The translations under genes and the position numbers were made by a program. Of a stretch of 64,000 bases of DNA, positions 1-64,000 are shown one piece after another. Under the pieces are notes generated by a model. The model was given only the letters and a program-made list of their open reading frames with translations, was not told the DNA's origin and did not search any database. This DNA comes from Roseinatronobacter alkalisoli (GTDB lineage Bacteria > Pseudomonadota > Alphaproteobacteria > Rhodobacterales > Rhodobacteraceae), in the NCBI RefSeq assembly GCF_028745735.1, contig NZ_JAQZSM010000003.1, positions 62,001-126,000 of the forward strand, in the 5' to 3' direction. Numbering within the stretch: the stretch's first letter is position 1; each line of letters starts with the position of its first letter.

Positions 1-185
1 CGCAGGCCCGGCTGGCGGCAATGGCCGCGGCTTACGGGGTCATGGCCGTGGTCTGCCTGATCCAGACACTTCTGTTTTTGCAGCACCCTGGCAAATGGCG
101 CGATATGGGGCTGGAATACGCGGCCTATCTGGCGATCCTGTGGTTGCTGGCACATCTGCCCCCGGCACCGGGATCGCGCGTCTGA
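1..185 (+). CDS. C-terminal end of a membrane protein (partial)
   Basis: An open frame runs in from the window edge (codons in phase with position 3) and stops with TGA at 183-185. The visible ~60 residues contain two hydrophobic stretches (around MAVVCLIQTLLFL and YAAYLAILWLLAHL) joined by a short polar loop with a Lys-Trp-Arg-Asp cluster. This fits the last two membrane helices of an integral membrane protein. Too little is present to name a family. A weak hairpin (CTGGC/GCCAG, then ATTTTT) lies about 20 bp after the stop. Confidence 0.6.
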   Translation, partial: QARLAAMAAAYGVMAVVCLIQTLLFLQHPGKWRDMGLEYAAYLAILWLLAHLPPAPGSRV

Positions 186-207
186 GGCGCGTGGGGCGCT
201 GAAACCA

Positions 208-233
208 CTGGCTCCGTCCCCCGCCAGATTTTT
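208..233 (+). terminator. weak terminator-like hairpin after the first gene
   Basis: CTGGC at 208-212 can pair with GCCAG at 223-227 and is followed by ATTTTT. The stem is only 5 bp with a 10-nt loop, so this is a weak intrinsic terminator at best. Confidence 0.3.
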
Positions 234-360
234 GGACAGCTCCGATACCCGATTCACACTGCCCCCATGGCCTGGATGCTCTGCCCCGATCCGGCGCAAT
301 CCCCTGTCCGGCGGAGTTGCGACGGTTGACCGAGGCCCGCTTGCGTCATGCACCAAGCCC

Positions 361-534
361 GCGTCACCGGTGGGCCGGGGTCTGCCGGTCGCACATTGAA
401 GAAGTTCACTTTATGCAAGCGTCACAACTCCGACCTTCAAAGCGTGAGTCAACGCCAGCCAAACCGGCAGGCCGCGGGACGGCCCACCGGTGGCGCGGCG
501 GCCTGCGGCCTTGACTCCGCGCCTTTGGCAATTT
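361..534 (-). repeat. structured intergenic repeat, copy A
   Basis: A ~175-bp element that also occurs at 10487-10672 (copy B) and, decayed, at 43808-43990 (copy C). It holds nested inverted repeats: 366-376 pairs with 481-491 (11 bp perfect), TGCCGGT 383-389 with 463-469, TTGAAG 396-401 with 435-440, and AGTT 403-406 with 426-429. In the minus-strand sense it follows the stop of the gene ending at 567 by about 30 bp. Copy B keeps the stems with different bases, which points to selection on structure. The rest of 186-566 shows nothing I can support. Confidence 0.8.
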
Positions 535-566
535 CCAGCAGTTGTTTCAGCCCCGCAAACGCAGCG

Positions 567-1571
567 CTACCGCGACAATTGCTTCTCAGCCTTGCTCTGG
601 CATTTGCGCAGCTTGCGGCTGTCGGATCGCGCCAGCGCGTGATGCGCGGCAGCAAGTGTCAGCGCGGGATGGCGGCTAAGTCTGGCGCAGCGCCGGGTCA
701 GGCGTTCCAGATATGGCGCATCCTCGCGCCGCGCGCGCATCAGCCGATGGAACAACAGCGGTGTCAGCTTCCCTTCGGCGGCGGCGTCAATCATAGGTGC
801 CAGTGCCCCCAGACGCGCTAAAGCCACTGCCGTATCCCGGCCAAGATCGGGGCTGCGCAACAGGGTCACGAAGGGGCGGCGAAACAGGGTTGCATGCATC
901 AGATCCAGCTTGCGCGCGGGATCATGCACAATAAAGGCATTCCGCCCGCCATCCAGCATGGCAGGGGCAAATCCGAAACGGCTGCGGAAATCCAGCCGCC
1001 GCGCATCCATGAAGCGGCGGTCCCAACCTGCAATCGCGGGATCAAGCGTTGCCTGCGGGGCAATGGCCAGCACCGTGGCCCCGGCTGCGGCCAGACTATA
1101 GGCGCAGGCGGCATAACCACACATGCCTTCGCCGTAGAACAGCACCCGACGGAACCCGTCGAAAAAGCCTGCATCAATCTGGGCGTCGAAATAGTCGCAT
1201 ATTTCCGTGTCGCGGAACCAGCGCGGCTGCCGCGCCACGACCGACAGGCTTGACCAGCCCCGCGCCCGCGCATGCGTGAACCCCATGGGCCGGTGATCGG
1301 GCTGGCGTTCGCGAATGGTGGCGATACTTTCAAAGCTGACCAGAAGGGTATCGCTTCCGTCACTATACAAGGCCGCATGGTGCTGCCCCAAAGGGGTGAA
1401 TCCGCCTGCGTCCGGGTCCAGTTCATCCCCCAGTTCATCCAGCCGGGCCAACCATTCGGAGTCGGTTTTCGCGCTGGCAAGGTTAATTTCCGGGGCCAGC
1501 GGTTCCTGCGGCATAACCCGGTCAGCCGGTGCGTCCAGAAGTTGCACATCGTCGTGATCGTGATCGGACAT
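567..1571 (-). CDS. conserved Rhodobacteraceae protein, often labelled PAPS reductase
   Basis: A 334-residue soluble protein starting at ATG 1571 with AGGAG 12 bases upstream. I recognise the type from related genomes, where it is often annotated phosphoadenosine phosphosulfate reductase. No PAPS-reductase signature (such as the catalytic C-terminal Cys motif) is visible. The middle has a strand-turn-helix, YGEGMCGYAA, that resembles a degenerate alpha/beta-hydrolase nucleophile elbow with the Ser replaced, followed by AAGATVLAIAPQATLDP. The C-terminus (~270-334) is Arg/Ala-rich and helical. A catalytic role is doubtful and function is unknown. A structured repeat (copy A) lies just beyond the stop. 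Confidence 0.75.
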   Translation of the reverse strand: MSDHDHDDVQLLDAPADRVMPQEPLAPEINLASAKTDSEWLARLDELGDELDPDAGGFTPLGQHHAALYSDGSDTLLVSFESIATIRERQPDHRPMGFTHARARGWSSLSVVARQPRWFRDTEICDYFDAQIDAGFFDGFRRVLFYGEGMCGYAACAYSLAAAGATVLAIAPQATLDPAIAGWDRRFMDARRLDFRSRFGFAPAMLDGGRNAFIVHDPARKLDLMHATLFRRPFVTLLRSPDLGRDTAVALARLGALAPMIDAAAEGKLTPLLFHRLMRARREDAPYLERLTRRCARLSRHPALTLAAAHHALARSDSRKLRKCQSKAEKQLSR

Positions 1572-2011
1572 GGCTGCTTCTCCTGCGACAAAAATTCATC
1601 AGACACTGGCAGAACGATAGGCGAAAACCACCATGGCCAAAAGCCCTTGCAGGGCGGGAACGGGCGCGCTGCGCGTGGTTTTGCCGCGGATCAGCTTGGT
1701 AAATACGACAATGCAGACCATATGCGCTGATTGCACAAAAACAAGAAACAAGCGGTTCACCCCAAACAGAACTTTCGCTATGACTATGTGCAGCGGGGAC
1801 CGGACGACGCTGGTCTGTAGCCTGTCGTATCGCGGCAATTTGCGACTTGTGGTTCATGTAGTGGCCTCGACCGGGGCGGTTTTGTGTTGATTCCATTCTG
1901 AAAATGCGAATTGTTGCACCAACGGCAGGGCAGGCCGGACAGTTTTCGCGCTGTAGCGGAATGACATTACGACCGGACGCGGCGCGGGGCCGGACGAGGG
2001 CAGGAGGATCG
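1572..2011. other. intergenic region between divergent genes
   Basis: About 440 bp separate the divergent genes starting at 1571 and 2012. It should carry both promoters. Short open frames exist on both strands (for example minus 1599-1721, about 40 residues ending LLAMVVFAYRSASV), but none has a convincing ribosome-binding site. Apart from the AGGAGG at 2002-2007 serving the next gene, I see no repeat, terminator or clear operator. Confidence 0.5.
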
Positions 2012-3034
2012 ATGCGGCAAGGGAATATGCCTTCGGGTGTTTTGGGTCGGCTGGGCCGGCAGCTTCTGGCCGCCGTGCTGTCTGCGGGCGTGCTGGGGGC
2101 GGCGACGACGTTACGGGCCGAAACCCTGCCGGGCAGTACGCATCCGGAATTTCGCAGCGCGCTGGAAAGCTGGCTGGCCGATGACGAGGCACAATCCCTG
2201 CCAGCGCTGGCCCGGCTGGCGCAGGATGGAAATGGTGCCGCGCGCGTTCTGCTGGGGTTGATCGACAAAAAATCCTCCTTGCAGGGGCCATGGATCAGTG
2301 CATTGCCGCGTCAGGACAGGATTGCGCTGCTGCGGGCGCAGGGCGGGTTGTCCGGCCGGAACTGGATGGCAGTTGCCGCGCCCGGGATTGACTATGCGCA
2401 GCTTTGGAACAGGCTGTGGCAGCTTGACGGTGGGCTGGATATTGCGCAGGGATTTGCCGCCAAGGGCGACAGCCGTGCCGTGCGCGAGGCATTGCTGGTC
2501 CTTGCCAGCCGCCAGGAAGGCAGTTTCCCCCCCGAGGTGCTTGCCACCGACTGGTTTCCCGCCGCTCTGTCCTATCTGGTGGCGGAATGGCCCGCCGCGC
2601 CGGGTGATATTCCCGCCCCTGATCAGGGCGATCCGCAACTTGGCATGGTCGGCCAGACGGTCGACCATGGTCATTTGCGCACATGGCTTGGACAGGCCGA
2701 ACTGGCTGCGCCCTTACAGCAGGTCTGTGATATCCAATGCCCGCAGCAATCGCAGGAATGCGCGCTGGCGCTGTATGAAGGGTTGGGCAGCTATCCCGGA
2801 CTCGTGCGTCTGGGTGCGCCACTGCCTTATCTGGATGCACCAGAGGGGTTTTTCAGAACGCCGCGCGGGCGTGCCAGCCTTGCGCGCCGTATCATGCTGA
2901 CCCGTTCGACCCGCATGCGAGAGGCGGATCTGGCGCGGCTTGCGGATATCAGTTCCTGCGCCGCGGACTGGCTGTCCAGCGAATATGCGCGTTACGCCTA
3001 TTCCGTGCCGAACATACCTTTACCAGCGGAATAG
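2012..3034 (+). CDS. exported hypothetical protein
   Basis: 340 residues from ATG 2012, which has AGGAGG 5 bp upstream (2002-2007). An in-frame upstream start at 1904 lacks such a site. Residues 1-33 form a signal peptide: basic n-region, then LLAAVLSAGVLGAATTLRAE. The mature part is alpha-helical, rich in Ala/Leu/Trp, with four Cys in a cluster (QVCDIQCPQQSQEC) and another near the C-terminus that could form disulfides in the periplasm. No family is recognised. It stands alone, divergent from the gene at 1571 and convergent with lepA. Confidence 0.7.
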   Translation: MRQGNMPSGVLGRLGRQLLAAVLSAGVLGAATTLRAETLPGSTHPEFRSALESWLADDEAQSLPALARLAQDGNGAARVLLGLIDKKSSLQGPWISALPRQDRIALLRAQGGLSGRNWMAVAAPGIDYAQLWNRLWQLDGGLDIAQGFAAKGDSRAVREALLVLASRQEGSFPPEVLATDWFPAALSYLVAEWPAAPGDIPAPDQGDPQLGMVGQTVDHGHLRTWLGQAELAAPLQQVCDIQCPQQSQECALALYEGLGSYPGLVRLGAPLPYLDAPEGFFRTPRGRASLARRIMLTRSTRMREADLARLADISSCAADWLSSEYARYAYSVPNIPLPAE

Positions 3035-3064
3035 GTGTCGAATTTCCAAGGGGCTGAGCAAGGG

Positions 3065-3086
3065 GCTGAGGGCGTAAACCCTCAGC
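3065..3086 (-). terminator. hairpin over the lepA stop codon
   Basis: GCTGAGGG (3065-3072) pairs with CCCTCAGC (3079-3086), an 8-bp stem with a 6-nt loop that includes the lepA stop. There is no U-tract on either strand, so its role in termination is uncertain. Confidence 0.35.
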
Positions 3087-4881
3087 TATCCATCTTCAGC
3101 GCACTTATAAACGCCTGCTGCGGAATCTCCACCTTGCCAAACTGACGCATCTTCTTCTTGCCGGCTTTCTGCTTCTCCAGCAATTTCTTTTTCCGCGTCA
3201 CGTCGCCGCCATAGCATTTCGCCGTCACATCCTTGCGCAGTGCGGCCAGTGTCTCGCGTGCGATGACCTTGCCGCCGATGGCCGCCTGAATGGGGATCTT
3301 GAACATGTGGCGGGGGATCAGTTCCTTCAGCTTCTCGCACATCGCGCGGCCACGCATTTCGGCGCGGTCACGGTGGACCATCATCGACAGGGCGTCCACC
3401 GGCTCGTCATTGACCAGTACCTGCATCTTGACCAGATTATCTTCGCGGTAGCCGGTAATTTCATAGTCAAATGACGCATAGCCCTTGGAAATGGATTTCA
3501 GCCGGTCATAGAAATCGAACACCACTTCGTTCAGCGGCAGGTCATAGACCACCATCGCGCGGCTGCCCGCATAGGTCAGTTCCATCTGGATGCCGCGACG
3601 GTCCTGACACAATTTCAGCACATCGCCCAGGTAATCATCAGGCACCAGAACCGTGGCCTTGATACGCGGTTCTTCGATATGGTCGACATAAGTCAGGTCG
3701 GGCATATCGGCAGGGTTGTGCAGCTCCGTTACCGACCCGTCGCGCATATGCACATGATAAACGACAGAGGGTGCCGTGGTGATCAGGTCGATGTCATATT
3801 CACGTTCCAGCCGGTCGCGGATCACTTCCAGATGCAACAGCCCCAGAAACCCGCAGCGGAACCCGAAGCCCAGCGCAGCGGAGCTTTCCATCTCATAGCT
3901 GAAAGAGGCGTCGTTCAGGGCAAGTTTTTCAACCGCGCTGCGCAGATCATCGAATTCCGCGGAATCAACCGGAAACAACCCGCAGAACACCACCGGAACC
4001 GAAGGTTTGAAACCGGGCAGGGGCGTTTCGCAGCCCTTCTTTTCATGGGTGATGGTATCGCCGACCTTGGTGTCGCGCACCTGTTTGATGCTGGCAGTGA
4101 ACACACCAATATCACCGGGGCCAAGTTCGGGAACATCCACCATCGCGGGTTTCAGCACCGCAAGCTTGTCGATGCCGTATTTCGCGCCTGTCTGCATCAT
4201 CTTGATGTTGTCACCCTTGCGGATAACCCCGTCCATGACCCGGAACAGCACCACAACCCCCAGATAGGAGTCATACCAGCTGTCGACCAGCATGGCTTTC
4301 AGCGGCGCGTTGCGTTCACCCTTGGGGGCGGGCAGGCGTGTGACGATCGCTTCCAGAACATCGGGAATACCAAGGCCGGATTTGGCGGAAATCAGCACTG
4401 CATCGGATGCATCCAGCCCGATCACATCCTCGATCTGGGCCTTGACCTGTTCGGGTTCGGCGGCGGGCAGGTCGATCTTGTTGAGCACCGGCACGATTTC
4501 ATGACCGGCATCAAGCGCGGTATAGACATTGGCCAATGTCTGCGCTTCAACCCCCTGACTGGCATCGACCACCAGCAGCGACCCTTCGACCGCGCGCATG
4601 GACCGGCTGACCTCATAGGCGAAATCGACATGGCCGGGGGTGTCGATCAGGTTCAGCACATAGGCCTGCCCGTCATTGGCGACATAATCAATGCGCACGG
4701 TATTGGCTTTGATGGTGATCCCGCGTTCGCGTTCAATATCCATCGCGTCGAGCAACTGCTCTTTCATGTCGCGGTCGGACACTGTGCCGGTTGACTGGAT
4801 CAACCGGTCTGCGAGTGTGGATTTACCGTGGTCGATATGCGCCACGATGGAGAAATTGCGGATGTGCGAAAGCTCTGTCAT
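3082..4881 (-). CDS. lepA: elongation factor 4 (LepA), ribosome-associated GTPase
   Basis: EF-4 is a translational GTPase that binds ribosomes and affects initiation and elongation quality. From ATG 4881 it is 599 residues, the normal family length. An ATG 12 codons earlier (4917) would add an unconserved tail. Visible G motifs: AHIDHGKS (res. 14-21), DTPGH (80-84) and NKID (134-137). The C-terminal EF4-specific region follows, ending in a Lys-rich stretch ([20 protein letters not shown]). It is convergent with the exported hypothetical gene; the region upstream is shared with the DUF1989 gene end. Confidence 0.97.
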
Positions 4882-4946
4882 GGATGCCGATATGTAGGGG
4901 AAACGCGCATTGGTCAATATGCCGCGCGCGTCTGGTCCATAGTATT

Positions 4947-5792
4947 TCAGTCGTGGCTGTGACGGCGTGAATACCGGTTATGGGACGGGCTGTACCAACC
5001 ATCCAGCGCACCGGCGGGGGGGGCGTAGACACTGACCTCCAGCGGGTGGCACTGGGGGCTGTCGGAACTGTGTTCCGCGCCGCAATCCCCGCCCGGACAT
5101 GCCGACAATGCGCAAAGCAGGTCAATCTCGGCGAAGAATTCGATGAAGTCGCCCTTGCGTGCAGGGCTGGCCTTCATGAAATACTGGCCGGTTTCCTGAC
5201 TGAAGCCGGTACACATGAAGACATTAAGCACGTCATGCACCAGTGATTCCGCTTCCGACAGGGGTCTGTCCAGATGATCAGCCAGCGCGCGGGTCAGGTT
5301 GGAATGACAGGTGTGGTGATAATCCTCGCCGGTCAGCAGATGATGGGTGTAGGGGTCACAGCGCGTGCCGATCACATCATGCACCCGCCCGCCATGTTCG
5401 TCCACGCCATACCAGTCCAGCGTATCGGTCAATACTGTTGCCATGGGGCGCAGATAGGGCAGGCAGGACCACAGCCTGTCGCCCACATTGATATGGCTGC
5501 CATGCAAGGCGCGGGTCTTGCCGGAATAGAAATGTTCTTCAAGGTTGCGCGCTTCAAACAGGTTCAGGTCGCCGACCTGCGCCCCTTCGGAGCAGGTAAT
5601 TCGAAAGAAACTGCCCGCCGTGACATAGAAGCAGCGCGCTTCACGGGGGGGAATCGTGATGCGGTTCGTTTCCGTAGCCTTGTCACGGGCTGCGCGATAA
5701 GTGTCCAGCGGCGGCCTGCGCAGATTGTCATTGGGATAGCAGATTACAGGTGCAATTGCGCGGCGCGCATCGGCATCTTTCGGCGCTTTCAT
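4947..5792 (-). CDS. DUF1989 (urea carboxylase-associated type) protein
   Basis: 281 residues from ATG 5792, chosen because AGGAG sits 8 bases upstream. An ATG at 5813 lies before that site. The DUF1989 fold is visible: [40 protein letters not shown], a Cys/His-rich middle ([20 protein letters not shown]), NVFMCTGF, and the C-terminal CPGGDC. Such proteins often accompany urea or purine degradation genes, but none are nearby, so the substrate is unknown. The Cys/His clusters suggest a metal site. Its ATG overlaps the TGA of the upstream small gene (ATGA), so the two are translationally coupled. Confidence 0.85.
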
Positions 5793-5992
5793 GGCTGTTC
5801 TCCTGCCAGACATTCCTTGGGCTCGCGCCCCTTGGGCAAGGCGGTTTGCGCACCACAGGCCATGCAGATGAACATCACCCGCCCATCAGCCAGTCTACGC
5901 GTATCCCTGCGCCACCGGCAACCGCGCATTTTCCACGGCTGCACAACCAGAATGGCGACAAACACCACAAGCAGCGCAAGAACAAGCAACAT
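5789..5992 (-). CDS. small membrane protein with CxxC zinc finger
   Basis: 67 residues from ATG 5992 (a longer form from a TTG at 6028 is possible). Residues 1-20 are one membrane helix (MLLVLALLVVFVAILVVQPW). A basic linker (RWRRDTRRL) follows, then a knuckle with Cys25, Cys43-x2-Cys46 and Cys61, consistent with one structural zinc on the cytoplasmic side. I recognise similar small proteins in related Rhodobacterales but know no function. The stop overlaps the DUF1989 start by ATGA, making a two-gene operon. Confidence 0.8.
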   Translation of the reverse strand: MLLVLALLVVFVAILVVQPWKMRGCRWRRDTRRLADGRVMFICMACGAQTALPKGREPKECLAGEQP

Positions 5993-6083
5993 GGCCCATC
6001 TTGTGCCGCAGATACAGGCAAGCTTCAAGCTGTCATTGCGTGATCGCGGGGAATTGTTTCCGGCATGGCAGCCGGTTCACGCT

Positions 6084-6118
6084 ATCTGGGGTGGCATACG
6101 CCCTATGCTACCCCAGAT
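6084..6118. terminator. strong 15-bp hairpin 3' of luxI
   Basis: ATCTGGGGT (6084-6092) pairs with ACCCCAGAT (6110-6118), and GCATA (6094-6098) with TATGC (6104-6108). One G/T position lies between them and the loop is 5 nt. It sits 22 bp beyond the luxI stop. Neither strand has a following T-run, so it may be an RNA-stabilising 3' end or a factor-assisted terminator. Confidence 0.6.
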
Positions 6119-6140
6119 CATGCCAAGGGAAGGCGCGCTG

Positions 6141-6992
6141 TCAGTGCCGGTAGCCGGTGCCGTAGGGGATATCTGCCTGTGGGGGGCTTGTCCCATCGTG
6201 CTGCCGCGCGCCCAGAACCGCCTGCGCCAGGTTCAGTGCCGCATTCATGTCCTGTTCCGACTGCGCCGCGCTAAGCTGTTCCAGGCAATATTGCGCCAGC
6301 ACATCCGGTGCGATGGCCGCTTTTTGCGGGGCCGGTTGCGCGCGTCGCGCCATGCGTGCAATCAATGCTTCTTCGTCAACAAACACCGACCCTTCGATAC
6401 CCGCAAAGGCCCGCAGGCGATTGATGCGCTCATCCGTGGTGTCCAGCAGGGCGGCAAGTGCCTTGGTCTTGCCCATCTGCACGATATTGCCGACATAGCC
6501 ATATGGCGCATTGTCCGAGCGTTTCAGCACACGGTTCATCACCGGGTCAATCACGGTAATGATGTCGCTGATCCCGCTGCGCTGCGCGAATTCCAGCGTG
6601 CCGCACATCAGTTCGGACGTGGCGCGTGCAACGGACCCGTGCCCGCGATCCTGCGTGCTCAGGCGGTCGGTATCAACGCAGAAACGGGTCGATTCCCACA
6701 ATGTCGGCGCGCGCATCGGGGGTTCGCCCTGCAAGATATCGCTGAATATATCTGACAGCATATGCGGCCCTGTTGTCTGCAACAGGCGCACGCAGGACAC
6801 AACGCGGTCTTCCTCATCCAGACCGACCAGATAGGCCGGGTCAAGCGCGTCGAAGGCGTCCATTTCCATCCCGTCGCGAATCTGAACATCCCAGCCCAGC
6901 CTGTCCGCAAATACGCGTGCGCGCAAGCGGAACATGTCCTCCAGCACGGCGCCATGCTTGTCCTTGTTGATGGCATCAATAACAAGAATCAT
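6141..6992 (-). CDS. luxI: acyl-homoserine lactone synthase (LuxI family)
   Basis: Makes an N-acyl-homoserine lactone from S-adenosylmethionine and acyl-ACP (or acyl-CoA). Every canonical LuxI residue is present, shifted by one: Arg24, Phe28, Trp34, Asp45, Asp48, Arg69, Phe83, Glu100 and Arg103. The protein is 283 residues, against about 200 for the classical family. The extra ~75 C-terminal residues (from about 205) are Ala/Gln-rich and helical, with no recognised domain. It lies 90 bp downstream of luxR on the same strand, probably as an operon with an internal operator. The acyl chain cannot be read from sequence. Confidence 0.93.
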   Translation of the reverse strand: MILVIDAINKDKHGAVLEDMFRLRARVFADRLGWDVQIRDGMEMDAFDALDPAYLVGLDEEDRVVSCVRLLQTTGPHMLSDIFSDILQGEPPMRAPTLWESTRFCVDTDRLSTQDRGHGSVARATSELMCGTLEFAQRSGISDIITVIDPVMNRVLKRSDNAPYGYVGNIVQMGKTKALAALLDTTDERINRLRAFAGIEGSVFVDEEALIARMARRAQPAPQKAAIAPDVLAQYCLEQLSAAQSEQDMNAALNLAQAVLGARQHDGTSPPQADIPYGTGYRH

Positions 6993-7057
6993 GATCGGTT
7001 TCCCCTATGGCTATCCCACAGGCTGCACGCTGACAGAGAAGGGAGTCATTAACCATG

Positions 7058-7069
7058 CGGGAAATCCCG
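7058..7069. promoter_or_regulatory. palindrome between luxR and luxI
   Basis: CGGGAAATCCCG is a short inverted repeat (CGGGA/TCCCG) 66 bp upstream of the luxI start and 14 bp after the luxR stop. It is a candidate LuxR-type operator. It is shorter than the classical 20-bp lux box, so the assignment is tentative. Confidence 0.3.
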
Positions 7070-7082
7070 TAGTCCGATTGCG

Positions 7083-7937
7083 TCACATCGGAAAAATCAA
7101 CCCGAGTCCGATGGCGCGCGCGACCGCCTGTGCCGTGGTCAGCGCCCCGAGTTTGGCGCGCACGGAACGCATGTGAACTTCCACCGTGCGCGCAGAGATT
7201 GTCAGAATGTCCGATATATCGGACTGGGTCTTGCCCGCCGCGATCCATTGCAGGATCTCGACCTCGCGTCTTGACAGGTTCGGCGCGCGCATGACGCGCA
7301 TGACCACCCCCTGATGCATGACCGTATCATGGATCAGCGCGGCTGATTCCTGCAACTGGCGCATGATATGCGCACTATGAGCATCCCATGACGCACGCGA
7401 TCCGCGCCTGCTGACGCTTAACATACCCTTGTCCCCGAAAGGGCCACGCACCGGAATGGTGACGCCGGTATCGGGAATATGGAAATCATGGGCCTGTGAA
7501 AAAACCGACCTGAAACCGGGATCATCCACCAGACGCCCCCAATGCACCGGCGCATGACTGCGGGCGGCGTGGCGCAGGCTCGGGTCTTGTTCGTGCAGCC
7601 CGAATTCCAGATAATGCTGTTTCCACGGCTCCGGATAATTGGCGACCGCATGCACGGAATTGTCAAAGGTATTGACCCCGGCATAGGCAGCATAATCCAG
7701 TTCCAGCCGCGCGCAAAGGTCATCCAGCATTTCGGAAAGCGAGCGTGACTTGTCAGGAAGCGCGCCAAGATCAAACAGTTTCAGGGCACACCCCCGATCC
7801 GGAAATCCGGTCCGGCAAGGCAGGCTGTCAATGTCTGATGCAAGTCTGTCGTGATCATCCGGGCTTCTTAACGTGACGTGTTTAACATGGGAAGGATGTT
7901 TCGCATTGCTAATTTTACCAGCATGCATTGCCGCCAT
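7083..7937 (-). CDS. luxR: LuxR-family quorum-sensing regulator
   Basis: A transcription factor expected to bind the acyl-homoserine lactone made by the adjacent synthase. The autoinducer-binding domain (about res. 60-205) shows the conserved Trp105, Tyr109, Asp118, Pro119 and Trp133, spaced exactly as Trp57/Tyr61/Asp70/Pro71/Trp85 of LuxR. The C-terminal GerE-type helix-turn-helix (about 218-280) contains LSRREVEILQWIAAGKTQ and ARTVEVHMRSVRAKLG. It has about 48 extra N-terminal residues. No better internal start was found, so the 5' end is uncertain. It is divergent from malate synthase. Confidence 0.93.
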   Translation of the reverse strand: MAAMHAGKISNAKHPSHVKHVTLRSPDDHDRLASDIDSLPCRTGFPDRGCALKLFDLGALPDKSRSLSEMLDDLCARLELDYAAYAGVNTFDNSVHAVANYPEPWKQHYLEFGLHEQDPSLRHAARSHAPVHWGRLVDDPGFRSVFSQAHDFHIPDTGVTIPVRGPFGDKGMLSVSRRGSRASWDAHSAHIMRQLQESAALIHDTVMHQGVVMRVMRAPNLSRREVEILQWIAAGKTQSDISDILTISARTVEVHMRSVRAKLGALTTAQAVARAIGLGLIFPM

Positions 7938-7994
7938 GCTAGCAAAAACAACCTGAAGACAAAAGCACGCTGTTAGTCACCACGTTTCAAGACG

Positions 7995-8029
7995 GTTCAA
8001 CATCATGAACGGTCGTGCATGTCGTGCAT
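7995..8029. promoter_or_regulatory. inverted repeat and tandem 9-bp repeat upstream of luxR
   Basis: GTTCA(ACATCA)TGAAC at 7995-8010 is an imperfect-spaced dyad. It is followed at once by two perfect head-to-tail copies of GTCGTGCAT (8012-8020 and 8021-8029). They lie 58-92 bp upstream of luxR in the 250-bp luxR/glcB divergent region and are plausible operators. No factor can be assigned. Confidence 0.4.
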
Positions 8030-8187
8030 TGTAAGGAAAATCCGGCAAGTGCTTTCGTTAAATCTGCATGATCGTGCCTGCATTTGGGCTTGCCTGGCGG
8101 GCCGCAGGCGGTAACTTGCGGCGCAGGTTGCACGTCACCGCCATTTCTGGTTCAGGTGGTGCGTAAATAGCAGGGGACAGGAAACCA

Positions 8188-10338
8188 ATGACACAACATG
8201 TCGCGCGAAGCGGGTTGACGGTGGATGCAGAACTGGCCGCCTTCATAGAAGAGCAGGCGCTGCCCGGAACCGGCATTTCGACAACAGGATTCTGGCAGGG
8301 GTTTTCCGCGCTTGTGCAGGATCTGACGCCGCGCAATCGCGCCCTGCTGGAAAAACGTGCGACATTGCAGGCCCGGATTGATGACTGGCACCTGAGCCGA
8401 CGCAATCAGGCGCATGATCTGGCATCCTACAAGGCGTTTCTGGAAGAGATCGGCTATCTTCTGCCAGAGGTTCCCGCCTTCCAGATCGACACCACCAATG
8501 TTGACCCCGAAATTGCAACCACTGCAGGGGCGCAGCTTGTTGTACCTGTCACGAATGCCCGCTACGCGCTGAATGCTGCCAATGCGCGCTGGGGCAGTCT
8601 GTATGACGCGCTTTATGGCACAGATGCGATGGGCCGTCTGCCACCCGCTGGCGGGTATGAACAGGGGCATGGCGCGCGCGTCATTGCGCGGGTGCGGGTG
8701 TTTCTGGACGCGGCGTTTCCGTTGGCCGGGCATAGCCACGCCGATGCGCGCCTGTATCATGTAAAGGGCGGCGCGCTTCTGGTGGACGGCAAGCCACTGG
8801 AAAACCCTGAAAAATTTGCAGGCTATATGGGTGACCCGCGCGCGCCCGATGCGGTCTATCTGGTCAATAACGGGCTGCATGTGGAACTGGTGTTCAACCG
8901 TGCCCACCCCATCGGGGGCCGTGATCAGGCCTGTCTGGCCGATGTGCGCGTGGAATCCGCGCTGTCGGCGATCATGGATTGCGAAGATTCAGTCGCCTGT
9001 GTCGATGCCGCTGACAAGGTGCAGGCCTATGGCAACTGGCTGGGCCTGATGAAGGGCGATCTTCGCGCCGATCTGCAAAAGGGCGGGCGCACCATCACCC
9101 GCAGCCTGGCCCCCGATCTGGACATCACCGCCCCTGATGGCAGTTTGAGGGTGCTGAAGGGCAGGGCGGTTCTGTGGGTGCGCAATGTGGGCCACCTGAT
9201 GACCAACCCTGCCATTCTGGACGCAGACGGCAACGAGGTGTTTGAGGGGTTGATGGATGCGGTGATCACCACGCTGTGCGCCCTGCACGACCTGAACAAA
9301 TCCGCAGGGCCGCGCAATTCGGCTACAGGGTCTGTCTATATCGTGAAGCCGAAGATGCACGGGCCGGAAGAAGTGGCCTTTGCCGATGAAATATTCGGGC
9401 GTGTGGAACAGGTTCTGGGACTGGCCCCCAACACCATCAAGATGGGTGTGATGGATGAAGAACGTCGCACTTCCGTCAATCTGCAGCAATGCATCCATGC
9501 CGCGCGCCACCGCGTGGCCTTCATCAATACCGGGTTTCTGGACCGTACCGGCGATGAAATTCACACCAGCATGGAAGCAGGGCCATTTTCGCGCAAGGAT
9601 TTCATCAAGCGCAAGGGCTGGATCAAGGCATATGAGGACCGCAATGTGGATATCGGCCTGGAATGCGGGCTGATGGGGCGTGCCCAGATCGGCAAGGGCA
9701 TGTGGGCCATGCCCGACCAGATGGCCGCCATGCTGGAAACCAAGATCGAACACCCCAAAGCCGGCGCAAACACGGCCTGGGTGCCATCGCCCACGGCCGC
9801 CACGCTGCATGCGCTGCATTATCATCAGGTCAATGTCCGCGCGGTGCAGGAGCGTCTGGCCAAAGGCGGGCGCCGCGCCCATGCCGAAGCGCTGCTGGAC
9901 ATTCCGCTGGCCAGTTTCGGCAAATGGACGCGCGATCAGATCATCCGCGAAGTGGAAAACAACGCACAGGGCATACTCGGCTATGTCGTGCGCTGGGTCG
10001 ATCAGGGGGTGGGCTGTTCCAAAGTGCCCGACATCAACGATGTGGGCCTGATGGAAGATCGCGCCACCTGCCGCATTTCCAGCCAGCATGTGGCCAACTG
10101 GCTGCATCATGGTGTGGTTTCTGATATTGATGTGATGGATGCCATGAAACGCATGGCTGAAGTGGTGGACCGCCAGAACGCGGACGACCCCGCCTACCGG
10201 CCCATGGCCCCCGGTTTCGACGGGATTGCGTTTCAGGCTGCGTGCGATCTGGTGTTCAACGGGCGCGCGCAACCATCGGGGTATACCGAACCGGTACTGC
10301 ACGCGCGCAGGCTGGAACTGAAAGCGTCACAGCGCTGA
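8188..10338 (+). CDS. glcB: malate synthase G
   Basis: Condenses glyoxylate with acetyl-CoA to give malate and CoA in the cytoplasm. It has 716 residues, the usual length for the monomeric G isoform (E. coli about 723). Recognisable blocks include [21 protein letters not shown] (shortened here), a stretch ending [44 protein letters not shown] and a C-terminal [11 protein letters not shown]. Start ATG 8188 has AGGGGAC upstream. With ccr, pcc and mcm in this window it fits C2/C3 assimilation, where glyoxylate from the ethylmalonyl-CoA pathway must be consumed. A GC-rich hairpin follows the gene. Confidence 0.97.
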
Positions 10339-10350
10339 TGATTTGCAGGG

Positions 10351-10372
10351 CGCAGCGGGGGTTCCCGCTGCG
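10351..10372 (+). terminator. hairpin after glcB
   Basis: CGCAGCGGG (10351-10359) pairs perfectly with CCCGCTGCG (10364-10372) around a GGTT loop, 13 bp after the glcB stop. The downstream sequence is only mildly T-rich (GTTCTGAAAGAATTTTG), so it is a probable terminator without an ideal U-tract. Confidence 0.55.
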
Positions 10373-10412
10373 GTTCTGAAAGAATTTTGTTTTGTTACAT
10401 CATATTGTGCAT

Positions 10413-10434
10413 TTAACTTAATGTAATAAGTTAA
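10413..10434. repeat. AT-rich inverted repeat between convergent genes
   Basis: TTAACTTA (10413-10420) and TAAGTTAA (10427-10434) form a perfect 8-bp inverted repeat with a 6-nt spacer, in an AT-rich island (10380-10445) that stands out from the GC-rich surroundings. It may be an operator or a remnant. It lies between the glcB terminator and repeat copy B. Confidence 0.45.
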
Positions 10435-10486
10435 GATATGCGCGTAAGGCGCTGTAATTCATATAAACGCTTGAATCCGCTGCAGA

Positions 10487-10672
10487 GCCACGCCAGCGGC
10501 GGGCCGGGGTCTGCCGGTCCCACCTATGAGAAGTTCACTTTATGCAGGCGGCATAATCCTGAGTTCATAGGCTTGGCATGACGCCAGCGAAACCGGCAGG
10601 CCGCGGGACCGCCCGCCGATGGCGCGGCGGCCTGTCGGCCTTGACTCCGCGCCTTCGGAAATTCCCCAAGGA
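10487..10672 (-). repeat. structured intergenic repeat, copy B
   Basis: Closely similar to copy A (361-534). Stems: CGGCGGGC 10497-10504 with 10611-10618; CTGCCGGT 10511-10518 with 10592-10599; CCTATGA 10523-10529 with TCATAGG 10565-10571; TTATGC 10540-10545 with GCATAA 10551-10556. Relative to copy A, both the outer stem and the CCTATGA stem differ on both arms yet still pair. In the minus-strand sense the element begins about 9 bp after the stop of the threonine aldolase gene (10681). Confidence 0.8.
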
Positions 10673-10680
10673 CCACTTCC

Positions 10681-11736
10681 CTAAGCCACATCCAGCGCGC
10701 GCAGAAATGCATCCACATCAGATTCCGTTGTGGACCATGATGTGACCAGCCGCCCCGTGACCGGCACATCCTGCGGGCCGTCCAGTGTCGCATGATCAGG
10801 CCACAGGAAATATTGCGCGCCCGCCGCCTGCAGCCGCGTATGAATGGCGCGCGGCAATTGCACAAACAGCATGTTCCCGCCGCGTTCAAACACAATCCGC
10901 GCATCCGGGTGCTGTCGCAGCCCGTCTTCCAGTCTGGCCGCCATGGCATTGGCATGACGCGCCAGTTTCAGCCATAGATCATCTTGCAACCACGCGATCA
11001 TCTGCGCCGCCAGAAAACGGTTCTTCGACAGCAGATGCCCGCCGCGCTTGCGCCGCAACTGGAATTCCCAGGCGCGGGCAGGGTCAAAAATGACAACTGC
11101 CTCAACGCCCATCAACCCGTTCTTGGTGCCACCAAGCGACAGGGTATCAACGCCCGCCTGCCAGCTGTATTCCGCCGGGCTGCACCCTTCGGCGACCAGC
11201 GCATTGGCAAACCGCGCCCCGTCCAGATGCACCGGCACCCTATGGTCACACGCCAGACCACACAGCGCATTCAGCGCCGTCACGCTGTAGCGCGTGCCGC
11301 ATTCCGTCAGGTTTGTCAGGCTCAGCAGCCCCGGCTGCACCTGATGCACGCCACCCTTGCCCGCGCGCGCCAGCGCATCCGCCAGTGTTTCGGGCGCAAC
11401 TTTCGCCTGTGCGCCCCCCAGCGGCACCAGTTTCGCGCCATTGGTATAGAATTCGGGCGCGCCGCATTCGTCGACATTGATATGCGCCAGCTCATGGCAG
11501 AAAACCGCGCCCCATGGCGGGCAATGGCTGGCAATGGCCAGCGCATTCGCCGCAGACCCGGTGGTGACCAGAAACACCTCTGCTTCGGGGGCGTCGAACA
11601 GATTGCGGATACGGTCGCGCAGGGACAGCGTTACGGTATCATTGCCGTAACCGGCCGCAAAACCGTCATTGGCGCGCACCAGCGCATCCATGACGGGCGC
11701 AGGCACGCCGGATGTATTGTCAGAAGCAAAGAACAT
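10681..11736 (-). CDS. low-specificity L-threonine aldolase-like PLP enzyme
   Basis: A fold-type I PLP enzyme of the threonine aldolase/beta-eliminating lyase family, which cleaves L-threonine (or related beta-hydroxy amino acids) to glycine and an aldehyde. It has 351 residues from ATG 11736 (MFFASDNTSG), the family's typical N-terminus. The open frame extends upstream without conserved sequence. The PLP lysine is in DTLSLGGTKNGLMG; the aspartate contacting the cofactor is in VPVHLDGARFANA. The exact substrate is not certain. It is divergent from nfu, with 97 bp between the starts, and repeat copy B follows its stop. Confidence 0.85.
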   Translation of the reverse strand: MFFASDNTSGVPAPVMDALVRANDGFAAGYGNDTVTLSLRDRIRNLFDAPEAEVFLVTTGSAANALAIASHCPPWGAVFCHELAHINVDECGAPEFYTNGAKLVPLGGAQAKVAPETLADALARAGKGGVHQVQPGLLSLTNLTECGTRYSVTALNALCGLACDHRVPVHLDGARFANALVAEGCSPAEYSWQAGVDTLSLGGTKNGLMGVEAVVIFDPARAWEFQLRRKRGGHLLSKNRFLAAQMIAWLQDDLWLKLARHANAMAARLEDGLRQHPDARIVFERGGNMLFVQLPRAIHTRLQAAGAQYFLWPDHATLDGPQDVPVTGRLVTSWSTTESDVDAFLRALDVA

Positions 11737-11833
11737 GCCCCAAGACTGGCTTGCCGTCACAGCGCTGTCAAGCGCGCCTTGACAGGAAGCGGGGCAGGGC
11801 GCATATCCCCTGTAAATACAGGAGTTATGCGCA

Positions 11834-12391
11834 ATGTTTATCCAGACAGAATCCACGCCGAACCCGGCCACGCTGAAATTCCTGCCCGGTCAGGATGTGC
11901 TGGGTCTGGGCACTGCGGATTTTCCCAGTGTGGAAACCGCAGGCACATCACCGCTGGCCAGCCGCCTGTTCGGGGTGGCCGGTGTCACCGGGGTTTTCCT
12001 GGGGTCGGATTTCATTACCGTCACCAAGGCCGATGATGTCGACTGGCAGCATATCAAACCTGAAATTCTGGGTGCGATCATGGAACATTTCCAGTCCGGC
12101 GCTGCCATGATGGACGGGGATGCGGGCGCGGGTCATGTTGCCCATGACGGCCCTGATGCGGAAATCGTGAACCAGATCAAGGAATTGCTGGACACGCGCG
12201 TGCGCCCTGCTGTGGCACAGGATGGTGGTGATATTACATTCCACGGGTTTGAACGCGGCGTGGTCTATCTGCATATGAAAGGTGCGTGTGCAGGCTGCCC
12301 GTCATCAACCCTGACACTGAAGATGGGTATCGAAAACCTGCTGCGCCACTACATCCCGGAGGTGACAGAGGTGCGCCCTGTTGCGGTCTGA
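11834..12391 (+). CDS. nfuA: NfuA/NifU-type Fe-S scaffold protein
   Basis: Carries and delivers Fe-S clusters to apoproteins. 185 residues. The N-terminal Nfu domain (1-88) begins MFIQTESTPNPATLKFLPG, a family hallmark. The C-terminal NifU-like domain (about 108-180) contains the cluster ligands Cys152 and Cys155 in GACAGCPSS. Its 3' end overlaps tsaB by 11 bp, so nfu, tsaB and rimI form one transcription unit. The upstream 97 bp contains TTGACA-like sequence and an AGGAG before the ATG. Confidence 0.93.
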   Translation: MFIQTESTPNPATLKFLPGQDVLGLGTADFPSVETAGTSPLASRLFGVAGVTGVFLGSDFITVTKADDVDWQHIKPEILGAIMEHFQSGAAMMDGDAGAGHVAHDGPDAEIVNQIKELLDTRVRPAVAQDGGDITFHGFERGVVYLHMKGACAGCPSSTLTLKMGIENLLRHYIPEVTEVRPVAV

Positions 12392-13019
12392 TCCCCTGAT
12401 CCTTGCATTTGACACATCGGCCGCGCATTGCGCGGCCGCTTTGATGCAGGGCGACACATTACTGGCGCAACGCCATGACGACATGCCACGCGGGCAGGCC
12501 GAACACTTGCTGCCACTGCTGGAACATGTGCTGGCGACGGGCGGCGCGGGCTGGCGGGATCTGGATATGCTGGCCGTGGGGGTGGGGCCGGGAAATTTTA
12601 CCGGCATCCGCATATCGGTTGCTGCTGCGCGCGGGCTGGCGCTGGGGCTGAAACGGCCCGCCATCGGGGTGCCGGTATTTGATGCCCGCGCCGAAGGGTT
12701 GCCGCGCCCGCTTTACGTGATCGAAGATGCCCGCCGGGATGAGGTTTACCTGCAACATTTCGCACCCGATCCCGGCGTGCCGCAACTACTGTCCCTGCAT
12801 GACGCAGCGCTACAGGTAGGTGATGCCACCCTCACGGGTAGCGGGGCGCATCTGCTGGGGGGCGCACGTGTTCTCGCCCCGCGCCATGGACTGGCGGAAT
12901 CGATTGCGCGTGTCGCGCGGCGGCGGGCAGGCGCAGAAAACCCTGCGCCCGCGCCGCTTTATATCCGGCCCGCCGATGCTGCCCCGTCCGCTGCGGTGCC
13001 AGTGACGATTCTGCCGTGA
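12381..13019 (+). CDS. tsaB: tRNA t6A37 threonylcarbamoyltransferase subunit TsaB
   Basis: TsaB pairs with TsaD and TsaE to install threonylcarbamoyl on A37 of ANN-decoding tRNAs. 212 residues, N-terminal DPLILAFDTSAAHCAAAL and the signature GPGNFTGIR (res. 69-77). The start is TTG at 12381, inside the nfu gene, with AGAGGTG upstream. Its TGA overlaps the GTG start of rimI (GTGA). The C-terminal part (PLYIRPADA) is typical for the family. Confidence 0.93.
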   Translation: MRSDPLILAFDTSAAHCAAALMQGDTLLAQRHDDMPRGQAEHLLPLLEHVLATGGAGWRDLDMLAVGVGPGNFTGIRISVAAARGLALGLKRPAIGVPVFDARAEGLPRPLYVIEDARRDEVYLQHFAPDPGVPQLLSLHDAALQVGDATLTGSGAHLLGGARVLAPRHGLAESIARVARRRAGAENPAPAPLYIRPADAAPSAAVPVTILP

Positions 13020-13462
13020 CCGGGCCGGATGCGCAGGCGCTGGCCGGGCTGCATGCGCAGGCGTTCCAAATGCCCGCACCCTGGTCCGCGCAGGATTTTG
13101 ACGGTTTTCTGCGTGATCCCGCCTGCCAGCTGGAATGGCGCGGCAACCCGGACGGGCAGCTTGCCGGTTTTGCGCTGTTTCGCCTGATCGCGGGAGAGGC
13201 CGAATTACTGACCCTTGCTGTTGCGCCGCATATGCAGCGCAAGGGTGTCGGTGGCGCGGTGCTGGGCGCGGGGCTGGACAAGCTGACGGGGCGCGCGGAA
13301 TGCTGCTTTCTGGAGGTGGCGCAAACCAACACAGCCGCACGCGGGCTGTATGCCCGGATGGGTTTTCGGCAGGTAGGTGCGCGGCGCGGGTATTACCGCC
13401 TGCCCAATACGGGCACCGCGGTCGATGCCCTGATCCTGCGCCGAGATCTTGCCAGTCACTGA
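13016..13462 (+). CDS. rimI: GNAT acetyltransferase, RimI type
   Basis: N-terminal protein acetyltransferase, by family ribosomal protein bS18. 148 residues from a GTG start that overlaps the tsaB stop. GNAT motif A is seen in LTLAVAPHMQRKGVG and motif B in NTAARGLYARMGFRQVGARRGYY. The tsaB-rimI order is common in proteobacteria and supports the name over a general GNAT enzyme. Confidence 0.88.
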   Translation: MTGPDAQALAGLHAQAFQMPAPWSAQDFDGFLRDPACQLEWRGNPDGQLAGFALFRLIAGEAELLTLAVAPHMQRKGVGGAVLGAGLDKLTGRAECCFLEVAQTNTAARGLYARMGFRQVGARRGYYRLPNTGTAVDALILRRDLASH

Positions 13463-13557
13463 CGCGGCCTGTGGCACGATAGTTGCAAAAAAGCGTTGAA
13501 TCGGAATCGCCCAGAGTGGCCCCCTTGCCCTGATCGCGGTTGGTTGCCATTGTGATG

Positions 13558-13591
13558 CTGCGGGGCAGATATATGAATTATATCTGCCGCA
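13558..13591. promoter_or_regulatory. perfect 10-bp dyad just upstream of the TauE/SafE gene
   Basis: GGCAGATATA (13564-13573) and TATATCTGCC (13579-13588) flank TGAAT, with outer TGC/GCA pairing possible. The dyad ends 19 bp before the ATG of the next gene. It could be an operator or an mRNA hairpin masking the ribosome site (AGGGGAACG). Confidence 0.5.
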
Positions 13592-13609
13592 TTCAGGATC
13601 AGGGGAACG

Positions 13610-14530
13610 ATGCAGATTTATCTGCCCATCGCCGAAACATCGGTTAATGCCTTCACATTACTGGGGGTTGGCGGCGGCGTTGGTGTGTTGTCCGGAATGT
13701 TCGGCGTGGGTGGCGGGTTCCTGATTACACCGCTGCTGTTCTTTATTGGCGTGCCGCCGGCAGTCGCCGTGGCCACAGGTGTCAATCAGGTTGTCGCATC
13801 ATCCATTTCGGGGGTGCTGGCCCATCTGAAACGCAAGACAGTTGATCTGCGCATGGGTACGGTTCTGCTGATCGGGGGTCTGGTCGGGTCCATCATCGGA
13901 ATATGGTTCTTCAACCTGATGCAACGGCTGGGCCAGCTGGACCTGATTGTGCAGCTGTCCTATGTGCTGTTCCTGGGAATTATCGGCGCATTGATGCTGC
14001 AGGAAAGCCTGCGCGCGCTGCGACGATCGAAGAACCCGAATGCGCCGCGCCGCAAGCTGCACACGCATAACTGGGTGCATAACCTGCCGTGGAAGATGAA
14101 ATTCCGCGCGTCGGGGCTTTATATTTCGGTTGTCCCGCCACTGTTGGTGGGCGTGGGCGTGGGTATTCTGGCCGCCATTATGGGGGTGGGTGGCGGTTTC
14201 ATTCTGGTGCCTGCGATGATCTATCTGTTGGGCATGCCCACGAAGGTTGTGATCGGAACATCGTTGTTTCAGGTTACATTCGTGGCGGCCTTCACCACAA
14301 TGATGCATGCGGTTACCAACCATTCGGTTGATGTGATGCTGGCGGTATTCCTGATCCTTGGCGGGGTGATCGGGGCTCAGGTCGGCACGCGGATCGGATT
14401 GCGGCTGAAGGCTGAACAATTGCGCATTCTTCTGGCGCTGCTGGTTCTGGCCGTCTGCGGCAAGATCGCGCTGGATTTGTTGCTGACCCCATCGGAGTTA
14501 TATTCCATCACCATTCCGGGGCGGTTCTGA
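13610..14530 (+). CDS. TauE/SafE family sulfite/organosulfur exporter
   Basis: An inner-membrane permease of the DUF81/TauE family, members of which export sulfite or sulfoacetate. 306 residues with about eight hydrophobic segments arranged as two halves. Each half starts with the repeated family motif: GMFGVGGGFLITPLL (about res. 29-43) and AIMGVGGGFILVPAM (about 188-202). A basic cytoplasmic loop (RRSKNPNAPRRKLHTHNW) separates the halves. It overlaps the next gene by one base (TGATG), so the pair is an operon. The true substrate is not known. Confidence 0.9.
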   Translation: MQIYLPIAETSVNAFTLLGVGGGVGVLSGMFGVGGGFLITPLLFFIGVPPAVAVATGVNQVVASSISGVLAHLKRKTVDLRMGTVLLIGGLVGSIIGIWFFNLMQRLGQLDLIVQLSYVLFLGIIGALMLQESLRALRRSKNPNAPRRKLHTHNWVHNLPWKMKFRASGLYISVVPPLLVGVGVGILAAIMGVGGGFILVPAMIYLLGMPTKVVIGTSLFQVTFVAAFTTMMHAVTNHSVDVMLAVFLILGGVIGAQVGTRIGLRLKAEQLRILLALLVLAVCGKIALDLLLTPSELYSITIPGRF

Positions 14531-15291
14531 TGCGCTGGTTTACCATATATATCGCGCTGATATTTCTGGCAGCGCTGCCAGCGCGCAGCGAAGAAGTCGT
14601 CGTGGGGTTAAGCCAGAACCGCGTTTCACTGACAGTGAATTACGAAGGGTCAGAGATATTGATTTTCGGGGCAGTGCGCCGTGAATCGCCACTGCCCGAT
14701 GACAGCGCGCTGGATATTGTCGTGACCATTGAAGGACCGCCAACCTCCGCAGTCATCTGGCGCAAGGCCCGCCGCGCGGGTATCTGGGTGAATACCGAAA
14801 GTCAGGAAATGCGCGCTGCGCCAAGTTTCTATACTGTGGCCAGCACCGCACCGCTGTCGGAAATCCTGTCACCGGATGCTGACCTGACGCACCGTATTTC
14901 CACGCGTCTGGCAATATTCGAGGCCCGCGGGTCCGACCCGCGCGACGCCGCCGCCTTTACCGAGGCGATGATCCGCATCCGGCAAAGCGAGTCCCTGTAT
15001 CAGGAACTGGACGGTGCCGTGTCATTGCAGCGCGACACATTGTTCAACACCCGTGTCATATTGCCGAAAAACATTGTCGAAGGGATTTATACCGCGCGTA
15101 TTCTGCTGCTGCGCGACGGCGAAGTCATTGACGAGGCCGAAACCTTCATCGATGTGCAAAAGGCGGTGCTGGAACGCTGGCTGTATAACATGGCCTATGA
15201 TTACCCGCCGCTTTATGGCCTGCTGGCGCTGTCATTGGCGGTGTTCTTCGGCTGGGGCGCATCGGCCTTGTTCCGTTTCGTGCGCAGCTGA
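14530..15291 (+). CDS. TIGR02186 membrane-anchored periplasmic protein
   Basis: 253 residues: signal peptide (res. 1-20, LIFLAALPARS), a large periplasmic beta-rich domain, and one C-terminal membrane helix (about 226-247, LYGLLALSLAVFFGWGASALF) with a short basic tail. Matches the TIGR02186 family, nearly always paired with a TauE/SafE permease as here. It is probably a partner of that exporter. The ATG overlaps the last base of the exporter stop. Confidence 0.85.
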   Translation: MRWFTIYIALIFLAALPARSEEVVVGLSQNRVSLTVNYEGSEILIFGAVRRESPLPDDSALDIVVTIEGPPTSAVIWRKARRAGIWVNTESQEMRAAPSFYTVASTAPLSEILSPDADLTHRISTRLAIFEARGSDPRDAAAFTEAMIRIRQSESLYQELDGAVSLQRDTLFNTRVILPKNIVEGIYTARILLLRDGEVIDEAETFIDVQKAVLERWLYNMAYDYPPLYGLLALSLAVFFGWGASALFRFVRS

Positions 15292-15300
15292 CGGGCGGGA

Positions 15301-15537
15301 TCAGAACGCCTTGAAGGTGATTGTGGTCAGTGTCCGGCTGATGCCCGCGATATCGAACAGGCGCTCACTCAGGAAATGGCCGACATCTTCGTTTTCCGGA
15401 ATATAGATCTTGGCGATCAGATCATAGTCACCCGAGGTGGAATAGAGTTCTGAAACGATTTCGCGGTCATAAATCGCATCCGCGACAGCATATGTCTTGC
15501 CGGGGTGGCAGCGGAACTGAACAAAGACACAGCGCAT
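15301..15537 (-). CDS. stand-alone Lrp/AsnC ligand-binding domain protein
   Basis: 78 residues consisting only of the RAM ligand-binding domain of Lrp/AsnC regulators (VFVQFRCHPGKTYAVADAI, then STSGDYDLIAKIYIPENEDVG). There is no DNA-binding helix-turn-helix. Such proteins form ring oligomers that bind amino acids. Start ATG 15537 has GGAAGGA upstream. The 18 bases around this start are identical to those at hisB (34146-34163). Confidence 0.85.
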   Translation of the reverse strand: MRCVFVQFRCHPGKTYAVADAIYDREIVSELYSTSGDYDLIAKIYIPENEDVGHFLSERLFDIAGISRTLTTITFKAF

Positions 15538-15574
15538 GGGCAATCCTTCCGGGCAGGGTCAGGGGTGGCGGGCA

Positions 15575-15638
15575 GGGGCGTTGCCCCACTGGGCGCAATC
15601 GCGCCCATTCACCCCAGAGTATTTTGGGCAGGATGAAG
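15575..15638 (+). repeat. double hairpin plus recurrent GAGTATTTT...GATGAAG motif
   Basis: Hairpin GGGGC(GTT)GCCCC (15575-15587), hairpin GGGCGC(AATC)GCGCCC (15591-15606), then CCCCAGAGTATTTTGGGCAG and GATGAAG to 15638. The tail motif recurs at 27415-27435 and 32835-32857 (minus) and, diverged, at 49484-49509. It lies between the helicase stop and the Lrp-like gene, pointing to the plus strand. Confidence 0.55.
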
Positions 15639-15678
15639 TTGAAAGCAGATTTTTCAGTGTCATGGGCCATCCCCCCGC

Positions 15679-17202
15679 TCAGACATCAGCGGCAAGTGCA
15701 AGCGGGGCCGCAGTTCCGGCCAGATCATCCGTGGACAAGGGCGTGACAGGGCGTGCAAGGCGGTTGCGGATGACCCAGTGCAGCCGGTGTTCAGCGCGGG
15801 TAATGGCAACATAGGCCAGACGCTTCCATAGCGGTATGCCCGCTTCCACCCGTCCGGCGCGGGCGGCTGCAAACAGATCAGGCGCAAAGACCTGAACTTC
15901 CGGCCATTGCGACCCCTGCGCCTTGTGGATGGTGACTGCCGCGCCATGCACAAATGCGGCTCCCATGGTGGCGGCAAAGGGAATGAAGGGTTCTTCGTCC
16001 AGTTCCGTTTCGATCTTGATGATGGAGGCGACCGAAATCTGCGGTTCTTCCGCACCAAAAATATGCAGCCGCGAAAAGCCGGGTTTGCGCCCCGGCCCAA
16101 GATAGACGACCTGCGCCCCCTTGATCAGACCGCGCGCTTCCAGATCGATGCGTTTCTTGCGGTGTTTCAGCGGCAGTTCCAGCCCGTCACACATCAGTGG
16201 TTCACCCGGACGCAATTCGGTTTCGGGGGCGTCATGGACACGGCGGAAGGCATTGATCAGCCGCAGCCGGGTGGCATTGCGCCATACCAGCACGGGCGAA
16301 CGTGCCATCAGGTCCGAATCGACGCGCTCGGCCAGATGCACGCGGCTGTCCTGGGCTGCTGCCGCTTCGACCCGGCGTTCGAAACTGTCAAAGCCCAGAT
16401 CAGGATCGGCCAGCGCGTGGGCCAGATCAAGGATCGGGTTATCCTGTGCCTGCCTGTGAATGCGCGACAGATGTAGCCTTGCGGGCGCAGGCAGCCGGTC
16501 AAAGACCATTTCGCCCGATTGCCCGACAGGGGCAAGCTGCGCGGGATCGCCGAACAGAATCAGGGTTGAGAACAATTCCTTAAGGTCATCAAGCTGGCGC
16601 GCATCCAGCATGGAACTTTCATCGACAAACCCGATATCAAGGGGATCATCGCGCCGTTTCCAGCCAGTAATGAAATCAGACCCGCGCAGGCCCGCCGCCG
16701 CCAGCGCACCGGGGATGGATTTGACCTGTTCATAAAACGCCTGCGCCCGGTCAAGCGCCGTGTCGGTCAACCCTTCGACAGTGGGGCGCGGCAGGTTTCC
16801 GGCCAGCCATTCAGCGATTTTCTCATATTCGGGGTCATAGACCGGCGTATAGAGGATACGGTGAATCGTCGTGGCGGGAACCCCGCGCGCACGCAGGACC
16901 GACGCGGCCTTGTTGGTGGGGGCAAGCACGGCCAGACTGCGCCGGTCAGCACGCCTGCGGCTTTCATAATCCCCCGAAACGATGTCGACGCCTGCGTCTG
17001 TAAGTGCCTTGGTCAGACCGGCCAACAGCATGGTTTTGCCCGATCCCGCCTTGCCGGTTATGGCAAGAACCGTGTTTTCGGCATCCGGCGCAGGCAGGCA
17101 GGTGCCATCAGTCAGATCCACGCCTGCGTTTTGCAGGGTTTGGGCGATCTGGTCCCAGGCTTCGGCCTGATCATCGGAGAATTGCAGCGCGGGGGTGGAC
17201 AT
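15679..17202 (-). CDS. RecD-like superfamily 1 ATPase/helicase
   Basis: A cytoplasmic ATP-dependent DNA helicase of the RecD/Dda type. 507 residues. Walker A GKAGSGKT (res. 50-57); motif Ia APTNKAASVLRARG; Walker B IGFVDESSML; motif III LFGDPAQLAPVG; a later HKAQGSQW; and motif VI YVAITRAEHRL. The gene stands apart from recBC-type genes, so it is not RecD itself. It is widespread in Rhodobacterales as a single gene. Cellular role unknown, probably replication repair. Confidence 0.9.
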   Translation of the reverse strand: MSTPALQFSDDQAEAWDQIAQTLQNAGVDLTDGTCLPAPDAENTVLAITGKAGSGKTMLLAGLTKALTDAGVDIVSGDYESRRRADRRSLAVLAPTNKAASVLRARGVPATTIHRILYTPVYDPEYEKIAEWLAGNLPRPTVEGLTDTALDRAQAFYEQVKSIPGALAAAGLRGSDFITGWKRRDDPLDIGFVDESSMLDARQLDDLKELFSTLILFGDPAQLAPVGQSGEMVFDRLPAPARLHLSRIHRQAQDNPILDLAHALADPDLGFDSFERRVEAAAAQDSRVHLAERVDSDLMARSPVLVWRNATRLRLINAFRRVHDAPETELRPGEPLMCDGLELPLKHRKKRIDLEARGLIKGAQVVYLGPGRKPGFSRLHIFGAEEPQISVASIIKIETELDEEPFIPFAATMGAAFVHGAAVTIHKAQGSQWPEVQVFAPDLFAAARAGRVEAGIPLWKRLAYVAITRAEHRLHWVIRNRLARPVTPLSTDDLAGTAAPLALAADV

Positions 17203-17285
17203 GATGCCTTTCTACAGCATGCCGCGCCGGAAATGGGAACCACTTTCCGCCCCCCTTGCGGAAAAAAGCACGAGTTTCAGAGCGG

Positions 17286-17474
17286 TCAGTTGCCGGGTGT
17301 GTCGCATTGAACAGCGACAGGCTGTGCGGGGGCGGGCACGGCATCGACGGAGGCAATTTCGGTCAGGGCGACAAGCTTCGCATTCTGCAAATTCTGCGCC
17401 AGCGTGGGCAGGTCATTTTCCAGCGCATAGAGTTTCATGGCATCCAACTGTGCGACTAACCAGTCATGGCGCAT
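17286..17474 (-). CDS. small conserved protein, 62 residues
   Basis: Starts at ATG 17474 with GGAGGG 5-6 bases upstream. The sequence begins MRHDWLVAQLDAMKLYALEN and continues as two amphipathic helices with a Pro/Val-rich tail. I recognise similar small proteins in related genomes but know no function. No signal peptide or membrane segment. It lies between ccr (and its terminator) and the helicase gene, on the same strand. Confidence 0.7.
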   Translation of the reverse strand: MRHDWLVAQLDAMKLYALENDLPTLAQNLQNAKLVALTEIASVDAVPAPAQPVAVQCDTPGN

Positions 17475-17570
17475 CTTCAACCCTCCGTTTGGCAGCAGGG
17501 CATATCCCTGATCCGGTATCTGGCTGAAGATAGGGCCGCGGTGCTTACGAAAACGTTGACAGCACGCATG

Positions 17571-17600
17571 GAAAACGCCGCCCCGGTCAGGGGGCGGCGG
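17571..17600 (-). terminator. intrinsic terminator of ccr
   Basis: On the minus strand GCCGCCCCC (17598-17590) pairs with GGGGCGGC (17584-17577) around a 5-nt loop and is followed by GTTTTC. This is a good rho-independent terminator 23 bp after the ccr stop. Confidence 0.8.
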
Positions 17601-17622
17601 CATAGGCGGGTGGTGCGTGATC

Positions 17623-18915
17623 TCAGGTTTTGGGGCCTGCGGCCAATGCATCCTCGAATGTGCGCAGCCCGGTGCGCGGGGCCTGCACCAGCACTGCCAT
17701 ATTGCCGGGCTTATGCTGGTTGCGGTACATTTTCGTATGCGCCTGCGGGATTTCCGCCCAGGGAAACACTTCGGACATACAAGGGTCCAGGCGGCGCTCA
17801 ATCATCAGCTGATTGGCCGCCGCGGCCTGTTTCAGATGGGCGAAATGCGACCCTTGCAGGCGTTTCTGATGCATCCACATATAGCGCACATCGAAAGTGC
17901 AGTTGAACCCGCTGGTGCCCGCGCAGATGACGACCATGCCGCCCTTCTTGACGACAAGGGTGGAAACAGGGAACGTCGCCTCGCCCGGATGTTCAAAGAC
18001 CATATCGACATTCACGCCCTTGCCTGTAATGTCCCAGATGGCCTTGCCGAATTTGCGGGCCTCTTTCAGCCAGTCGTTATATTCCGGCGTGTTAACTGTG
18101 GGCAATTGCCCCCAGCAGTTGAAATCCTTGCGGTTGATCACACCCTTGGCGCCCTGATCCAGCACGAACTGGCGCTTGCTTTCGTCCGAAATGACGCCGA
18201 TGGCATTCGCGCCCGCCGTATTGGCAAGCTGGATCGCATATGACCCAAGCCCCCCCGACGCGCCCCAGACCAGCACGTTCTGGCCGGGTTTCAGATCATG
18301 CGGTTCATGGCCGAACAGCATGCGATACGCGGTGGCCAGCGTCAGCGTATAGCAGGCCGATTCTTCCCATGTCAGGTGTTTGGGGCGCGGCATAAGCTGC
18401 TGGGCCTGAACATTGGTGAACTGCGCGAAGGAACCGTCCGGCGTTTCATAGCCCCAGATACGCTGGCTGGGGCTGAACATCGGATCGCCGCCATTGCAAT
18501 GTTCATCATCGCCATCATCCTGATTGCAGTGAATCACCACTTCATCGCCGATTTTCCAGCGCTTGACCGCCGAACCAACGGCCCAGACAATACCGGATGC
18601 ATCCGATCCGGCAATGTGGAAGGGCGCTTTATGCACATCAAAGGGCGAAATCGGCTGGCCAAGACCGGCCCAGATGCCATTGTAATTGACGCCTGCCGCC
18701 ATGACCAGAACCAGCACTTCGTGGCTGTCCAGAACCGGAATGTCGACCACTTCAATCTGCATGGCCTGTTCGGGTTCGCCATGGCGTTCGCGGCGGATGG
18801 TCCAAGCATACATCTGTTTGGGAACATATCCCAACGGGGGCATTTCCCCGATTTCATACAGGTCTTTTTCGGGGGCGTCGTATTGCGCAATGCCGATATT
18901 CTGATCCAGAGCCAT
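17623..18915 (-). CDS. ccr: crotonyl-CoA carboxylase/reductase
   Basis: Reductive carboxylation of crotonyl-CoA with NADPH and CO2 to ethylmalonyl-CoA, the defining step of the ethylmalonyl-CoA pathway for acetyl-CoA assimilation. 430 residues, normal length. Medium-chain dehydrogenase fold with the dinucleotide site VLVWGASGGLGSYAIQ. Family features include MAAGVNYNGIWAGLG, HKAPFHIAGSDASGIVWAVG, the long insert with CNQDDGDDEHCNGG, and VDMVFEHPGEATFPVS. Start ATG 18915 follows AGGAGGCACTC. It has its own terminator, so it is probably monocistronic. The later pathway enzymes ethylmalonyl-CoA mutase and mesaconyl-CoA hydratase are not in the window. Confidence 0.98.
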   Translation of the reverse strand: MALDQNIGIAQYDAPEKDLYEIGEMPPLGYVPKQMYAWTIRRERHGEPEQAMQIEVVDIPVLDSHEVLVLVMAAGVNYNGIWAGLGQPISPFDVHKAPFHIAGSDASGIVWAVGSAVKRWKIGDEVVIHCNQDDGDDEHCNGGDPMFSPSQRIWGYETPDGSFAQFTNVQAQQLMPRPKHLTWEESACYTLTLATAYRMLFGHEPHDLKPGQNVLVWGASGGLGSYAIQLANTAGANAIGVISDESKRQFVLDQGAKGVINRKDFNCWGQLPTVNTPEYNDWLKEARKFGKAIWDITGKGVNVDMVFEHPGEATFPVSTLVVKKGGMVVICAGTSGFNCTFDVRYMWMHQKRLQGSHFAHLKQAAAANQLMIERRLDPCMSEVFPWAEIPQAHTKMYRNQHKPGNMAVLVQAPRTGLRTFEDALAAGPKT

Positions 18916-18963
18916 GAGTGCCTCCTTATAGCGTGACTGCGGGTGGCCGCAGAGGAATGCCGC

Positions 18964-18982
18964 GCCGCAGAATTAATGCGGC
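18964..18982. promoter_or_regulatory. dyad upstream of ccr
   Basis: GCCGCA (18964-18969) and TGCGGC (18977-18982) form a 6-bp inverted repeat with a 7-nt AT-rich centre, 49-67 bp upstream of the ccr start. It is a possible operator for carbon-source control. No regulator can be assigned. Confidence 0.35.
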
Positions 18983-19046
18983 ACTTGCAGCATGGATAGA
19001 ATCACGTGCGTAATAATGCAACCCTATTTTGGTAGATTTTGAAATT

Positions 19047-20492
19047 TTATGACTTATGCCTTTTGCGCTTCTCTGGCAGGTCAAGGCGCAGGACATCTTC
19101 GGGCGCAATTCCGTCGGGCGCTGTCAGGCGCTGCAGAACCGATGCGGCATAATAGCTGAGAACGTCATTTTCGCCGGGCGTCAGTGCTAAATTATCGCCA
19201 TTCTGCGTGATGATCCTGCGTCTGATCAGCACGGAAAGCCCTTCTTCCACTGCATCTGAAACCGCGCCTTCAGGCAGGTGTATCCAGGCGTTTTTCTGTG
19301 CCAGATCATGCAGAATGGACTGGCAGGCATCCTGCAGGGTGGGTCTGGTGCAGGACAATTCCGCGCGCACCAATGCTGCCGCAACCAGTGGCACAGGCAG
19401 CACCGGCACTGCGGCGCGGATGCGCAGCATCAGCGTTTCAGACAGGGCTCGGGTGTCAGGGTCGGGGGTCTGGGTCAGAAATTCCCGCAACGACAAGGGA
19501 GCGCCATAGCACACTGCCGCGTACCCGAAGGGCGAAAACCGCCCCCGTGCCTTTTGCCACAGGATGCGCAGGATAAACCCCATCACCACCTTCACGCGAA
19601 TCGGAAACCGGCGAATGCCCTGCATTCCGGCGGTGATCAGCACGCGATCTTCCAGCACCCGGTCGTAATTCAGCGCGACCGGCACGAACACCACATCCGC
19701 TGAATCATGTATATTGAACCCGCGCACGATGTAGTGCAGCAACCCTTTCTTGGCCTTGCCGACACTGCCATCCAGACTAAGCCCGCCTTCGGGGAAAATG
19801 GCCTGTGTTGTGCCTTGCTGGATCGACATCTGGACATAGCGCGCCAGAATCGCGCGATACAGCGAATTGGAATACCGCCTGCGGATGAAATACGCCCCCA
19901 TCGCGCGGATAAGTGCCTTCAGCGGCCAGACCCGCGCCCATTCCCCAACCGCATAACTCAGCGCGGAATGGCTGGAGGCGAGCCATGTGATCAGCACGTA
20001 ATCCATGTTGGAACGGTGGTTCATGACAAAGACGACAGCGGCCTTGCGGTCAATCTGTTCAAGGGCCTTTGCCTCGCCGCCGCCCAGACGCACCTTGTAC
20101 ATGCCCTGACTAAGGCGTTGGGCCAGCTTGATGGCGAAACCGAAATATGTCGCGGTCGAGAAACCGGGTACAATTTCGCGCGCATAGGACCGCGCGCGTT
20201 CAAAGGCCACATTCGGCGGAACACCCATTTCCTGCGCATAATCGCGCACAGCTTCCATGACCTTGGGGTCGTAAATCAGCCTGGTGACCTGATCCTGCCT
20301 ACGCATGATGCGGAATGGCTCGATCGGGCGGGCAAGATGGGTGTTCAGCTGCGCCACCGCGCGTTCCATCCGTCTGCGGAAAAACCAGCGCACGGACGGA
20401 AACAGGAAATGCGACGCGAAAGTGACCGCGGCAAACGCAAGAATAAGAATCAGCGCCCAGAAAGGCAGCTCAACCGTTTGGAACATGATCAT
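19047..20492 (-). CDS. PlsB-like glycerol-3-phosphate/1-acylglycerol acyltransferase
   Basis: A membrane-bound acyltransferase of the GPAT/AGPAT superfamily acting in phospholipid synthesis. 481 residues from ATG 20492 (a second ATG two codons later is equally possible). The open frame continues upstream through the ndk terminator, so a longer start is unlikely. N-terminal membrane helix (FWALILILAFAAVTFASHFLF), acyltransferase block I NHRSNMD, block III TQAIFPEGGLSLDGSVGK, and a basic C-terminus. The chain and lyso-acceptor specificity cannot be inferred. Downstream (18930-19046) is AT-rich without a clear terminator. Confidence 0.85.
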   Translation of the reverse strand: MIMFQTVELPFWALILILAFAAVTFASHFLFPSVRWFFRRRMERAVAQLNTHLARPIEPFRIMRRQDQVTRLIYDPKVMEAVRDYAQEMGVPPNVAFERARSYAREIVPGFSTATYFGFAIKLAQRLSQGMYKVRLGGGEAKALEQIDRKAAVVFVMNHRSNMDYVLITWLASSHSALSYAVGEWARVWPLKALIRAMGAYFIRRRYSNSLYRAILARYVQMSIQQGTTQAIFPEGGLSLDGSVGKAKKGLLHYIVRGFNIHDSADVVFVPVALNYDRVLEDRVLITAGMQGIRRFPIRVKVVMGFILRILWQKARGRFSPFGYAAVCYGAPLSLREFLTQTPDPDTRALSETLMLRIRAAVPVLPVPLVAAALVRAELSCTRPTLQDACQSILHDLAQKNAWIHLPEGAVSDAVEEGLSVLIRRRIITQNGDNLALTPGENDVLSYYAASVLQRLTAPDGIAPEDVLRLDLPEKRKRHKS

Positions 20493-20534
20493 AATCTGGC
20501 AGGAAAGCCGCGCAGGGTCAAAGCCCTGTCGCAA

Positions 20535-20566
20535 ACCAAATGGCCCCGGAACTGGTCCGGGGCCAT
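20535..20566 (-). terminator. intrinsic terminator of ndk
   Basis: ATGGCCCCGGA (20540-20550) and TCCGGGGCCAT (20556-20566) form an 11-bp perfect stem. On the minus strand it is followed by TTTGGTTTG. It lies 64 bp after the ndk stop and before the start of the acyltransferase gene. Confidence 0.8.
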
Positions 20567-20629
20567 GCAATGGGATAATCCTGTCAGCCGAACATCAAAT
20601 GCGCCCGAAAGGGGGCATCATGCGTGCAA

Positions 20630-21052
20630 TCAGCCGACCAGTTCCAGACCGGAAAAGAAATACGCGATTTCGATTGCGGCGGTTTCCGGTGCATCCGATC
20701 CATGGACTGAATTTTCACCGACCGACTGCGCGAATTCGGCGCGGATGGTGCCGGGTGCCGCATCTGCGGGGTTGGTTGCGCCCATCACTTCGCGGTTTTT
20801 GGCAATGGCGCCTTCGCCTTCCAGAACCTGAACAACGACCGGGGCCGATGCCATGAATTCGCACAATTCGTCATAGAAGGGGCGTTCGGCATGCACTTCA
20901 TAGAATTTGCCAGCCTGCGCCTTGGTCATCTGAATGCGCTTCTGGGCGACAATGCGCAGACCTGCTTCTTCAAACTTGGCGTTGATCTTGCCAGTCAGAT
21001 TGCGGGTGGTTGCATCGGGTTTGATAATGGAAAACGTGCGTTCCAGGGCCAT
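20630..21052 (-). CDS. ndk: nucleoside diphosphate kinase
   Basis: Transfers the gamma-phosphate of ATP to nucleoside diphosphates by a phosphohistidine intermediate. 140 residues from ATG 21052 ([18 protein letters not shown]), the family's standard N-terminus; an upstream in-frame start is unsupported. Catalytic His117 is in [12 protein letters not shown] and the nucleotide-binding region in the N-terminal IKPDA. It stands alone between rimO and the acyltransferase, with its own terminator. Confidence 0.97.
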
Positions 21053-21142
21053 GTGTGGTCTCCGTTTCAGAAATCTGTGTGGCGCGGCGAGTGCCGTCCG
21101 TTCCCGGCGGGCCATAGCATGCCCGAATGGCAAGGAAAAGAC

Positions 21143-22537
21143 TTAAGCGCTGATCTGCCCCCACAGGTCATACTCGCTGGCCTCATCAACCTGAACCGTC
21201 ACGATATCGCCCACAGACAGAGTCTCCGTCCCTTCGTCGATGAACAGGTTGCCGTCAATTTCGGGGGCGTCGGCCTTGGTGCGACAGGTGGCGATTCCGT
21301 CTTCGTCGATATCATCGACAATGACATCCAGCCGCTGCCCGACCTTGGCCGCCAGTTTTGCCGCTGAAATGGCCTGCGCTTTTTCCATGAACCGGTCCCA
21401 GCGTTCTGCCTTCAACTCATCGGGCACATGGTCCGGCAGGTCATTGGAGCGCGCGCCTTTGACGTTTTCATATTGAAAGCATCCAACCCGGTCCAGCTGC
21501 GCCTCATCCAGCCAGTCCAGAAGGGTCTGAAATTCTTCCTCTGTCTCGCCCGGATAGCCAACGATGAACGTAGAACGCAGTGTGATATCGGGGCATATGC
21601 CGCGCCATTCGGCAATGCGGTCCAGCGTGCGTTCGGCATGGGCGGGCCGCGCCATGCGTTTCAATGTGTCGGGATGGGCATGCTGGAACGGAATATCCAG
21701 ATAAGGCAGCACCAGCCCGTCGGCCATCAGCGGAATGAGTTCGCGCACATGCGGGTAGGGATAGACATAGTGCAGCCGCACCCATGCCCCCAATGACCCC
21801 AGATCGCGCGCCAGATCAGTGATATGGGCCCGGTGGCCACGGTCGCTGGCATGCTTGATATCCACACCATAAGCCGATGTATCCTGCGAAATGACCAGCA
21901 ATTCCTTCACCCCTGCCGTGACCAGCTTTTCAGCCTCGCGCAGAATGGCATGGGCGGGGCGGCTGACCAGACGGCCGCGCATGTCGGGGATGATGCAGAA
22001 CTTGCACTTGTGATTGCAGCCCTCGGATATTTTCAGATAGCTGTAATGGCGCGGTGTCAGGCTGACACCGGATGCGGGCAGCAGGTCGATAAACGGGTCC
22101 GGTGATGGCGGCACGGCCCGGTGAACCGCATCCAGCACCTGTTCATACTGGTGCGGACCAGTTACGGCCATAACGCGCGGATGGGTGCCGGTAATGAATT
22201 CCGGTTCCGCCCCCAGACACCCGGTGACGATGACGCGGCCGTTCTCGGACAATGCTTCGCCGATGGCATCAAGGCTTTCGGCGCGCGCCGAATCCAGAAA
22301 TCCGCAAGTGTTGACCACGACAGCATCCGCGCCCGCGTAATCGGGGCTGATCGCATAGCCTTCGGCGCGCAACCGGGTCAGAATGCGTTCGCTGTCCACC
22401 AGCGCCTTGGGGCAGCCCAGGCTGACCATGCCGATGGTGGGTTGCCCCGCGCGGGCGGGCGCATGCTGGCTGACCCGCGCTTGCGGTGCAAGGTCGGGGC
22501 GCAGGTCGGGCGGGTTCGGATATGTGCGATCACTCAT
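21143..22537 (-). CDS. rimO: ribosomal protein uS12 methylthiotransferase
   Basis: A radical-SAM enzyme with two 4Fe-4S clusters that methylthiolates an Asp of ribosomal protein uS12. 464 residues from ATG 22537. The methylthiotransferase domain carries Cys42 ([11 protein letters not shown]), Cys78 and Cys107. The radical SAM domain has Cys174-x3-Cys178-x2-Cys181 in [11 protein letters not shown]-terminal TRAM domain ends in [11 protein letters not shown]. The specific stretch after the first Cys favours RimO over MiaB. An open frame extends further upstream but is not conserved. Confidence 0.95.
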
Positions 22538-22699
22538 GGCGCGGCATATAGCCTGTGTGTGCGCATGCGGAAAGCCCTTATGCGCAACAGGGTGCGCATC
22601 CTGTCGGCAGGTTTTTTCCGATGGCGTGGCGGGTGGGGTGCATGTCCCCGAAATTTGCCATAGCCTGTTGCAAGCAGAAACTATCAGAAAGGCCTGAAT

Positions 22700-22972
22700 A
22701 TGCGTCTTATTGCCCCGATCCTTGGACTTGCCCTGCTGGCCGCCTGCCAGAGCGAAACACCCGACCCCGCGCCTGACATGGAAGCAAGCTGCGGCGCGGA
22801 TGATCTGCAATCCCTGATCAGCCAGCCGCTGGCGCAGTTTCAGGGCCACCCAGACGCGGAAGCTACCCGCGTTATTGCACCGGGCACAGCCGTCACAATG
22901 GATTTTCGCCCCGACCGGCTGAATGTCGAACATGACGCGGATCTTATCATTACCCGCATCTATTGCGGCTGA
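22700..22972 (+). CDS. I78-family peptidase inhibitor lipoprotein
   Basis: 90 residues. A lipoprotein signal peptide with lipobox LLAAC puts the lipidated Cys at 16. The mature part matches the inhibitor I78 family: [14 protein letters not shown], then [22 protein letters not shown] and a final ITRIYCG (parts given separately). Such proteins inhibit serine proteases and are thought to protect the cell envelope. It is divergent from rimO and is followed by a strong hairpin. Confidence 0.88.
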
Positions 22973-22996
22973 CCCGCGCAAGCGGCGACATTACAG

Positions 22997-23024
22997 GGCA
23001 GGGCAGGGTAATTTCTGCCCTGCC
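22997..23024 (+). terminator. hairpin after the I78 gene
   Basis: GGCAGGGCAG (22997-23006) pairs perfectly with CTGCCCTGCC (23015-23024) around an 8-nt loop containing TAATTT. It lies 25 bp after the stop. The T-run is in the loop, not downstream. Confidence 0.55.
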
Positions 23025-23078
23025 AATCCCTGAAATATGCGTTATGTTCCGCCCGAAGCGAACAGCAAGGCAGGAATA

Positions 23079-24119
23079 ATGCAGAAAGAACAGCTTGGCC
23101 GCACCGGCCTGAATGTCTCGGTCTATTGTCTGGGCACAATGACATTCGGTAATGAAACTGATGAAGCAGATGCCCATCGTCAATTGGATCTGGCATGGGA
23201 ACGCGGCATCAATTTTCTGGATGCGGCGGAAATGTACCCGGTCAACCCCGTGTCATTTGAAACCGCGGGCCTGACCGAAGAAATCGTCGGGCGCTGGCTG
23301 GCCAGCCGCAAACCCGCGGATGCGATTGTGGCAACCAAGATCACCGGCGCAGGGTCATCTGCGGTACAGGATGGCGCAGCCATCAGCGGGGCGCGCCTGC
23401 GCGAGGTGGTCGAAGCGTCACTCAAGCGTTTGCAGATTGAGTGCATCGATATCTTTCAGCTGCACTGGCCCAATCGCGGGTCTTATCACTTTCGCAAGGC
23501 TTGGGGGTTTGACCCCTCGCATCAGAACCGCGCTGAAACAGTTGCCCATATGACCGAAACCCTGCAAATGGCGCAGCGGTTGATCGATGAAGGCAAGATC
23601 AGGCATTTTGCCCTGTCGAATGAAACCGCATGGGGCACCGCCCTTTGGGCGCGTCTGGCCGAAGAATCAGGCCTGCCGCGCGTGGTGTCCATCCAGAATG
23701 AATATTCGATGCTGTGCCGGTTGTTCGACCTTGATCTGGCGGAACTGTCGGTCAATGAAGATATTCCGCTGCTGGCCTATTCCGCATTGGGCGCGGGGCT
23801 GCTGACAGGCAAATATGCAGGCAATGTTATCCCCGAAAACACGCGCCGCGCACGCTCGCCCGAACTTGGCGGGCGCATAACACCGCGTGTATTTGAGGCC
23901 GTGTCGGGCTATCTGTCCATCGCCAATGAAACCGGGCTTGATCCGGTGCATATGGCCTATCAATGGACGCGCACGCGCCCCTTCCAGTGCATTCCGATTG
24001 TCGGCGCGCGCAATGTCGCGCAGCTGGAGCATTTGCTGAACGGTACCGATCTGGTGCTGGATGCACCGGTCCGTGCCGCCATCGACAAGGTTCACCGCGC
24101 CATTCCACTGCCATTCTGA
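23079..24119 (+). CDS. aldo/keto reductase, Tas type
   Basis: NADP(H)-dependent oxidoreductase of the aldo/keto reductase family, resembling E. coli Tas. 346 residues from ATG 23079, preceded by AGGA. A (beta/alpha)8 barrel with the catalytic Asp/Tyr in INFLDAAEMYP, the Lys in AIVATKITG and His in DIFQLHWPNRGS. The cofactor-binding C-terminus has PIVGARNVAQLEHLL. The natural substrate is not known for this type. Nothing in the neighbours suggests one. Confidence 0.9.
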   Translation: MQKEQLGRTGLNVSVYCLGTMTFGNETDEADAHRQLDLAWERGINFLDAAEMYPVNPVSFETAGLTEEIVGRWLASRKPADAIVATKITGAGSSAVQDGAAISGARLREVVEASLKRLQIECIDIFQLHWPNRGSYHFRKAWGFDPSHQNRAETVAHMTETLQMAQRLIDEGKIRHFALSNETAWGTALWARLAEESGLPRVVSIQNEYSMLCRLFDLDLAELSVNEDIPLLAYSALGAGLLTGKYAGNVIPENTRRARSPELGGRITPRVFEAVSGYLSIANETGLDPVHMAYQWTRTRPFQCIPIVGARNVAQLEHLLNGTDLVLDAPVRAAIDKVHRAIPLPF

Positions 24120-24126
24120 CCCGGTA

Positions 24127-24159
24127 GCGGGTATCAGGCGCATGTCGCATGATACCCGC
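24127..24159 (+). terminator. hairpin after the aldo/keto reductase gene
   Basis: GCGGGTATCA (24127-24136) pairs with TGATACCCGC (24150-24159), a 10-bp perfect stem, with an inner GCG/CGC extension. No T-run follows. Confidence 0.5.
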
Positions 24160-24201
24160 GATCATGGGGCACAATAAATCCATCTGGGGCTTTGACATCG
24201 C

Positions 24202-24897
24202 ATGAAACTGACTGGAATATCGGCACTCCTGTTTGACAAGGATGGCACCTTGTTCGATTTCAGCGCAAGCTGGGCGGGCTGGGTAAGCAGCATTCTGGAT
24301 GATCTGTCCGAAGGCAATGCGCAGCATGCCGATGCCATGGCCGAATCCCTGCATTTTGACCGGCAGAAGCACCAGTTTGCCCCGACATCACCTGTCATCG
24401 CGGGTACGGTCGATGACGCCGCGCGCCTGCTTGGCACACATCTGCCGCATATGCCGCGCCCCTCGCTTGTTGCCTATCTGTGTGAAACCTCTGCCATGGC
24501 GCCGATGATCCCGCCTGTGCCACTGGTTCCTCTGTTAACGGGGCTTCAGCAGCGGGGGCTTATACTGGGTGTGGCCACCAATGACGGCGAAATGCCCGCG
24601 CGCGCGCATCTGACACGCGCGGGTATCCTGCATCTGTTCAGCCATGTTCTGGGGTATGACAGCGGCTTCACCCCGAAACCTGATCCCGCAATGCTGTTGG
24701 GCTATGCCGGGCTGGCGGGTGTCGCGCCCGAAACGGTTGTCATGGTGGGTGACAGCACGCATGATCTGGTCGCGGGCCGGGCTGCGGGAATGACAACCAT
24801 TGGTGTGCTGACAGGGCTTGCCAGCGCCGATGATCTGGCCCCTTTCGCAGATATCGTGCTGCCCGATATCGGGCATTTGCCGGATATCCTTGCCTGA
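24202..24897 (+). CDS. HAD-superfamily phosphatase (phosphoglycolate phosphatase-like)
   Basis: A 231-residue haloacid dehalogenase-type hydrolase. Motif I is LLFDKDGTLFDF with nucleophile Asp12 and Asp14; motif II is in GVATNDGE; the lysine of motif III is in GFTPKPDP; motif IV is MVGDSTHDLVAGRAAGM. The cap lies between motifs I and II (type C1), as in phosphoglycolate phosphatases. Glyoxylate-linked metabolism is represented in the window, but substrate assignment is not safe. It converges with dtd. Confidence 0.85.
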   Translation: MKLTGISALLFDKDGTLFDFSASWAGWVSSILDDLSEGNAQHADAMAESLHFDRQKHQFAPTSPVIAGTVDDAARLLGTHLPHMPRPSLVAYLCETSAMAPMIPPVPLVPLLTGLQQRGLILGVATNDGEMPARAHLTRAGILHLFSHVLGYDSGFTPKPDPAMLLGYAGLAGVAPETVVMVGDSTHDLVAGRAAGMTTIGVLTGLASADDLAPFADIVLPDIGHLPDILA

Positions 24898-24904
24898 TAA
24901 TCAG

Positions 24905-25351
24905 TTAACCTGCCGCCGTATCCAACCAGATGGTGACAGGGCCGTCATTGACCAGATGAACCGCCATGGATGCGCCAAATTCGCCGGTTTCGACAGGCAC
25001 ACCGAAACCGCGCAGCGCATTTGCGAAATGCAGATACAGCCGTTCACCTTCATCAGGCGGGGCCGCGGTTGAAAACCCTGGCCGGTTGCCGCTGCGGGTA
25101 TCTGCGGCCAGTGTGAACTGGCTGACCACCAATGCCCCGCCACCGGTATCTTTCAGCGCAAGGTTCATCTTGCCCGCGTCGTCACAGAATATGCGCAGCT
25201 TATGTATTTTCGCGGCCAGCGCATCGGCCTGCGCGACAGTATCGCCCTGCATCGCGCATATCAGGATCAGCAGGCCGGGGCCACATTGACCGATTGTGCG
25301 CCCCGCAACATCCACCCGTGCCTGAGCAACCCGCTGGACAAGTGCCCGCAT
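24905..25351 (-). CDS. dtd: D-aminoacyl-tRNA deacylase
   Basis: Hydrolyses D-amino acids (and Gly from tRNA-Ala) from tRNA. 148 residues, the family's typical size. N-terminal [17 protein letters not shown], the SQFTLAAD motif and the C-terminal [11 protein letters not shown] are signatures. Its ATG overlaps the stop of the sugar kinase gene (TGATG), so the two are in one operon. Confidence 0.96.
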
Positions 25352-26268
25352 CAGATTTCATGCGCCCATGGCGGGTTTGCGCCCGCGCGCGACACGGTCA
25401 CTGCGGCCGCTTTTGCGCCAAGTTCCAGCGCCGCAGTCAGTTGCGCATCATCAATCGCCGCAATCCCGGCCTTGGTCAATGCGCCCGACTGCTCAAGCGC
25501 GCGCAGGAACCCTGCGTTGAAGGTGTCGCCCGCGCCGACCGTATCCACCACCGCGACACGCTGCGAGCGGACTTGCGCGACACCGCCGGACCAGAAGGCG
25601 CGCGCGCCTTTCGCACCTTCGGTGATGACCACAACCTGCGGGCCACGCGCGCGTAGATCATGCGCCAGCGCGTCAATTTCACCGTCGCCCATCAGCCAAT
25701 GCAGGTCTTCGTCGGACAGTTTGACGATATCGGCCTGCGCCAGCATGCGGTCCAGCCGCGCCCGATACCCCGCTTCATCGCGGATGAATCCGGGGCGGAT
25801 ATTGGGGTCCAGCATGACCACCCGCGCACCGGCACGCGCGCACAGCGCTTCATATCCCGCGCCACAAGGGTCGCCCACCAGTGAAATGCCGCCGAAAAAC
25901 AGCGCGCCCACTGTATCGGGAAGTTCCGGCAATTCGGCTATCGTCATTTCGCGCAGCGCCGTGCCCCGGTCATAGAAGGCGTAGCGCGCCTGACCGTCAA
26001 TCAACGTGACAAAGGCCAATGTGCAGGGCCGGTCCACCGCAGGTGACAGGCTGTGATCCACCCCCGATGCATCCAGACCCGCGCGCAACTGCGCACCGAA
26101 CAGATCATCCGACAAGGGACAGAAGAACCCGGCAGGCGCGCCCAGACGGCCCAGGGCAATCGCCGTGTTGAACACTGCGCCCCCGGCATAGGGGGCAAAC
26201 GCGCCTTCTCCCGCGGCCGTTTCACGCGGCAACATGTCGATCAGCGCCTCTCCGCAACACAGGATCAT
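25351..26268 (-). CDS. PfkB-family sugar kinase (fructokinase-like)
   Basis: 305 residues from ATG 26268 with a purine-rich site just upstream. PfkB signature 1 is [16 protein letters not shown] and signature 2 [14 protein letters not shown], with the catalytic Asp in GAGD. The N-terminal [13 protein letters not shown] resembles bacterial fructokinases. The sugar cannot be fixed from sequence. It overlaps dtd by one base, and only 11 bp separate it from the zinc-ribbon gene upstream, so it may be read from the same transcript as the TelA/SPFH genes. Confidence 0.87.
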
Positions 26269-26279
26269 TCTCTTCCCCT

Positions 26280-27374
26280 TCACATTCCACCTAGTTCTGC
26301 GATGTAAAAGGCAATTACCAGAATGACCAGCCCCGCCAGCACCGCGCCCGCAATCTTGGGCCATGACCATGGCCTTTCGCCCTGAACACGCCCGGTCTGG
26401 CCGTTCACGATAAACCGGTAGCTTTTGTCGCGGTAGCGATAGGCCGCCATCCAGATCGGCAATAACAGATGCTTGAAACGCTCGTCATTGTAATCGGTCG
26501 AAACCGATGAAATGCGCTGTTCATCCCCGCCAATGTCGCGGCGAATATCTGCGCGGATCTGTTCGGCCATGCGTTCCTTGGCAATCTCGAACCCATCGGG
26601 AAGCGCGACACTATAGGCCTCGGCGCGGAAACCAGACAGGTAATCGGCGCTGTAAAGTTGAAGATCGGCCAGCGTCCACGGTTCCAGCCGCCGGGTATTG
26701 GCGCGCGGCAGGGCGTTTGACGCCATGACCAGAAGGTCAAGAAACTGACGTGACACGCGCCCCGACGCAGACGACCAGCGCGTGCGCCGTTCCCGCCTTG
26801 TCTTGCCGTTGGCCCCCCTGACAGTCACATAATAATATGTCCCGCGCTGCCCGGTATACTGGCTGCGGGTCGCAACATCAAAGGCCCAGTAGGGCACATA
26901 AAGCCCGTTCAGCCTCCCCGTGCTGCGCGCATATTTCGCCAGCGCGGACGGGGCGAACCACAGCCCCTTCAGCCAGGACTTCATCTTCGCCTGCGCATCT
27001 GCTTCGCTCAGCTTGAAGGGCAGGATCGCATGTGGCTTGATATGACGGTTTGTGCCGGTATCTGTCACCACAGGGCTGGCACAGAACGGGCATTCTGCCG
27101 AATGCACATTCGGTTCAAACTGCACATCGGCCCCGCAGGTGTTGCAATGAACAACGCGCGTTTCTTCCAGTTCCGACGCGGGCAGGGCCTGTGCAACCGC
27201 TTCATGATAATCCAGAGATTGCAGAGCAGTCACACGTGCGGCATCGTCTATCTGCGGGATCGGCTGCTCATGCTCGCAATACTCGCAGCTCAGCCGCGCC
27301 TGACCGGGCATAAAACGCAATGACGCGCCACATTGCGCGCAGGGAAAACGATGTTCAGTCTGTGTGATCGGCAT
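26280..27374 (-). CDS. double zinc-ribbon membrane protein (YdjG-like)
   Basis: 364 residues. Two N-terminal zinc ribbons: Cys12/15/30/33 (PCAQCG, SCEYCE) and Cys77/80/95/98 (HCNTCGADV, ECPFCAS). A long middle region rich in aromatics follows, then one C-terminal membrane helix (about res. 336-358, IAGAVLAGLVILVIAFYIAEL). It resembles the B. subtilis YdjG type, which works with an SPFH protein and PspA at the membrane. Here it follows an SPFH-GYF gene and the TelA/XpaC pair. Related proteins are sometimes mislabelled primosomal protein N' because of the ribbons. Confidence 0.85.
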   Translation of the reverse strand: MPITQTEHRFPCAQCGASLRFMPGQARLSCEYCEHEQPIPQIDDAARVTALQSLDYHEAVAQALPASELEETRVVHCNTCGADVQFEPNVHSAECPFCASPVVTDTGTNRHIKPHAILPFKLSEADAQAKMKSWLKGLWFAPSALAKYARSTGRLNGLYVPYWAFDVATRSQYTGQRGTYYYVTVRGANGKTRRERRTRWSSASGRVSRQFLDLLVMASNALPRANTRRLEPWTLADLQLYSADYLSGFRAEAYSVALPDGFEIAKERMAEQIRADIRRDIGGDEQRISSVSTDYNDERFKHLLLPIWMAAYRYRDKSYRFIVNGQTGRVQGERPWSWPKIAGAVLAGLVILVIAFYIAELGGM

Positions 27375-27414
27375 ACGGTTTCCGGCCAGTCAGGTAAGCG
27401 CAGCGCTGCTGCAC

Positions 27415-27468
27415 CTTCATCTTGCAAAAATACTCAAAAAGCGCGGCGCAGGGGCGTTGCGCCTGCGC
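27415..27468 (-). repeat. hairpin plus GAGTATTTTTGCAAGATGAA motif
   Basis: On the minus strand the hairpin GCGCAGG/CCTGCGC (27468-27446) is followed by GCGCTTTTT and then GAGTATTTTTGCAAGATGAA (27435-27416). The same 20-mer core occurs at 32835-32857. It lies between the SPFH stop and the zinc-ribbon start and could act as a terminator or processing signal inside the operon. Confidence 0.55.
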
Positions 27469-27471
27469 GCG

Positions 27472-28581
27472 TCAGCCAATGGGCGGCGGCGGGGGCGGCG
27501 GTGTCGAGGAAAAGAGTGGGGCCAACGCGGGCACATCGCCGGCTTTCAGCCAGCCGGATTGCCCTTCGGTCCAGACCAGCGTGTCGCGCGTGATCTGCCC
27601 TGCCAGTTGCGACTGGGCAATCGGCCCACGGGTCTGGCCGTTTTCCGCGATATGCCACATCGGGTCCGATGCGGGCGGCGGTGGCGGGGCGGATGCGGCA
27701 GGTGCTGCTGCGGGTTGGCCCGCCACGGCTTGCCCCATGGCCTGCGCCATCCCCATGCCCATACCCATGCCCATTCCGGCCCCAAGCCCGGCCCCCATGC
27801 CCCCTTCGCCATTCTGCGCGGCAGTCTGCATGGCCTGTGCGGCGGAAAACTGGGTGAATTTGTTCAGATCGCCCACAATCCCCATACTGGTGCGCTGGTC
27901 CAGCACTTTTTCCACTTCGGGAGGGAGTGAGATATTCTCGATGTAAAGTTCAGGCATTTCCAGCCCGTATTCCGCCAGGGTGGGTGCAATGGCACTGCCC
28001 ACCATCTCCGACAGATCCTTGGTATTGGCTGCCATATCCAGTGCGGGAATGCCGCTTGCGGCCAGAACGCGGCTGACTTTCTGCACAACGATGTTGCGGA
28101 TCTGTCCGGCGATCTTTTCCTGGGTGAAATCGCCATCAGTGCCCACGATTTCGCGCATGAAGGGCACAGGATCGGACACACGAATGGCATATGACCCGAA
28201 GGCGCGCAGCCGCAGCGGCCCGAATTCGGGGTCGCGCAGCATGATCGGGTTCTGCGTGCCCCATTTCAGACCGGGAAAACGCCGTGTGTTGATGAAGTAT
28301 ATTTCCGACTTGAAGGGCGAATTGAACCCATGATCCCAATGCTGCAACGCCGTCATCAGCGGCATGTTGTTGGTTTCCAGCTGATACATGCCCGGATCGA
28401 ACACATCGGCAAGCTGGCCTTCATGCACAAACACCGCCAACTGCCCTTCGCGCACTGTCAGCTTGGCCCCGTACATGATCGAATTGCCATACCGTTCAAA
28501 GCGATAGACCATCGTGTTGCGGGTGTCATCGGTCCATTCGATAACGTCGATGAACTGACCTTTAAGGAAACTGAAGACCAT
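27472..28581 (-). CDS. SPFH/Band-7 protein with C-terminal GYF-like domain (YdjI-like)
   Basis: 369 residues. Residues 1-260 are the virion-core-protein type SPFH domain (MVFSFLKGQFIDVIEW, LTVREGQLAVFVHEGQLADVF, AFGSYAIRVSDP, EYGLEMPELYIENISLPPEV). A low-complexity Gly/Met then Ala/Pro linker (GMGMGMGMGMAQ) follows. The last ~55 residues form a GYF_2/DUF4339 fold (MWHIAENGQTRGPIAQSQL, WLKAGDVP). SPFH proteins scaffold membrane microdomains; the YdjI type has no obvious membrane anchor. The neighbouring zinc-ribbon, TelA and XpaC genes suggest an envelope-stress complex. Confidence 0.88.
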   Translation of the reverse strand: MVFSFLKGQFIDVIEWTDDTRNTMVYRFERYGNSIMYGAKLTVREGQLAVFVHEGQLADVFDPGMYQLETNNMPLMTALQHWDHGFNSPFKSEIYFINTRRFPGLKWGTQNPIMLRDPEFGPLRLRAFGSYAIRVSDPVPFMREIVGTDGDFTQEKIAGQIRNIVVQKVSRVLAASGIPALDMAANTKDLSEMVGSAIAPTLAEYGLEMPELYIENISLPPEVEKVLDQRTSMGIVGDLNKFTQFSAAQAMQTAAQNGEGGMGAGLGAGMGMGMGMGMAQAMGQAVAGQPAAAPAASAPPPPPASDPMWHIAENGQTRGPIAQSQLAGQITRDTLVWTEGQSGWLKAGDVPALAPLFSSTPPPPPPPIG

Positions 28582-28624
28582 GACGGCACCTTTGGCTTGG
28601 GGTAATCTGCAGCGGCAGTATTGC

Positions 28625-29617
28625 CTAACTCTCGCCGCCCATCAACTCCCCAACGATACTGCGGATGATCGGGCGGGCCTCGCGTTCGCGGATTCCGGGA
28701 CGCAGGCGCGGATCGTAAACGATCCGCAGCAGATATTCATCCATTGCTGTCAGCACAGCGAATTCCGCAGCATCATTGAACAGTGACGGGCGCGCGCGCG
28801 GGCTGTCATTGGGCAGGCCCATGCCCTGGGCCAGTTCTTCGTGATAGCAGGCCATCCGCGACAGATCCGGCAGTTCGGCGCGGATAATGGCAACCGCATC
28901 AGTATATACATCGGTGCCGCTGCGCGAAAAGGCCAGCACAAGGCAGGACACACTCAACGGCATGCCCGTGACAATATTTTCTGTCACTTGGTCAATGCCG
29001 GGTATCAGATTGCGCAGGCGCGGGCCAATGGCACGGCGTTCTGCTTCGTCCAGAACCAGCACATGAAAATTGGCGGAACCCGATGTCATGCTGACCGGAT
29101 GGCCCGTCAGATTACCCAGCCGCGCGGCAAAGCGACTGACAAGCCGTGTGTCGGAATGTTGTACCGACGCGGGAACCGAATCGCCGAATTCCAGGCGCAT
29201 CCGGACCGGTTTCTGCCAGCGGCGCAGGGGCGCGGGGGTGGCGCGTTCTATTAACCGGTTTCCGGAAAAAGTATACTCATCATGCAGGGCCACCTGCACA
29301 AACACCTCTTCCAGATCGCGCGCGGCAAAGGGCAGGTCTTTTGGTCTGGGGTCGGTGCGCAGCAGGCCATCGGCCAGACGCTGTTCCTCTATGCGCAGAA
29401 AATGGGCGGCAACGGCGCTGGACGGGGCAGACGGCGTTTCTATTTCCGTCGCCGGCGCAGCAGGCGGGCGGACAGACTGCGCGGGCGGCGCAGGTGGGGA
29501 CTGGGATTCCATGAAGGGGGCGCAGGCCCCAAGCGTGGCAAGCAACGCGACTGCGGGCATCTGCGCCCGCATCCAATGCCCCGGCCCGGAAAATTTCGGA
29601 TCGCGCGCCCACAGCAT
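28625..29617 (-). CDS. DUF2927 lipoprotein
   Basis: 330 residues from ATG 29617, 4 bp after the TelA stop (AAGG upstream). An ATG at 29572 would give a cleaner signal peptide. The lipobox is LATLGAC (Cys44 from this start). A Pro/Ala-rich linker (SPPAPPAQSVRPPAAPATE) leads to the DUF2927 domain: HDEYTFSGNRLIERATPAPL, WQKPVRMRLEFG, and CYHEELAQGMGLPNDSPRA, the last with a zincin-like HE pair. DUF2927 is related to metallopeptidase-like folds, though enzymatic activity is unproven. It sits inside the XpaC-TelA-SPFH cluster. Confidence 0.82.
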   Translation of the reverse strand: MLWARDPKFSGPGHWMRAQMPAVALLATLGACAPFMESQSPPAPPAQSVRPPAAPATEIETPSAPSSAVAAHFLRIEEQRLADGLLRTDPRPKDLPFAARDLEEVFVQVALHDEYTFSGNRLIERATPAPLRRWQKPVRMRLEFGDSVPASVQHSDTRLVSRFAARLGNLTGHPVSMTSGSANFHVLVLDEAERRAIGPRLRNLIPGIDQVTENIVTGMPLSVSCLVLAFSRSGTDVYTDAVAIIRAELPDLSRMACYHEELAQGMGLPNDSPRARPSLFNDAAEFAVLTAMDEYLLRIVYDPRLRPGIREREARPIIRSIVGELMGGES

Positions 29618-29621
29618 TGAG

Positions 29622-30800
29622 TTACGCCTTGTCCGTATCAGTTTCGCCACCGTCACGCCCGCGCGCCGATGACAGGGACTTGCGCAGATCAGCTTCCATG
29701 CGTGTCAGTTCTTCCTCGGCGGCCGCGCGCTTGGCCCGACCGGCATCTGCAATCTGCAAACTGTCCTCGATCGTGGCAATAAGGGTTTCATTCGCCTTTT
29801 TCACCGCATCGATGTCGAACACGCCACGCTCGATTTCCTCGCGCACTTCGCGGTTGGCATCGCGCAGGTTTTCGGCATTCGCGGTCAGCAATTCATTGGT
29901 CAGGTCATTGGCCGCGCGCACAGCCTGCGCCGCTTCACGCGAACGCTGGATTGTCAGCGCCTGCGCCAGTTGCGTTTCCCAGAGCGGCACTGTGTTGACC
30001 AGCGTCGAATTGATTTTCGTCACAAGGCTCTTGTCATTTTCCTGCACCAGCCGGATGGAGGGCAGCGACTGCATGGTGACCTGCCGAGTCAGTTTCAGGT
30101 CATGCACACGGCGTTCCAGATCGTCGCGCGCGGCGCGCAGGTCACGCAGTTCCTGCGCCTTCAGCACCTTGTCGTTTTCGTCAGCTGCCGCAACATCTGC
30201 TTCCCTTGCGGGAAGCTCGGTCGTGTCCAGTTCCTTCAGCTTGGCTTCGCCTGCGGCAATGTAAAGCGCCAGTTCATGATAGAATTCGAGCGTCTTTTCA
30301 TACAGCTTGTCCAGCCCCTTGATGTCCGTCAGAAGCGTGGTTTCGTGGTTCAGCAGGTTTCCCGTGATCCGGTCGATCTGGGATTGAACGGTGTTGTAGC
30401 GTTCCTGAAACTTGACGATGGGCGCGGCCTTGCCGGTCAGGCGTTCCCACCAGCTACGCTCGCGGCGGGTGTCCAGTTCTGTAACCGAAAAGCCGCGCAA
30501 TGTGGCAACCATATCGCGCAGACCATCCCCCGCAGGGCCGACATCCTTGTTCTTGACATCTGCCAGCATCGCCTGGCTGATCTGCTGCAATTCCAGTTGC
30601 GCGGGCGCCCCGAATCCGATGATGGTGCTGGTCGACCCCATGTCAATTTCGCCTATGCGCGCGCGAATGGCGTCTGCCTCCATCGCGGGGGCGCCGTCCA
30701 GCGTCACCAGCTCGCTCGCCGGGTCCGCCAGCGGCATCGCGACCACAGCGTTGATTTCATCGGTAAGGCTTTGTGCCTCCTGGCGAATGGCGTCTGACAT
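29622..30800 (-). CDS. telA: TelA/YaaN toxic-anion-resistance family protein
   Basis: 392 residues from ATG 30800 (GAGAGGGA upstream; the open frame continues upstream without support). Almost wholly alpha-helical and charged, with predicted coiled coils. Typical TelA stretches are GFGAPAQLELQQISQAML, LTGKAAPIVKFQERYNTVQ and LPSIRLVQENDKSLVTKINS. The family is associated with tellurite and antimicrobial resistance, but its molecular role is not established. It pairs with XpaC immediately upstream, as in Bacillus (xpaC-yaaN). Confidence 0.92.
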   Translation of the reverse strand: MSDAIRQEAQSLTDEINAVVAMPLADPASELVTLDGAPAMEADAIRARIGEIDMGSTSTIIGFGAPAQLELQQISQAMLADVKNKDVGPAGDGLRDMVATLRGFSVTELDTRRERSWWERLTGKAAPIVKFQERYNTVQSQIDRITGNLLNHETTLLTDIKGLDKLYEKTLEFYHELALYIAAGEAKLKELDTTELPAREADVAAADENDKVLKAQELRDLRAARDDLERRVHDLKLTRQVTMQSLPSIRLVQENDKSLVTKINSTLVNTVPLWETQLAQALTIQRSREAAQAVRAANDLTNELLTANAENLRDANREVREEIERGVFDIDAVKKANETLIATIEDSLQIADAGRAKRAAAEEELTRMEADLRKSLSSARGRDGGETDTDKA

Positions 30801-30849
30801 GTGACTGTCCCTCTCATACTGTATAATCTGCACGGGCAACTGGTTACGA

Positions 30850-31716
30850 TCAATCGGCGCGCAGCCCTTCACGCTCCAGCCGCTCGCGCAGGACTTCGAT
30901 TTCGATCTCCAGATCGGTGCGGTCGCTTTCAAGCAATGCCTCCCGGCGCAGCGAGAAGCGGTTTTCCAGATCATCAAGCAGCGCTTCATATTCAACGCGT
31001 GCCTGTGTATCATGGTTGCGTGCATAAAGATCGGCAAACTTGACCGTGGCATCGCGCGCGCCGACCAGATAAATCCCCAGATACCGCCGCGCAGCATTTA
31101 GCTGCCGGGGGTCATTTTCAATCGCGCGGAACAACTGGCGGATGGTGTTGCTGAACCCCTCCACCCGGCGGGCAAGCGCGCGGTCGCCGCTGCGTTTTAT
31201 CGCGTCCTGCATCGCGTTCAGATGGGACTGCGCTTCTTCCACGGCACGCGCGACGCGGTCGGTCTGGAATGTATCCACCCCTTCCATGCCCTTGTCGCGC
31301 AACGGGTCCGGCCCGAATGCCCCGAAATGCAGCACCGCACCAAGAATGGCGAAAATCAGCGCCACAACTGTGCCCCCAGACACGGCCGCCAGCGCAAGCC
31401 CCGCACCTGTCAGGACCGACGCGAAAATCTTGCGCGGGATGGCCGGACGACGCGCCACTTTGCGCGCCTCATAGGCGGCCTGCGCAAGAACACCTTCGCG
31501 TGTCAGCCAGGCCGCCAGCATCAACACCCCGAAAGCACCCAGATTCAATGCAAGCCCGACCGGATCATTGAAAAATGCCCGGATGGCAAAGGCAAAAGGC
31601 ACGACAAACAGCAGATTGACCCGCGCACCGACCGGGTGCGGGCGGGCAGGGGCACGCACAGGCGCGTGATCGTCACGCGCCTCTGGGCTGTAGCGTCCGC
31701 CGAAACGCCGGGTCAT
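30850..31716 (-). CDS. XpaC-family membrane protein
   Basis: 288 residues. A disordered basic N-terminus is followed by two pairs of hydrophobic helices (LLFVVPFAFAIRAFF, ALNLGAFGVLMLAAWL; VLTGAGLALAAVSGGTVVALIFA). A long cytoplasmic helical domain then runs to the end (DTFQTDRVARAVEEAQSHLN to LEIEIEVLRERLERE). This is the 5-bromo-4-chloroindolyl phosphate hydrolysis (XpaC) family, named for a Bacillus phenotype; no phosphatase site is visible. It begins 3 bp after the stop of a 26-codon gene. Confidence 0.85.
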   Translation of the reverse strand: MTRRFGGRYSPEARDDHAPVRAPARPHPVGARVNLLFVVPFAFAIRAFFNDPVGLALNLGAFGVLMLAAWLTREGVLAQAAYEARKVARRPAIPRKIFASVLTGAGLALAAVSGGTVVALIFAILGAVLHFGAFGPDPLRDKGMEGVDTFQTDRVARAVEEAQSHLNAMQDAIKRSGDRALARRVEGFSNTIRQLFRAIENDPRQLNAARRYLGIYLVGARDATVKFADLYARNHDTQARVEYEALLDDLENRFSLRREALLESDRTDLEIEIEVLRERLEREGLRAD

Positions 31717-31719
31717 GAC

Positions 31720-31800
31720 CTAGCCCCCCACAATCGCGACATAGAGGATCAGGGCCACCAGAAGGGCGTAGGATGTTTTCTGCAATCCCGTAGATGACAT
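31720..31800 (-). CDS. 26-residue single-helix membrane micro-protein
   Basis: A tiny gene starting at ATG 31800 with GGAGG 4 bases upstream and ending TAG 31720. It encodes MSSTGLQKTS followed by YALLVALILYVAIVGG: a short polar N-terminus and one hydrophobic helix. The strong ribosome site, the 3-bp gap to XpaC and the clean hydrophobic profile make it a likely real gene heading the operon. It may be a small partner of XpaC or of the SPFH/zinc-ribbon complex. Confidence 0.65.
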   Translation of the reverse strand: MSSTGLQKTSYALLVALILYVAIVGG

Positions 31801-31916
31801 CTTGCCTCCGACACCTGCGCATCAACATATCATACCTGTAAAAGGTCACTGATCCGGTTGAAAGTATGGACATTCCACTGCGCAACGTAAAGGCGAAATC
31901 GCGTGGACCACTACAT

Positions 31917-32819
31917 TCATCGCGTGGGTTTGCGTCCGCCTGACGGGGCCGGACGCGGCGTGCGCGCTTTCTGGCCGGGCCGGGCAGGGGCGCGCGGGGG
32001 ACGGCCTGTGCTCTCTGGTGCAGGGGGGCGCTTTGCCTTGGGTTTCGCGCGCGGCGGGCCGGGTTTTGCCGCTTTTGTCAGGGGCGCGTCCTTCGGGCTG
32101 TCCTCGCCCAGTTGTTCGCGCAGCACCCGTGATTTCACTTCACTGACAGCGCCTTTCGCCAGTTGCCCCAGTTGAAACGGACCATAGCTCACCCGGATCA
32201 GGCGGTTCACGCTCAGGCCTACATGATCCATCGCACGGCGGATCTCGCGGTTCTTGCCTTCGCGGATGCCGATGGTCAGCCAGGCATTCGCGCCTTGCTG
32301 GCGGTCAATACTGACAATCATCGGCTGGAAACGCTCTCCCTCGATCCTCACACCTTCGCGCAGGGGGGCAAGCATGTCATCCGTAGGCGTGCCGTTGACG
32401 CGCACACGGTATTTGCGCAGCCAGCCGGTGCTGGGCAGTTCCAGCCGGCGTTTCAGATCCCCGTCATTGGTCAGCAGCAGCAACCCTTCGGAATTCAGGT
32501 CCAGCCGCCCCACCGACATGACACGCGGCATGTCATCGGGCAACGACTCAAACACGGTCGGGCGGCCCTGTTCGTCGCGCGTGGTGGTGACCAGCCCCAG
32601 CGGTTTATGGTACATCCACAACCGCGCGGGTTCCGCTGCCGCAAGGGGTTTGCCATCCACACTGATGCGGTCGCGCGGGGTGACATTCAGCGCAGGGCTG
32701 TCAATACGCTTGCCATTCACCGCAACGCGCCCCGAGATGATCATCACCTCTGCCTCGCGGCGCGATGCAACGCCTGCGCGTGCCAGAACCTTGGCTATGC
32801 GTGATCCGTCCTCGGACAT
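31917..32819 (-). CDS. rluB: 23S rRNA pseudouridine synthase, RluB type
   Basis: 300 residues from ATG 32819, preceded by GGAGGGG. An N-terminal S4 RNA-binding domain (ARAGVASRREAEVMIISGRV) is followed by the RsuA/RluB catalytic domain with the nucleophile Asp in GRLDLNSEGLLLL and GIREGKNREIRRAM. The C-terminal ~65 residues are a Pro/Lys/Arg-rich disordered tail, common in alphaproteobacterial members. RluB modifies U2605 of 23S rRNA in E. coli; the exact site here is inferred. The GAGTATTTTT motif lies directly before the ribosome site. Confidence 0.88.
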   Translation of the reverse strand: MSEDGSRIAKVLARAGVASRREAEVMIISGRVAVNGKRIDSPALNVTPRDRISVDGKPLAAAEPARLWMYHKPLGLVTTTRDEQGRPTVFESLPDDMPRVMSVGRLDLNSEGLLLLTNDGDLKRRLELPSTGWLRKYRVRVNGTPTDDMLAPLREGVRIEGERFQPMIVSIDRQQGANAWLTIGIREGKNREIRRAMDHVGLSVNRLIRVSYGPFQLGQLAKGAVSEVKSRVLREQLGEDSPKDAPLTKAAKPGPPRAKPKAKRPPAPESTGRPPRAPARPGQKARTPRPAPSGGRKPTR

Positions 32820-32834
32820 CTGCCCCTCCATATG

Positions 32835-32862
32835 TTTCATCTTGCAAAAAATACTCCGGGGG
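32835..32862 (-). repeat. GAGTATTTTTTGCAAGATGAA motif next to the rluB start
   Basis: The minus strand reads CCCCCGGAGTATTTTTTGCA then AGATGAAA, ending 16 bp before the rluB ATG. It repeats the 27416-27435 motif with one extra T. Its position just 3' of the hisH terminator hairpin is similar to the other copies. Confidence 0.55.
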
Positions 32863-32883
32863 AGGTGAATTGGCCAATGGCCC

Positions 32884-32906
32884 AAAAAGGGGGCAATGCC
32901 GCCCCC
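32884..32906 (-). terminator. intrinsic terminator of hisH
   Basis: On the minus strand GGGGGC (32906-32901) pairs with GCCCCC (32894-32889) and is followed by five T. It lies 12 bp after the hisH stop. Confidence 0.8.
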
Positions 32907-32918
32907 CTCAGCACGCCC

Positions 32919-33557
32919 TCAGGGGGTCCAGCGCAAGAAATTGGCAATCATCCGCAGCCCCGTGGCCTGCGATTTTTCCGGGTGAAACTGTGTGCCGACA
33001 ATATTGTCACGCGCCACAATCGCGGTTACCGGCCCATCATAATCGACATGCGCCAGCAGATGCGCTGGGTCTGCCACGCGGAACTGATAGCTATGCACGA
33101 AATAGGCGTGATCGCCGCTGTTCACCCCCTCCAGCACCGGATGGGCGCGGTCAATCACCAGATCATTCCAGCCCATATGCGGCACTTTCAGCGTGGGATC
33201 AGTTGGCGCAATACGCACCACTTCGCCCCCGATCCAGTCCAGACCGGCCACATCTTCATATTCGCGCCCCATGCTTGCCAGCATCTGCATGCCCACGCAA
33301 ATCCCCATGAAGGGCACTGCGCGGCGCAACACGGCATCTTCCAGCGCCTCTGTCAGCCCGTCCACAGCGCCAAGCGCATGCCGACAGGCGGGAAACGCGC
33401 CGTCTCCGGGCAGCACGATGCGGGTTGCGCGCGCCACATCTTCCGCGCGCGCACTGACCAGCACATCGCCCGCACCGGTTTCCAGTGACATGCGCTGAAA
33501 CGCCTTTTCGGCGGAATGCAGATTGCCGCTTTCGTAATCAACCAGAACTGTCAGCAT
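32919..33557 (-). CDS. hisH: imidazole glycerol phosphate synthase, glutaminase subunit
   Basis: Supplies ammonia to HisF in histidine biosynthesis. 212 residues, class I glutamine amidotransferase with nucleophile Cys87 in FMGICVGMQ and the His/Glu pair in GTQFHPEKSQ. It starts 6 bp after the hisB stop, so hisB-hisH form an operon. The other his genes are not adjacent in this window. Confidence 0.96.
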   Translation of the reverse strand: MLTVLVDYESGNLHSAEKAFQRMSLETGAGDVLVSARAEDVARATRIVLPGDGAFPACRHALGAVDGLTEALEDAVLRRAVPFMGICVGMQMLASMGREYEDVAGLDWIGGEVVRIAPTDPTLKVPHMGWNDLVIDRAHPVLEGVNSGDHAYFVHSYQFRVADPAHLLAHVDYDGPVTAIVARDNIVGTQFHPEKSQATGLRMIANFLRWTP

Positions 33558-33563
33558 GCGCGC

Positions 33564-34151
33564 TTACAATGCCCCCTTGGTGGACGGAATCGCGTCACCC
33601 TTGCGCGGGTCGGTTTCCACGGCCACGCGCAGCGCGCGCGCAACTGCCTTGAAGGCGGCTTCGGCAATATGGTGGCTGTTGATGCCATGTATCTGGTCGA
33701 TATGCAGGGTAATGCCGCCATGGGTGGCCAGCGCCTGAAAGAATTCGCGCACCAGTTCAGTGTCGAATGTGCCGATTTGCGTGGTTGGAAACTGCACATT
33801 CCACACCAGATATGGCCGCGCCGACAGGTCCAGCGCGCAGCGGACCTGCGCGTCATCCATGGGCAGATGGCATTCGCCATAGCGCCGGATGCCGCGTTTG
33901 TCGCCCAGTGCCTGCGCAATCGCCTGACCCAATGCGATGCCGCAATCCTCGACGGTGTGGTGGTCATCGATATGCAGATCGCCCGCAGCCCGCAGCGTGA
34001 TGTCGATCAGCGAGTGGCGCGCAAGCTGGTCCAGCATGTGATCAAAGAACCCCACGCCGGTCTGAATGTCATAGGCACCGCTGCCGTCCAGATTGACGCT
34101 GGCCGAAATATCGGTTTCAGCGGTCTTGCGGGTGATCATGGCCTTGCGCAT
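33564..34151 (-). CDS. hisB: imidazoleglycerol-phosphate dehydratase
   Basis: Dehydrates imidazole glycerol phosphate in histidine synthesis. 195 residues from ATG 34151, with GAAGGA upstream. The paired metal-binding motifs are visible: [31 protein letters not shown], and later [15 protein letters not shown]. This is the monofunctional form without the phosphatase domain of E. coli HisB. The 18 bases around the start are identical to those at 15532-15549. Confidence 0.96.
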
Positions 34152-34257
34152 GGGCAATCCTTCATTCTCTCATATCGGGCGTGCGTGCGTGGTATAGGCG
34201 CTTGCGCGGGTCGGGGGAAGGGGGCAATCTGGGCACAACATATGAAAAGGGGCATGG

Positions 34258-34980
34258 ATGACACTCCATATCGGCGCTGAACCGGGGCAAATTGCCGAAA
34301 CCGTCCTTATGCCGGGCGACCCGCTGCGCGCAAAATGGGCGACGGAACGGTTCCTGAGTGATGCCGAATGCGTCAATCAGGTGCGCGGCATGCTGGGATA
34401 TACCGGCACATGGCAGGGCCACCGCGTTACTATTCACGCATCGGGCATGGGCATGGCGTCGATGTCGATTTATGCGCATGAACTGATCCGCGACTATGGC
34501 GTACGCCAGCTTATCCGTGTCGGGTCCACAGGTGCGATGCAAAACCATGTGAACATGCGCGACATAGTGCTGGCGCAGACATGCACGACCATTTCGTCCC
34601 CGTCGCAATCGCTGTTCAAAGAAGTGCAGTTCGCGCCCTGCGCCGATTTCGGCCTGCTGCGCGCGGCCCATGATGCAGCCTGCGCCCTTGGGGTGCCGGT
34701 GCATGTGGGTAATATTTACAGTTCAGACATATTCTATGACGAGCGCCCGGATCTGAACGCGATCATGACCCGCCATGGCATTCTGGCGGTCGAGATGGAA
34801 GCGGCAGAACTGTATTCGGTTGCTGCACGTTTCGGGGCGCGGGCGCTGGCGGTGATGACCGTGTCCGACCACCTGCTGAAGAATGAAGCGCTTGATACCC
34901 GGGCCCGCGAACAGAGTTTTTCGCAAATGTTTGAAATCGCCTTGCGCGCGGCCTTTGCCCCCAGGCTGCAACAGGTCTGA
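34258..34980 (+). CDS. deoD: purine nucleoside phosphorylase DeoD type
   Basis: Phosphorolysis of purine (deoxy)nucleosides to base and (deoxy)ribose 1-phosphate. 240 residues, hexameric bacterial type. Motifs: [34 protein letters not shown] and the substrate-binding [13 protein letters not shown], with catalytic Asp in VSDHLL. Divergent from hisB. Confidence 0.95.
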
Positions 34981-35013
34981 CATGACCTTGTTGATGACGG
35001 ACAAGAGGATATC

Positions 35014-35829
35014 ATGAACCCGATCACCAAACGTCGGCTGCTTTGCATTGCCACGCGGCGCAGCGGGCACCATGCCTTTCTGGAATGGGTTCTGGCGGGC
35101 GCGCAACAACCCTGGACCTATTATAACAATGTCGATGTGACGCGGGCGCATTTTGCCGCCGCGCGCGCCTTGCGTCATGACGGCAAGTCCCCCGATAGCG
35201 GCCATGCCGACACCCCGCTGCTGGCCTTCAGCGTAGAGGACCGCAGACTGGATCAGGTGCTGGTCTGGCCGCAGTTGTCCCATTGCCTGCCGCCCGACGC
35301 GAAGGTCGATATCATCCTGTTTCTGCGCGATCCGCTGAATGCCTTTGCCAGCCTTCTGCAGGTTCTTGACCGGGCCGGTTGGGTTGCCGAAGATGAGGAC
35401 CGCAAGGCTAGGGCGCGTGCGCGTCATTTGCGGTCCTGGGCCAGTCTGGCGCGTGAATTTCTGGGGGAAACAGACCACCTGTCGCAGCATTCGGACAACT
35501 GGCGGGTGCATCGGCTGCACTATAACGGTTTTGTCGGGGGAGCAGGCGCGCGCGACGAGATTGCCGCAGCGCTGGAATTGCAGGCAGTACCGCTGCAGAC
35601 CGGATTGTCGCGCTTCGGGGGCGGGGGCAACACGTTCTTTTCTGACAAATCCGGTTACAGCCTTTCGCCTGAAGCGCTTGAAGCACGCTGGCAGAAGGTG
35701 GACGCCCCCGCGCGACGCGTGCTGCGCGCGGAATTGCTGGATGGGCCAAATGCGGATCTGGTGGCGCGGTTTTATGACGCCATCGGACGGCGGCAAATAT
35801 TGCAGGATGCGCGGTCAGTGCTGGGCTGA
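35014..35829 (+). CDS. sulfotransferase-like P-loop protein
   Basis: 271 residues. The N-terminal loop ATRRSGHHAFLEWV fits a PAPS 5'-phosphosulfate-binding loop and LFLRDPLNAFASLLQ fits the 3'-phosphate-binding motif (RDPxNxxAS). The C-terminal half is not conserved enough to name a substrate. Could also be a related non-sulfating P-loop protein. It follows deoD by 33 bp but is probably unrelated functionally. A second such gene is at 59787-60389. Confidence 0.7.
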   Translation: MNPITKRRLLCIATRRSGHHAFLEWVLAGAQQPWTYYNNVDVTRAHFAAARALRHDGKSPDSGHADTPLLAFSVEDRRLDQVLVWPQLSHCLPPDAKVDIILFLRDPLNAFASLLQVLDRAGWVAEDEDRKARARARHLRSWASLAREFLGETDHLSQHSDNWRVHRLHYNGFVGGAGARDEIAAALELQAVPLQTGLSRFGGGGNTFFSDKSGYSLSPEALEARWQKVDAPARRVLRAELLDGPNADLVARFYDAIGRRQILQDARSVLG

Positions 35830-36028
35830 GTGGCCGGTATTCATTTGAGACGATTGTTTATGACACAGCAGCCCAGCTTGCCTATTGCATCGGGCGGCAA
35901 CTGCGACTATTGGGGCACCACTTCACAGGTAGGGGCAGGGCCAAGGGACAGACATTCCCCGCGGTCCACCGGTTGAGGCATTTGCCTTCAAATCCCCTGC
36001 CCAGGCGCAAACCGGAAAGGAAAACGAT

Positions 36029-36808
36029 ATGGCGCTTCCTGAATTCACTCTGCGTCAGCTTTTGGAAGCTGGCGTTCACTTCGGCCACCAGACACAGCGC
36101 TGGAACCCGCGCATGGGGCCATATATCTATGGCGAGCGCAACGGCATTCACATCATGGACCTGACGCAGACCGTCCCCATGCTGGACGCTGCGCTGAACG
36201 TTGTTCGCGAAACCGTCGCAAAAGGCGGCCGTGTGCTGTTCGTCGGCACCAAGCGCCAGGCGCAGGCACCGATTGCGGACGCTGCCGAAAGATCGGCACA
36301 ATATTACATGAACCACCGCTGGCTGGGTGGCACGCTGACCAACTGGAAAACCGTGTCGCAGTCGATCCAGCGCCTGAAATCCATTGACGAACAACTTGAT
36401 GGCGGTGCCGAAGGCCTGACCAAGAAAGAGCGTCTGGGCATGGAACGCGAGCAGACAAAACTGCAAGCAAGCCTTGGTGGTATCCGCGATATGGGCGGCC
36501 TTCCCAACCTGTTGTTCGTGATCGACGTCAACAAGGAAGATCTGGCCATTGCCGAAGCCCGCAAGCTGGGTATTCCTGTTGTCGCTGTGGTCGACACCAA
36601 CTGCTCGCCTGATGGTGTGGATTACATCATCCCCGGCAATGATGACGCGGCCCGCGCGATCTCGCTTTACTGCGATCTGGTGGCGCGCGCTGCCCTTGAC
36701 GGGATGAGCGCGCAGATGGGCGCTGCCGGTATCGATCTGGGCGCACTGGAAGAAACCCCGGTCGAGGAAGTGCTGGCCGAAGCGAGCGTCGAAGCTTCGG
36801 AAGCGTAA
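36029..36808 (+). CDS. rpsB: 30S ribosomal protein uS2
   Basis: Structural protein of the small subunit. 259 residues. N-terminal [19 protein letters not shown], then [30 protein letters not shown] and [18 protein letters not shown] identify it. An acidic C-terminal tail follows ([18 protein letters not shown]). The 199-bp leader upstream is long enough for regulatory structure but I cannot resolve one. Followed by tsf in the usual order. Confidence 0.98.
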
Positions 36809-36833
36809 GCGCACTATTTGACATGAAATTGTG

Positions 36834-36863
36834 ACAGGGGCGTGATTGAACGCCTCTGTTTCC
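36834..36863 (+). terminator. attenuator-like hairpin between rpsB and tsf
   Basis: ACAGGGGCG (36834-36842) pairs with CGCCTCTGT (36851-36859), one G-T, followed by TTCC. In rpsB-tsf operons such a hairpin may reduce read-through. Confidence 0.5.
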
Positions 36864-36885
36864 TTCATTTGCAGGAGTAAGAGCA

Positions 36886-37758
36886 ATGACCATCACCGCT
36901 GCAATGGTGAAAGAACTGCGCGAGACAACGGGCGCAGGCATGATGGATGCGAAAAAAGCGCTGACCGAAAACAATGGCGACATGGAAGCGGCCCAGGACT
37001 GGCTGCGCACCAAAGGACTGGCAAAAGCTGCCAAGAAATCCGGGCGCGTGGCTGCCGAAGGGCTGGTCGGTGTTGCTGTTGACGGCACCAAGGGTGTGGC
37101 CGTCGAAATCAACTCTGAAACCGATTTTGTCGCCAAGAACGCCGAATTCCAAAGCATGGTTGCCAGCATCACCAATGTTGCGCTGGGTGTATCGGACGTG
37201 GATGCGCTGAATGCAGCACAGCTGAACGGCAGCCCGGTTTCGACCGTGCTGACCGATGCAATCGCAAAAATCGGCGAGAACATGACCCTGCGCCGCATGG
37301 CCACAGTCGAAGGCGATTCCGTTGCGGCTTATGTCCACAACGCCGCCACCGAAGGCATGGGCAAGATCGGTGTTCTGGTCGCGCTGAAAGGCACCGACAG
37401 TGGCATCGGCAAGCAGATCGCGATGCATATTGCAGCGACCAACCCCGCCTCGCTGTCACAGGCGGATCTGGACCCTGCATTGATCGAGCGTGAAAAATCG
37501 GTCCTGACCGAACAGGCGCGCGAATCCGGCAAACCTGAAGCCGTGATCGAAAAGATGATCGAAGGCCGCATGAAGAAGTTCTTTGAAGAAGTTACGCTTC
37601 TGGGACAGAAATTCGTCATGGACCCGGACAAGACCGTTGCCGAAGTCGCCAGCGATGCAGGCGTTGAAGTTCTTGCCTTCATCCGGATGGAAGTTGGCGA
37701 AGGCATTGAAAAGAAAGAAGAAGATTTCGCCGCCGAAGTTGCAAAACTTCAAGGCTGA
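36886..37758 (+). CDS. tsf: translation elongation factor Ts
   Basis: Nucleotide-exchange factor of EF-Tu. 290 residues. The N-terminal UBA-like domain contains [18 protein letters not shown], and [13 protein letters not shown] lies at the start of the core. AGGAG lies 11 bases before the start ATG at 36886. It is followed by a strong terminator at 37780-37806. Confidence 0.98.
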
Positions 37759-37779
37759 TTGCTTCTTCACTGTTGCATA

Positions 37780-37806
37780 AAAACGGCGCCCCACGGGCGC
37801 CGTTTT
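37780..37806 (+). terminator. rho-independent terminator of rpsB-tsf
   Basis: AAAACGGCGCCC (37780-37791) and GGGCGCCGTTTT (37795-37806) around a CAC loop, a 12-bp perfect stem flanked by A and T runs. It works in principle on both strands. Confidence 0.92.
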
Positions 37807-37854
37807 CCTGTTTTCACAATCATGCTCGACTCATCGGCGGTGATTTGAAATATT

Positions 37855-37885
37855 AGGCACCGCTGTAGTCATTACAGCGGTGCCT
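37855..37885 (-). terminator. 13-bp perfect hairpin 3' of the EF-hand gene
   Basis: AGGCACCGCTGTA (37855-37867) and TACAGCGGTGCCT (37873-37885) with loop GTCAT. On the minus strand it is followed by AATATTTC, so it may terminate the gene ending at 37968, 83 bp upstream in that sense. Confidence 0.55.
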
Positions 37886-37967
37886 TGATGGATGCATCTG
37901 CGGGGCAAACTGGCGATCATGTGTTGCAGCATATGATTGCCGCCCGCGCATCGGTAACGCAGGTCAG

Positions 37968-38231
37968 TTACCCGTCGATCGGTGCAGCTTCCGGCGTGGT
38001 TTCGACGCCGCCAATCGGGTCAATCAAGCCAGCTTCGACAGCCGCGTCATATTCAAAGCTGTCGATGATGCCATCATCATTCATGTCGATTTCATCGAAC
38101 AGTTCCTGGGTCGCATCCGGGAAGGCCATCAGAAAGTCATCCAGCGTCCAAGCGATATCCGTGGTCTGTGCAACAGCCATACCGGTCATGAATGCAAGCG
38201 CGGCAATCGAGGTCATGGTTTTCTTGAGCAT
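37968..38231 (-). CDS. secreted single EF-hand protein
   Basis: 87 residues with a signal peptide (res. 1-21, ending GMAVAQ). The mature protein holds one perfect EF-hand loop at residues 49-60 (DMNDDGIIDSFE), with Asp1, Asn3, Asp5, Gly6, Ile8 and Glu12 as expected for calcium. A short Pro/Glu tail follows. It may pair with another EF-hand to bind calcium in the periplasm. Start ATG 38231 is preceded by GGAG. Confidence 0.82.
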   Translation of the reverse strand: MLKKTMTSIAALAFMTGMAVAQTTDIAWTLDDFLMAFPDATQELFDEIDMNDDGIIDSFEYDAAVEAGLIDPIGGVETTPEAAPIDG

Positions 38232-38510
38232 CTTTATTCTCCGTTAGTGACGATACGGGACCATCCCGCATCCGGGCGGAAGATGCGCGCAACAGGTGGA
38301 TGGACACAAGCGGTCCCGAATTCCCACACCGGTGGGTAAGCGCGATTTTGCCAAATCAGGTATAGATATCGGCAAGTTATTGCCCTTGGGGGGATTTGAC
38401 TTTTGCCCCTCAGGGAACCGTGCGGGAAACCGCTGATAACCAGCCGCCGCAGATCACGCCAGCTCACGCGGGGGACATAAATTGCGCCGGATAGCAGGGG
38501 GGTGCCCGAC

Positions 38511-40274
38511 TCAGTGCCCGGATGCGCGGCGGGTTTCGCACCGGTCCCGGTTGCGGCAGGCGCTGGTCAGACCGGGGGCAAGGGCGATCATGGCGTCAAA
38601 CTGGGTCAGGAATATCTGCCCGGTCAGTTCCCGCAGGAAATTACTGCGCGCCAACCGGTCCATGACGGGGCCTTTAACCTCTGACAGGTGGAACTGCACG
38701 CCTGCGGTGTGCAACCGTTCATTGACGGATTCCAGACTTTCCAGCGCCGAGGCGTCGATATAATTCACCGCCGCGCATTGCAAAACCACATGGCGCAGGG
38801 CAGGGCGGTCGGACAGGGCCTGTACGACTCGGTCCTCCAGCGCGCGGGCATTTGGGAAATACAGCGATTCATCCACCCTGATTGAAAACACCTGCGGATC
38901 GGTCACCACATCATGGCGGTCAATATTGCGGAAATGCTCGGTCCCCGGCACCTGGCCCAGAACAGCCATATGCGGGCGTGATGTGCGATACAGAAACAGC
39001 GCCAGCGACAGCCCGACACCCGCGATCAGGCCCTGTTCCACCCCCAGCAACACGGTAAACAGCATGGTCGCCGCCATCGCAGCCCCGTCTGCCCTGGAAT
39101 AGGCCCATATGCGCGGCAAGGCGCGGAAATCCAGCAGCGACAGCACTGCCACAATGATGATGGCAGCCAGCGTGGCGCGCGGCAGGAAATACATGAAGGG
39201 CGTCAGAACCATCAGCGCCATGGCGATGGAAATGGCCGTCATCGCCCCCGCAGCCGGTGTTGCGGCGCCCGCGTCATAGTTCACGATGGACCGCGACAAA
39301 CCGCCGGTCACCGGCATGGCATTGCTGACGCCAGCGCCAAGATTGGCCAGACCCAGCGCGACCAGTTCGCGGTCAGGGTCAACTGACTGGCGCTTTTTTG
39401 CGGCAAGCGTCTGGGCAATGGATATGCTTTCCACATATCCCACAATCGCGATCATCGCCGCAGGGGCCAACAGCATTTGTATAAGGCCCGCGTCAAACGC
39501 AGGCAGGCCGAATGCGGGCAATCCGCGCGGCACATCCCCAAGGACCGCAACACCCCTGCTGTCCAGCCCGAATATCCAGACCACAAATGTAGAGGTGACC
39601 ACCGCCACCAGAAGCGCGGTTTTTCCCAGAAGTTTTGCCAACGGTGCAGAAAACCCCAGCCCCTGAAGCAGGCGCGCCAGACCCGCGCGCGACCAGAACA
39701 GAAAACCAAGGACCACGGCAGACAGCACAACTGTCGGTATGGATGTCTGGCCAAGATTGCTCAGCAGGGATGGCACCAGATGGGGCAGTGTCTTGCCCGA
39801 AACATCCGCCCCCAGAATATGGCGCAACTGGCTGGCCGCGATCAGTATTCCTGCGGCGGTGATGAAACCTGAAATGACCGGATGACTAAGGAAATTTGCA
39901 ACGAAACCAAGCCTGAAAAGCCCAAGCGCCAGCATCATGCCACCCGACAGAAGCGCCAGCCACAGCGCGGCAAGGTGGTATCCTTCGGTTCCGGTTTGCG
40001 CGACAGCACCTGCGGCGGCGGCCGTCATCAGCGCCACAACCGCCACCGGACCCACGGCCAGCGCGCGGGAGGTGCCGAATGCGGCATAGAGCAACAAGGG
40101 CAGCATAGCCCCGTAAAGTCCGGCCTGCGGCGGCAAACCAGCCAGCATGGCATAGGCCATTCCTTGCGGAATAAGCATGATGGTCACAACGGCAGCGGCA
40201 ATCAGATCATTGCTCAGATCGGCGCGGGTATAGTGGCGGGACCATGTCAGGAACGGAAAAATTCTGCGAAGCAT
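38511..40274 (-). CDS. SulP-family anion transporter with STAS domain
   Basis: An inner-membrane transporter of the SulP (SLC26) family, members of which move sulfate, bicarbonate or other anions. 587 residues. Residues 1-425 hold the hydrophobic core with AAAVVTIMLIPQGMAYAMLA near the start and TGGLSRSIVNYDAGA. The C-terminal STAS domain (about 450-560) has VDESLYFPNARALEDRV and LQCAAVNYIDASALESLE. The substrate is unknown; sulfate is only one option. Confidence 0.92.
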   Translation of the reverse strand: MLRRIFPFLTWSRHYTRADLSNDLIAAAVVTIMLIPQGMAYAMLAGLPPQAGLYGAMLPLLLYAAFGTSRALAVGPVAVVALMTAAAAGAVAQTGTEGYHLAALWLALLSGGMMLALGLFRLGFVANFLSHPVISGFITAAGILIAASQLRHILGADVSGKTLPHLVPSLLSNLGQTSIPTVVLSAVVLGFLFWSRAGLARLLQGLGFSAPLAKLLGKTALLVAVVTSTFVVWIFGLDSRGVAVLGDVPRGLPAFGLPAFDAGLIQMLLAPAAMIAIVGYVESISIAQTLAAKKRQSVDPDRELVALGLANLGAGVSNAMPVTGGLSRSIVNYDAGAATPAAGAMTAISIAMALMVLTPFMYFLPRATLAAIIIVAVLSLLDFRALPRIWAYSRADGAAMAATMLFTVLLGVEQGLIAGVGLSLALFLYRTSRPHMAVLGQVPGTEHFRNIDRHDVVTDPQVFSIRVDESLYFPNARALEDRVVQALSDRPALRHVVLQCAAVNYIDASALESLESVNERLHTAGVQFHLSEVKGPVMDRLARSNFLRELTGQIFLTQFDAMIALAPGLTSACRNRDRCETRRASGH

Positions 40275-40930
40275 GCGGCACGGCCTGTCAATCTGATGAA
40301 ACCAGCCAAAACCATGGGCTCCGGCATTGGAACTGCGATATAGGTCAATGCATAAAACATTGCAAGATTTGAATATTATAACGGTACCACGAAGCGGGCA
40401 GGTCAGCGAGGATCAGGGGCAGGGCCTTTACGCATGATGTGTCGGGATCAATGCCATCGCCAAACCTGCCGCCCGGTGAAACAGACCATCCCGATCAGAC
40501 CCGCCGCGAGAACATGAGACAGCATCGTTGCGAATTCCCCACGCGCGGACCAAGGGCGAAACAGGCCGACGCCACAGGTCTGCCATCCCGCAGTCTGACT
40601 TAACTCCTCCGGTGTCGGGTGCCGACATATGCAGCACACATAAAAACTGCGACCAATCCAGACCGGGAAGTGCCCTCTGAGTGTCGAACAGCACACCCGG
40701 CAACAGGTAACAGGCCGCCCATAAGCGGTATTTGTCTACATCCTTTCACTTCATCAGCACAGATACCTTGTTTACAATATATATCCTAACATCCGCTTAA
40801 GACCCCGGCGCATGCAATGTTGCAACCCCATAAGCAATATTATGTTAAATTAATGCCAGCTAATGCGTGAACTTGCGGCCAGCCCCCCCAGTCGTTATGA
40901 CGCAGCCAAACAACCGCAAGAGGCCTGCTG
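40275..40930. other. long gene-poor region upstream of purB
   Basis: 656 bp without a supported gene. A minus-strand frame at 40448-40696 (82 residues, with a hydrophobic FATMLSHVLAAGLIGMV) has no ribosome site or recognisable family and may be a relic. The part from about 40740 to 40880 is AT-rich and probably holds the purB promoter region (a TTGCAA followed by TATGTTAAATT). No tRNA, repeat or terminator is evident. Confidence 0.5.
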
Positions 40931-42235
40931 ATGATCCCGCGTTATTCCCGCCCAGAAATGGTTGCCATATGGTCGCCGGAAACAAAATTCAGAATCTGGT
41001 ATGAAATCGAGGCGCATGCCTGCGATGCGCAGGCAGAACTTGGTGTCATCCCGGCCGCAAGCGCAGCCGCAGTCTGGAAAGCGAAAGACACGGAGTTCGA
41101 TGTCGCCCGCATCGATGAGATCGAGGCCGTGACCAAACATGACGTCATTGCCTTTCTGACCCATCTGGCGGAAATCATCGGCAATGACGAAGCGCGCTTC
41201 GTGCATCAGGGCATGACCAGTTCCGACGTACTGGACACCACGTTCAACCTGCAGCTTGTGCGCGCCGCTGATCTGCTGCTGGCGGATATGGATGCGCTGC
41301 TGGATGCACTGAAACGCCGCGCGATGGAACATAAATTCACCATTCGCATGGGCCGCAGCCATGGCATTCATGCCGAACCCACCACCATGGGCCTGACGCT
41401 TGCGCGCTTCTATGCTGAGATGAAGCGTAACCGTGACCGGCTGGAAGCCGCCCGCGCAGAGGTGGCCACTGGCGCGATTTCCGGGGCCGTCGGCACATTC
41501 GCCAATATTGACCCGCGCGTTGAGGAACATGTCTGCTTGCAACTGGGTCTGATTCCGGAACCCATCAGCACACAGGTCATCCCGCGTGACCGGCACGCAA
41601 TGTTCTTTGCGACGCTGGGCGTCATTGCCAGCAGTGTTGAGAATATCGCCATTGAAATCCGCCACATGCAGCGCACCGAAGTTCTGGAAGCAGAAGAATT
41701 TTTCAGCAAGGGTCAGAAAGGCTCCAGCGCGATGCCGCATAAGCGCAATCCAGTTCTGACGGAAAACCTGACCGGGCTGGCGCGGCTGGTGCGCATGGCT
41801 GTCATCCCTGCCATGGAGAACGTGGCGCTCTGGCATGAACGTGATATTTCACATTCATCCGTTGAACGCATGATCGGCCCGGATGCGACCGTGACGCTGG
41901 ATTTCGCCCTTGCGCGCCTGACTGGCGTAATCGACAAGCTGGTCGTTTACCCCGACAACATGATCACGAACATGAACAAATTCCGTGGGTTGATCCATTC
42001 GCAGCGCGTTCTTCTGGCCCTGACACAGGCCGGTGTCAGCCGCGAAAATGCCTATATGCTGGTGCAGCGCAACGCCATGAAAGTCTGGGAACAAGGCCGC
42101 GATTTCCTGGAAGAACTGCTGGCAGATGCGGAAGTGCGCGCCGCCTTGCCTGAAGAAGATATCCGCGCGAAATTCGACCTCGAATATCATACCAAACATG
42201 TGGACACCATCTTTACGCGGGTTTTTGGCGCATAG
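40931..42235 (+). CDS. purB: adenylosuccinate lyase
   Basis: Cleaves SAICAR and adenylosuccinate in purine synthesis, releasing fumarate. 434 residues of the aspartase/fumarase superfamily. N-terminal MIPRYSRPEMVAIWS, TSSDVLDTTFNLQL, and the signature loop GSSAMPHKRNP with its catalytic Ser region. Start ATG 40931. It is followed by a small exported gene and a strong terminator. Confidence 0.97.
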   Translation: MIPRYSRPEMVAIWSPETKFRIWYEIEAHACDAQAELGVIPAASAAAVWKAKDTEFDVARIDEIEAVTKHDVIAFLTHLAEIIGNDEARFVHQGMTSSDVLDTTFNLQLVRAADLLLADMDALLDALKRRAMEHKFTIRMGRSHGIHAEPTTMGLTLARFYAEMKRNRDRLEAARAEVATGAISGAVGTFANIDPRVEEHVCLQLGLIPEPISTQVIPRDRHAMFFATLGVIASSVENIAIEIRHMQRTEVLEAEEFFSKGQKGSSAMPHKRNPVLTENLTGLARLVRMAVIPAMENVALWHERDISHSSVERMIGPDATVTLDFALARLTGVIDKLVVYPDNMITNMNKFRGLIHSQRVLLALTQAGVSRENAYMLVQRNAMKVWEQGRDFLEELLADAEVRAALPEEDIRAKFDLEYHTKHVDTIFTRVFGA

Positions 42236-42303
42236 TTTTAAATCCGGGGTCATTTTCGCAAGAATCATGCTATGATCATGACTTCCAGCATGGAGGTGAT
42301 GAA

Positions 42304-42468
42304 ATGAAACTGAAACTGGCGCTTGCCGCGGTGGCTTTTGCATTGGCACCTGCTGTCGCATCGGCAATGTGTTCGGGAATGAAGCATGAAACAACTGCAT
42401 CCGGCTGTACCGCCGGTCAGGTTTGGGATGCAGACAGTGCGACATGTGTTGAACCAGTGACCGGTTGA
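42304..42468 (+). CDS. small exported cysteine-containing protein
   Basis: 54 residues from ATG 42304 with GGAGGTGA upstream. A signal peptide (LALAAVAFALAPAVASA) is followed by a mature peptide of about 33 residues with three Cys (AMCSGM, SGCTAG, ATCVEP). I recognise similar short exported proteins downstream of purB in related genomes. Function unknown. A rho-independent terminator follows at 42486. Confidence 0.75.
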   Translation: MKLKLALAAVAFALAPAVASAMCSGMKHETTASGCTAGQVWDADSATCVEPVTG

Positions 42469-42485
42469 CCGTGTTGCATGGCATT

Positions 42486-42519
42486 AAGGCCCCCGTTTCA
42501 CTGGAACGGGGGCCTTTTT
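42486..42519 (+). terminator. rho-independent terminator
   Basis: AAGGCCCCCGTT (42486-42497) pairs with AACGGGGGCCTT (42505-42516), followed by a run of five T in total. A textbook terminator for the purB/small exported gene unit. Confidence 0.92.
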
Positions 42520-42664
42520 CCTGGGGTGGTCCGAAGAATTATTCCGGTGCGTCAACAGTTTATTGACGCTTTTGCGCGATCCTGCATCCGAGTCACCAGT
42601 TCAGGAGATGACATGTTGCCCCGCCGGATCGTTTCCAGACAGGAAGTGAAGGAATGCCCAGTCC

Positions 42665-43774
42665 ATGACTGACTCCGCAATGATGCCGTTTTCGGCGGGA
42701 ATGGGCGGCATGGGCATGTCCCCTTTTGACGAATCAGATGACACCCCTGCCCCGCCGCCATGCAGTACCGACCACCTGAACGGGCTGCAAAAGGCCGCAA
42801 TCATTGTGCGGGTTCTGGTGGCGGAAGGCGTGGACATGCCGCTTTCCGGGCTTCCCGCACAGATGCAGACTGACCTGACCCGCACAATGGGTGAAATGCG
42901 GCTGGTGGACCGGAACACCATGAATGCGGTTGTATCGGAGTATATTGACATGCTGGAACAGGTCGGCCTGTCCTTTCCCGACGGGCTGGATGGTGCATTG
43001 TCATTGCTGGACGGGCGGCTGGACGCCGTGGCAACCCAGCAATTGCGGATGCTGGCGCGGGGCGAATTCGGGCGTGATTCATGGGGTGATCTGGAAACCG
43101 CACCGGATGAAGAACTCATGTCCTTGCTGGAAGCAGAAAGCACGGTGGTCGGCGCGGTCCTGCTGTCGAAACTCAGCATCGATAAGGCGGCAGGTCTGCT
43201 CGCCAGAATGCCCGCTGATCTGGCACAGGCATTGGCCATGTCAGTGGCAGAAACCGATGACATAGACCCGGATACAGTGGCGCGGATCGGGGCCGCGCTG
43301 GCGCAGCAAGTCAGTGACAAGCCCGTGCGCGCCTTTGCCAAACCCTCTACCAGACGCGTGGGCGAGATTCTGAATTCAACATCATCCGATTTGCGCGACA
43401 GGCTTCTTGCCGGGCTGGAAAGCGTGGACCGGGGCTTCGCAACCGGGGTGCGAAAATCGATTTTCACCTTCCAGGATATTCCCGCCAGGATCGACACACG
43501 CGATGTGCCCACCCTTATGCGTGAAATTCCGCCCGACGATATGATGTTCATTATTGCCGCGAATGCCGAAGAAGATCAGGCAACCATTGAGTTCCTGCTG
43601 ACGAATATGTCCAGACGCATTGCAGATACGCTGCGCGAAGATGCAGCCGCCCTGCCCCCCCCGGGCGCGAAACAGAAAAACGAAACCATGGTCCGTATCA
43701 TGGCGTCCCTGCGCATGATGGTCGATGCAGGCACCCTGCCATTGAAACCCATTGATGAAGAGGAGGAGAGCTAA
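42665..43774 (+). CDS. fliG: FliG-like flagellar motor switch protein
   Basis: 369 residues with the middle and C-terminal FliG domains: LSKLSIDKAAGLLARMP (middle domain) and IFTFQDIPARIDTRDVPTLM, then NMSRRIADTLREDAAAL (C-terminal armadillo repeat region that meets the stator). N-terminal ~40 residues are Met/Gly/Pro-rich and unlike ordinary FliG. No other flagellar gene is visible, so it is either a split flagellar gene or a paralogue with another role. Repeat copy C lies just after its stop. Confidence 0.75.
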   Translation: MTDSAMMPFSAGMGGMGMSPFDESDDTPAPPPCSTDHLNGLQKAAIIVRVLVAEGVDMPLSGLPAQMQTDLTRTMGEMRLVDRNTMNAVVSEYIDMLEQVGLSFPDGLDGALSLLDGRLDAVATQQLRMLARGEFGRDSWGDLETAPDEELMSLLEAESTVVGAVLLSKLSIDKAAGLLARMPADLAQALAMSVAETDDIDPDTVARIGAALAQQVSDKPVRAFAKPSTRRVGEILNSTSSDLRDRLLAGLESVDRGFATGVRKSIFTFQDIPARIDTRDVPTLMREIPPDDMMFIIAANAEEDQATIEFLLTNMSRRIADTLREDAAALPPPGAKQKNETMVRIMASLRMMVDAGTLPLKPIDEEEES

Positions 43775-43807
43775 AGCATGGTCTGATCAGGTTGAAACGG
43801 ATATCGG

Positions 43808-43990
43808 GAACTCTCAAAAACGCGTTGACCAAGGGCGCAGCCCGCCACGCCATAGGTCCGGCTGTCCCGCGGCCTGCCGATTTCGCTGATGTAGGGCCAA
43901 GCCTGTGATGTCGGCGTTATGCTGCTTGGACAAAATGGACCCGCGCCCCACACCGGACCGGCAAACCCCGGCCCACCGCTGGCGCGAAGT
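43808..43990 (+). repeat. structured intergenic repeat, copy C (decayed)
   Basis: The reverse-oriented counterpart of copies A and B. GTCCCGCGGCCTGCCG (43864-43879) and ACCGGCAAACCCCGGCCCAC (from 43957) match the two main arms. GCCAAGCCTGTGAT and the TTATGC block lie between them. TGCCG/CGGCA still pair; outer and inner stems are partly lost. It begins about 34 bp after the fliG stop, in the same relative orientation as copies A and B to their genes. The remaining 43991-44159 shows nothing I can support. Confidence 0.65.
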
Positions 43991-44159
43991 TTGTGACGGC
44001 CCACAGGCACCGCTTCAGGCCGGATTCAACCAGCGCTGGCGTACCTACACTACAGTACAGACCATGTGCAGGATAAAACAGGAGCCGGTTTTCCGCGTTC
44101 CGCAGGGGCGTATTCTGTCGCGATCGACATGATTCCGGGTGCCTGTGGGCAAGGCGTGG

Positions 44160-45956
44160 CTATTCATCGCGTGTGGGCATCATGCTTGCCGCTGCGCAGA
44201 TATGCCCGTCACCTTCGCCACGAATGCCGGCGGCGTTGGCCTCATCCGTGTCGATATGCATTTCGGTGAAGGCATTGTCAGTCACACGTACCAGCACGCG
44301 GGTAAATGTCAGGTCCCGCCCTGTTGCATCCAGTGTCACATCAGCCATATCGCCATTGCGCAGCTTCATACGCGCGGCATCCTGTGCGGACATGTGAATA
44401 TGGCGCGCGGCAATGATCAGCCCGTCGCTGTCAAATTCCCCCGCTGGCCCGGAAAGCCGGATAATGGGGGTGCCGTCCAGATTGCCGCTCTGGCGCACCG
44501 GGGCGTCAAGGCCCAGGGCAAAACTGTCGGTGCGCGACACTTCGATCTGGGTCCGGTCGCGCAATGGGCCAAGGATGGCAACATTGGCAATGTCCCCCTT
44601 CGGGCCATGCAGGTTTACCCGTTCCCGCGCCGCCCAATGCCCCTGCTGGCGCAGCGGTTTATCCGGTGTCAGTTCATAACTGGGACCGAACAGCGCATCC
44701 ACGGCCTTGCGGCACAGATGCACATGCCGCGCGGACACAGCCACCGGAATGCGCGTGCTTTGGCAGGACGGGCGCGCCATCGCCACGGCAACGTCACGCG
44801 CGATCATAAGCTGCTCGGCGGTTTCGGTCACCAGCACATTGACCCTGGCACCATAGGCCTGAATCTGGGGCGCAGCGCGCGCGGTCAGCTCCACAGCCAT
44901 GTTGCGGTCATGGTCCAGCAACAGCCCCATGAACCCCAGACCATCACAGATGCGCCTGCGCATGGAGGGTGAATTCTCGCCAATGCCGCCGGTAAAGACC
45001 AGCGCATCCAGCCCGCCCATGGCCGCAGCATAGGCACCGATATATTTCCGCGCGCGATAGGCATAGATATGGATCGCAAGCTGCGCATCGCTATCACCCT
45101 GTGCCGCGCGCGCTTCGACATCGCGCATATCCGATGAACCGGTCAGACCCAGCAAGCCGCTATGGCGGTTCAGCCCATCTTCGATTTCCGCGATATCCAG
45201 CCCCATTTCGCGCTGAAGATACCCGAACAGGCCCGGATCCACATCGCCGGAACGGGTGCCCATGACCAGCCCTTCCATGGGTGTCATCCCCATGGAACTG
45301 TCAATACTGACACCGCCCGCAATTGCGCAGGCACTGGCCCCGTTGCCCAGATGCAGGCTGATCAGCCGTAGGTCACGCAAGGGGTGGCCCAGCACCTCTG
45401 CCGCGCGCTGCGCCACATATTTATGCGATGTGCCATGAAACCCGAACCGGCGCAGGCCCGTGTCGCGCCACGCCTTTGGCACGGCATATGTGCTGGCACG
45501 CGCCGGGTTCGACAGGTGAAAGGCCGTATCGAAAACCGCCCATTGCGGCAGATCCGGCCAGACCTGCCGCGCCACATCAACCGCTTCCAGATTGGCAGGG
45601 TTGTGCAATGGGGCCAGCGGCGTCAGCGCCGCGATCTGCGCAAGCGTGGTGTCATCCAGCAAGGTAGCTGCATCGAAACGCGCGCCACCATGCGCGATGC
45701 GGTGACCGACTGCATCAATCCCGCTGATCCCGGCCTGTTGCAGCAGCGCAGGCACGGCGCGTGTGGCGTCGCTAAGGCTGCGATGGGGGGCACGTTCAGT
45801 GTGCGCGCCGTGCCGGAAATCACAGCCATCGGGGCCGAACCTGTCGAAACTGCCTTTGTACAGCTGTTGCGCCTGATTTAGCGTCATGGCGGCATCAAGG
45901 TCGAAAACCCCGAATTTCAGCGATGAACTGCCTGCGTTGAAAACGATAATGCGCAT
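44160..45956 (-). CDS. acetate/propionate kinase fused to phosphate propanoyltransferase (AckA-PduL)
   Basis: 598 residues from ATG 45956 (AAAGGA upstream). Residues 1-394 are acetate kinase: NAGSSSLKFGVF, VGHRIAHGGARFD, DTAFH, FGFHGTSHKYVA, DVDPGLFGYLQ, FTGGIGENSP. After a short linker, about 402-598 is PduL: PVAVSARHVHLC (zinc ligands His411 and His413), GPKGDIANVAILGP, IIAARHIHMS (His519 and His521). The two activities interconvert acyl-CoA and free acid plus ATP through acyl phosphate, so the fusion may channel the unstable intermediate. PduL type suggests propionate as well as acetate. Convergent with fliG. Confidence 0.92.
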   Translation of the reverse strand: MRIIVFNAGSSSLKFGVFDLDAAMTLNQAQQLYKGSFDRFGPDGCDFRHGAHTERAPHRSLSDATRAVPALLQQAGISGIDAVGHRIAHGGARFDAATLLDDTTLAQIAALTPLAPLHNPANLEAVDVARQVWPDLPQWAVFDTAFHLSNPARASTYAVPKAWRDTGLRRFGFHGTSHKYVAQRAAEVLGHPLRDLRLISLHLGNGASACAIAGGVSIDSSMGMTPMEGLVMGTRSGDVDPGLFGYLQREMGLDIAEIEDGLNRHSGLLGLTGSSDMRDVEARAAQGDSDAQLAIHIYAYRARKYIGAYAAAMGGLDALVFTGGIGENSPSMRRRICDGLGFMGLLLDHDRNMAVELTARAAPQIQAYGARVNVLVTETAEQLMIARDVAVAMARPSCQSTRIPVAVSARHVHLCRKAVDALFGPSYELTPDKPLRQQGHWAARERVNLHGPKGDIANVAILGPLRDRTQIEVSRTDSFALGLDAPVRQSGNLDGTPIIRLSGPAGEFDSDGLIIAARHIHMSAQDAARMKLRNGDMADVTLDATGRDLTFTRVLVRVTDNAFTEMHIDTDEANAAGIRGEGDGHICAAASMMPTRDE

Positions 45957-46195
45957 CGGTCCGGTCCTTTTGTTCACGTCACGGCCATGGCCCCCGCCCT
46001 TTGCAGCCGGACAATCAGGCGGGATGATCTGGCCAGCACCTTAGCCGGTGGTGTGTAACACTGCCTTGATCGAACGCAATCCCGAAGGGGTGCCTGTGTA
46101 GTTTCGCACAAGGCATGTGGAGTATCAGCGAATACCGCCACTGTCAGAACCCGCTATATGCGGCGGCTATAACTTGTCCCGATCAGAGGTTCACC

Positions 46196-46600
46196 ATGAC
46201 ACATTCTACCATTCTGCTTGTTGCGCGCGTCCTGCTTGGCGTGCTGTTTCTTGTATCCGGCCTTGGCAAGCTGGGCGATGTTGCCGGTTTCGGCCAGTAT
46301 ATGGCAATGGGCGGGCTGCCCGCAGCGCTTGCATGGCCTGCTGTGCTGTTTGAAATCATCGCAGGTGCTGCGTTGATTGCAGGTTTCATGACACGGATTG
46401 CGGCCTATGCGCTGGCGGCGTTCTGTGTGGTGTCCGGGCTGCTGTATCATTTCGATCTGGCGGATCAGATGCAGACGACACAATTGCTGAAAAACATTGC
46501 GCTGGCTGGCGGCTATCTGGCGCTGTCGGTCACCGGTGCGGGCCGCCTGTCGGTGGATGCCCAGCTGGAAGCGCGCAACGCACCTGCGGCGAATGCCTGA
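46196..46600 (+). CDS. DoxX-family membrane protein
   Basis: 134 residues from ATG 46196, with AGAGGT upstream. Four hydrophobic segments; the first has ILLVARVLLGVLFLVSGLGKL, a DoxX hallmark (parts given). DoxX-like proteins are often linked to redox or thiosulfate metabolism but the function here is unknown. It is divergent from the AckA-PduL gene and convergent with mcm. Confidence 0.85.
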   Translation: MTHSTILLVARVLLGVLFLVSGLGKLGDVAGFGQYMAMGGLPAALAWPAVLFEIIAGAALIAGFMTRIAAYALAAFCVVSGLLYHFDLADQMQTTQLLKNIALAGGYLALSVTGAGRLSVDAQLEARNAPAANA

Positions 46601-46610
46601 AACAAGTGGC

Positions 46611-46636
46611 GGCAGGGGGCGTGCGCGCCCCCTGCC
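46611..46636. terminator. bidirectional terminator-like hairpin between doxX and mcm
   Basis: GGCAGGGGGCG (46611-46621) pairs with CGCCCCCTGCC (46626-46636), an 11-bp perfect stem with loop TGCG. The plus strand continues CCGCGATTTTA, and the minus strand contains TTGTTT shortly after. Confidence 0.65.
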
Positions 46637-46665
46637 CCGCGATTTTATGCCCGGTTTCGGAATAA

Positions 46666-48801
46666 TCAGCCAAAACCGCGCGCGCTGCGCACCAGATCCA
46701 GGATCTTTTTCGCAGCGTCAGGAATATTGGTGCCGGGGCCGAATATCGCTTTCACACCGGCGTTAAACAGGAAATCATAATCCTGTTGCGGGATGACCCC
46801 GCCGCAGATGACCAGAATGTCATCCGCACCGGCTTCCTTCAGCGCCTTGACCAATTGCGGCGCAAGGGTCTTGTGCCCGGCCGCCTGGCTTGAAATGCCG
46901 ATGATATGCACGTCATTGTCGATGGCGTCCTGGGCTGCTTCTTCCGGGGTCTGGAACAGCGGCCCGACATCCACGTCAAAGCCGATATCAGCAAAGGCAG
47001 TGGCGATCACCTTCGCGCCGCGATCATGCCCGTCCTGCCCCATCTTGACCACCAGCATGCGCGGGCGGCGCCCTTCGGCTTCGGCGAAGGAGTCGACATC
47101 GGCCTGAATGGCGGCAAACCCGTCATCCCCTTCATAGGCTGCACCATAGACACCGGCCAGTGTTCTGACTTCGGCGCGGTGACGGCCGAATATTTTTTCC
47201 ATTGCCATGCTGATTTCCCCGACAGAGGCGCGGGCGCGCGCAGCGTCCACGGCGGCTTCAAGAAGATTGCCGCCTTCGCTGGCGCGGCGGGTCAGTTCAT
47301 TCAGGGCCGCATCACAAGCGGCCTGATCGCGCGTGGCGCGTATCTTTTCCAGTCGTGCAATCTGGCTGTCGCGCACCTTTACATTGTCGATATCCAGAAT
47401 ATCGATCGGATCTTCGACATCCTTGCGGTATTTGTTGACGCCGACGATCACTTCCTCGCCCCGGTCAATCATCGCCTGACGGCGCGCGGCGGTTTCCTCG
47501 ATCCGCAGCTTCGGCATGCCAGAGGCCACGGCCTTGGTCATGCCGCCCATTTCCTCGACCTCCTGCATCAGCGCCCATGCGGATTCCGCCAGATCATGGG
47601 TCAGTTTTTCAATGTAGTAACTGCCCGCCAACGGATCGACCACCTTGGTCACGCCGGTTTCTTCCTGCAGCACAAGCTGCGTGTTGCGGGCGATGCGCGC
47701 GCTGAATTCCGTTGGCAGTGCAATCGCTTCGTCCAGCGCATTGGTGTGCAGCGATTGCGTGCCACCCAGAACCGCACTCATGGCTTCATAGGCGGTGCGG
47801 ATGACGTTGTTATAGGGATCCTGTTCCTGCAAGGACACGCCCGATGTCTGACAATGCGTGCGCAGCATGCTGGATTTCGGGTCTTTGGGGTTGAATTCCG
47901 CCATCACCCGCGACCATAGCAGCCGCGCGGCGCGCAGTTTGGCGATTTCCATGAAGAAATTTGTGCCAATGGCAAAGAAGAACGACAACCGCCCGGCAAA
48001 ATGATCAACATCCATACCCCGATGGATCGCGGCGCGCACATATTCGCGCCCATCGGCAAGCGTGAAGCCCAGTTCCTGCACCAGATTGGCGCCCGCTTCC
48101 TGCATGTGATAGCCGGAAATGGAAATGCTGTTGAATTTGGGCATTTCCGCACTGGTATATTCGATGATGTCGGCAATGATGCGCATGCTGGGTTCAGGCG
48201 GATAGACATAGGTGTTGCGCACCATGAATTCCTTCAGAATATCATTCTGGATGGTGCCTGACAGCAGCTTGCGGTCCACGCCCTGTTCTTCGCCAGTGAC
48301 AATGAAATTGGCCAGAATTGGAATAACAGCGCCGTTCATTGTCATGGAAACGCTGACTTTTTCCAGCGGAATTCCATCAAACAGGATTTTCATATCCTCG
48401 ACTGAATCAATCGCGACGCCAGCCTTGCCGACATCGCCCATCACACGCGGGTGGTCGCTGTCATAGCCGCGATGGGTGGCCAGATCGAAGGCCACGGAAA
48501 CCCCTTGCTGGCCCGCAGCCAGTGCCTTGCGGTAGAACGCATTCGACTCCTCGGCGGTGGAAAAACCGGCATATTGCCGGATGGTCCAGGGGCGACCGGT
48601 ATACATGGTGGCACGCACGCCCCGAGTATAGGGCGCCTCGCCGGGGATGCTATCAAGATGCGCCAGCCCGTCCAGATCATCCGCAGTATACAGGGGCTGA
48701 ACGGGAATCCCTTCAAGCGTGTTCCAGATCAGGCTTTCGGGCGGGCGGTTCTTAAGTTCTTTTGCGGCGATTTCGGCCCAACGGGACTTCCGGGTGCTCA
48801 T
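46666..48801 (-). CDS. mcm: methylmalonyl-CoA mutase
   Basis: Adenosylcobalamin-dependent isomerase converting methylmalonyl-CoA to succinyl-CoA. 711 residues in a single chain. The substrate domain includes [20 protein letters not shown] and [13 protein letters not shown]-type sequence ([20 protein letters not shown]). The C-terminal B12-binding domain has [14 protein letters not shown] at about 590, with the lower-axial His592. It follows from PccAB in the same window and completes propionyl-CoA assimilation. The small DUF4174 gene is divergent upstream. Confidence 0.97.
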
Positions 48802-48897
48802 GGCTGGCTCTTTCTGTCATCACGCGTATGGAAAAACGCATAGGCTATGGTGTTATCCTGACAATTGCGCCTATATGCAGTGCATGCAGGAGGCATT

Positions 48898-49407
48898 ATG
48901 AAACTGATCTTCACGCTTGTTTTCGCGTTGCATTTCCCGTTTGCGGCCCTCGCCACGAACGGAACCGACAATCCAGATGCGGGGCCGGACATTTCTGGCG
49001 TGGCTGCGGATGTAGCCCCGGATGACGACGCGCCGGAAACGCTGATGTTTCTGGACGCGCGCGAGATTGACGCCCGCGATTTCATCTGGGTGAACCGCAT
49101 CATCGTTGTCATGGCCGAGACACCGAATGACCCGAATTTCGAACGCCAGCTGGATGCGCTGCGCGAACGCGCCGATGAATTTTCCGCCCGCGATGCAGTG
49201 GTCATTTTCGACGCCCATCCACAGGACCGCAGCCCGTTACGGCAAGTGCTGCGCCCACGTGGGTTCATGACGGCGATCATCGACAAGGATGGCGAAGTGA
49301 AAGCGCGCCGTCCCGCAGTGCGCACGGGTCGCGAACTGATGGCGGTGATCGACCGTTTTCCATCACGCCGACAAGAGATTCTGGAACGTCTGCCTGCGGG
49401 GCGCTGA
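48898..49407 (+). CDS. DUF4174 exported protein
   Basis: 169 residues from ATG 48898, preceded by AGGAGG. Signal peptide (res. 1-19, IFTLVFALHFPFAALA). The mature part carries the DUF4174 fold: DFIWVNRIIVVMAETPNDPN, AVVIFDAHPQDRSPLRQVL, FMTAIIDKDGEVKARRPA. The domain looks thioredoxin-like without a CxxC, so no redox activity is expected. It is inserted in the propionate block on the opposite strand to mcm and pccA. Confidence 0.85.
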   Translation: MKLIFTLVFALHFPFAALATNGTDNPDAGPDISGVAADVAPDDDAPETLMFLDAREIDARDFIWVNRIIVVMAETPNDPNFERQLDALRERADEFSARDAVVIFDAHPQDRSPLRQVLRPRGFMTAIIDKDGEVKARRPAVRTGRELMAVIDRFPSRRQEILERLPAGR

Positions 49408-49450
49408 GCGGGTGTAACCTTGCGGAGGCTGGCGCCAGGTTTTTGCTTCG

Positions 49451-49509
49451 GGGGGCTGACGCCCCCATGTGGCTGCGCCACATTCCCCCGCAAGTATTTA
49501 TGACACGAT
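49451..49509 (+). repeat. double hairpin plus diverged GATGA motif
   Basis: GGGGGC(TGAC)GCCCCC (49451-49466), ATGTGGC(TGC)GCCACAT (49467-49483), then CCCCCGCAAGTATTTATGAC and ACGATGA. The order hairpin-hairpin-tail matches 15575-15638. It lies between convergent genes and probably includes their terminators. Confidence 0.55.
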
Positions 49510-49519
49510 GACGCTGTGA

Positions 49520-49903
49520 TCATTTGAAATAATCAATTTTCTCAGCGCGTTGCGAAATAAGCCACCAGCCGGGGCCAAAGACCAGCGCGATCCACAACAT
49601 CAGGGCCGTACCGGGGTCCAGCAGACCAAGCCAGACGGCCAGCGCGAGAAACGCGCCAGTGCCATAGACAAGGCCGCCACCCACGGCCACGAATTCCAGA
49701 CCAAGGCGAATGCGGCTGAGAAGCGGGAAAACCCCGTGAAACACCGCCATCCCCCCCAGAGGTGGCAAGAGCAGCAAGACAAGATAGCCGTCACGCACGC
49801 CTTCAGCCACGCGGGTCAGGATCAGCCAGGCCAGAACCATCGCGGCGATGAAGCTGGCAAAATAGACCAGAAACAGGCGAAGGGGCGTGCGTTTCTGCAT
49901 CAT
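49520..49903 (-). CDS. small membrane protein downstream of pccA
   Basis: 127 residues with four hydrophobic segments (LFLVYFASFIAAMVLAWLIL, YLVLLLLPPLGGMAVFHGVF, FVAVGGGLVYGTGAFLALAV, ALMLWIALVFGPGWWLI). Its ATG overlaps the pccA stop (ATGA), so it is translated with pccA. I know of no function. It is found at this position in related genomes as far as I recall. Confidence 0.7.
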   Translation of the reverse strand: MMQKRTPLRLFLVYFASFIAAMVLAWLILTRVAEGVRDGYLVLLLLPPLGGMAVFHGVFPLLSRIRLGLEFVAVGGGLVYGTGAFLALAVWLGLLDPGTALMLWIALVFGPGWWLISQRAEKIDYFK

Positions 49904-51897
49904 TCAAACTCCATTATCACATCATCGACGGCCAGCGGGGCACCCGCCTGAACACTGATGCGCGCCACGACACCCTTGCGTTCGGCGCGCAGGATGTTTT
50001 CCATTTTCATGGCTTCGACAGTGGCAAGGGTCTGGCCCTCATAGACTTCCTGCCCTTCTTCGACGGAAATGGACACAACCATGCCCGGCATTGGGCAGAG
50101 CAGCAGTTTCGATGTGTCGGGGGGCAGTTTTTCGGGCATGAGCTGTGCCAGCTCCGCCTGACGTGGCGACAGCACATGCGCTTTCAGATCCGCGCCGCGC
50201 AGGCGCAGCCGGAAGCCACCCGGAATTTTGCCGGTTTTCATAACCAGCGGTGTTCCGTTCACGTCAAGCCGTGCCAGTGGCTGGCCCGGCAGCCAGTCAG
50301 ATGTGATTCTGTAGTCCTGCCCTTCCAGCGTGACAGTCGCGCCTTCGCGGTCAGCATTAATACTGGCCTGCAGGCTTTCGCCCTGAATGTTGATGACCCA
50401 GTCGGTGCCGACCACGCGTTCATGGTTGTCCATGCGCCCCGAAATGCGCGCGCGCCGGATTTCGGCCACCCGGTTCATGGCGCAAGCACTGGCGGCCACG
50501 CGGTGAAGAAGATCGCGCGGGAGCGTCGTGCCTTCGAACCCGTCAGGGTATTCCTCGGCGATGAAGGCCGTGGTGATTTCACCGGAGATGAAGCGCAGAT
50601 GGTCCATCACTGCCGACAGGAATGGCAGGTTATGGCCGATCCCTTCCAGTTCGAATTCATCCAGCGCCAGGCGCATTTCGTCAATTGCCTGCGTGCGCGT
50701 GGGCGCCCATGTGCAGAGTTTGGCAATCATCGGGTCGTAATACATGCTGATTTCGCCCCCTTCAAACACGCCGGTATCATTGCGGATGGCGCGTTCTGAT
50801 TCGACGATTTCCGCGGGCGGGCGATAGCGTGTCAGCCGCCCGATCGAGGGCAGGAAGTTGCGATAAGGGTCTTCTGCATAAAGGCGCGATTCAATTGCCC
50901 AGCCATTGATTTTCAGGTCAGACTGCGCGAAGGGCAACTTTTCACCAGCGGCCACGCGGATCATCTGTTCGACCAGATCGACACCGGTAATCAGTTCAGT
51001 GACCGGATGTTCCACCTGCAGACGGGTGTTCATTTCAAGGAAATAGAAATTCCGCGCACCGTCGACAATGAATTCCACTGTGCCTGCGGATGTATAGCCC
51101 ACGGTCTGGGCCAACGCACAAGCCTGTTCGCCCATCGCGCGGCGGGTGGTTTCATCCAGAAAGGGTGATGGCGCTTCTTCGATCACTTTCTGATTGCGGC
51201 GCTGGATGGAGCATTCGCGTTCATGCAGATAGACGCAATTGCCATGGCTGTCGGCCAGAACCTGAATTTCGATATGGCGGGGTTGGGTGATGAATTTTTC
51301 GATGAAGATACGGTCATCCCCGAAACTGGCGGCGGCTTCATTCTTCGATGACTGGAATCCTTCGCGGGCCTCGGTGTCATTCCAGGCGATGCGCATGCCC
51401 TTGCCGCCGCCGCCCGCGCTGGCCTTGATCATGACCGGATAGCCGATTTCATTGCTGATTTTCACGGCATCTTCGGCATCTGCAATCAGCCCCATGTAAC
51501 CGGGCACGGTGCTGACGCCGGCTTCTGCCGCCAATTTCTTCGATGTGATCTTGTCGCCCATCGCCTCAATCGCGTTGACGGGCGGGCCGATAAAGGCAAC
51601 CCCTTCGCGGGCCAGCGCTTCGGCGAATTTCATGTTTTCGGACAGGAACCCATAGCCCGGATGCACGGCTTCCGCACCCGTCTGGCGAATGGCATCCATG
51701 ATCCTGTCGATGACAATATAGGATTGGTTCGCGGGCGCAGGACCGATATTCACCGCCTCATCTGCCATGCGCACATGCAGCGCGTTGCGGTCCGCATCGG
51801 AATAGACCGCCACTGTCGCAATTCCCATCTTGCGGGCGGTCTTGATGACGCGGCAGGCAATTTCACCACGATTGGCAATCAGGATCTTGCGGAACAT
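49900..51897 (-). CDS. pccA: propionyl-CoA carboxylase, biotin-carboxylase/BCCP subunit
   Basis: Carboxylates biotin with ATP and bicarbonate, then passes CO2 to PccB. 665 residues: biotin carboxylase domain (ANRGEIACRVIKTARKMGI, GGGGKGMRIAW, EMNTRLQVEHPVTE), a middle BT domain, and a C-terminal biotinyl domain with the biotin Lys631 in EAMKMEN. Length and the long linker match the propionyl-CoA rather than acetyl-CoA type. It lies between pccB and mcm, with small genes in between. Confidence 0.97.
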   Translation of the reverse strand: MFRKILIANRGEIACRVIKTARKMGIATVAVYSDADRNALHVRMADEAVNIGPAPANQSYIVIDRIMDAIRQTGAEAVHPGYGFLSENMKFAEALAREGVAFIGPPVNAIEAMGDKITSKKLAAEAGVSTVPGYMGLIADAEDAVKISNEIGYPVMIKASAGGGGKGMRIAWNDTEAREGFQSSKNEAAASFGDDRIFIEKFITQPRHIEIQVLADSHGNCVYLHERECSIQRRNQKVIEEAPSPFLDETTRRAMGEQACALAQTVGYTSAGTVEFIVDGARNFYFLEMNTRLQVEHPVTELITGVDLVEQMIRVAAGEKLPFAQSDLKINGWAIESRLYAEDPYRNFLPSIGRLTRYRPPAEIVESERAIRNDTGVFEGGEISMYYDPMIAKLCTWAPTRTQAIDEMRLALDEFELEGIGHNLPFLSAVMDHLRFISGEITTAFIAEEYPDGFEGTTLPRDLLHRVAASACAMNRVAEIRRARISGRMDNHERVVGTDWVINIQGESLQASINADREGATVTLEGQDYRITSDWLPGQPLARLDVNGTPLVMKTGKIPGGFRLRLRGADLKAHVLSPRQAELAQLMPEKLPPDTSKLLLCPMPGMVVSISVEEGQEVYEGQTLATVEAMKMENILRAERKGVVARISVQAGAPLAVDDVIMEFE

Positions 51898-51968
51898 GCG
51901 GACTCCTTGCAGGTATGCGCATCAAGGGCGCGGGGGTCAGGTCAATGAAGGCGCGGCACCTTGCGGCA

Positions 51969-52349
51969 TCACTCTTCCCATGTGTCAAAGGCAAATTCGG
52001 ACGATCCGTCGAAAAGCTGCGGAAAGCTGGCTTGCGCGACGCGCATATCCACGCGCAACAGCGCATCATAGCTTGCGGGATCGAAATCGGCATCTGCCGG
52101 GACGACTTCGCGTCCGAACAGCCATGACAGGCGCCCTGCATCCAGGTTGCCGCGTTCAAATGGTTCTTCGCCGAAATGGGCAATCAATGCGCCAAGAAAT
52201 GCCTCATCCGCGCGCCGGTCAGGCGCGCGCCGGTCGGCAAACCGTTTGCGCGCAGTCAGCGGTGTTACCCCTTTGGGGTTGGCACGCCGGATTGTGAACT
52301 GGAAATCTGTGCTGGGCAAACGCCCAGGAAAGCCGCGATGCTTCAGCAT
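51969..52349 (-). CDS. conserved hypothetical protein in the pcc block
   Basis: 126 residues from ATG 52349. Soluble, basic N-terminus (MLKHRGFPGRLPSTDFQFT) and acidic C-terminus (FDGSSEFAFDTWEE). No signal peptide or known domain. It lies 71 bp upstream of pccA on the same strand and probably belongs to the same transcript. Function unknown. Confidence 0.65.
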   Translation of the reverse strand: MLKHRGFPGRLPSTDFQFTIRRANPKGVTPLTARKRFADRRAPDRRADEAFLGALIAHFGEEPFERGNLDAGRLSWLFGREVVPADADFDPASYDALLRVDMRVAQASFPQLFDGSSEFAFDTWEE

Positions 52350-52396
52350 GGCCGTCCCCCGAATGGTTGAAGGCCCGTGCCACATATAACGGCACA

Positions 52397-52419
52397 GGCA
52401 GGCGCGGGCAGCGCCTGCC
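52397..52419 (-). terminator. hairpin after lipoprotein gene 1
   Basis: GGCAGGCG (52397-52404) pairs with CGCCTGCC (52412-52419), an 8-bp stem with a 7-nt loop, 12 bp after the stop at 52431 on the minus strand. No T-run. Confidence 0.4.
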
Positions 52420-52430
52420 CGGCTATTGGC

Positions 52431-52562
52431 TTACTTGCCTTTGGTCGAAACCGGCTCGACCATGATCGGTGCAGGGACCGGCTCTGGCGCGGGCTTATGT
52501 TTCGCGCAGGCCCCCAATGCGAGGACTGCACCAAAAACGGCAAGGATGGTAAACTTGGACAT
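52431..52562 (-). CDS. small lipoprotein 1 (43 residues)
   Basis: Starts at ATG 52562 with AGGAG upstream. MSKFTILAVFGAVLALGAC gives the lipobox LGAC (Cys19). The mature part is only 25 residues (AKHKPAPEPVPAPIMVEPVS, then TKGK). It is a clear paralogue of the next lipoprotein (52803-52943): both have LGACAKH, Pro-rich repeats and PVS near the end. Probably envelope-anchored; no role known. Confidence 0.75.
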   Translation of the reverse strand: MSKFTILAVFGAVLALGACAKHKPAPEPVPAPIMVEPVSTKGK

Positions 52563-52769
52563 GCATATCTCCTGTTGTCACTGTCCGCAGAAGTACGCGC
52601 AAACGCATGTGCATCTGGCATACCGGCCACGCAGGAACATCCCCTGCGCTTATGCGCCAGAGTAGCGCATGCACAGGAACTTGACCACAGGTTTTGCGTG
52701 AATGGCGTCAGGCGGAAAACATGGGTTTTCATCCTGAGCCGGTGCGACATGCCCCCGGACCGGGGCGAT

Positions 52770-52793
52770 GGGGCAGGCAGATACGCCCGCCCC
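52770..52793 (-). terminator. hairpin after lipoprotein gene 2
   Basis: GGGGCAGGC (52770-52778) pairs with GCCCGCCCC (52785-52793) with one mismatch, 10 bp beyond the stop at 52803. No T-run. Confidence 0.4.
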
Positions 52794-52802
52794 GCGCGGT
52801 CC

Positions 52803-52943
52803 TTAGTATTTCGATTTGCTCGAAACAGGCTCGACATAGATGGGGGCTGCAACGGGCTCCATCGGGGCCGGACGGTGGTGTTTTGCGCAAGCGCCAAGCA
52901 CAAGGACTGCCGACACAGTGGCAAGAAGTACAACTTTAGACAT
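52803..52943 (-). CDS. small lipoprotein 2 (46 residues)
   Basis: Starts at ATG 52943 with AGGAG 6-7 bases upstream. MSKVVLLATVSAVLVLGAC again ends in LGAC (lipidated Cys19). The mature part is AKHHRPAPMEPVAAPIYVEP then VSSKSKY. Similarity to lipoprotein 1 extends over the whole length, which indicates tandem duplication. It lies between DUF6497 and the other lipoprotein. Confidence 0.78.
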   Translation of the reverse strand: MSKVVLLATVSAVLVLGACAKHHRPAPMEPVAAPIYVEPVSSKSKY

Positions 52944-53126
52944 GAATTTCTCCTGCTCATGAAAACCTGACGCTTTATTTTGTTTTTTCGCGCCGGTGTG
53001 GTTCGGGATGCATGCCAGAAGACATGCACGCGCATGATATCCTGCCCGTGGAATCCTGACCATTGGAATTCCACATGCCCGCGCGGATGTGGCGGTTCTG
53101 CACCATAATGCGGCGTCATGCCGTTC

Positions 53127-53561
53127 TTAGTCATGGTAAACATCATCTTCCATTTCACACCCGTCCATGCCGAACAGGAAACCTTCGAAAAACTGCACCA
53201 CATCGGCGTCGCGCGTACCAAAGGGGATTTCATGTTCCAGCATCGTGATGATTGCACCCTGCCAGCCCTGATCCTGTGGAAATTCACCTATATCAGCGAG
53301 GCTGCGCAACTGCGTGCTGCATAACCAAAGCATATCTTCGAAAACACGCAGCGCGTCAGCAGCATAAAGGCTGGCAGGTTCAGCAAGCTTCGGGACCACA
53401 TAGCGCAGGCGGATCATGGACTGATCTTCGTCGTATATTTCATCCAGCGGATAGGCCATTTCGCCCGATGGCATCAGCAGCGGGCCACCCTGCCCCATGG
53501 CCTGATACGGCACGGCCAGTGCGAATGCGGCCCCCAATATGATACTGCGCGCGCCCACCAT
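53127..53561 (-). CDS. DUF6497-type exported protein
   Basis: 144 residues. A signal peptide (SIILGAAFALAVPYQAMG) is followed by a globular domain with RLRYVVPKL, LRVFEDMLWLCSTQL and a C-terminal FGMDGCEMEDD, resembling DUF6497 proteins of Rhodobacterales. Two Cys may form a disulfide. It starts 6 bp after the pccB stop and is probably co-transcribed. Function unknown. Confidence 0.7.
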   Translation of the reverse strand: MVGARSIILGAAFALAVPYQAMGQGGPLLMPSGEMAYPLDEIYDEDQSMIRLRYVVPKLAEPASLYAADALRVFEDMLWLCSTQLRSLADIGEFPQDQGWQGAIITMLEHEIPFGTRDADVVQFFEGFLFGMDGCEMEDDVYHD

Positions 53562-53567
53562 ACCCCC

Positions 53568-55100
53568 TTACAGCGGAATATTATCGTGCTTTTTCCACGG
53601 GTTTTCGCGCTTCTTGTTGCGCAATCCCGCGAATGCGCGCGCCACCCGTCTGCGTGTCGAATGTGGCATGATCACTTCGTCAATGAACCCTTTTTCCGCC
53701 GCAACGAAAGGATTGGCGAATCGGGTTTCGTAATCCCTGGTGCGTTCGGCAATTTTTTCAGCATCGCCCAGTTCGGACCGATACAGAATTTCAACCGCGC
53801 CCTTGGCCCCCATCACGGCGATTTCCGCTGTAGGCCATGCATAATTGAAATCCCCCCGCAGGTGTTTTGACGCCATCACATCATAGGCCCCGCCATAGGC
53901 CTTGCGGGTAATCACTGTCACTTTCGGCACGGTCGCTTCGCCATAGGCGAACAGCAGTTTCGCCCCATGCTTGATGATGCCGCCATATTCCTGACCAGTG
54001 CCGGGCAAGAAGCCGGGCACGTCCACAAAGGTCAGGATCGGAATTTCGAACGCATCGCAAAAGCGCACGAAACGCGCGGCCTTGCGGCTGGAATCGATAT
54101 CCAGACAGCCCGCAAGCACCATCGGCTGGTTGGCCACAACCCCCACACTGCGCCCTTCAAGGCGAATGAATCCGGTCAGGATATTCTTGGCGAAATCCGC
54201 CTGAATTTCAAAGAAATCCCCTTCATCCGCGACCTTCCGGATCAACTCCTTCATGTCATAGGGGGTATTGGCATTGTCGGGAATCAGCGTGTCCAGACTA
54301 TGTTCCAGCCGTGCGGGATCGTCAAAGAACGGGCGCACGGGCGGCTTTTCGCGATTGTTTTTTGGCAGGAAATCGACAAGGCGGCGCACTTCGATCAGTG
54401 CTTCGACATCATTTTCAAAGGCACCATCGGCCACAGATGACTTGCGCGTATGCGTGCTGGCCCCGCCCAGCTCTTCGGCGGTGACAATTTCATTCGTCAC
54501 GGTCTTGACCACATCGGGACCGGTCACGAACATATAGCTGGTATCCTTGACCATGAAAATGAAGTCAGTCATGGCCGGGCTATAGACGGCCCCGCCCGCG
54601 CATGGTCCCATGATAACGCTGATCTGCGGCACCACGCCGGATGCCATGATATTGCGCTGGAACACCTCGGCATAGCCGGCAAGGCTGGCAACACCTTCCT
54701 GAATGCGCGCGCCGCCGGAATCGTTCAGGCCAATGACGGGGGCACCGTTCTGGATGGCCATATCCATGATCTTGCAGATTTTCTGCGCATGGGTTTCAGA
54801 AAGCGACCCACCAAAGACAGTGAAATCCTGACTGAACACATAGACCTGACGCCCGTTGATGGTGCCCCAGCCGGTGACAACACCGTCACCCGCGGGGCGG
54901 TCATTCTGCATGCCGAAATCGGTGCAGCGATGGGCGACGAACATGTCGAATTCCTCAAAGCTGCCTTCATCCAGCAACAACTCAATGCGTTCGCGCGCGG
55001 TCAGTTTGCCCTTGGCGTGCTGCGTGTCAATCCGGCGCTGCCCACCACCAAGCCGGGCCAACGCACGGTTGCCTTCAAGCTGTTGCAGGATATCTTTCAT
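53568..55100 (-). CDS. pccB: propionyl-CoA carboxylase, carboxyltransferase subunit
   Basis: Transfers carboxyl from biotin to propionyl-CoA, giving methylmalonyl-CoA. 510 residues, normal length. N- and C-terminal crotonase-like carboxyltransferase domains: [61 protein letters not shown] and [16 protein letters not shown]. Heads the propionate block on the minus strand. Upstream are TTTGCAAA boxes that match the family of its likely regulator PccR. Confidence 0.97.
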
Positions 55101-55193
55101 GCGGTCCCCCTTTTGCGCGACACAGGCCGATTGCCGACAATCTGGCCGGACAATAATCTTTCGTTTGTGTAGTGAAAAGCGAAATTAAGATAA

Positions 55194-55213
55194 TTTGCAA
55201 ACCCATCTGCAAT
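55194..55213. promoter_or_regulatory. candidate ScfR/PccR box upstream of pccB
   Basis: TTTGCAAA-CCCA-TCTGCAAT, 94-113 bp upstream of the pccB start. It fits the paired TTTGCAAA-N4-TTTGCAA type reported, as I recall it, for R. sphaeroides PccR. The pccR homologue is at 56610, so the pairing is expected. Confidence 0.65.
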
Positions 55214-55225
55214 ATTACTTGCTAA

Positions 55226-55233
55226 TTTGCAAA
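55226..55233. promoter_or_regulatory. second TTTGCAAA half-box
   Basis: A further TTTGCAAA 12 bp beyond the paired box, followed by TATGCTGTGCTATCGCAAT. It may be an additional half-site for the same regulator, possibly also affecting the divergent transporter. Confidence 0.4.
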
Positions 55234-55322
55234 TATGCTGTGCTATCGCAATCCACATTGCGCCTTCCTTTTACATGTGTAACAGTTTCCGCCTAAAGAA
55301 AAATCTGAAGGTCGATCTTGCA

Positions 55323-56546
55323 GTGACCATACCACTCATCCCGCCGCGAACAATATTTCTGGACCGCACGACGCCGCCCCATGTCGCAACTCTTGTCGCG
55401 CAGGCGTCAATTGCGGCACTGGCGATGAATGTCTTTCTGCCCTCTCTGCCATCGATGGTTGTGTATTTTGACACCAGCTACAGCGTGATTCAGTTATCGG
55501 TATCGCTGTATCTGGCAGTGAATGCCGTGCTGCAGGTACTTATCGGCACTGTTTCCGACAGATATGGGCGGCGGCCGGTTCTGCTTGGCTCACTTGTTGT
55601 GTTTGTTATTGCGACTGCGGGAACATTGGTCGCACCCAATATCACTGCTTTCCTGATATTCCGCATGATGCAAGCGCTGGTTGTGTCCGCAATGGTGCTT
55701 AGCCGGGCGTCCATCCGCGATGTTCTGGATGAGAACGCGGCCGCATCGCGCATCGGATATGTAACAATGGGCATGGCCGTGGTGCCGATGGTCGCGCCTG
55801 CAATCGGCGGCTTTCTGGACGAGGCATTCGGCTGGCGTGGCAGCTTCATCCTGATGCTTGTCGCGGGCGTGGCGGTTCTTGCCCTCAGCTGGGCCGATAT
55901 GGGTGAAACCAAGCTGAACCGCAGCGGATCGTTGCGCGCGCAGTTCTCGACCATGCCGGAACTGATGCGCGCCAGGCGGTTCTGGGGGTATTGCGGATCA
56001 GCGACACTGGCATCGGGGGCGTTCTTTGCCTATCTGGGCGGCGCACCATTTGTCGGATCGCGGGTATTTGAACTGTCGCCGTCGCTGCTGGGCATTTATT
56101 TCGGCGCACCTGCGGTGGGCTATGCCATGGGGAATTTTCTGTCCGGGCGCTACGCGGGGCGGTTCGGCATTAACCGGATGATCCTGACCGGCAGTATTGT
56201 CGGGTTTGCGGGTATGATCATGCTCGCCACGCTGTATCTTGCAGGCCTGTTGACGGCACTGGTGTTCTTCGGCTGCTTCATCATGATCGGTCTTGGCAAC
56301 GGCATGCTGTTGCCCTCTGCCACGTCGGGTATGATGTCGGTGCGCCCGCATCTTGCGGGCACCGCCAGCGGCATTGGCGGGGCAATCATGATCGGTGGCG
56401 GTGCGGCGCTGTCGGCCATTGCGGGGGCATTGCTGACACCCGGCAGCGGGGCTGGCCCGCTGGTCTGGATGATGCTTGCCACCACAGGCGCCACGATCCT
56501 GCCTGTTCTTTATGTCATGCGACGGGAACGGCAGATCGGCGCTTGA
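55323..56546 (+). CDS. Bcr/CflA-type MFS exporter
   Basis: Major facilitator efflux protein. About 407 residues from GTG 55323, chosen because GAAGG lies upstream and it gives the usual length (about 400). ATG 55275 is also in frame without a ribosome site. Twelve hydrophobic helices; motif A is GTVSDRYGRRPVLLGS, and MQALVVSAMVLSRASIRDVL follows. Substrate unknown. It is divergent from pccB and precedes pccR by 63 bp, so it may share control with them. Confidence 0.87.
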   Translation: MTIPLIPPRTIFLDRTTPPHVATLVAQASIAALAMNVFLPSLPSMVVYFDTSYSVIQLSVSLYLAVNAVLQVLIGTVSDRYGRRPVLLGSLVVFVIATAGTLVAPNITAFLIFRMMQALVVSAMVLSRASIRDVLDENAAASRIGYVTMGMAVVPMVAPAIGGFLDEAFGWRGSFILMLVAGVAVLALSWADMGETKLNRSGSLRAQFSTMPELMRARRFWGYCGSATLASGAFFAYLGGAPFVGSRVFELSPSLLGIYFGAPAVGYAMGNFLSGRYAGRFGINRMILTGSIVGFAGMIMLATLYLAGLLTALVFFGCFIMIGLGNGMLLPSATSGMMSVRPHLAGTASGIGGAIMIGGGAALSAIAGALLTPGSGAGPLVWMMLATTGATILPVLYVMRRERQIGA

Positions 56547-56560
56547 CCTGAATGCAACGC

Positions 56561-56581
56561 TTTGCAAAACCGGTTTGCGAA
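56561..56581. promoter_or_regulatory. candidate ScfR box upstream of pccR
   Basis: TTTGCAAA-ACCGG-TTTGCGAA, 29 bp upstream of the pccR start. The spacer is 5 rather than 4 nt. It is a plausible autoregulatory site. Confidence 0.55.
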
Positions 56582-56609
56582 GCCAGCAAAGTCGCTCAGG
56601 GGGGACAAG

Positions 56610-58010
56610 ATGCCACCACAGAAACTTTATGCGGGGGCGAAGCTGCGCGAAACGCGCCTGCAACTTCAACTGACGCAAAAGGATTTCGCGGCCAAGCTGG
56701 GCGTGTCCCTGCCCTATCTGAACCAGATGGAAAACAACAACCGCCCCCTGTCCACCGCCGTTGTGCTGGCATTGGCGCGCGAATTCGGCATGGATGTGAC
56801 CGAACTTTCTGCTGGCGACAGTGAAAGGCTGGTCTCCGACCTGCGAGAGGCATTGGCAGACCCGCTTTTTGCCAGCGCCAACCCCGCCCTGCCGGATCTG
56901 CGGCTGGTGGGCGCCAATGCGCCGGGATTTGCGCGCGCCTTTCTGGATTTGCACCGTGCCTATCGGCAGGCGCAGGAACAGCTTGCCTCGCTGGACGAGG
57001 CATTGGGCCGCGAAGACACCACCCTGCGCCTGTCGCCATGGGAAGAAGTGCGCGATTTCTTCCATTATTGCGACAATTACATCGATGCAGTGGACCGCGC
57101 CGCTGAACATTTCGCAGCCCGCGCCAAACCCGGCGTGGATTTCATGTCCCATGCCGCCGCAACCCTGAATGACCGCAAGATTGCGCTGCGTTTCATTGCG
57201 GGCGAGGATCTGCGCCGCTTTGACCCCGCGCGCGGGGTGCTGGAGCTGTCGGCCAAAGCGTCGCGCGCAACACAGGCGTTCCAGCTTGCGCATCAGGTGG
57301 CGTTGCTGACGCAGAATGACCTGCTGGACGCCACGCTGGACCTTGCGCGGTTTCAGTCGCCGGAGGCCCGCGCGATTGCCAAGATCGGGCTGGCCAATTA
57401 CTTCGCCGGGGCTGCGATGATGCCCTACAGGCAGTTTCTGGCAGCGGCGCAGGACACGCGCCATGACCTTGAAACTCTGGCTGAACGGTTTGGCGCGTCA
57501 ATCGAACAGGTAGCCCACCGGCTTTCGACATTGCAGCGCCCCGGTGCCAAGGGGGTGCCGTTCTTCTTTGTGCGTGTCGATCAGGCAGGCACCATCACCA
57601 AACGCCATTCGGCCACGCGGCTGCAATTTGCGCGTTTTGGCGGGGCCTGCCCGCTATGGAATGTGCATCGGGCGTTTGAGACACCGGGCCGGTTCCTGCG
57701 GCAGATGGCAGAAACGCCCGATGGAATGCGGTATTTCTGCCTTGCGCTGGCCGTGACCAAGGGCGGCGGCGCGTTTCATGCACCCGTGCGGCGCTATGCC
57801 ATCGGACTGGGCTGCGAGATCAACCACGCGAACGCCCTTGTCTATGCTGATGGCATGGATCTGGGCCGCGAAGGCGGGTATGACCCTATCGGAATTTCCT
57901 GCCGTATCTGCGAGCGCGACAATTGCCACCAGCGGTCCGTGCCGCCGCTGGAACGACATTTGCGCATTGATCCGGACCACCGGAAATTGTTGCCCTACAG
58001 CATTGAATAG
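56610..58010 (+). CDS. pccR: short-chain fatty acyl-CoA regulator PccR (ScfR family)
   Basis: 466 residues from ATG 56610 with AGGGGGG upstream. N-terminal XRE helix-turn-helix (res. 8-62, KLRETRLQLQLTQKDFAAKL). The IrrE/DUF955-like middle shows FQLAHQVALL, where the metalloprotease HExxH is degraded. The C-terminal ScfR domain ends with the Cys cluster SCRICERDNCHQR. By family, it senses propionyl-CoA-type ligands and regulates pccB. Location next to the pcc block and its box support PccR. Convergent with adenine deaminase. Confidence 0.93.
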   Translation: MPPQKLYAGAKLRETRLQLQLTQKDFAAKLGVSLPYLNQMENNNRPLSTAVVLALAREFGMDVTELSAGDSERLVSDLREALADPLFASANPALPDLRLVGANAPGFARAFLDLHRAYRQAQEQLASLDEALGREDTTLRLSPWEEVRDFFHYCDNYIDAVDRAAEHFAARAKPGVDFMSHAAATLNDRKIALRFIAGEDLRRFDPARGVLELSAKASRATQAFQLAHQVALLTQNDLLDATLDLARFQSPEARAIAKIGLANYFAGAAMMPYRQFLAAAQDTRHDLETLAERFGASIEQVAHRLSTLQRPGAKGVPFFFVRVDQAGTITKRHSATRLQFARFGGACPLWNVHRAFETPGRFLRQMAETPDGMRYFCLALAVTKGGGAFHAPVRRYAIGLGCEINHANALVYADGMDLGREGGYDPIGISCRICERDNCHQRSVPPLERHLRIDPDHRKLLPYSIE

Positions 58011-58017
58011 CGGCGCG

Positions 58018-59706
58018 TCAGATCACCTCAAACCGGTCCACATCGACCATGCCGAAATCCGTGATTTTCAGATGCGGGATGACCGGCAAGGCAATGAAGG
58101 CCAGTTGTAAAAACGGCTCCTCCAGGGTAACACCCAGCGATTTTGCTGCCGCGCGCAAGGTGACAAGGCCCGCGTGAACGGCTTCATGGCTGTCCAGTGA
58201 CATCAGCCCCGCCACCGGCAGTGGCAGTTCGGCCAGAACCTGCCCGCCCCGCGCCACAACGAAGCCCCCCTCAATTGCAGACAGGCGGTTCACCGCCAAC
58301 GCCAGATCATCATAATCCACCCCGACCGCGACGATATTGTGGTGGTCATGCGCAACAGTTGCCGCAATCGCGCCCGATGTCATGCCAAAGCCACGCACGA
58401 ACCCGGTGGCGATATTGCCATTCTTGCCGTGCCGTTCAACCACGGCAACACGAACCAGATCCCGCGCAGGGTCGGGGCGTTTATCGCCATCCTGCGGGAT
58501 AATCTGTTCGCGCAGATGCTCGGTTATGATCTTGCCTTCCAGAATGCCGATGACGGGGGTTTCTGGGGTGTTGCCCGCATGGCGGAAATTCCGCGCAGCA
58601 ACCTGCGGGGCATGCACAGAATCGCGCGCAACCGGCGCAATCAGGTCGCGCGCCGCGAAGGCCGCGTTATCAACCACCCTGCCCCCGCACAGTACCAGCG
58701 CGGCCCGGCATTCCGCCAGATCCGGCAGCGCAACAATATCGGCGCGTTTGCCCGGCGCGATCTGGCCGCGATCCTTCAGCCCGAACGCTTCGGCCGCAGA
58801 AAGCGAGGCCGCGCGATACACCGAAAGCGTGTCGCAACCCATGGCAATCAGGCTGCGGATCATGTGGTCCAGATGGCCATGTTCAGAAATGTCCAGCGGG
58901 TTGCGGTCATCGGTACACAGGCACATATATGGCGCGGTAACGGGTGTCAGCAACGGCGCAAGCGCCACCATATCCTTGCTGACGGACCCTTCACGGATCA
59001 GGCAGCGCAGCCCCTTTTGCAGCTTTTCGCGAGCTTCCTGCGCAGTGGTGGATTCGTGTTCGGTGCGAATACCCGCACTGACATAGGCATTCAGATCGCG
59101 CCCTGACAGCAGTGGCGCATGCCCGTCGATATGGCGGCCCGCGAACGCCTGTAATTTCGCCATGCAACCGGGATCACGGTTAATGACACCGGGAAAATTC
59201 ATGAATTCCGCCAGCCCGATAACGCTGGGATGATCCGCCAGCGCCAGCAGATCCTGCGCATCCAGCGCCGCGCCTGCGGTTTCCATATGCGTTGATGGCA
59301 CGCAGGATGACAGGTTGACGCGGATATCCATGACAGTGCGGGTGGCGGCGTCCTGAAAATAGCGAATGCCCGCACTGCCCGCGACATTGGCAATTTCATG
59401 CGGGTCGCAGATGGCAGTTGTCACCCCACGCGGGGCCACGCAGCGGTCAAATTCAAACGGTGTCACCAGTGACGATTCGATATGCAGATGGGTGTCAATG
59501 AACCCCGGCACCAGAACATGCCCGGCCAGGTCAATCACCTTGTCGCCGTCATAATCCGCGCCGATCCCCACGATTGTATCACCGCAAATGGCCACATCGC
59601 CCGGAATGCGGGCACCAGTCACCATGCACAGAACCTCTGCCCCGCGCAGGACCAGATCGGCCGGAATTTCGCCGCGTGCCTGGCGGATACGGGTGTCAAG
59701 GTTCAT
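58018..59706 (-). CDS. ade: adenine deaminase
   Basis: Deaminates adenine to hypoxanthine in purine salvage. 562 residues from ATG 59706 (an ATG ten codons earlier is in frame). Amidohydrolase metal site [11 protein letters not shown] near res. 93-103, then [10 protein letters not shown], and [11 protein letters not shown] in the C-terminal half. Of the type that uses Fe/Mn in other bacteria. No other purine-salvage gene is next to it; deoD lies 24 kb away. Confidence 0.93.
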
Positions 59707-59786
59707 TCCAAGGATCCTTTTGTCTGCGTCAGCCAAGCGCAGGCTGCACCGAAATCATATGCGCGGCAAGCCCCGCAAAAGGCAGT

Positions 59787-60389
59787 TCATGCTGTGCGGC
59801 GCGCATTTTCATAAAGCGCATAGTCGCGCGCGCAGCCTTCCACAAGCCTACGGCGCATCCCGTCCGACAAGCTGCTCTCCATCTGCGGAGAGACATTTTT
59901 CTGCGGCAGATCCAGCGTGCAGCCAAGCCTGTCCTGCAGCCATGCCAGAAATTCCGGCATCGCATCATAGCGAAACAGGGTCTGCACCTGATCATCGCGC
60001 ATCGGGTGGGTCAGAAATGCCGCCTGCGACCCGACTGCCGCAAAGGCGGGTTTCGGGTCTGTCAGATAGGCATCGACGAATTCATCAAAGCTTTTGCCGC
60101 GGGTGCTGCGCGGGGTGTCGTTCAGCCAGTCACCATGCCGGAAGCGGAACCAGCTGTTCAGCCAGTCTTCCGGTTCGCGGATCAGGGCAACAGTTTCCGG
60201 CGGGGTCCTGGTAAAAATCATCAGGAATTTTTCGAACCGCCATTTATAGCGGTGAAAGGTGCAATGCTTGATGCGCGGATCGCCCTGCAAGACAACATCC
60301 GCCAGCGGTGCAAGTGCTGCTTCCAGCGATGTGCTGGCCGTTTTAGGAGTGGCAAACAAGACAATATTTTGTTTTTCAAAATAAAGCAT
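59787..60389 (-). CDS. sulfotransferase-like P-loop protein (second)
   Basis: 200 residues. The 5'-phosphosulfate loop is likely ATPKTASTSLEAAL (res. 13-26). The 3'-phosphate motif is in VALIREPEDWLNSWFRF. This is the short sulfotransferase type found in marine Rhodobacterales. It lies 57 bp downstream of a glycosyltransferase gene on the same strand, which suggests that it may sulfate the polysaccharide produced there. Inference only. Confidence 0.75.
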   Translation of the reverse strand: MLYFEKQNIVLFATPKTASTSLEAALAPLADVVLQGDPRIKHCTFHRYKWRFEKFLMIFTRTPPETVALIREPEDWLNSWFRFRHGDWLNDTPRSTRGKSFDEFVDAYLTDPKPAFAAVGSQAAFLTHPMRDDQVQTLFRYDAMPEFLAWLQDRLGCTLDLPQKNVSPQMESSLSDGMRRRLVEGCARDYALYENARRTA

Positions 60390-60446
60390 TAACTGGCGTT
60401 CTTCATCTTGATTTCAGGGTGGGTGCAGCAATCTTTCGCCACCTTG

Positions 60447-62375
60447 TCAGCTTTGGCCGTGAACCGCAACGGCGTCAAGTACCGATCCATGCTGGCCATG
60501 GCTGGTCTTGTCCCAGTAAAACGGGGCCGATATCAGTTCCCACAATGCCTTGTAGACCGCCAGAACCGCCAGCGGGAAATACCCGTGCAGCGTGGGCAGC
60601 CACAGGCGCAGATGGCGATGATGGCGTGTATTGGTCGCCAATATGCCGATGGACAGGTTCACCGCCTCTGACATCAGGAACAGGCCGATAAACGCGCCCA
60701 ACACCCCGTCAGGAAAGGCGGTCATGAACGGGTGTCCCACCCCCGCAAGAACCAGCCAGAACGACCATAGCAGCGGGGCCAGCATGAACTGCACCAGTGT
60801 TCCCAGAAACAGCACCTGCACCCCGAAGAACCGCCATGCCCCCAATTGTTGCCATAGCGCGCGCGGATCGCGCATATGCACCAGCCATGTCACCGCATAG
60901 CCCTTCAGCCAGCGCGAGCGCTGCTTGACCCATGGAATCGCGCGGCAATTGGCTTCTTCATAGGTGACAGTATCAAGCAGTTGCGTGTAATAGCCCCGCC
61001 GCGCCAGCCGGATGCCCAGATCCGCATCTTCGGTCACATTATGCGCGTCCCACCCCCCCAGCCGTTCAAGGATGTCGCGGCGGAAGAATAATGTCGTCCC
61101 CCCCAGCGGCACCGCCAGCCCAAGACGCTGCATCCCCGGCAGGATAACGCGAAACCAGCTTGCGTATTCGATGGTGAAACAGCGCGCCAGCCAGTTGCTG
61201 CGCGGATTATAGAAATCCAGCACACCCTGCACACAAGCCAGATTCGCGGGTCCGTTCTGAAAACACGCAACGACACGGTGGATCTGGTCAGGTTCGGGCG
61301 CGTCTTCTGCGTCATAAACCCCGATCAGCGTCCCGCGCGCGAACAGCATGGCATAGTTCAGCGCACGCGGTTTGGTTTTCAGCCGTGCATCGGGAACCGG
61401 GACAACCCGCATCCAGCGTGGAATCGCGGCCTTGTCCAGCGCCTGCCGGGTCGCGTGGTCGCCTTCCTCGACAATCAGCAGAATATCCAGCAGGTTGCGC
61501 GGCCATGTCAGACGGGACAGGCGTATCAGCAGGCGCGGCACGGTTTCGGGTTCCTTGTAAAGCGGAACAAGGATGGTCACGACCGGTTTGCGTTGCAGGC
61601 CGATATCCGCAATGTCACCCGAAGATTCGGGGTGCCGCGTATGCCGGAAACTGGCAATCGCCGCGGCCAGTTTCAGCGTCGCGGACAAGGCCAGAAACAC
61701 GCTTGCAATCAGCATCAGGCCGATAAGCATGACCTGCGGTGCCAGCACACCAAGGCAGATCAGCGCAGCAAGGAACAGCCCGGTCCCCACGCGCAATCCC
61801 CCGAATTGCATCGAACGGCAGCTTTCGGTGTCGGACACACAGCTTTCCGCCCAAAGTTTGAGCCGCGAACGCCGCAATCGCAACAAGGTGTCATGAAAGG
61901 CGTTTTCGGAAATCAGCGCCGGAACAACCGGGCCGAATACCGCTTCCAGTTCCGGACGGTGGCTGTCGAACTGATCGGGGCGGGTCGTCGCCACCACAGT
62001 CACCGCACCGGCATGGCGCCACGGCATACAGCGCAGCGCAAGGCAGCGCGCGGCCCCCAGCAGGTCAGTCAGGGCGGGATCCGGGTTCTGCGTCATATGG
62101 TCAATGACCGGGGTGCCGAACTGAACCGAAAGGGCCTGCATCAGCGTGGCTTCGGTAATCTGGCCTTGGGCGATCAGAATATCGCCCAGCCCGGCGGAGT
62201 GATGCGTCTGCGCATGCAGCGCGTCAACCAGCCCGTCAGCAGTGATCGCCCCCATATCGCACAGGATGGCGCCAAGCCGGTCGCTTGCCGTCCTGTCATT
62301 GCGCAGAACGGAAAGACGCAGCAGCGGCAGTGCGGCATGTACGGATTGCTTCGCGAGGTGCCGGAAATGACGCAT
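60447..62375 (-). CDS. MshEN-domain GT2 glycosyltransferase, NfrB/BcsA-like
   Basis: 642 residues from ATG 62375 (GTG 62396 also possible). The N-terminus carries an MshEN-type c-di-GMP-binding domain (RLGAILCDMGAITADGLVDA, LGDILIAQGQITEATLMQAL). Two membrane helices come next, then a GT2 domain (TILVPLYKEPE, YDAEDAPEP, TEDADLGIRLARRG, QRSRWLKG with the Q/RxxRW motif). Further membrane helices follow (LFLGTLVQFMLAPLLWSFWL, VLGAFIGLFLMSEAVNLSIG). This resembles NfrB and BcsA processive synthases, with an exported polysaccharide product likely controlled by c-di-GMP. Confidence 0.88.
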   Translation of the reverse strand: MRHFRHLAKQSVHAALPLLRLSVLRNDRTASDRLGAILCDMGAITADGLVDALHAQTHHSAGLGDILIAQGQITEATLMQALSVQFGTPVIDHMTQNPDPALTDLLGAARCLALRCMPWRHAGAVTVVATTRPDQFDSHRPELEAVFGPVVPALISENAFHDTLLRLRRSRLKLWAESCVSDTESCRSMQFGGLRVGTGLFLAALICLGVLAPQVMLIGLMLIASVFLALSATLKLAAAIASFRHTRHPESSGDIADIGLQRKPVVTILVPLYKEPETVPRLLIRLSRLTWPRNLLDILLIVEEGDHATRQALDKAAIPRWMRVVPVPDARLKTKPRALNYAMLFARGTLIGVYDAEDAPEPDQIHRVVACFQNGPANLACVQGVLDFYNPRSNWLARCFTIEYASWFRVILPGMQRLGLAVPLGGTTLFFRRDILERLGGWDAHNVTEDADLGIRLARRGYYTQLLDTVTYEEANCRAIPWVKQRSRWLKGYAVTWLVHMRDPRALWQQLGAWRFFGVQVLFLGTLVQFMLAPLLWSFWLVLAGVGHPFMTAFPDGVLGAFIGLFLMSEAVNLSIGILATNTRHHRHLRLWLPTLHGYFPLAVLAVYKALWELISAPFYWDKTSHGQHGSVLDAVAVHGQS

Positions 62376-62480
62376 CACTGTCCCACTCTTGTTCACGCAA
62401 GTGGAACACGAGATGGATTAATAACCAGTTAATATCTGCTGCTACACCAAGGGTTTTCACACCCGTGCAAGGCCCAAGGA

Positions 62481-62501
62481 TGCCCCGTTTGCGGCGGGGC
62501 A
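62481..62501 (-). terminator. hairpin after carA
   Basis: TGCCCCG (62481-62487) pairs with CGGGGCA (62495-62501) around a 7-nt loop, 11 bp beyond the carA stop. The minus strand continues TCCTTGGG, so the U-tract is weak. Confidence 0.5.
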
Positions 62502-62511
62502 CCTTCTGCGA

Positions 62512-63669
62512 TCATACGGCCTTGCGGTCTGCCATATGGCGGGCAAAGCGTTCGAACAGGTAAAAACTGTCCTGCGGGCCGGGGCTGGCTTCGGGGTGGT
62601 GCTGCACCGAAAATACCGGCTTGTCCTTCAGGCGGATGCCGCAATTCGACCCGTCAAACAGCGATGTGTGGGTTTCGATGACCGCATCAGGCAATGTCTG
62701 GCTGTCCACGGCAAAACCATGGTTCATCGATGTAATCTCAACCTTGCCGGTATCATGGTCCTTGACCGGATGATTGGCCCCGTGATGGCCGTGATTCATC
62801 TTGATCGTCTGCGCGCCAAGCGCCAGGGCAAGCATCTGATGGCCAAGACAAATGCCGAAAACCGGAATATCCGCTTTCAGGACATCCTGTATCATTGGCA
62901 CAGCATATTCGCCGGTGGCAGCCGGGTCGCCCGGACCATTGGACAGGAAAACCCCGTCGGGGTTCAGCGCCAGCACCTGTTCGGCGGTGGCAGTCGCGGG
63001 CAGGACCGTTACATCGCATCCCGCGCTTGCCAAGCAACGCAGGATATTACGTTTCGCACCGTAATCGATGGCAACCACCTTATGCACCGGGGCTGTCTGG
63101 CGCGTATAGCCTTCCGGCCATGCCCAACGCATTTCGTCCCAGCGGTAGCTTTGTGCGCAGGTCACATCGCGCGCCAGATCAAGACCGACCAGCCCTTTCC
63201 AGGCACGTGCCTTGGCAATCAGTGCTTCGATGTCGAAATTCCCGTCCGGGTCATGGGCAAGGGCAACATGCGGCGCACCCTGCTGGCGGATAGCGCGTGT
63301 CAGGCGGCGGGTATCCACGCCCCCCATGCAGATGCGCCCGCGCCTGCTGAGCCAGTCCACCAGCGGTTCGCTTGCCCGCCAGTTGCTGGGCACGGTCGGA
63401 TCCCATTTCACCACCATGCCCGCGGCAACAGGGTCTGCGGTTTCATCATCATCAGGGTTTACACCCACATTTCCGATATGCGGGAAGGTGAAGGTCACAA
63501 CCTGCCCCGCATAGGACGGATCAGTCATGATTTCCTGATAACCGGTCATCGCCGTGTTGAAACACAACTCTGCCACGGTTTCGCCTGTAGCGCCGAACCC
63601 GCGTCCATAAAAAATTGTCCCATCAGCCAGAACAAGGCATGCTGTGGGTCTGAGTGTCTGCGCACACAT
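62512..63669 (-). CDS. carA: carbamoyl-phosphate synthase small subunit
   Basis: Glutaminase subunit that supplies ammonia to CarB for carbamoyl phosphate (arginine and pyrimidine synthesis). 385 residues. N-terminal CPSase domain (FNTAMTGYQEIMTDPSYAGQ), then a class I amidotransferase domain with nucleophile Cys in GICLGHQMLALALG and the catalytic His/Glu in FSVQHHPEASPGP. carB is not adjacent downstream, as the next gene is the glycosyltransferase. Divergent from the YqeY-type gene. Confidence 0.97.
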   Translation of the reverse strand: MCAQTLRPTACLVLADGTIFYGRGFGATGETVAELCFNTAMTGYQEIMTDPSYAGQVVTFTFPHIGNVGVNPDDDETADPVAAGMVVKWDPTVPSNWRASEPLVDWLSRRGRICMGGVDTRRLTRAIRQQGAPHVALAHDPDGNFDIEALIAKARAWKGLVGLDLARDVTCAQSYRWDEMRWAWPEGYTRQTAPVHKVVAIDYGAKRNILRCLASAGCDVTVLPATATAEQVLALNPDGVFLSNGPGDPAATGEYAVPMIQDVLKADIPVFGICLGHQMLALALGAQTIKMNHGHHGANHPVKDHDTGKVEITSMNHGFAVDSQTLPDAVIETHTSLFDGSNCGIRLKDKPVFSVQHHPEASPGPQDSFYLFERFARHMADRKAV

Positions 63670-63861
63670 CTTGTCGCTCCGTCATGTTCGGATTTCGGCG
63701 GAACCTAAGGCCATGCGCCACAAGAATCAAGCGAATCCGGCCTGCTGCGAAAAAGAACCGTAGGTCATTGTTTTTATTTCGTTTTATTGAACCTTGCGGC
63801 GACAGGGCACGTTCGGTAAGTTGCGCGACCATACCCTGCCCATACAGAACAGGATCGGCCC

Positions 63862-64000
63862 ATGTCCCTGCGCGACAAGATATCAAGCGAACTCAAGACA
63901 GCGATGAAGGCCAAGGACAGCGAAAGGCTGGCAACCTTGCGACTGATCAATGCTGCCATCAAGGACCGCGAAATCGCCGCACGCGGCGACGGCACCAGCG
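63862..64000 (+). CDS. GatB/YqeY-domain protein (partial)
   Basis: The first 46 codons of a YqeY-type gene: MSLRDKISSELKTAMKAKD, then SERLATLRLINAAIKDREIA, cut by the window end. YqeY proteins have the tRNA-binding tail domain of GatB and are linked to aminoacyl-tRNA amidation by homology. The 192-bp gap from carA contains both divergent promoters; no clear structure is seen. Confidence 0.88.
   Translation, partial: MSLRDKISSELKTAMKAKDSERLATLRLINAAIKDREIAARGDGTS

Follow-up and report, generated by a model that had tools for sequence, protein, structure and literature searches.

Three segments of the 64,000-nucleotide stretch of Roseinatronobacter alkalisoli DNA analysed here (the window) are copies of one repeat, as judged by matches to the covariance model R1. 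This repeat can probably be explained as a non-autonomous mobile intergenic element of ERIC/REP-like type, with a bistable single-strand fold and moved in trans by a putative mobiliser. At the level of sequence comparison, the repeat family, its covariation, its strand asymmetry, its placement among genes and its polymorphism between genomes are all directly apparent; mobilisation in trans through the folded strand, and tolerance of the copies at 3′ ends, are what these observations would suggest.

The core element is ~171 nt long, and its parts lie in the order A-B-C-loop-C′-B′-A′-inner hairpin-A2. The three copies that a first-pass annotation had picked out from the letters alone, including the diverged third copy, were all recovered as R1 matches. 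The features of the window copies are as follows.

356–526, + strand: copy A, core element (R1 limits; 195.8 bits, E 4e-43; MFE z −4.01); genus-specific outer arms may extend beyond
358–364, + strand: copy A arm A, 5′ strand of P1, of the same sequence type as the 3′-terminal arm A2 (alignment A5, columns 10–16; triple covariation in alignment A7)
368–378, + strand: copy A arm B, 5′ strand of P2 (A5 alignment and covariation)
379–388, + strand: copy A arm C, 5′ strand of P3 (A5 alignment and covariation)
407–414, + strand: copy A conserved apical-loop motif CACTTTAT (loop consensus of A5 and A7)
464–473, + strand: copy A arm C′, 3′ strand of P3 (A5 alignment and covariation)
479–489, + strand: copy A arm B′, 3′ strand of P2 (A5 alignment and covariation)
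493–499, + strand: copy A arm A′, 3′ strand of P1 and also 5′ strand of the outer P4 helix (shared, mutually exclusive; A7 covariation)
500–516, + strand: copy A inner hairpin of P4 with the internal loop CTTGA(C/T)T (P4 covariation; IS110 insertion point in other, plasmid-borne copies)
517–522, + strand: copy A arm A2, 3′ strand of the outer P4 helix (A/A′/A2 and P4 covariation)
10485–10656, + strand: copy B, core element (175.9 bits); the orthologous site lacks the element in genomes G020 and G012
43818–43990, − strand: copy C, diverged core element (114 bits, E 5e-24)

Copies A and B each folded better than 200 of 200 shuffles (z −4.01 and −3.05, respectively); the fold of copy C was unremarkable (z −0.45, with 66 of 200 shuffles equally good). 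Outside the core, inspection by eye of the flanks of copies in the R. alkalisoli genome revealed that genus copies often have further imperfect inverted arms (GGCCTGAA..., ...TTCAGGCC).

The repeat is abundant in its own genome (G000; 4.84 Mb, 130 contigs). Here, blastn gave 42 matches from 40 scored candidates, and R1, which like alignment A3 was built from the 30 best blastn copies of this one genome, gave 144 matches at E ≤ 0.01 among 150 candidates scored. Three of the 144 are antisense duplicates and 16 are 90 nt or shorter, leaving ~140 places or more. The congener G020 yielded 121 matches, four of them antisense duplicates, among the same number of candidates, corresponding to more than 100 copies; given that 150 candidates were scored in each genome, both counts are lower bounds. 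The first-pass proposal had been made conditional on the presence of more copies in the genome, and they are present. A copy is also carried by plasmid NZ_CP121115.1 of Roseinatronobacter sp. S2. In addition to the own genome, 14 of 23 sampled genomes of the same genus gave a blastn match, compared with none of 16 from other families. A pattern describing the 3′ hairpin occurs in at least 118 stretches of named genomes, and the 80 pattern matches listed include Roseovarius, Sulfitobacter, Salipiger, Pseudaestuariivita, Lentibacter, Shimia, Ruegeria, Roseivivax and others, genera that we take to be Rhodobacterales (the five least certain names were checked). Plasmids of Pseudosulfitobacter, Salipiger and Roseinatronobacter also bear the element. 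The cross-genus model R2 found a match in 38 of 61 genomes of the order including the own genome (37 of the 60 others), representing 25 of 38 genera, with from 1 to at least 44 copies per positive genome. Across the class, 3 of 58 genomes matched, namely the own genome, one other member of the family and one borderline case (8e-5) among the 56 more distant alphaproteobacteria; at most 46–49 candidates per genome were scored in these two surveys. Copy number is very uneven, from none to more than 100 per genome in some soda-lake bacteria, and, as sampled, the family is restricted to the Rhodobacteraceae in the broad (GTDB) sense.

Rfam gave no match at the gathering threshold in the window or in eight loci of several subfamilies, and a search of copy A with E up to 10 gave far sub-threshold matches only, in line with the earlier remark that no named Rfam family corresponds to the repeat. 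Carriage by phages or viruses finds no support, with no phage record matching copy A and no viral contig containing a 21-base core. The repeat is not described in the available portions of the literature searched (including PMC3733652, PMC2267715, PMC2229807, PMC10969869, PMC2864571, PMC8632094, PMC1525189 and PMC11109978), a search with most subscription papers outside its scope. The repeat is therefore new to the Rfam copy and literature searched.

P1 (A-A′), P2 (B-B′) and P3 (C-C′) together form one long hairpin, in which a bulge separates the C′ strand from the B′ strand and the ~75–80-nt loop holds CACTTTAT and CCAAAT. P1–P3 and the 3′ hairpin P4 covary across genera, as assessed with shuffle and slide controls. 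In A5 (61 sequences, comprising 56 of the 61 pattern matches that passed an arm-complementarity cut and five others), 94.7% of cells were paired versus 83.6% after shuffling, a percentage inflated by the cut itself, which 61 of the 76 pattern matches with upstream room had passed. Changes on both sides were found in 172 cells, compared with 42.6 after shuffling and at most 31 in slid controls. Variation in P1 and P4 is not judgeable on A5 because the search pattern fixes P4 and arm A′. A7 (63 sequences, comprising 60 of the 63 best R2 matches, without L284, L314 and L315, and three others) was chosen independently of the P4 pattern, with R2 itself encoding structure. Here, 218 cells had changed on both sides (65.8 shuffled, slid maximum 39), and when P4 was swapped in for P1 the count was 239 (70.3 shuffled, slid maximum 51). 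Given that subfamilies follow clades, these counts overstate the independent events, which are a handful, not dozens.

Within the genus, both-sided change was observed in 3 of 28 pairs (30 copies). The compensatory changes that the first-pass annotation had reported in the outer stems of two copies are real, being few inside the genus and strong across genera, and that two-copy argument was thin but right in direction. Its inner-stem example (CCTATGA/TCATAGG against TTGAAG/CTTCAA) fails, as pairing with the own partner was no better than with partners from swapped copies among 83 genus copies (z −0.85). A lack of significant covariation had been named as grounds for dismissal; covariation proved to be high against both shuffles and slid controls.

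The non-Watson-Crick cells in the stems are strongly asymmetric with respect to strand. On the sense strand, A5 holds 93 G.U cells versus 17 A.C cells, and P2 and P3 of A7 hold 76 versus 7, or 37 versus 7 once two wobble-rich pairs are removed. Among the 83 genus copies, changes away from G-C consensus pairs gave 75 G.U versus 29 A.C, while unpaired columns lean in the opposite direction (C to T in 143 of 2357, G to A in 213 of 2380; p 7e-6 if copies are independent). Given that G.U lies far above A.C, one strand appears to be selected as a folded single strand. Such asymmetry would not be expected from selection on duplex DNA alone, but would be expected for RNA or single-stranded DNA of this polarity. 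The excess fits RNA and single-stranded DNA equally, and an RNA role is possible.

The 3′ side of the element can be paired in two ways. A′ is common to P1 and the outer P4 helix, such that these helices are mutually exclusive, and both are conserved. A, A′ and A2 change together across subfamilies, reading CCGC/GCGG/CCGC in 15 sequences, CCGT/ACGG/CCGT in 12, CCGG/CCGG/CCGG in 4 (and in 4 more without A2) and CCCC/GGGG/ACCC in 4, the remainder being represented by one sequence each. In the 58 of 63 A7 rows that are gap-free in all three arms, A and A2 were identical at 195 of 232 letters (shuffled mean 155, maximum 169), A-A′ pairing was found at 208 of 232 (shuffled maximum 186) and A′-A2 pairing at 218 of 232 (shuffled maximum 196). 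Arms B and C′ are alike, and therefore B-C and C′-B′ are able to pair locally; such pairing was observed at 294 of 315 positions for C′-B′ (shuffled maximum 265) and 286 of 315 for B-C (shuffled maximum 270). When the 3′ part was folded alone, the C′-B′ hairpin appeared in 8 of 8 sequences. The 5′ alternative is the weaker claim because, with the 5′ part folded alone, the B-C hairpin was the best fold in just 2 of 8. The long hairpin was the lower-energy form in 8 of 8 (−86.9 versus −61.2 kcal/mol for copy A). A tentative and more far-reaching interpretation is that the element is a bistable single-strand device, in which A′ pairs with A or A2 while C′ and B′ choose long-range or local partners. 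The switch of fold would then be the functional step either in a new route of single-strand transposition or recombination, with mobilisation in trans that does not involve a Y1 transposase, or in a transcription-coupled RNA switch on a mobile repeat.

The placement of copies was assessed against genes called by a purpose-written codon-usage script. Of the 65 full copies in the G000 stretches, 40 have convergent neighbouring genes, 24 have co-directional ones (9 sense, 15 antisense) and 1 has divergent ones. The corresponding figures for 18 full copies in G020 are 11, 5 (1 sense, 4 antisense) and 1, with 1 at an edge. For 83 copies in named genomes they are 50, 21 (13 sense, 8 antisense) and 3, with 8 at edges and 1 within a called gene. 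These counts draw on 79 of 136 R1 rows for G000, 20 of 41 for G020 (antisense duplicates and three weak rows dropped) and 83 of 118 for named genomes (cut, antisense-duplicate and weak rows dropped), and some of the G000 stretches were chosen for holding copies. The counts by region use contiguous sequence alone (most of contig C54 and 360 kb of G020); in these two stretches, a full copy occupies 20 of 71 intergenic regions between convergent genes, 11 of 242 between co-directional genes and 1 of 91 between divergent genes. Random placement relative to genes, which would have spoken against the earlier proposal, is thus not what is seen, and a position at the 3′ ends of genes is supported. REP families likewise favour convergent and co-directional regions, according to the part of the source available (PMC3733652).

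Copies A, B and C end 24, 40 and 43 nt from a stop codon by R1 limits, and the gene on the same strand as the element stops 146–170 nt before it. The first-pass annotation had placed all three copies 9–34 bp after a stop codon and in the same orientation to the preceding gene. Proximity to a stop codon is borne out, but the orientation claim is trivial, because all three copies lie between convergent genes and are downstream of a stop either way. Pooled co-directional copies, 23 sense and 27 antisense, do not support a fixed sense orientation to genes, and a one-orientation cis-acting signal for the upstream transcript is therefore unlikely. Selection on RNA structure in 3′ ends, as originally suggested, accordingly survives as selection on single-strand structure (covariation, G.U excess), but not as a 3′-end signal in fixed orientation to the upstream gene.

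These data also bear on a host-functional RNA, in which transcripts reading in from either convergent gene would acquire a stable 3′ end, meet a site of termination or processing that works in both directions, or give rise to a small RNA, with the two folds acting like a terminator/antiterminator pair. The sense-strand G.U excess, the conserved loop motif, the strong preference for 3′ ends and the near absence from divergent regions all agree with such a role. So does one orthologous site (L093:13067–13148 in G020), where a perfect short inverted repeat resembling the stem of an intrinsic terminator stands in place of a G000 copy (L080:8228). Nevertheless, co-directional copies have no sense bias, no U-run follows P4 and no promoter-like flank is conserved across genera (both judged by eye), and copy number ranges from none to more than 100 per genome. 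Furthermore, another intrinsic-terminator-like site was present in 15 of 49 convergent regions with the element and 32 of 73 without it, a difference that is suggestive but not clear. On balance, a host-functional RNA is considered rather unlikely.

The distribution of copies along chromosomes has two further features. The G020 chromosome has a 378-kb gap without full copies at 878–1256 kb (P 0.00075 versus uniform placement), away from dnaA (690 kb). Across five chromosomes (G020, G021, G048, G054 and G058), the sense strand runs against the replication fork in 126 of 209 copies (p 0.004, with the terminus assumed to lie opposite dnaA). These tests used 105 full chromosomal copies of G020 and, for the other genomes, all listed main-chromosome matches, a few of them partial. 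Both features would suit a chromosome-structure site, that is, a cruciform or protein-binding hairpin for nucleoid or replication proteins, like the roles proposed for REP and BIME sequences. The fork bias is weak, however, and absent in G054 (17 of 33) and G058 (3 of 9); the sign of local GC skew had no association with copy orientation in the G000 and G020 stretches, and many relatives have few or no copies. Such a function is very improbable as an explanation of the repeat.

Comparison of related genomes points to mobility. Of 14 G000 copies with both flanks aligned in G020, two of them weak or short, five had a counterpart copy and nine corresponded to gaps without an R1 match, which lends support to one possibility raised at first pass, a mobilised non-coding repeat. 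Eight of the nine element-free gaps in G020 are 16–139 nt long, the ninth (at the site of copy C) being 318 nt. At the site of copy B, the gap is 338 nt versus 128 nt in G020, and 321 versus 109 in G012. Short forms of ~48–81 nt lack the inner part; at one orthologous site G000 has a short form and G020 a full copy, and the one short form compared looks as though the sequence between the direct repeats B and C′ had been deleted. On Pseudosulfitobacter plasmids, three sites (L142 versus L263, L288 versus L332 and L287 versus L333) have a counterpart of about equal length with flanks of high identity; at each, the elements of the two plasmids belong to different subfamilies and lie in opposite orientation. 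In the L288/L332 pair, half of the partner element is retained in either allele, a pattern that alternate loss of halves from an inverted pair would produce. As candidates for clean empty plasmid sites, L143 and L144 were rejected, having no near counterpart with both flanks and otherwise unchanged, as was L142, whose element-free relatives also lack the neighbouring genes.

The P4 loop is itself interrupted by an IS110-family element, at the same point (around CTTG/ATTCC) in all three plasmid copies of that IS found, which represent two subfamilies:

L289:1400–2729, Pseudosulfitobacter plasmid: IS110-family insertion
L330:251–1401, Pseudosulfitobacter plasmid: IS110-family insertion
L331:251–1401, Pseudosulfitobacter plasmid: IS110-family insertion

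The conserved P4 loop therefore seems to be a target of this IS110-family element. IS110 elements within REPs are already known from the part of the literature available (PMC1525189).

No mobiliser came out of the domain and half-element searches. The Y1 transposase domain PF01797 had no match in G000; it occurs in 7 of 61 genomes of the order, where by inspection its presence does not track element copy number. Mobilisation by a RAYT/Y1 enzyme in this genome is accordingly unsupported, as is a link across the order. Searches with the 5′ and 3′ halves (nhmmer) revealed no gene-bearing version between two halves in the G000, G020 and G012 stretches. The sole lone half in that search was a 3′ half-element at L105:3584–3642, outside any full or short copy.

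An ordinary double-stranded MITE, whose long TIRs would be bound as duplex by a DDE transposase and whose arm complementarity would be kept merely since both ends bind the same protein, would share several of these properties, namely the long, TIR-like inverted arms, the short deleted forms and presence or absence between genomes. Such an element does not predict the asymmetry of G.U over A.C, nor a one-sided P4 hairpin with its own covariation, the A/A′/A2 triplet or the bulge that separates C′ from B′. The GC content of full copies (62–72%) is a further point against it. No TSD or exact ends could be read at the sites compared, which were too diverged (15–20% for G000/G020) or had the segment replaced, and no gene-bearing version occurred in the stretches searched. 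On balance, assignment to the DDE-type MITEs is improbable.

The preferred explanation, a mobile repeat moved in trans, can be described by the following minimal model. One strand can fold either as the long hairpin (A-A′, B-B′, C-C′) or, on its 3′ side, as tandem local hairpins (C′-B′, A′-A2). A putative trans-acting recombinase or transposase would recognise the folded single strand, whether single-stranded DNA or RNA, and then move the element. Copies would persist mainly between convergent genes, presumably because no promoter or operon is broken there, and may in that position also serve as 3′-end hairpins for transcripts from either side. As such, this family-wide repeat joins the short list of ERIC/REP-like elements without a known mobiliser, and its conserved alternative pairing is a concrete clue to how such elements move or act. 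Having more than 100 similar GC-rich palindromes in one genome can have consequences for assembly, annotation and gene expression in Rhodobacterales; in addition, an IS110-family element uses the repeat as an insertion target.

Among known systems, ERIC sequences (IRU, RU-1) are 127 bp long, occur in enterobacteria and vibrios, and are reported in the accessible parts of the sources to have a 7-bp TIR with TA ends and a TSD, and to exert effects at gene 3′ ends (PMC2229807, PMC2267715, PMC10969869). Like ERIC as described there, the present element is a family-restricted intergenic palindrome of similar size with a long stem-loop and tens to hundreds of copies, its mobility being deduced without a known transposase. 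It is set apart by description in being 171 nt long, GC-rich and found in Rhodobacteraceae, and in having an extra 3′ hairpin and the A/A′/A2 triplet. It departs from the ~127-bp enterobacterial/vibrio consensus in length and in host, the 80 pattern matches listed and those of the order survey being from Rhodobacterales, with one borderline match beyond. A dispersed long palindrome with presence or absence between related genomes, as in ERIC, is what was found.

REP sequences of the GTAG and CGTC super-families, and the BIMEs, are 20–40 bp long and bear a tag, GTAG or CGTC, with Y1 (RAYT) transposases accompanying the GTAG type, according to the portions of the sources available (PMC3733652, PMC1525189). 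On the same partial descriptions, high copy number, intergenic and mostly convergent or co-directional placement and insertion by IS110-family elements are common to both. By contrast, the present repeat is 171 nt long with a multi-helix fold, no such tag is seen by eye, and PF01797 is without a match in G000.

The attC sites are recombination sites in which one DNA strand, of a set polarity, acts in folded form; attC-like structured DNA (OTH-22-1) is described in the part of the source at hand (PMC8632094). The likeness to the present element depends on the mobility proposed above. Unlike attC, the element has no RYYYAAC end visible by eye, and its copies are dispersed. The HRC-8-4 motif is a structured intergenic motif of the same order, the Rhodobacterales; it is set apart by its description, in the available part of the source, as a stem resembling a terminator, followed by a U-run and situated mainly between the cco operons, with no dispersed repeat described (PMC8632094).

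In summary, the repeat works like the ERIC and REP elements, being a dispersed, palindromic and polymorphic intergenic repeat without a gene of its own. It is assigned to neither family, since it differs from both in size and taxon and from the REPs also in tag and transposase. What marks it out is a strand-specific fold, a 3′ hairpin that covaries in its own right and an alternative pairing that is conserved.
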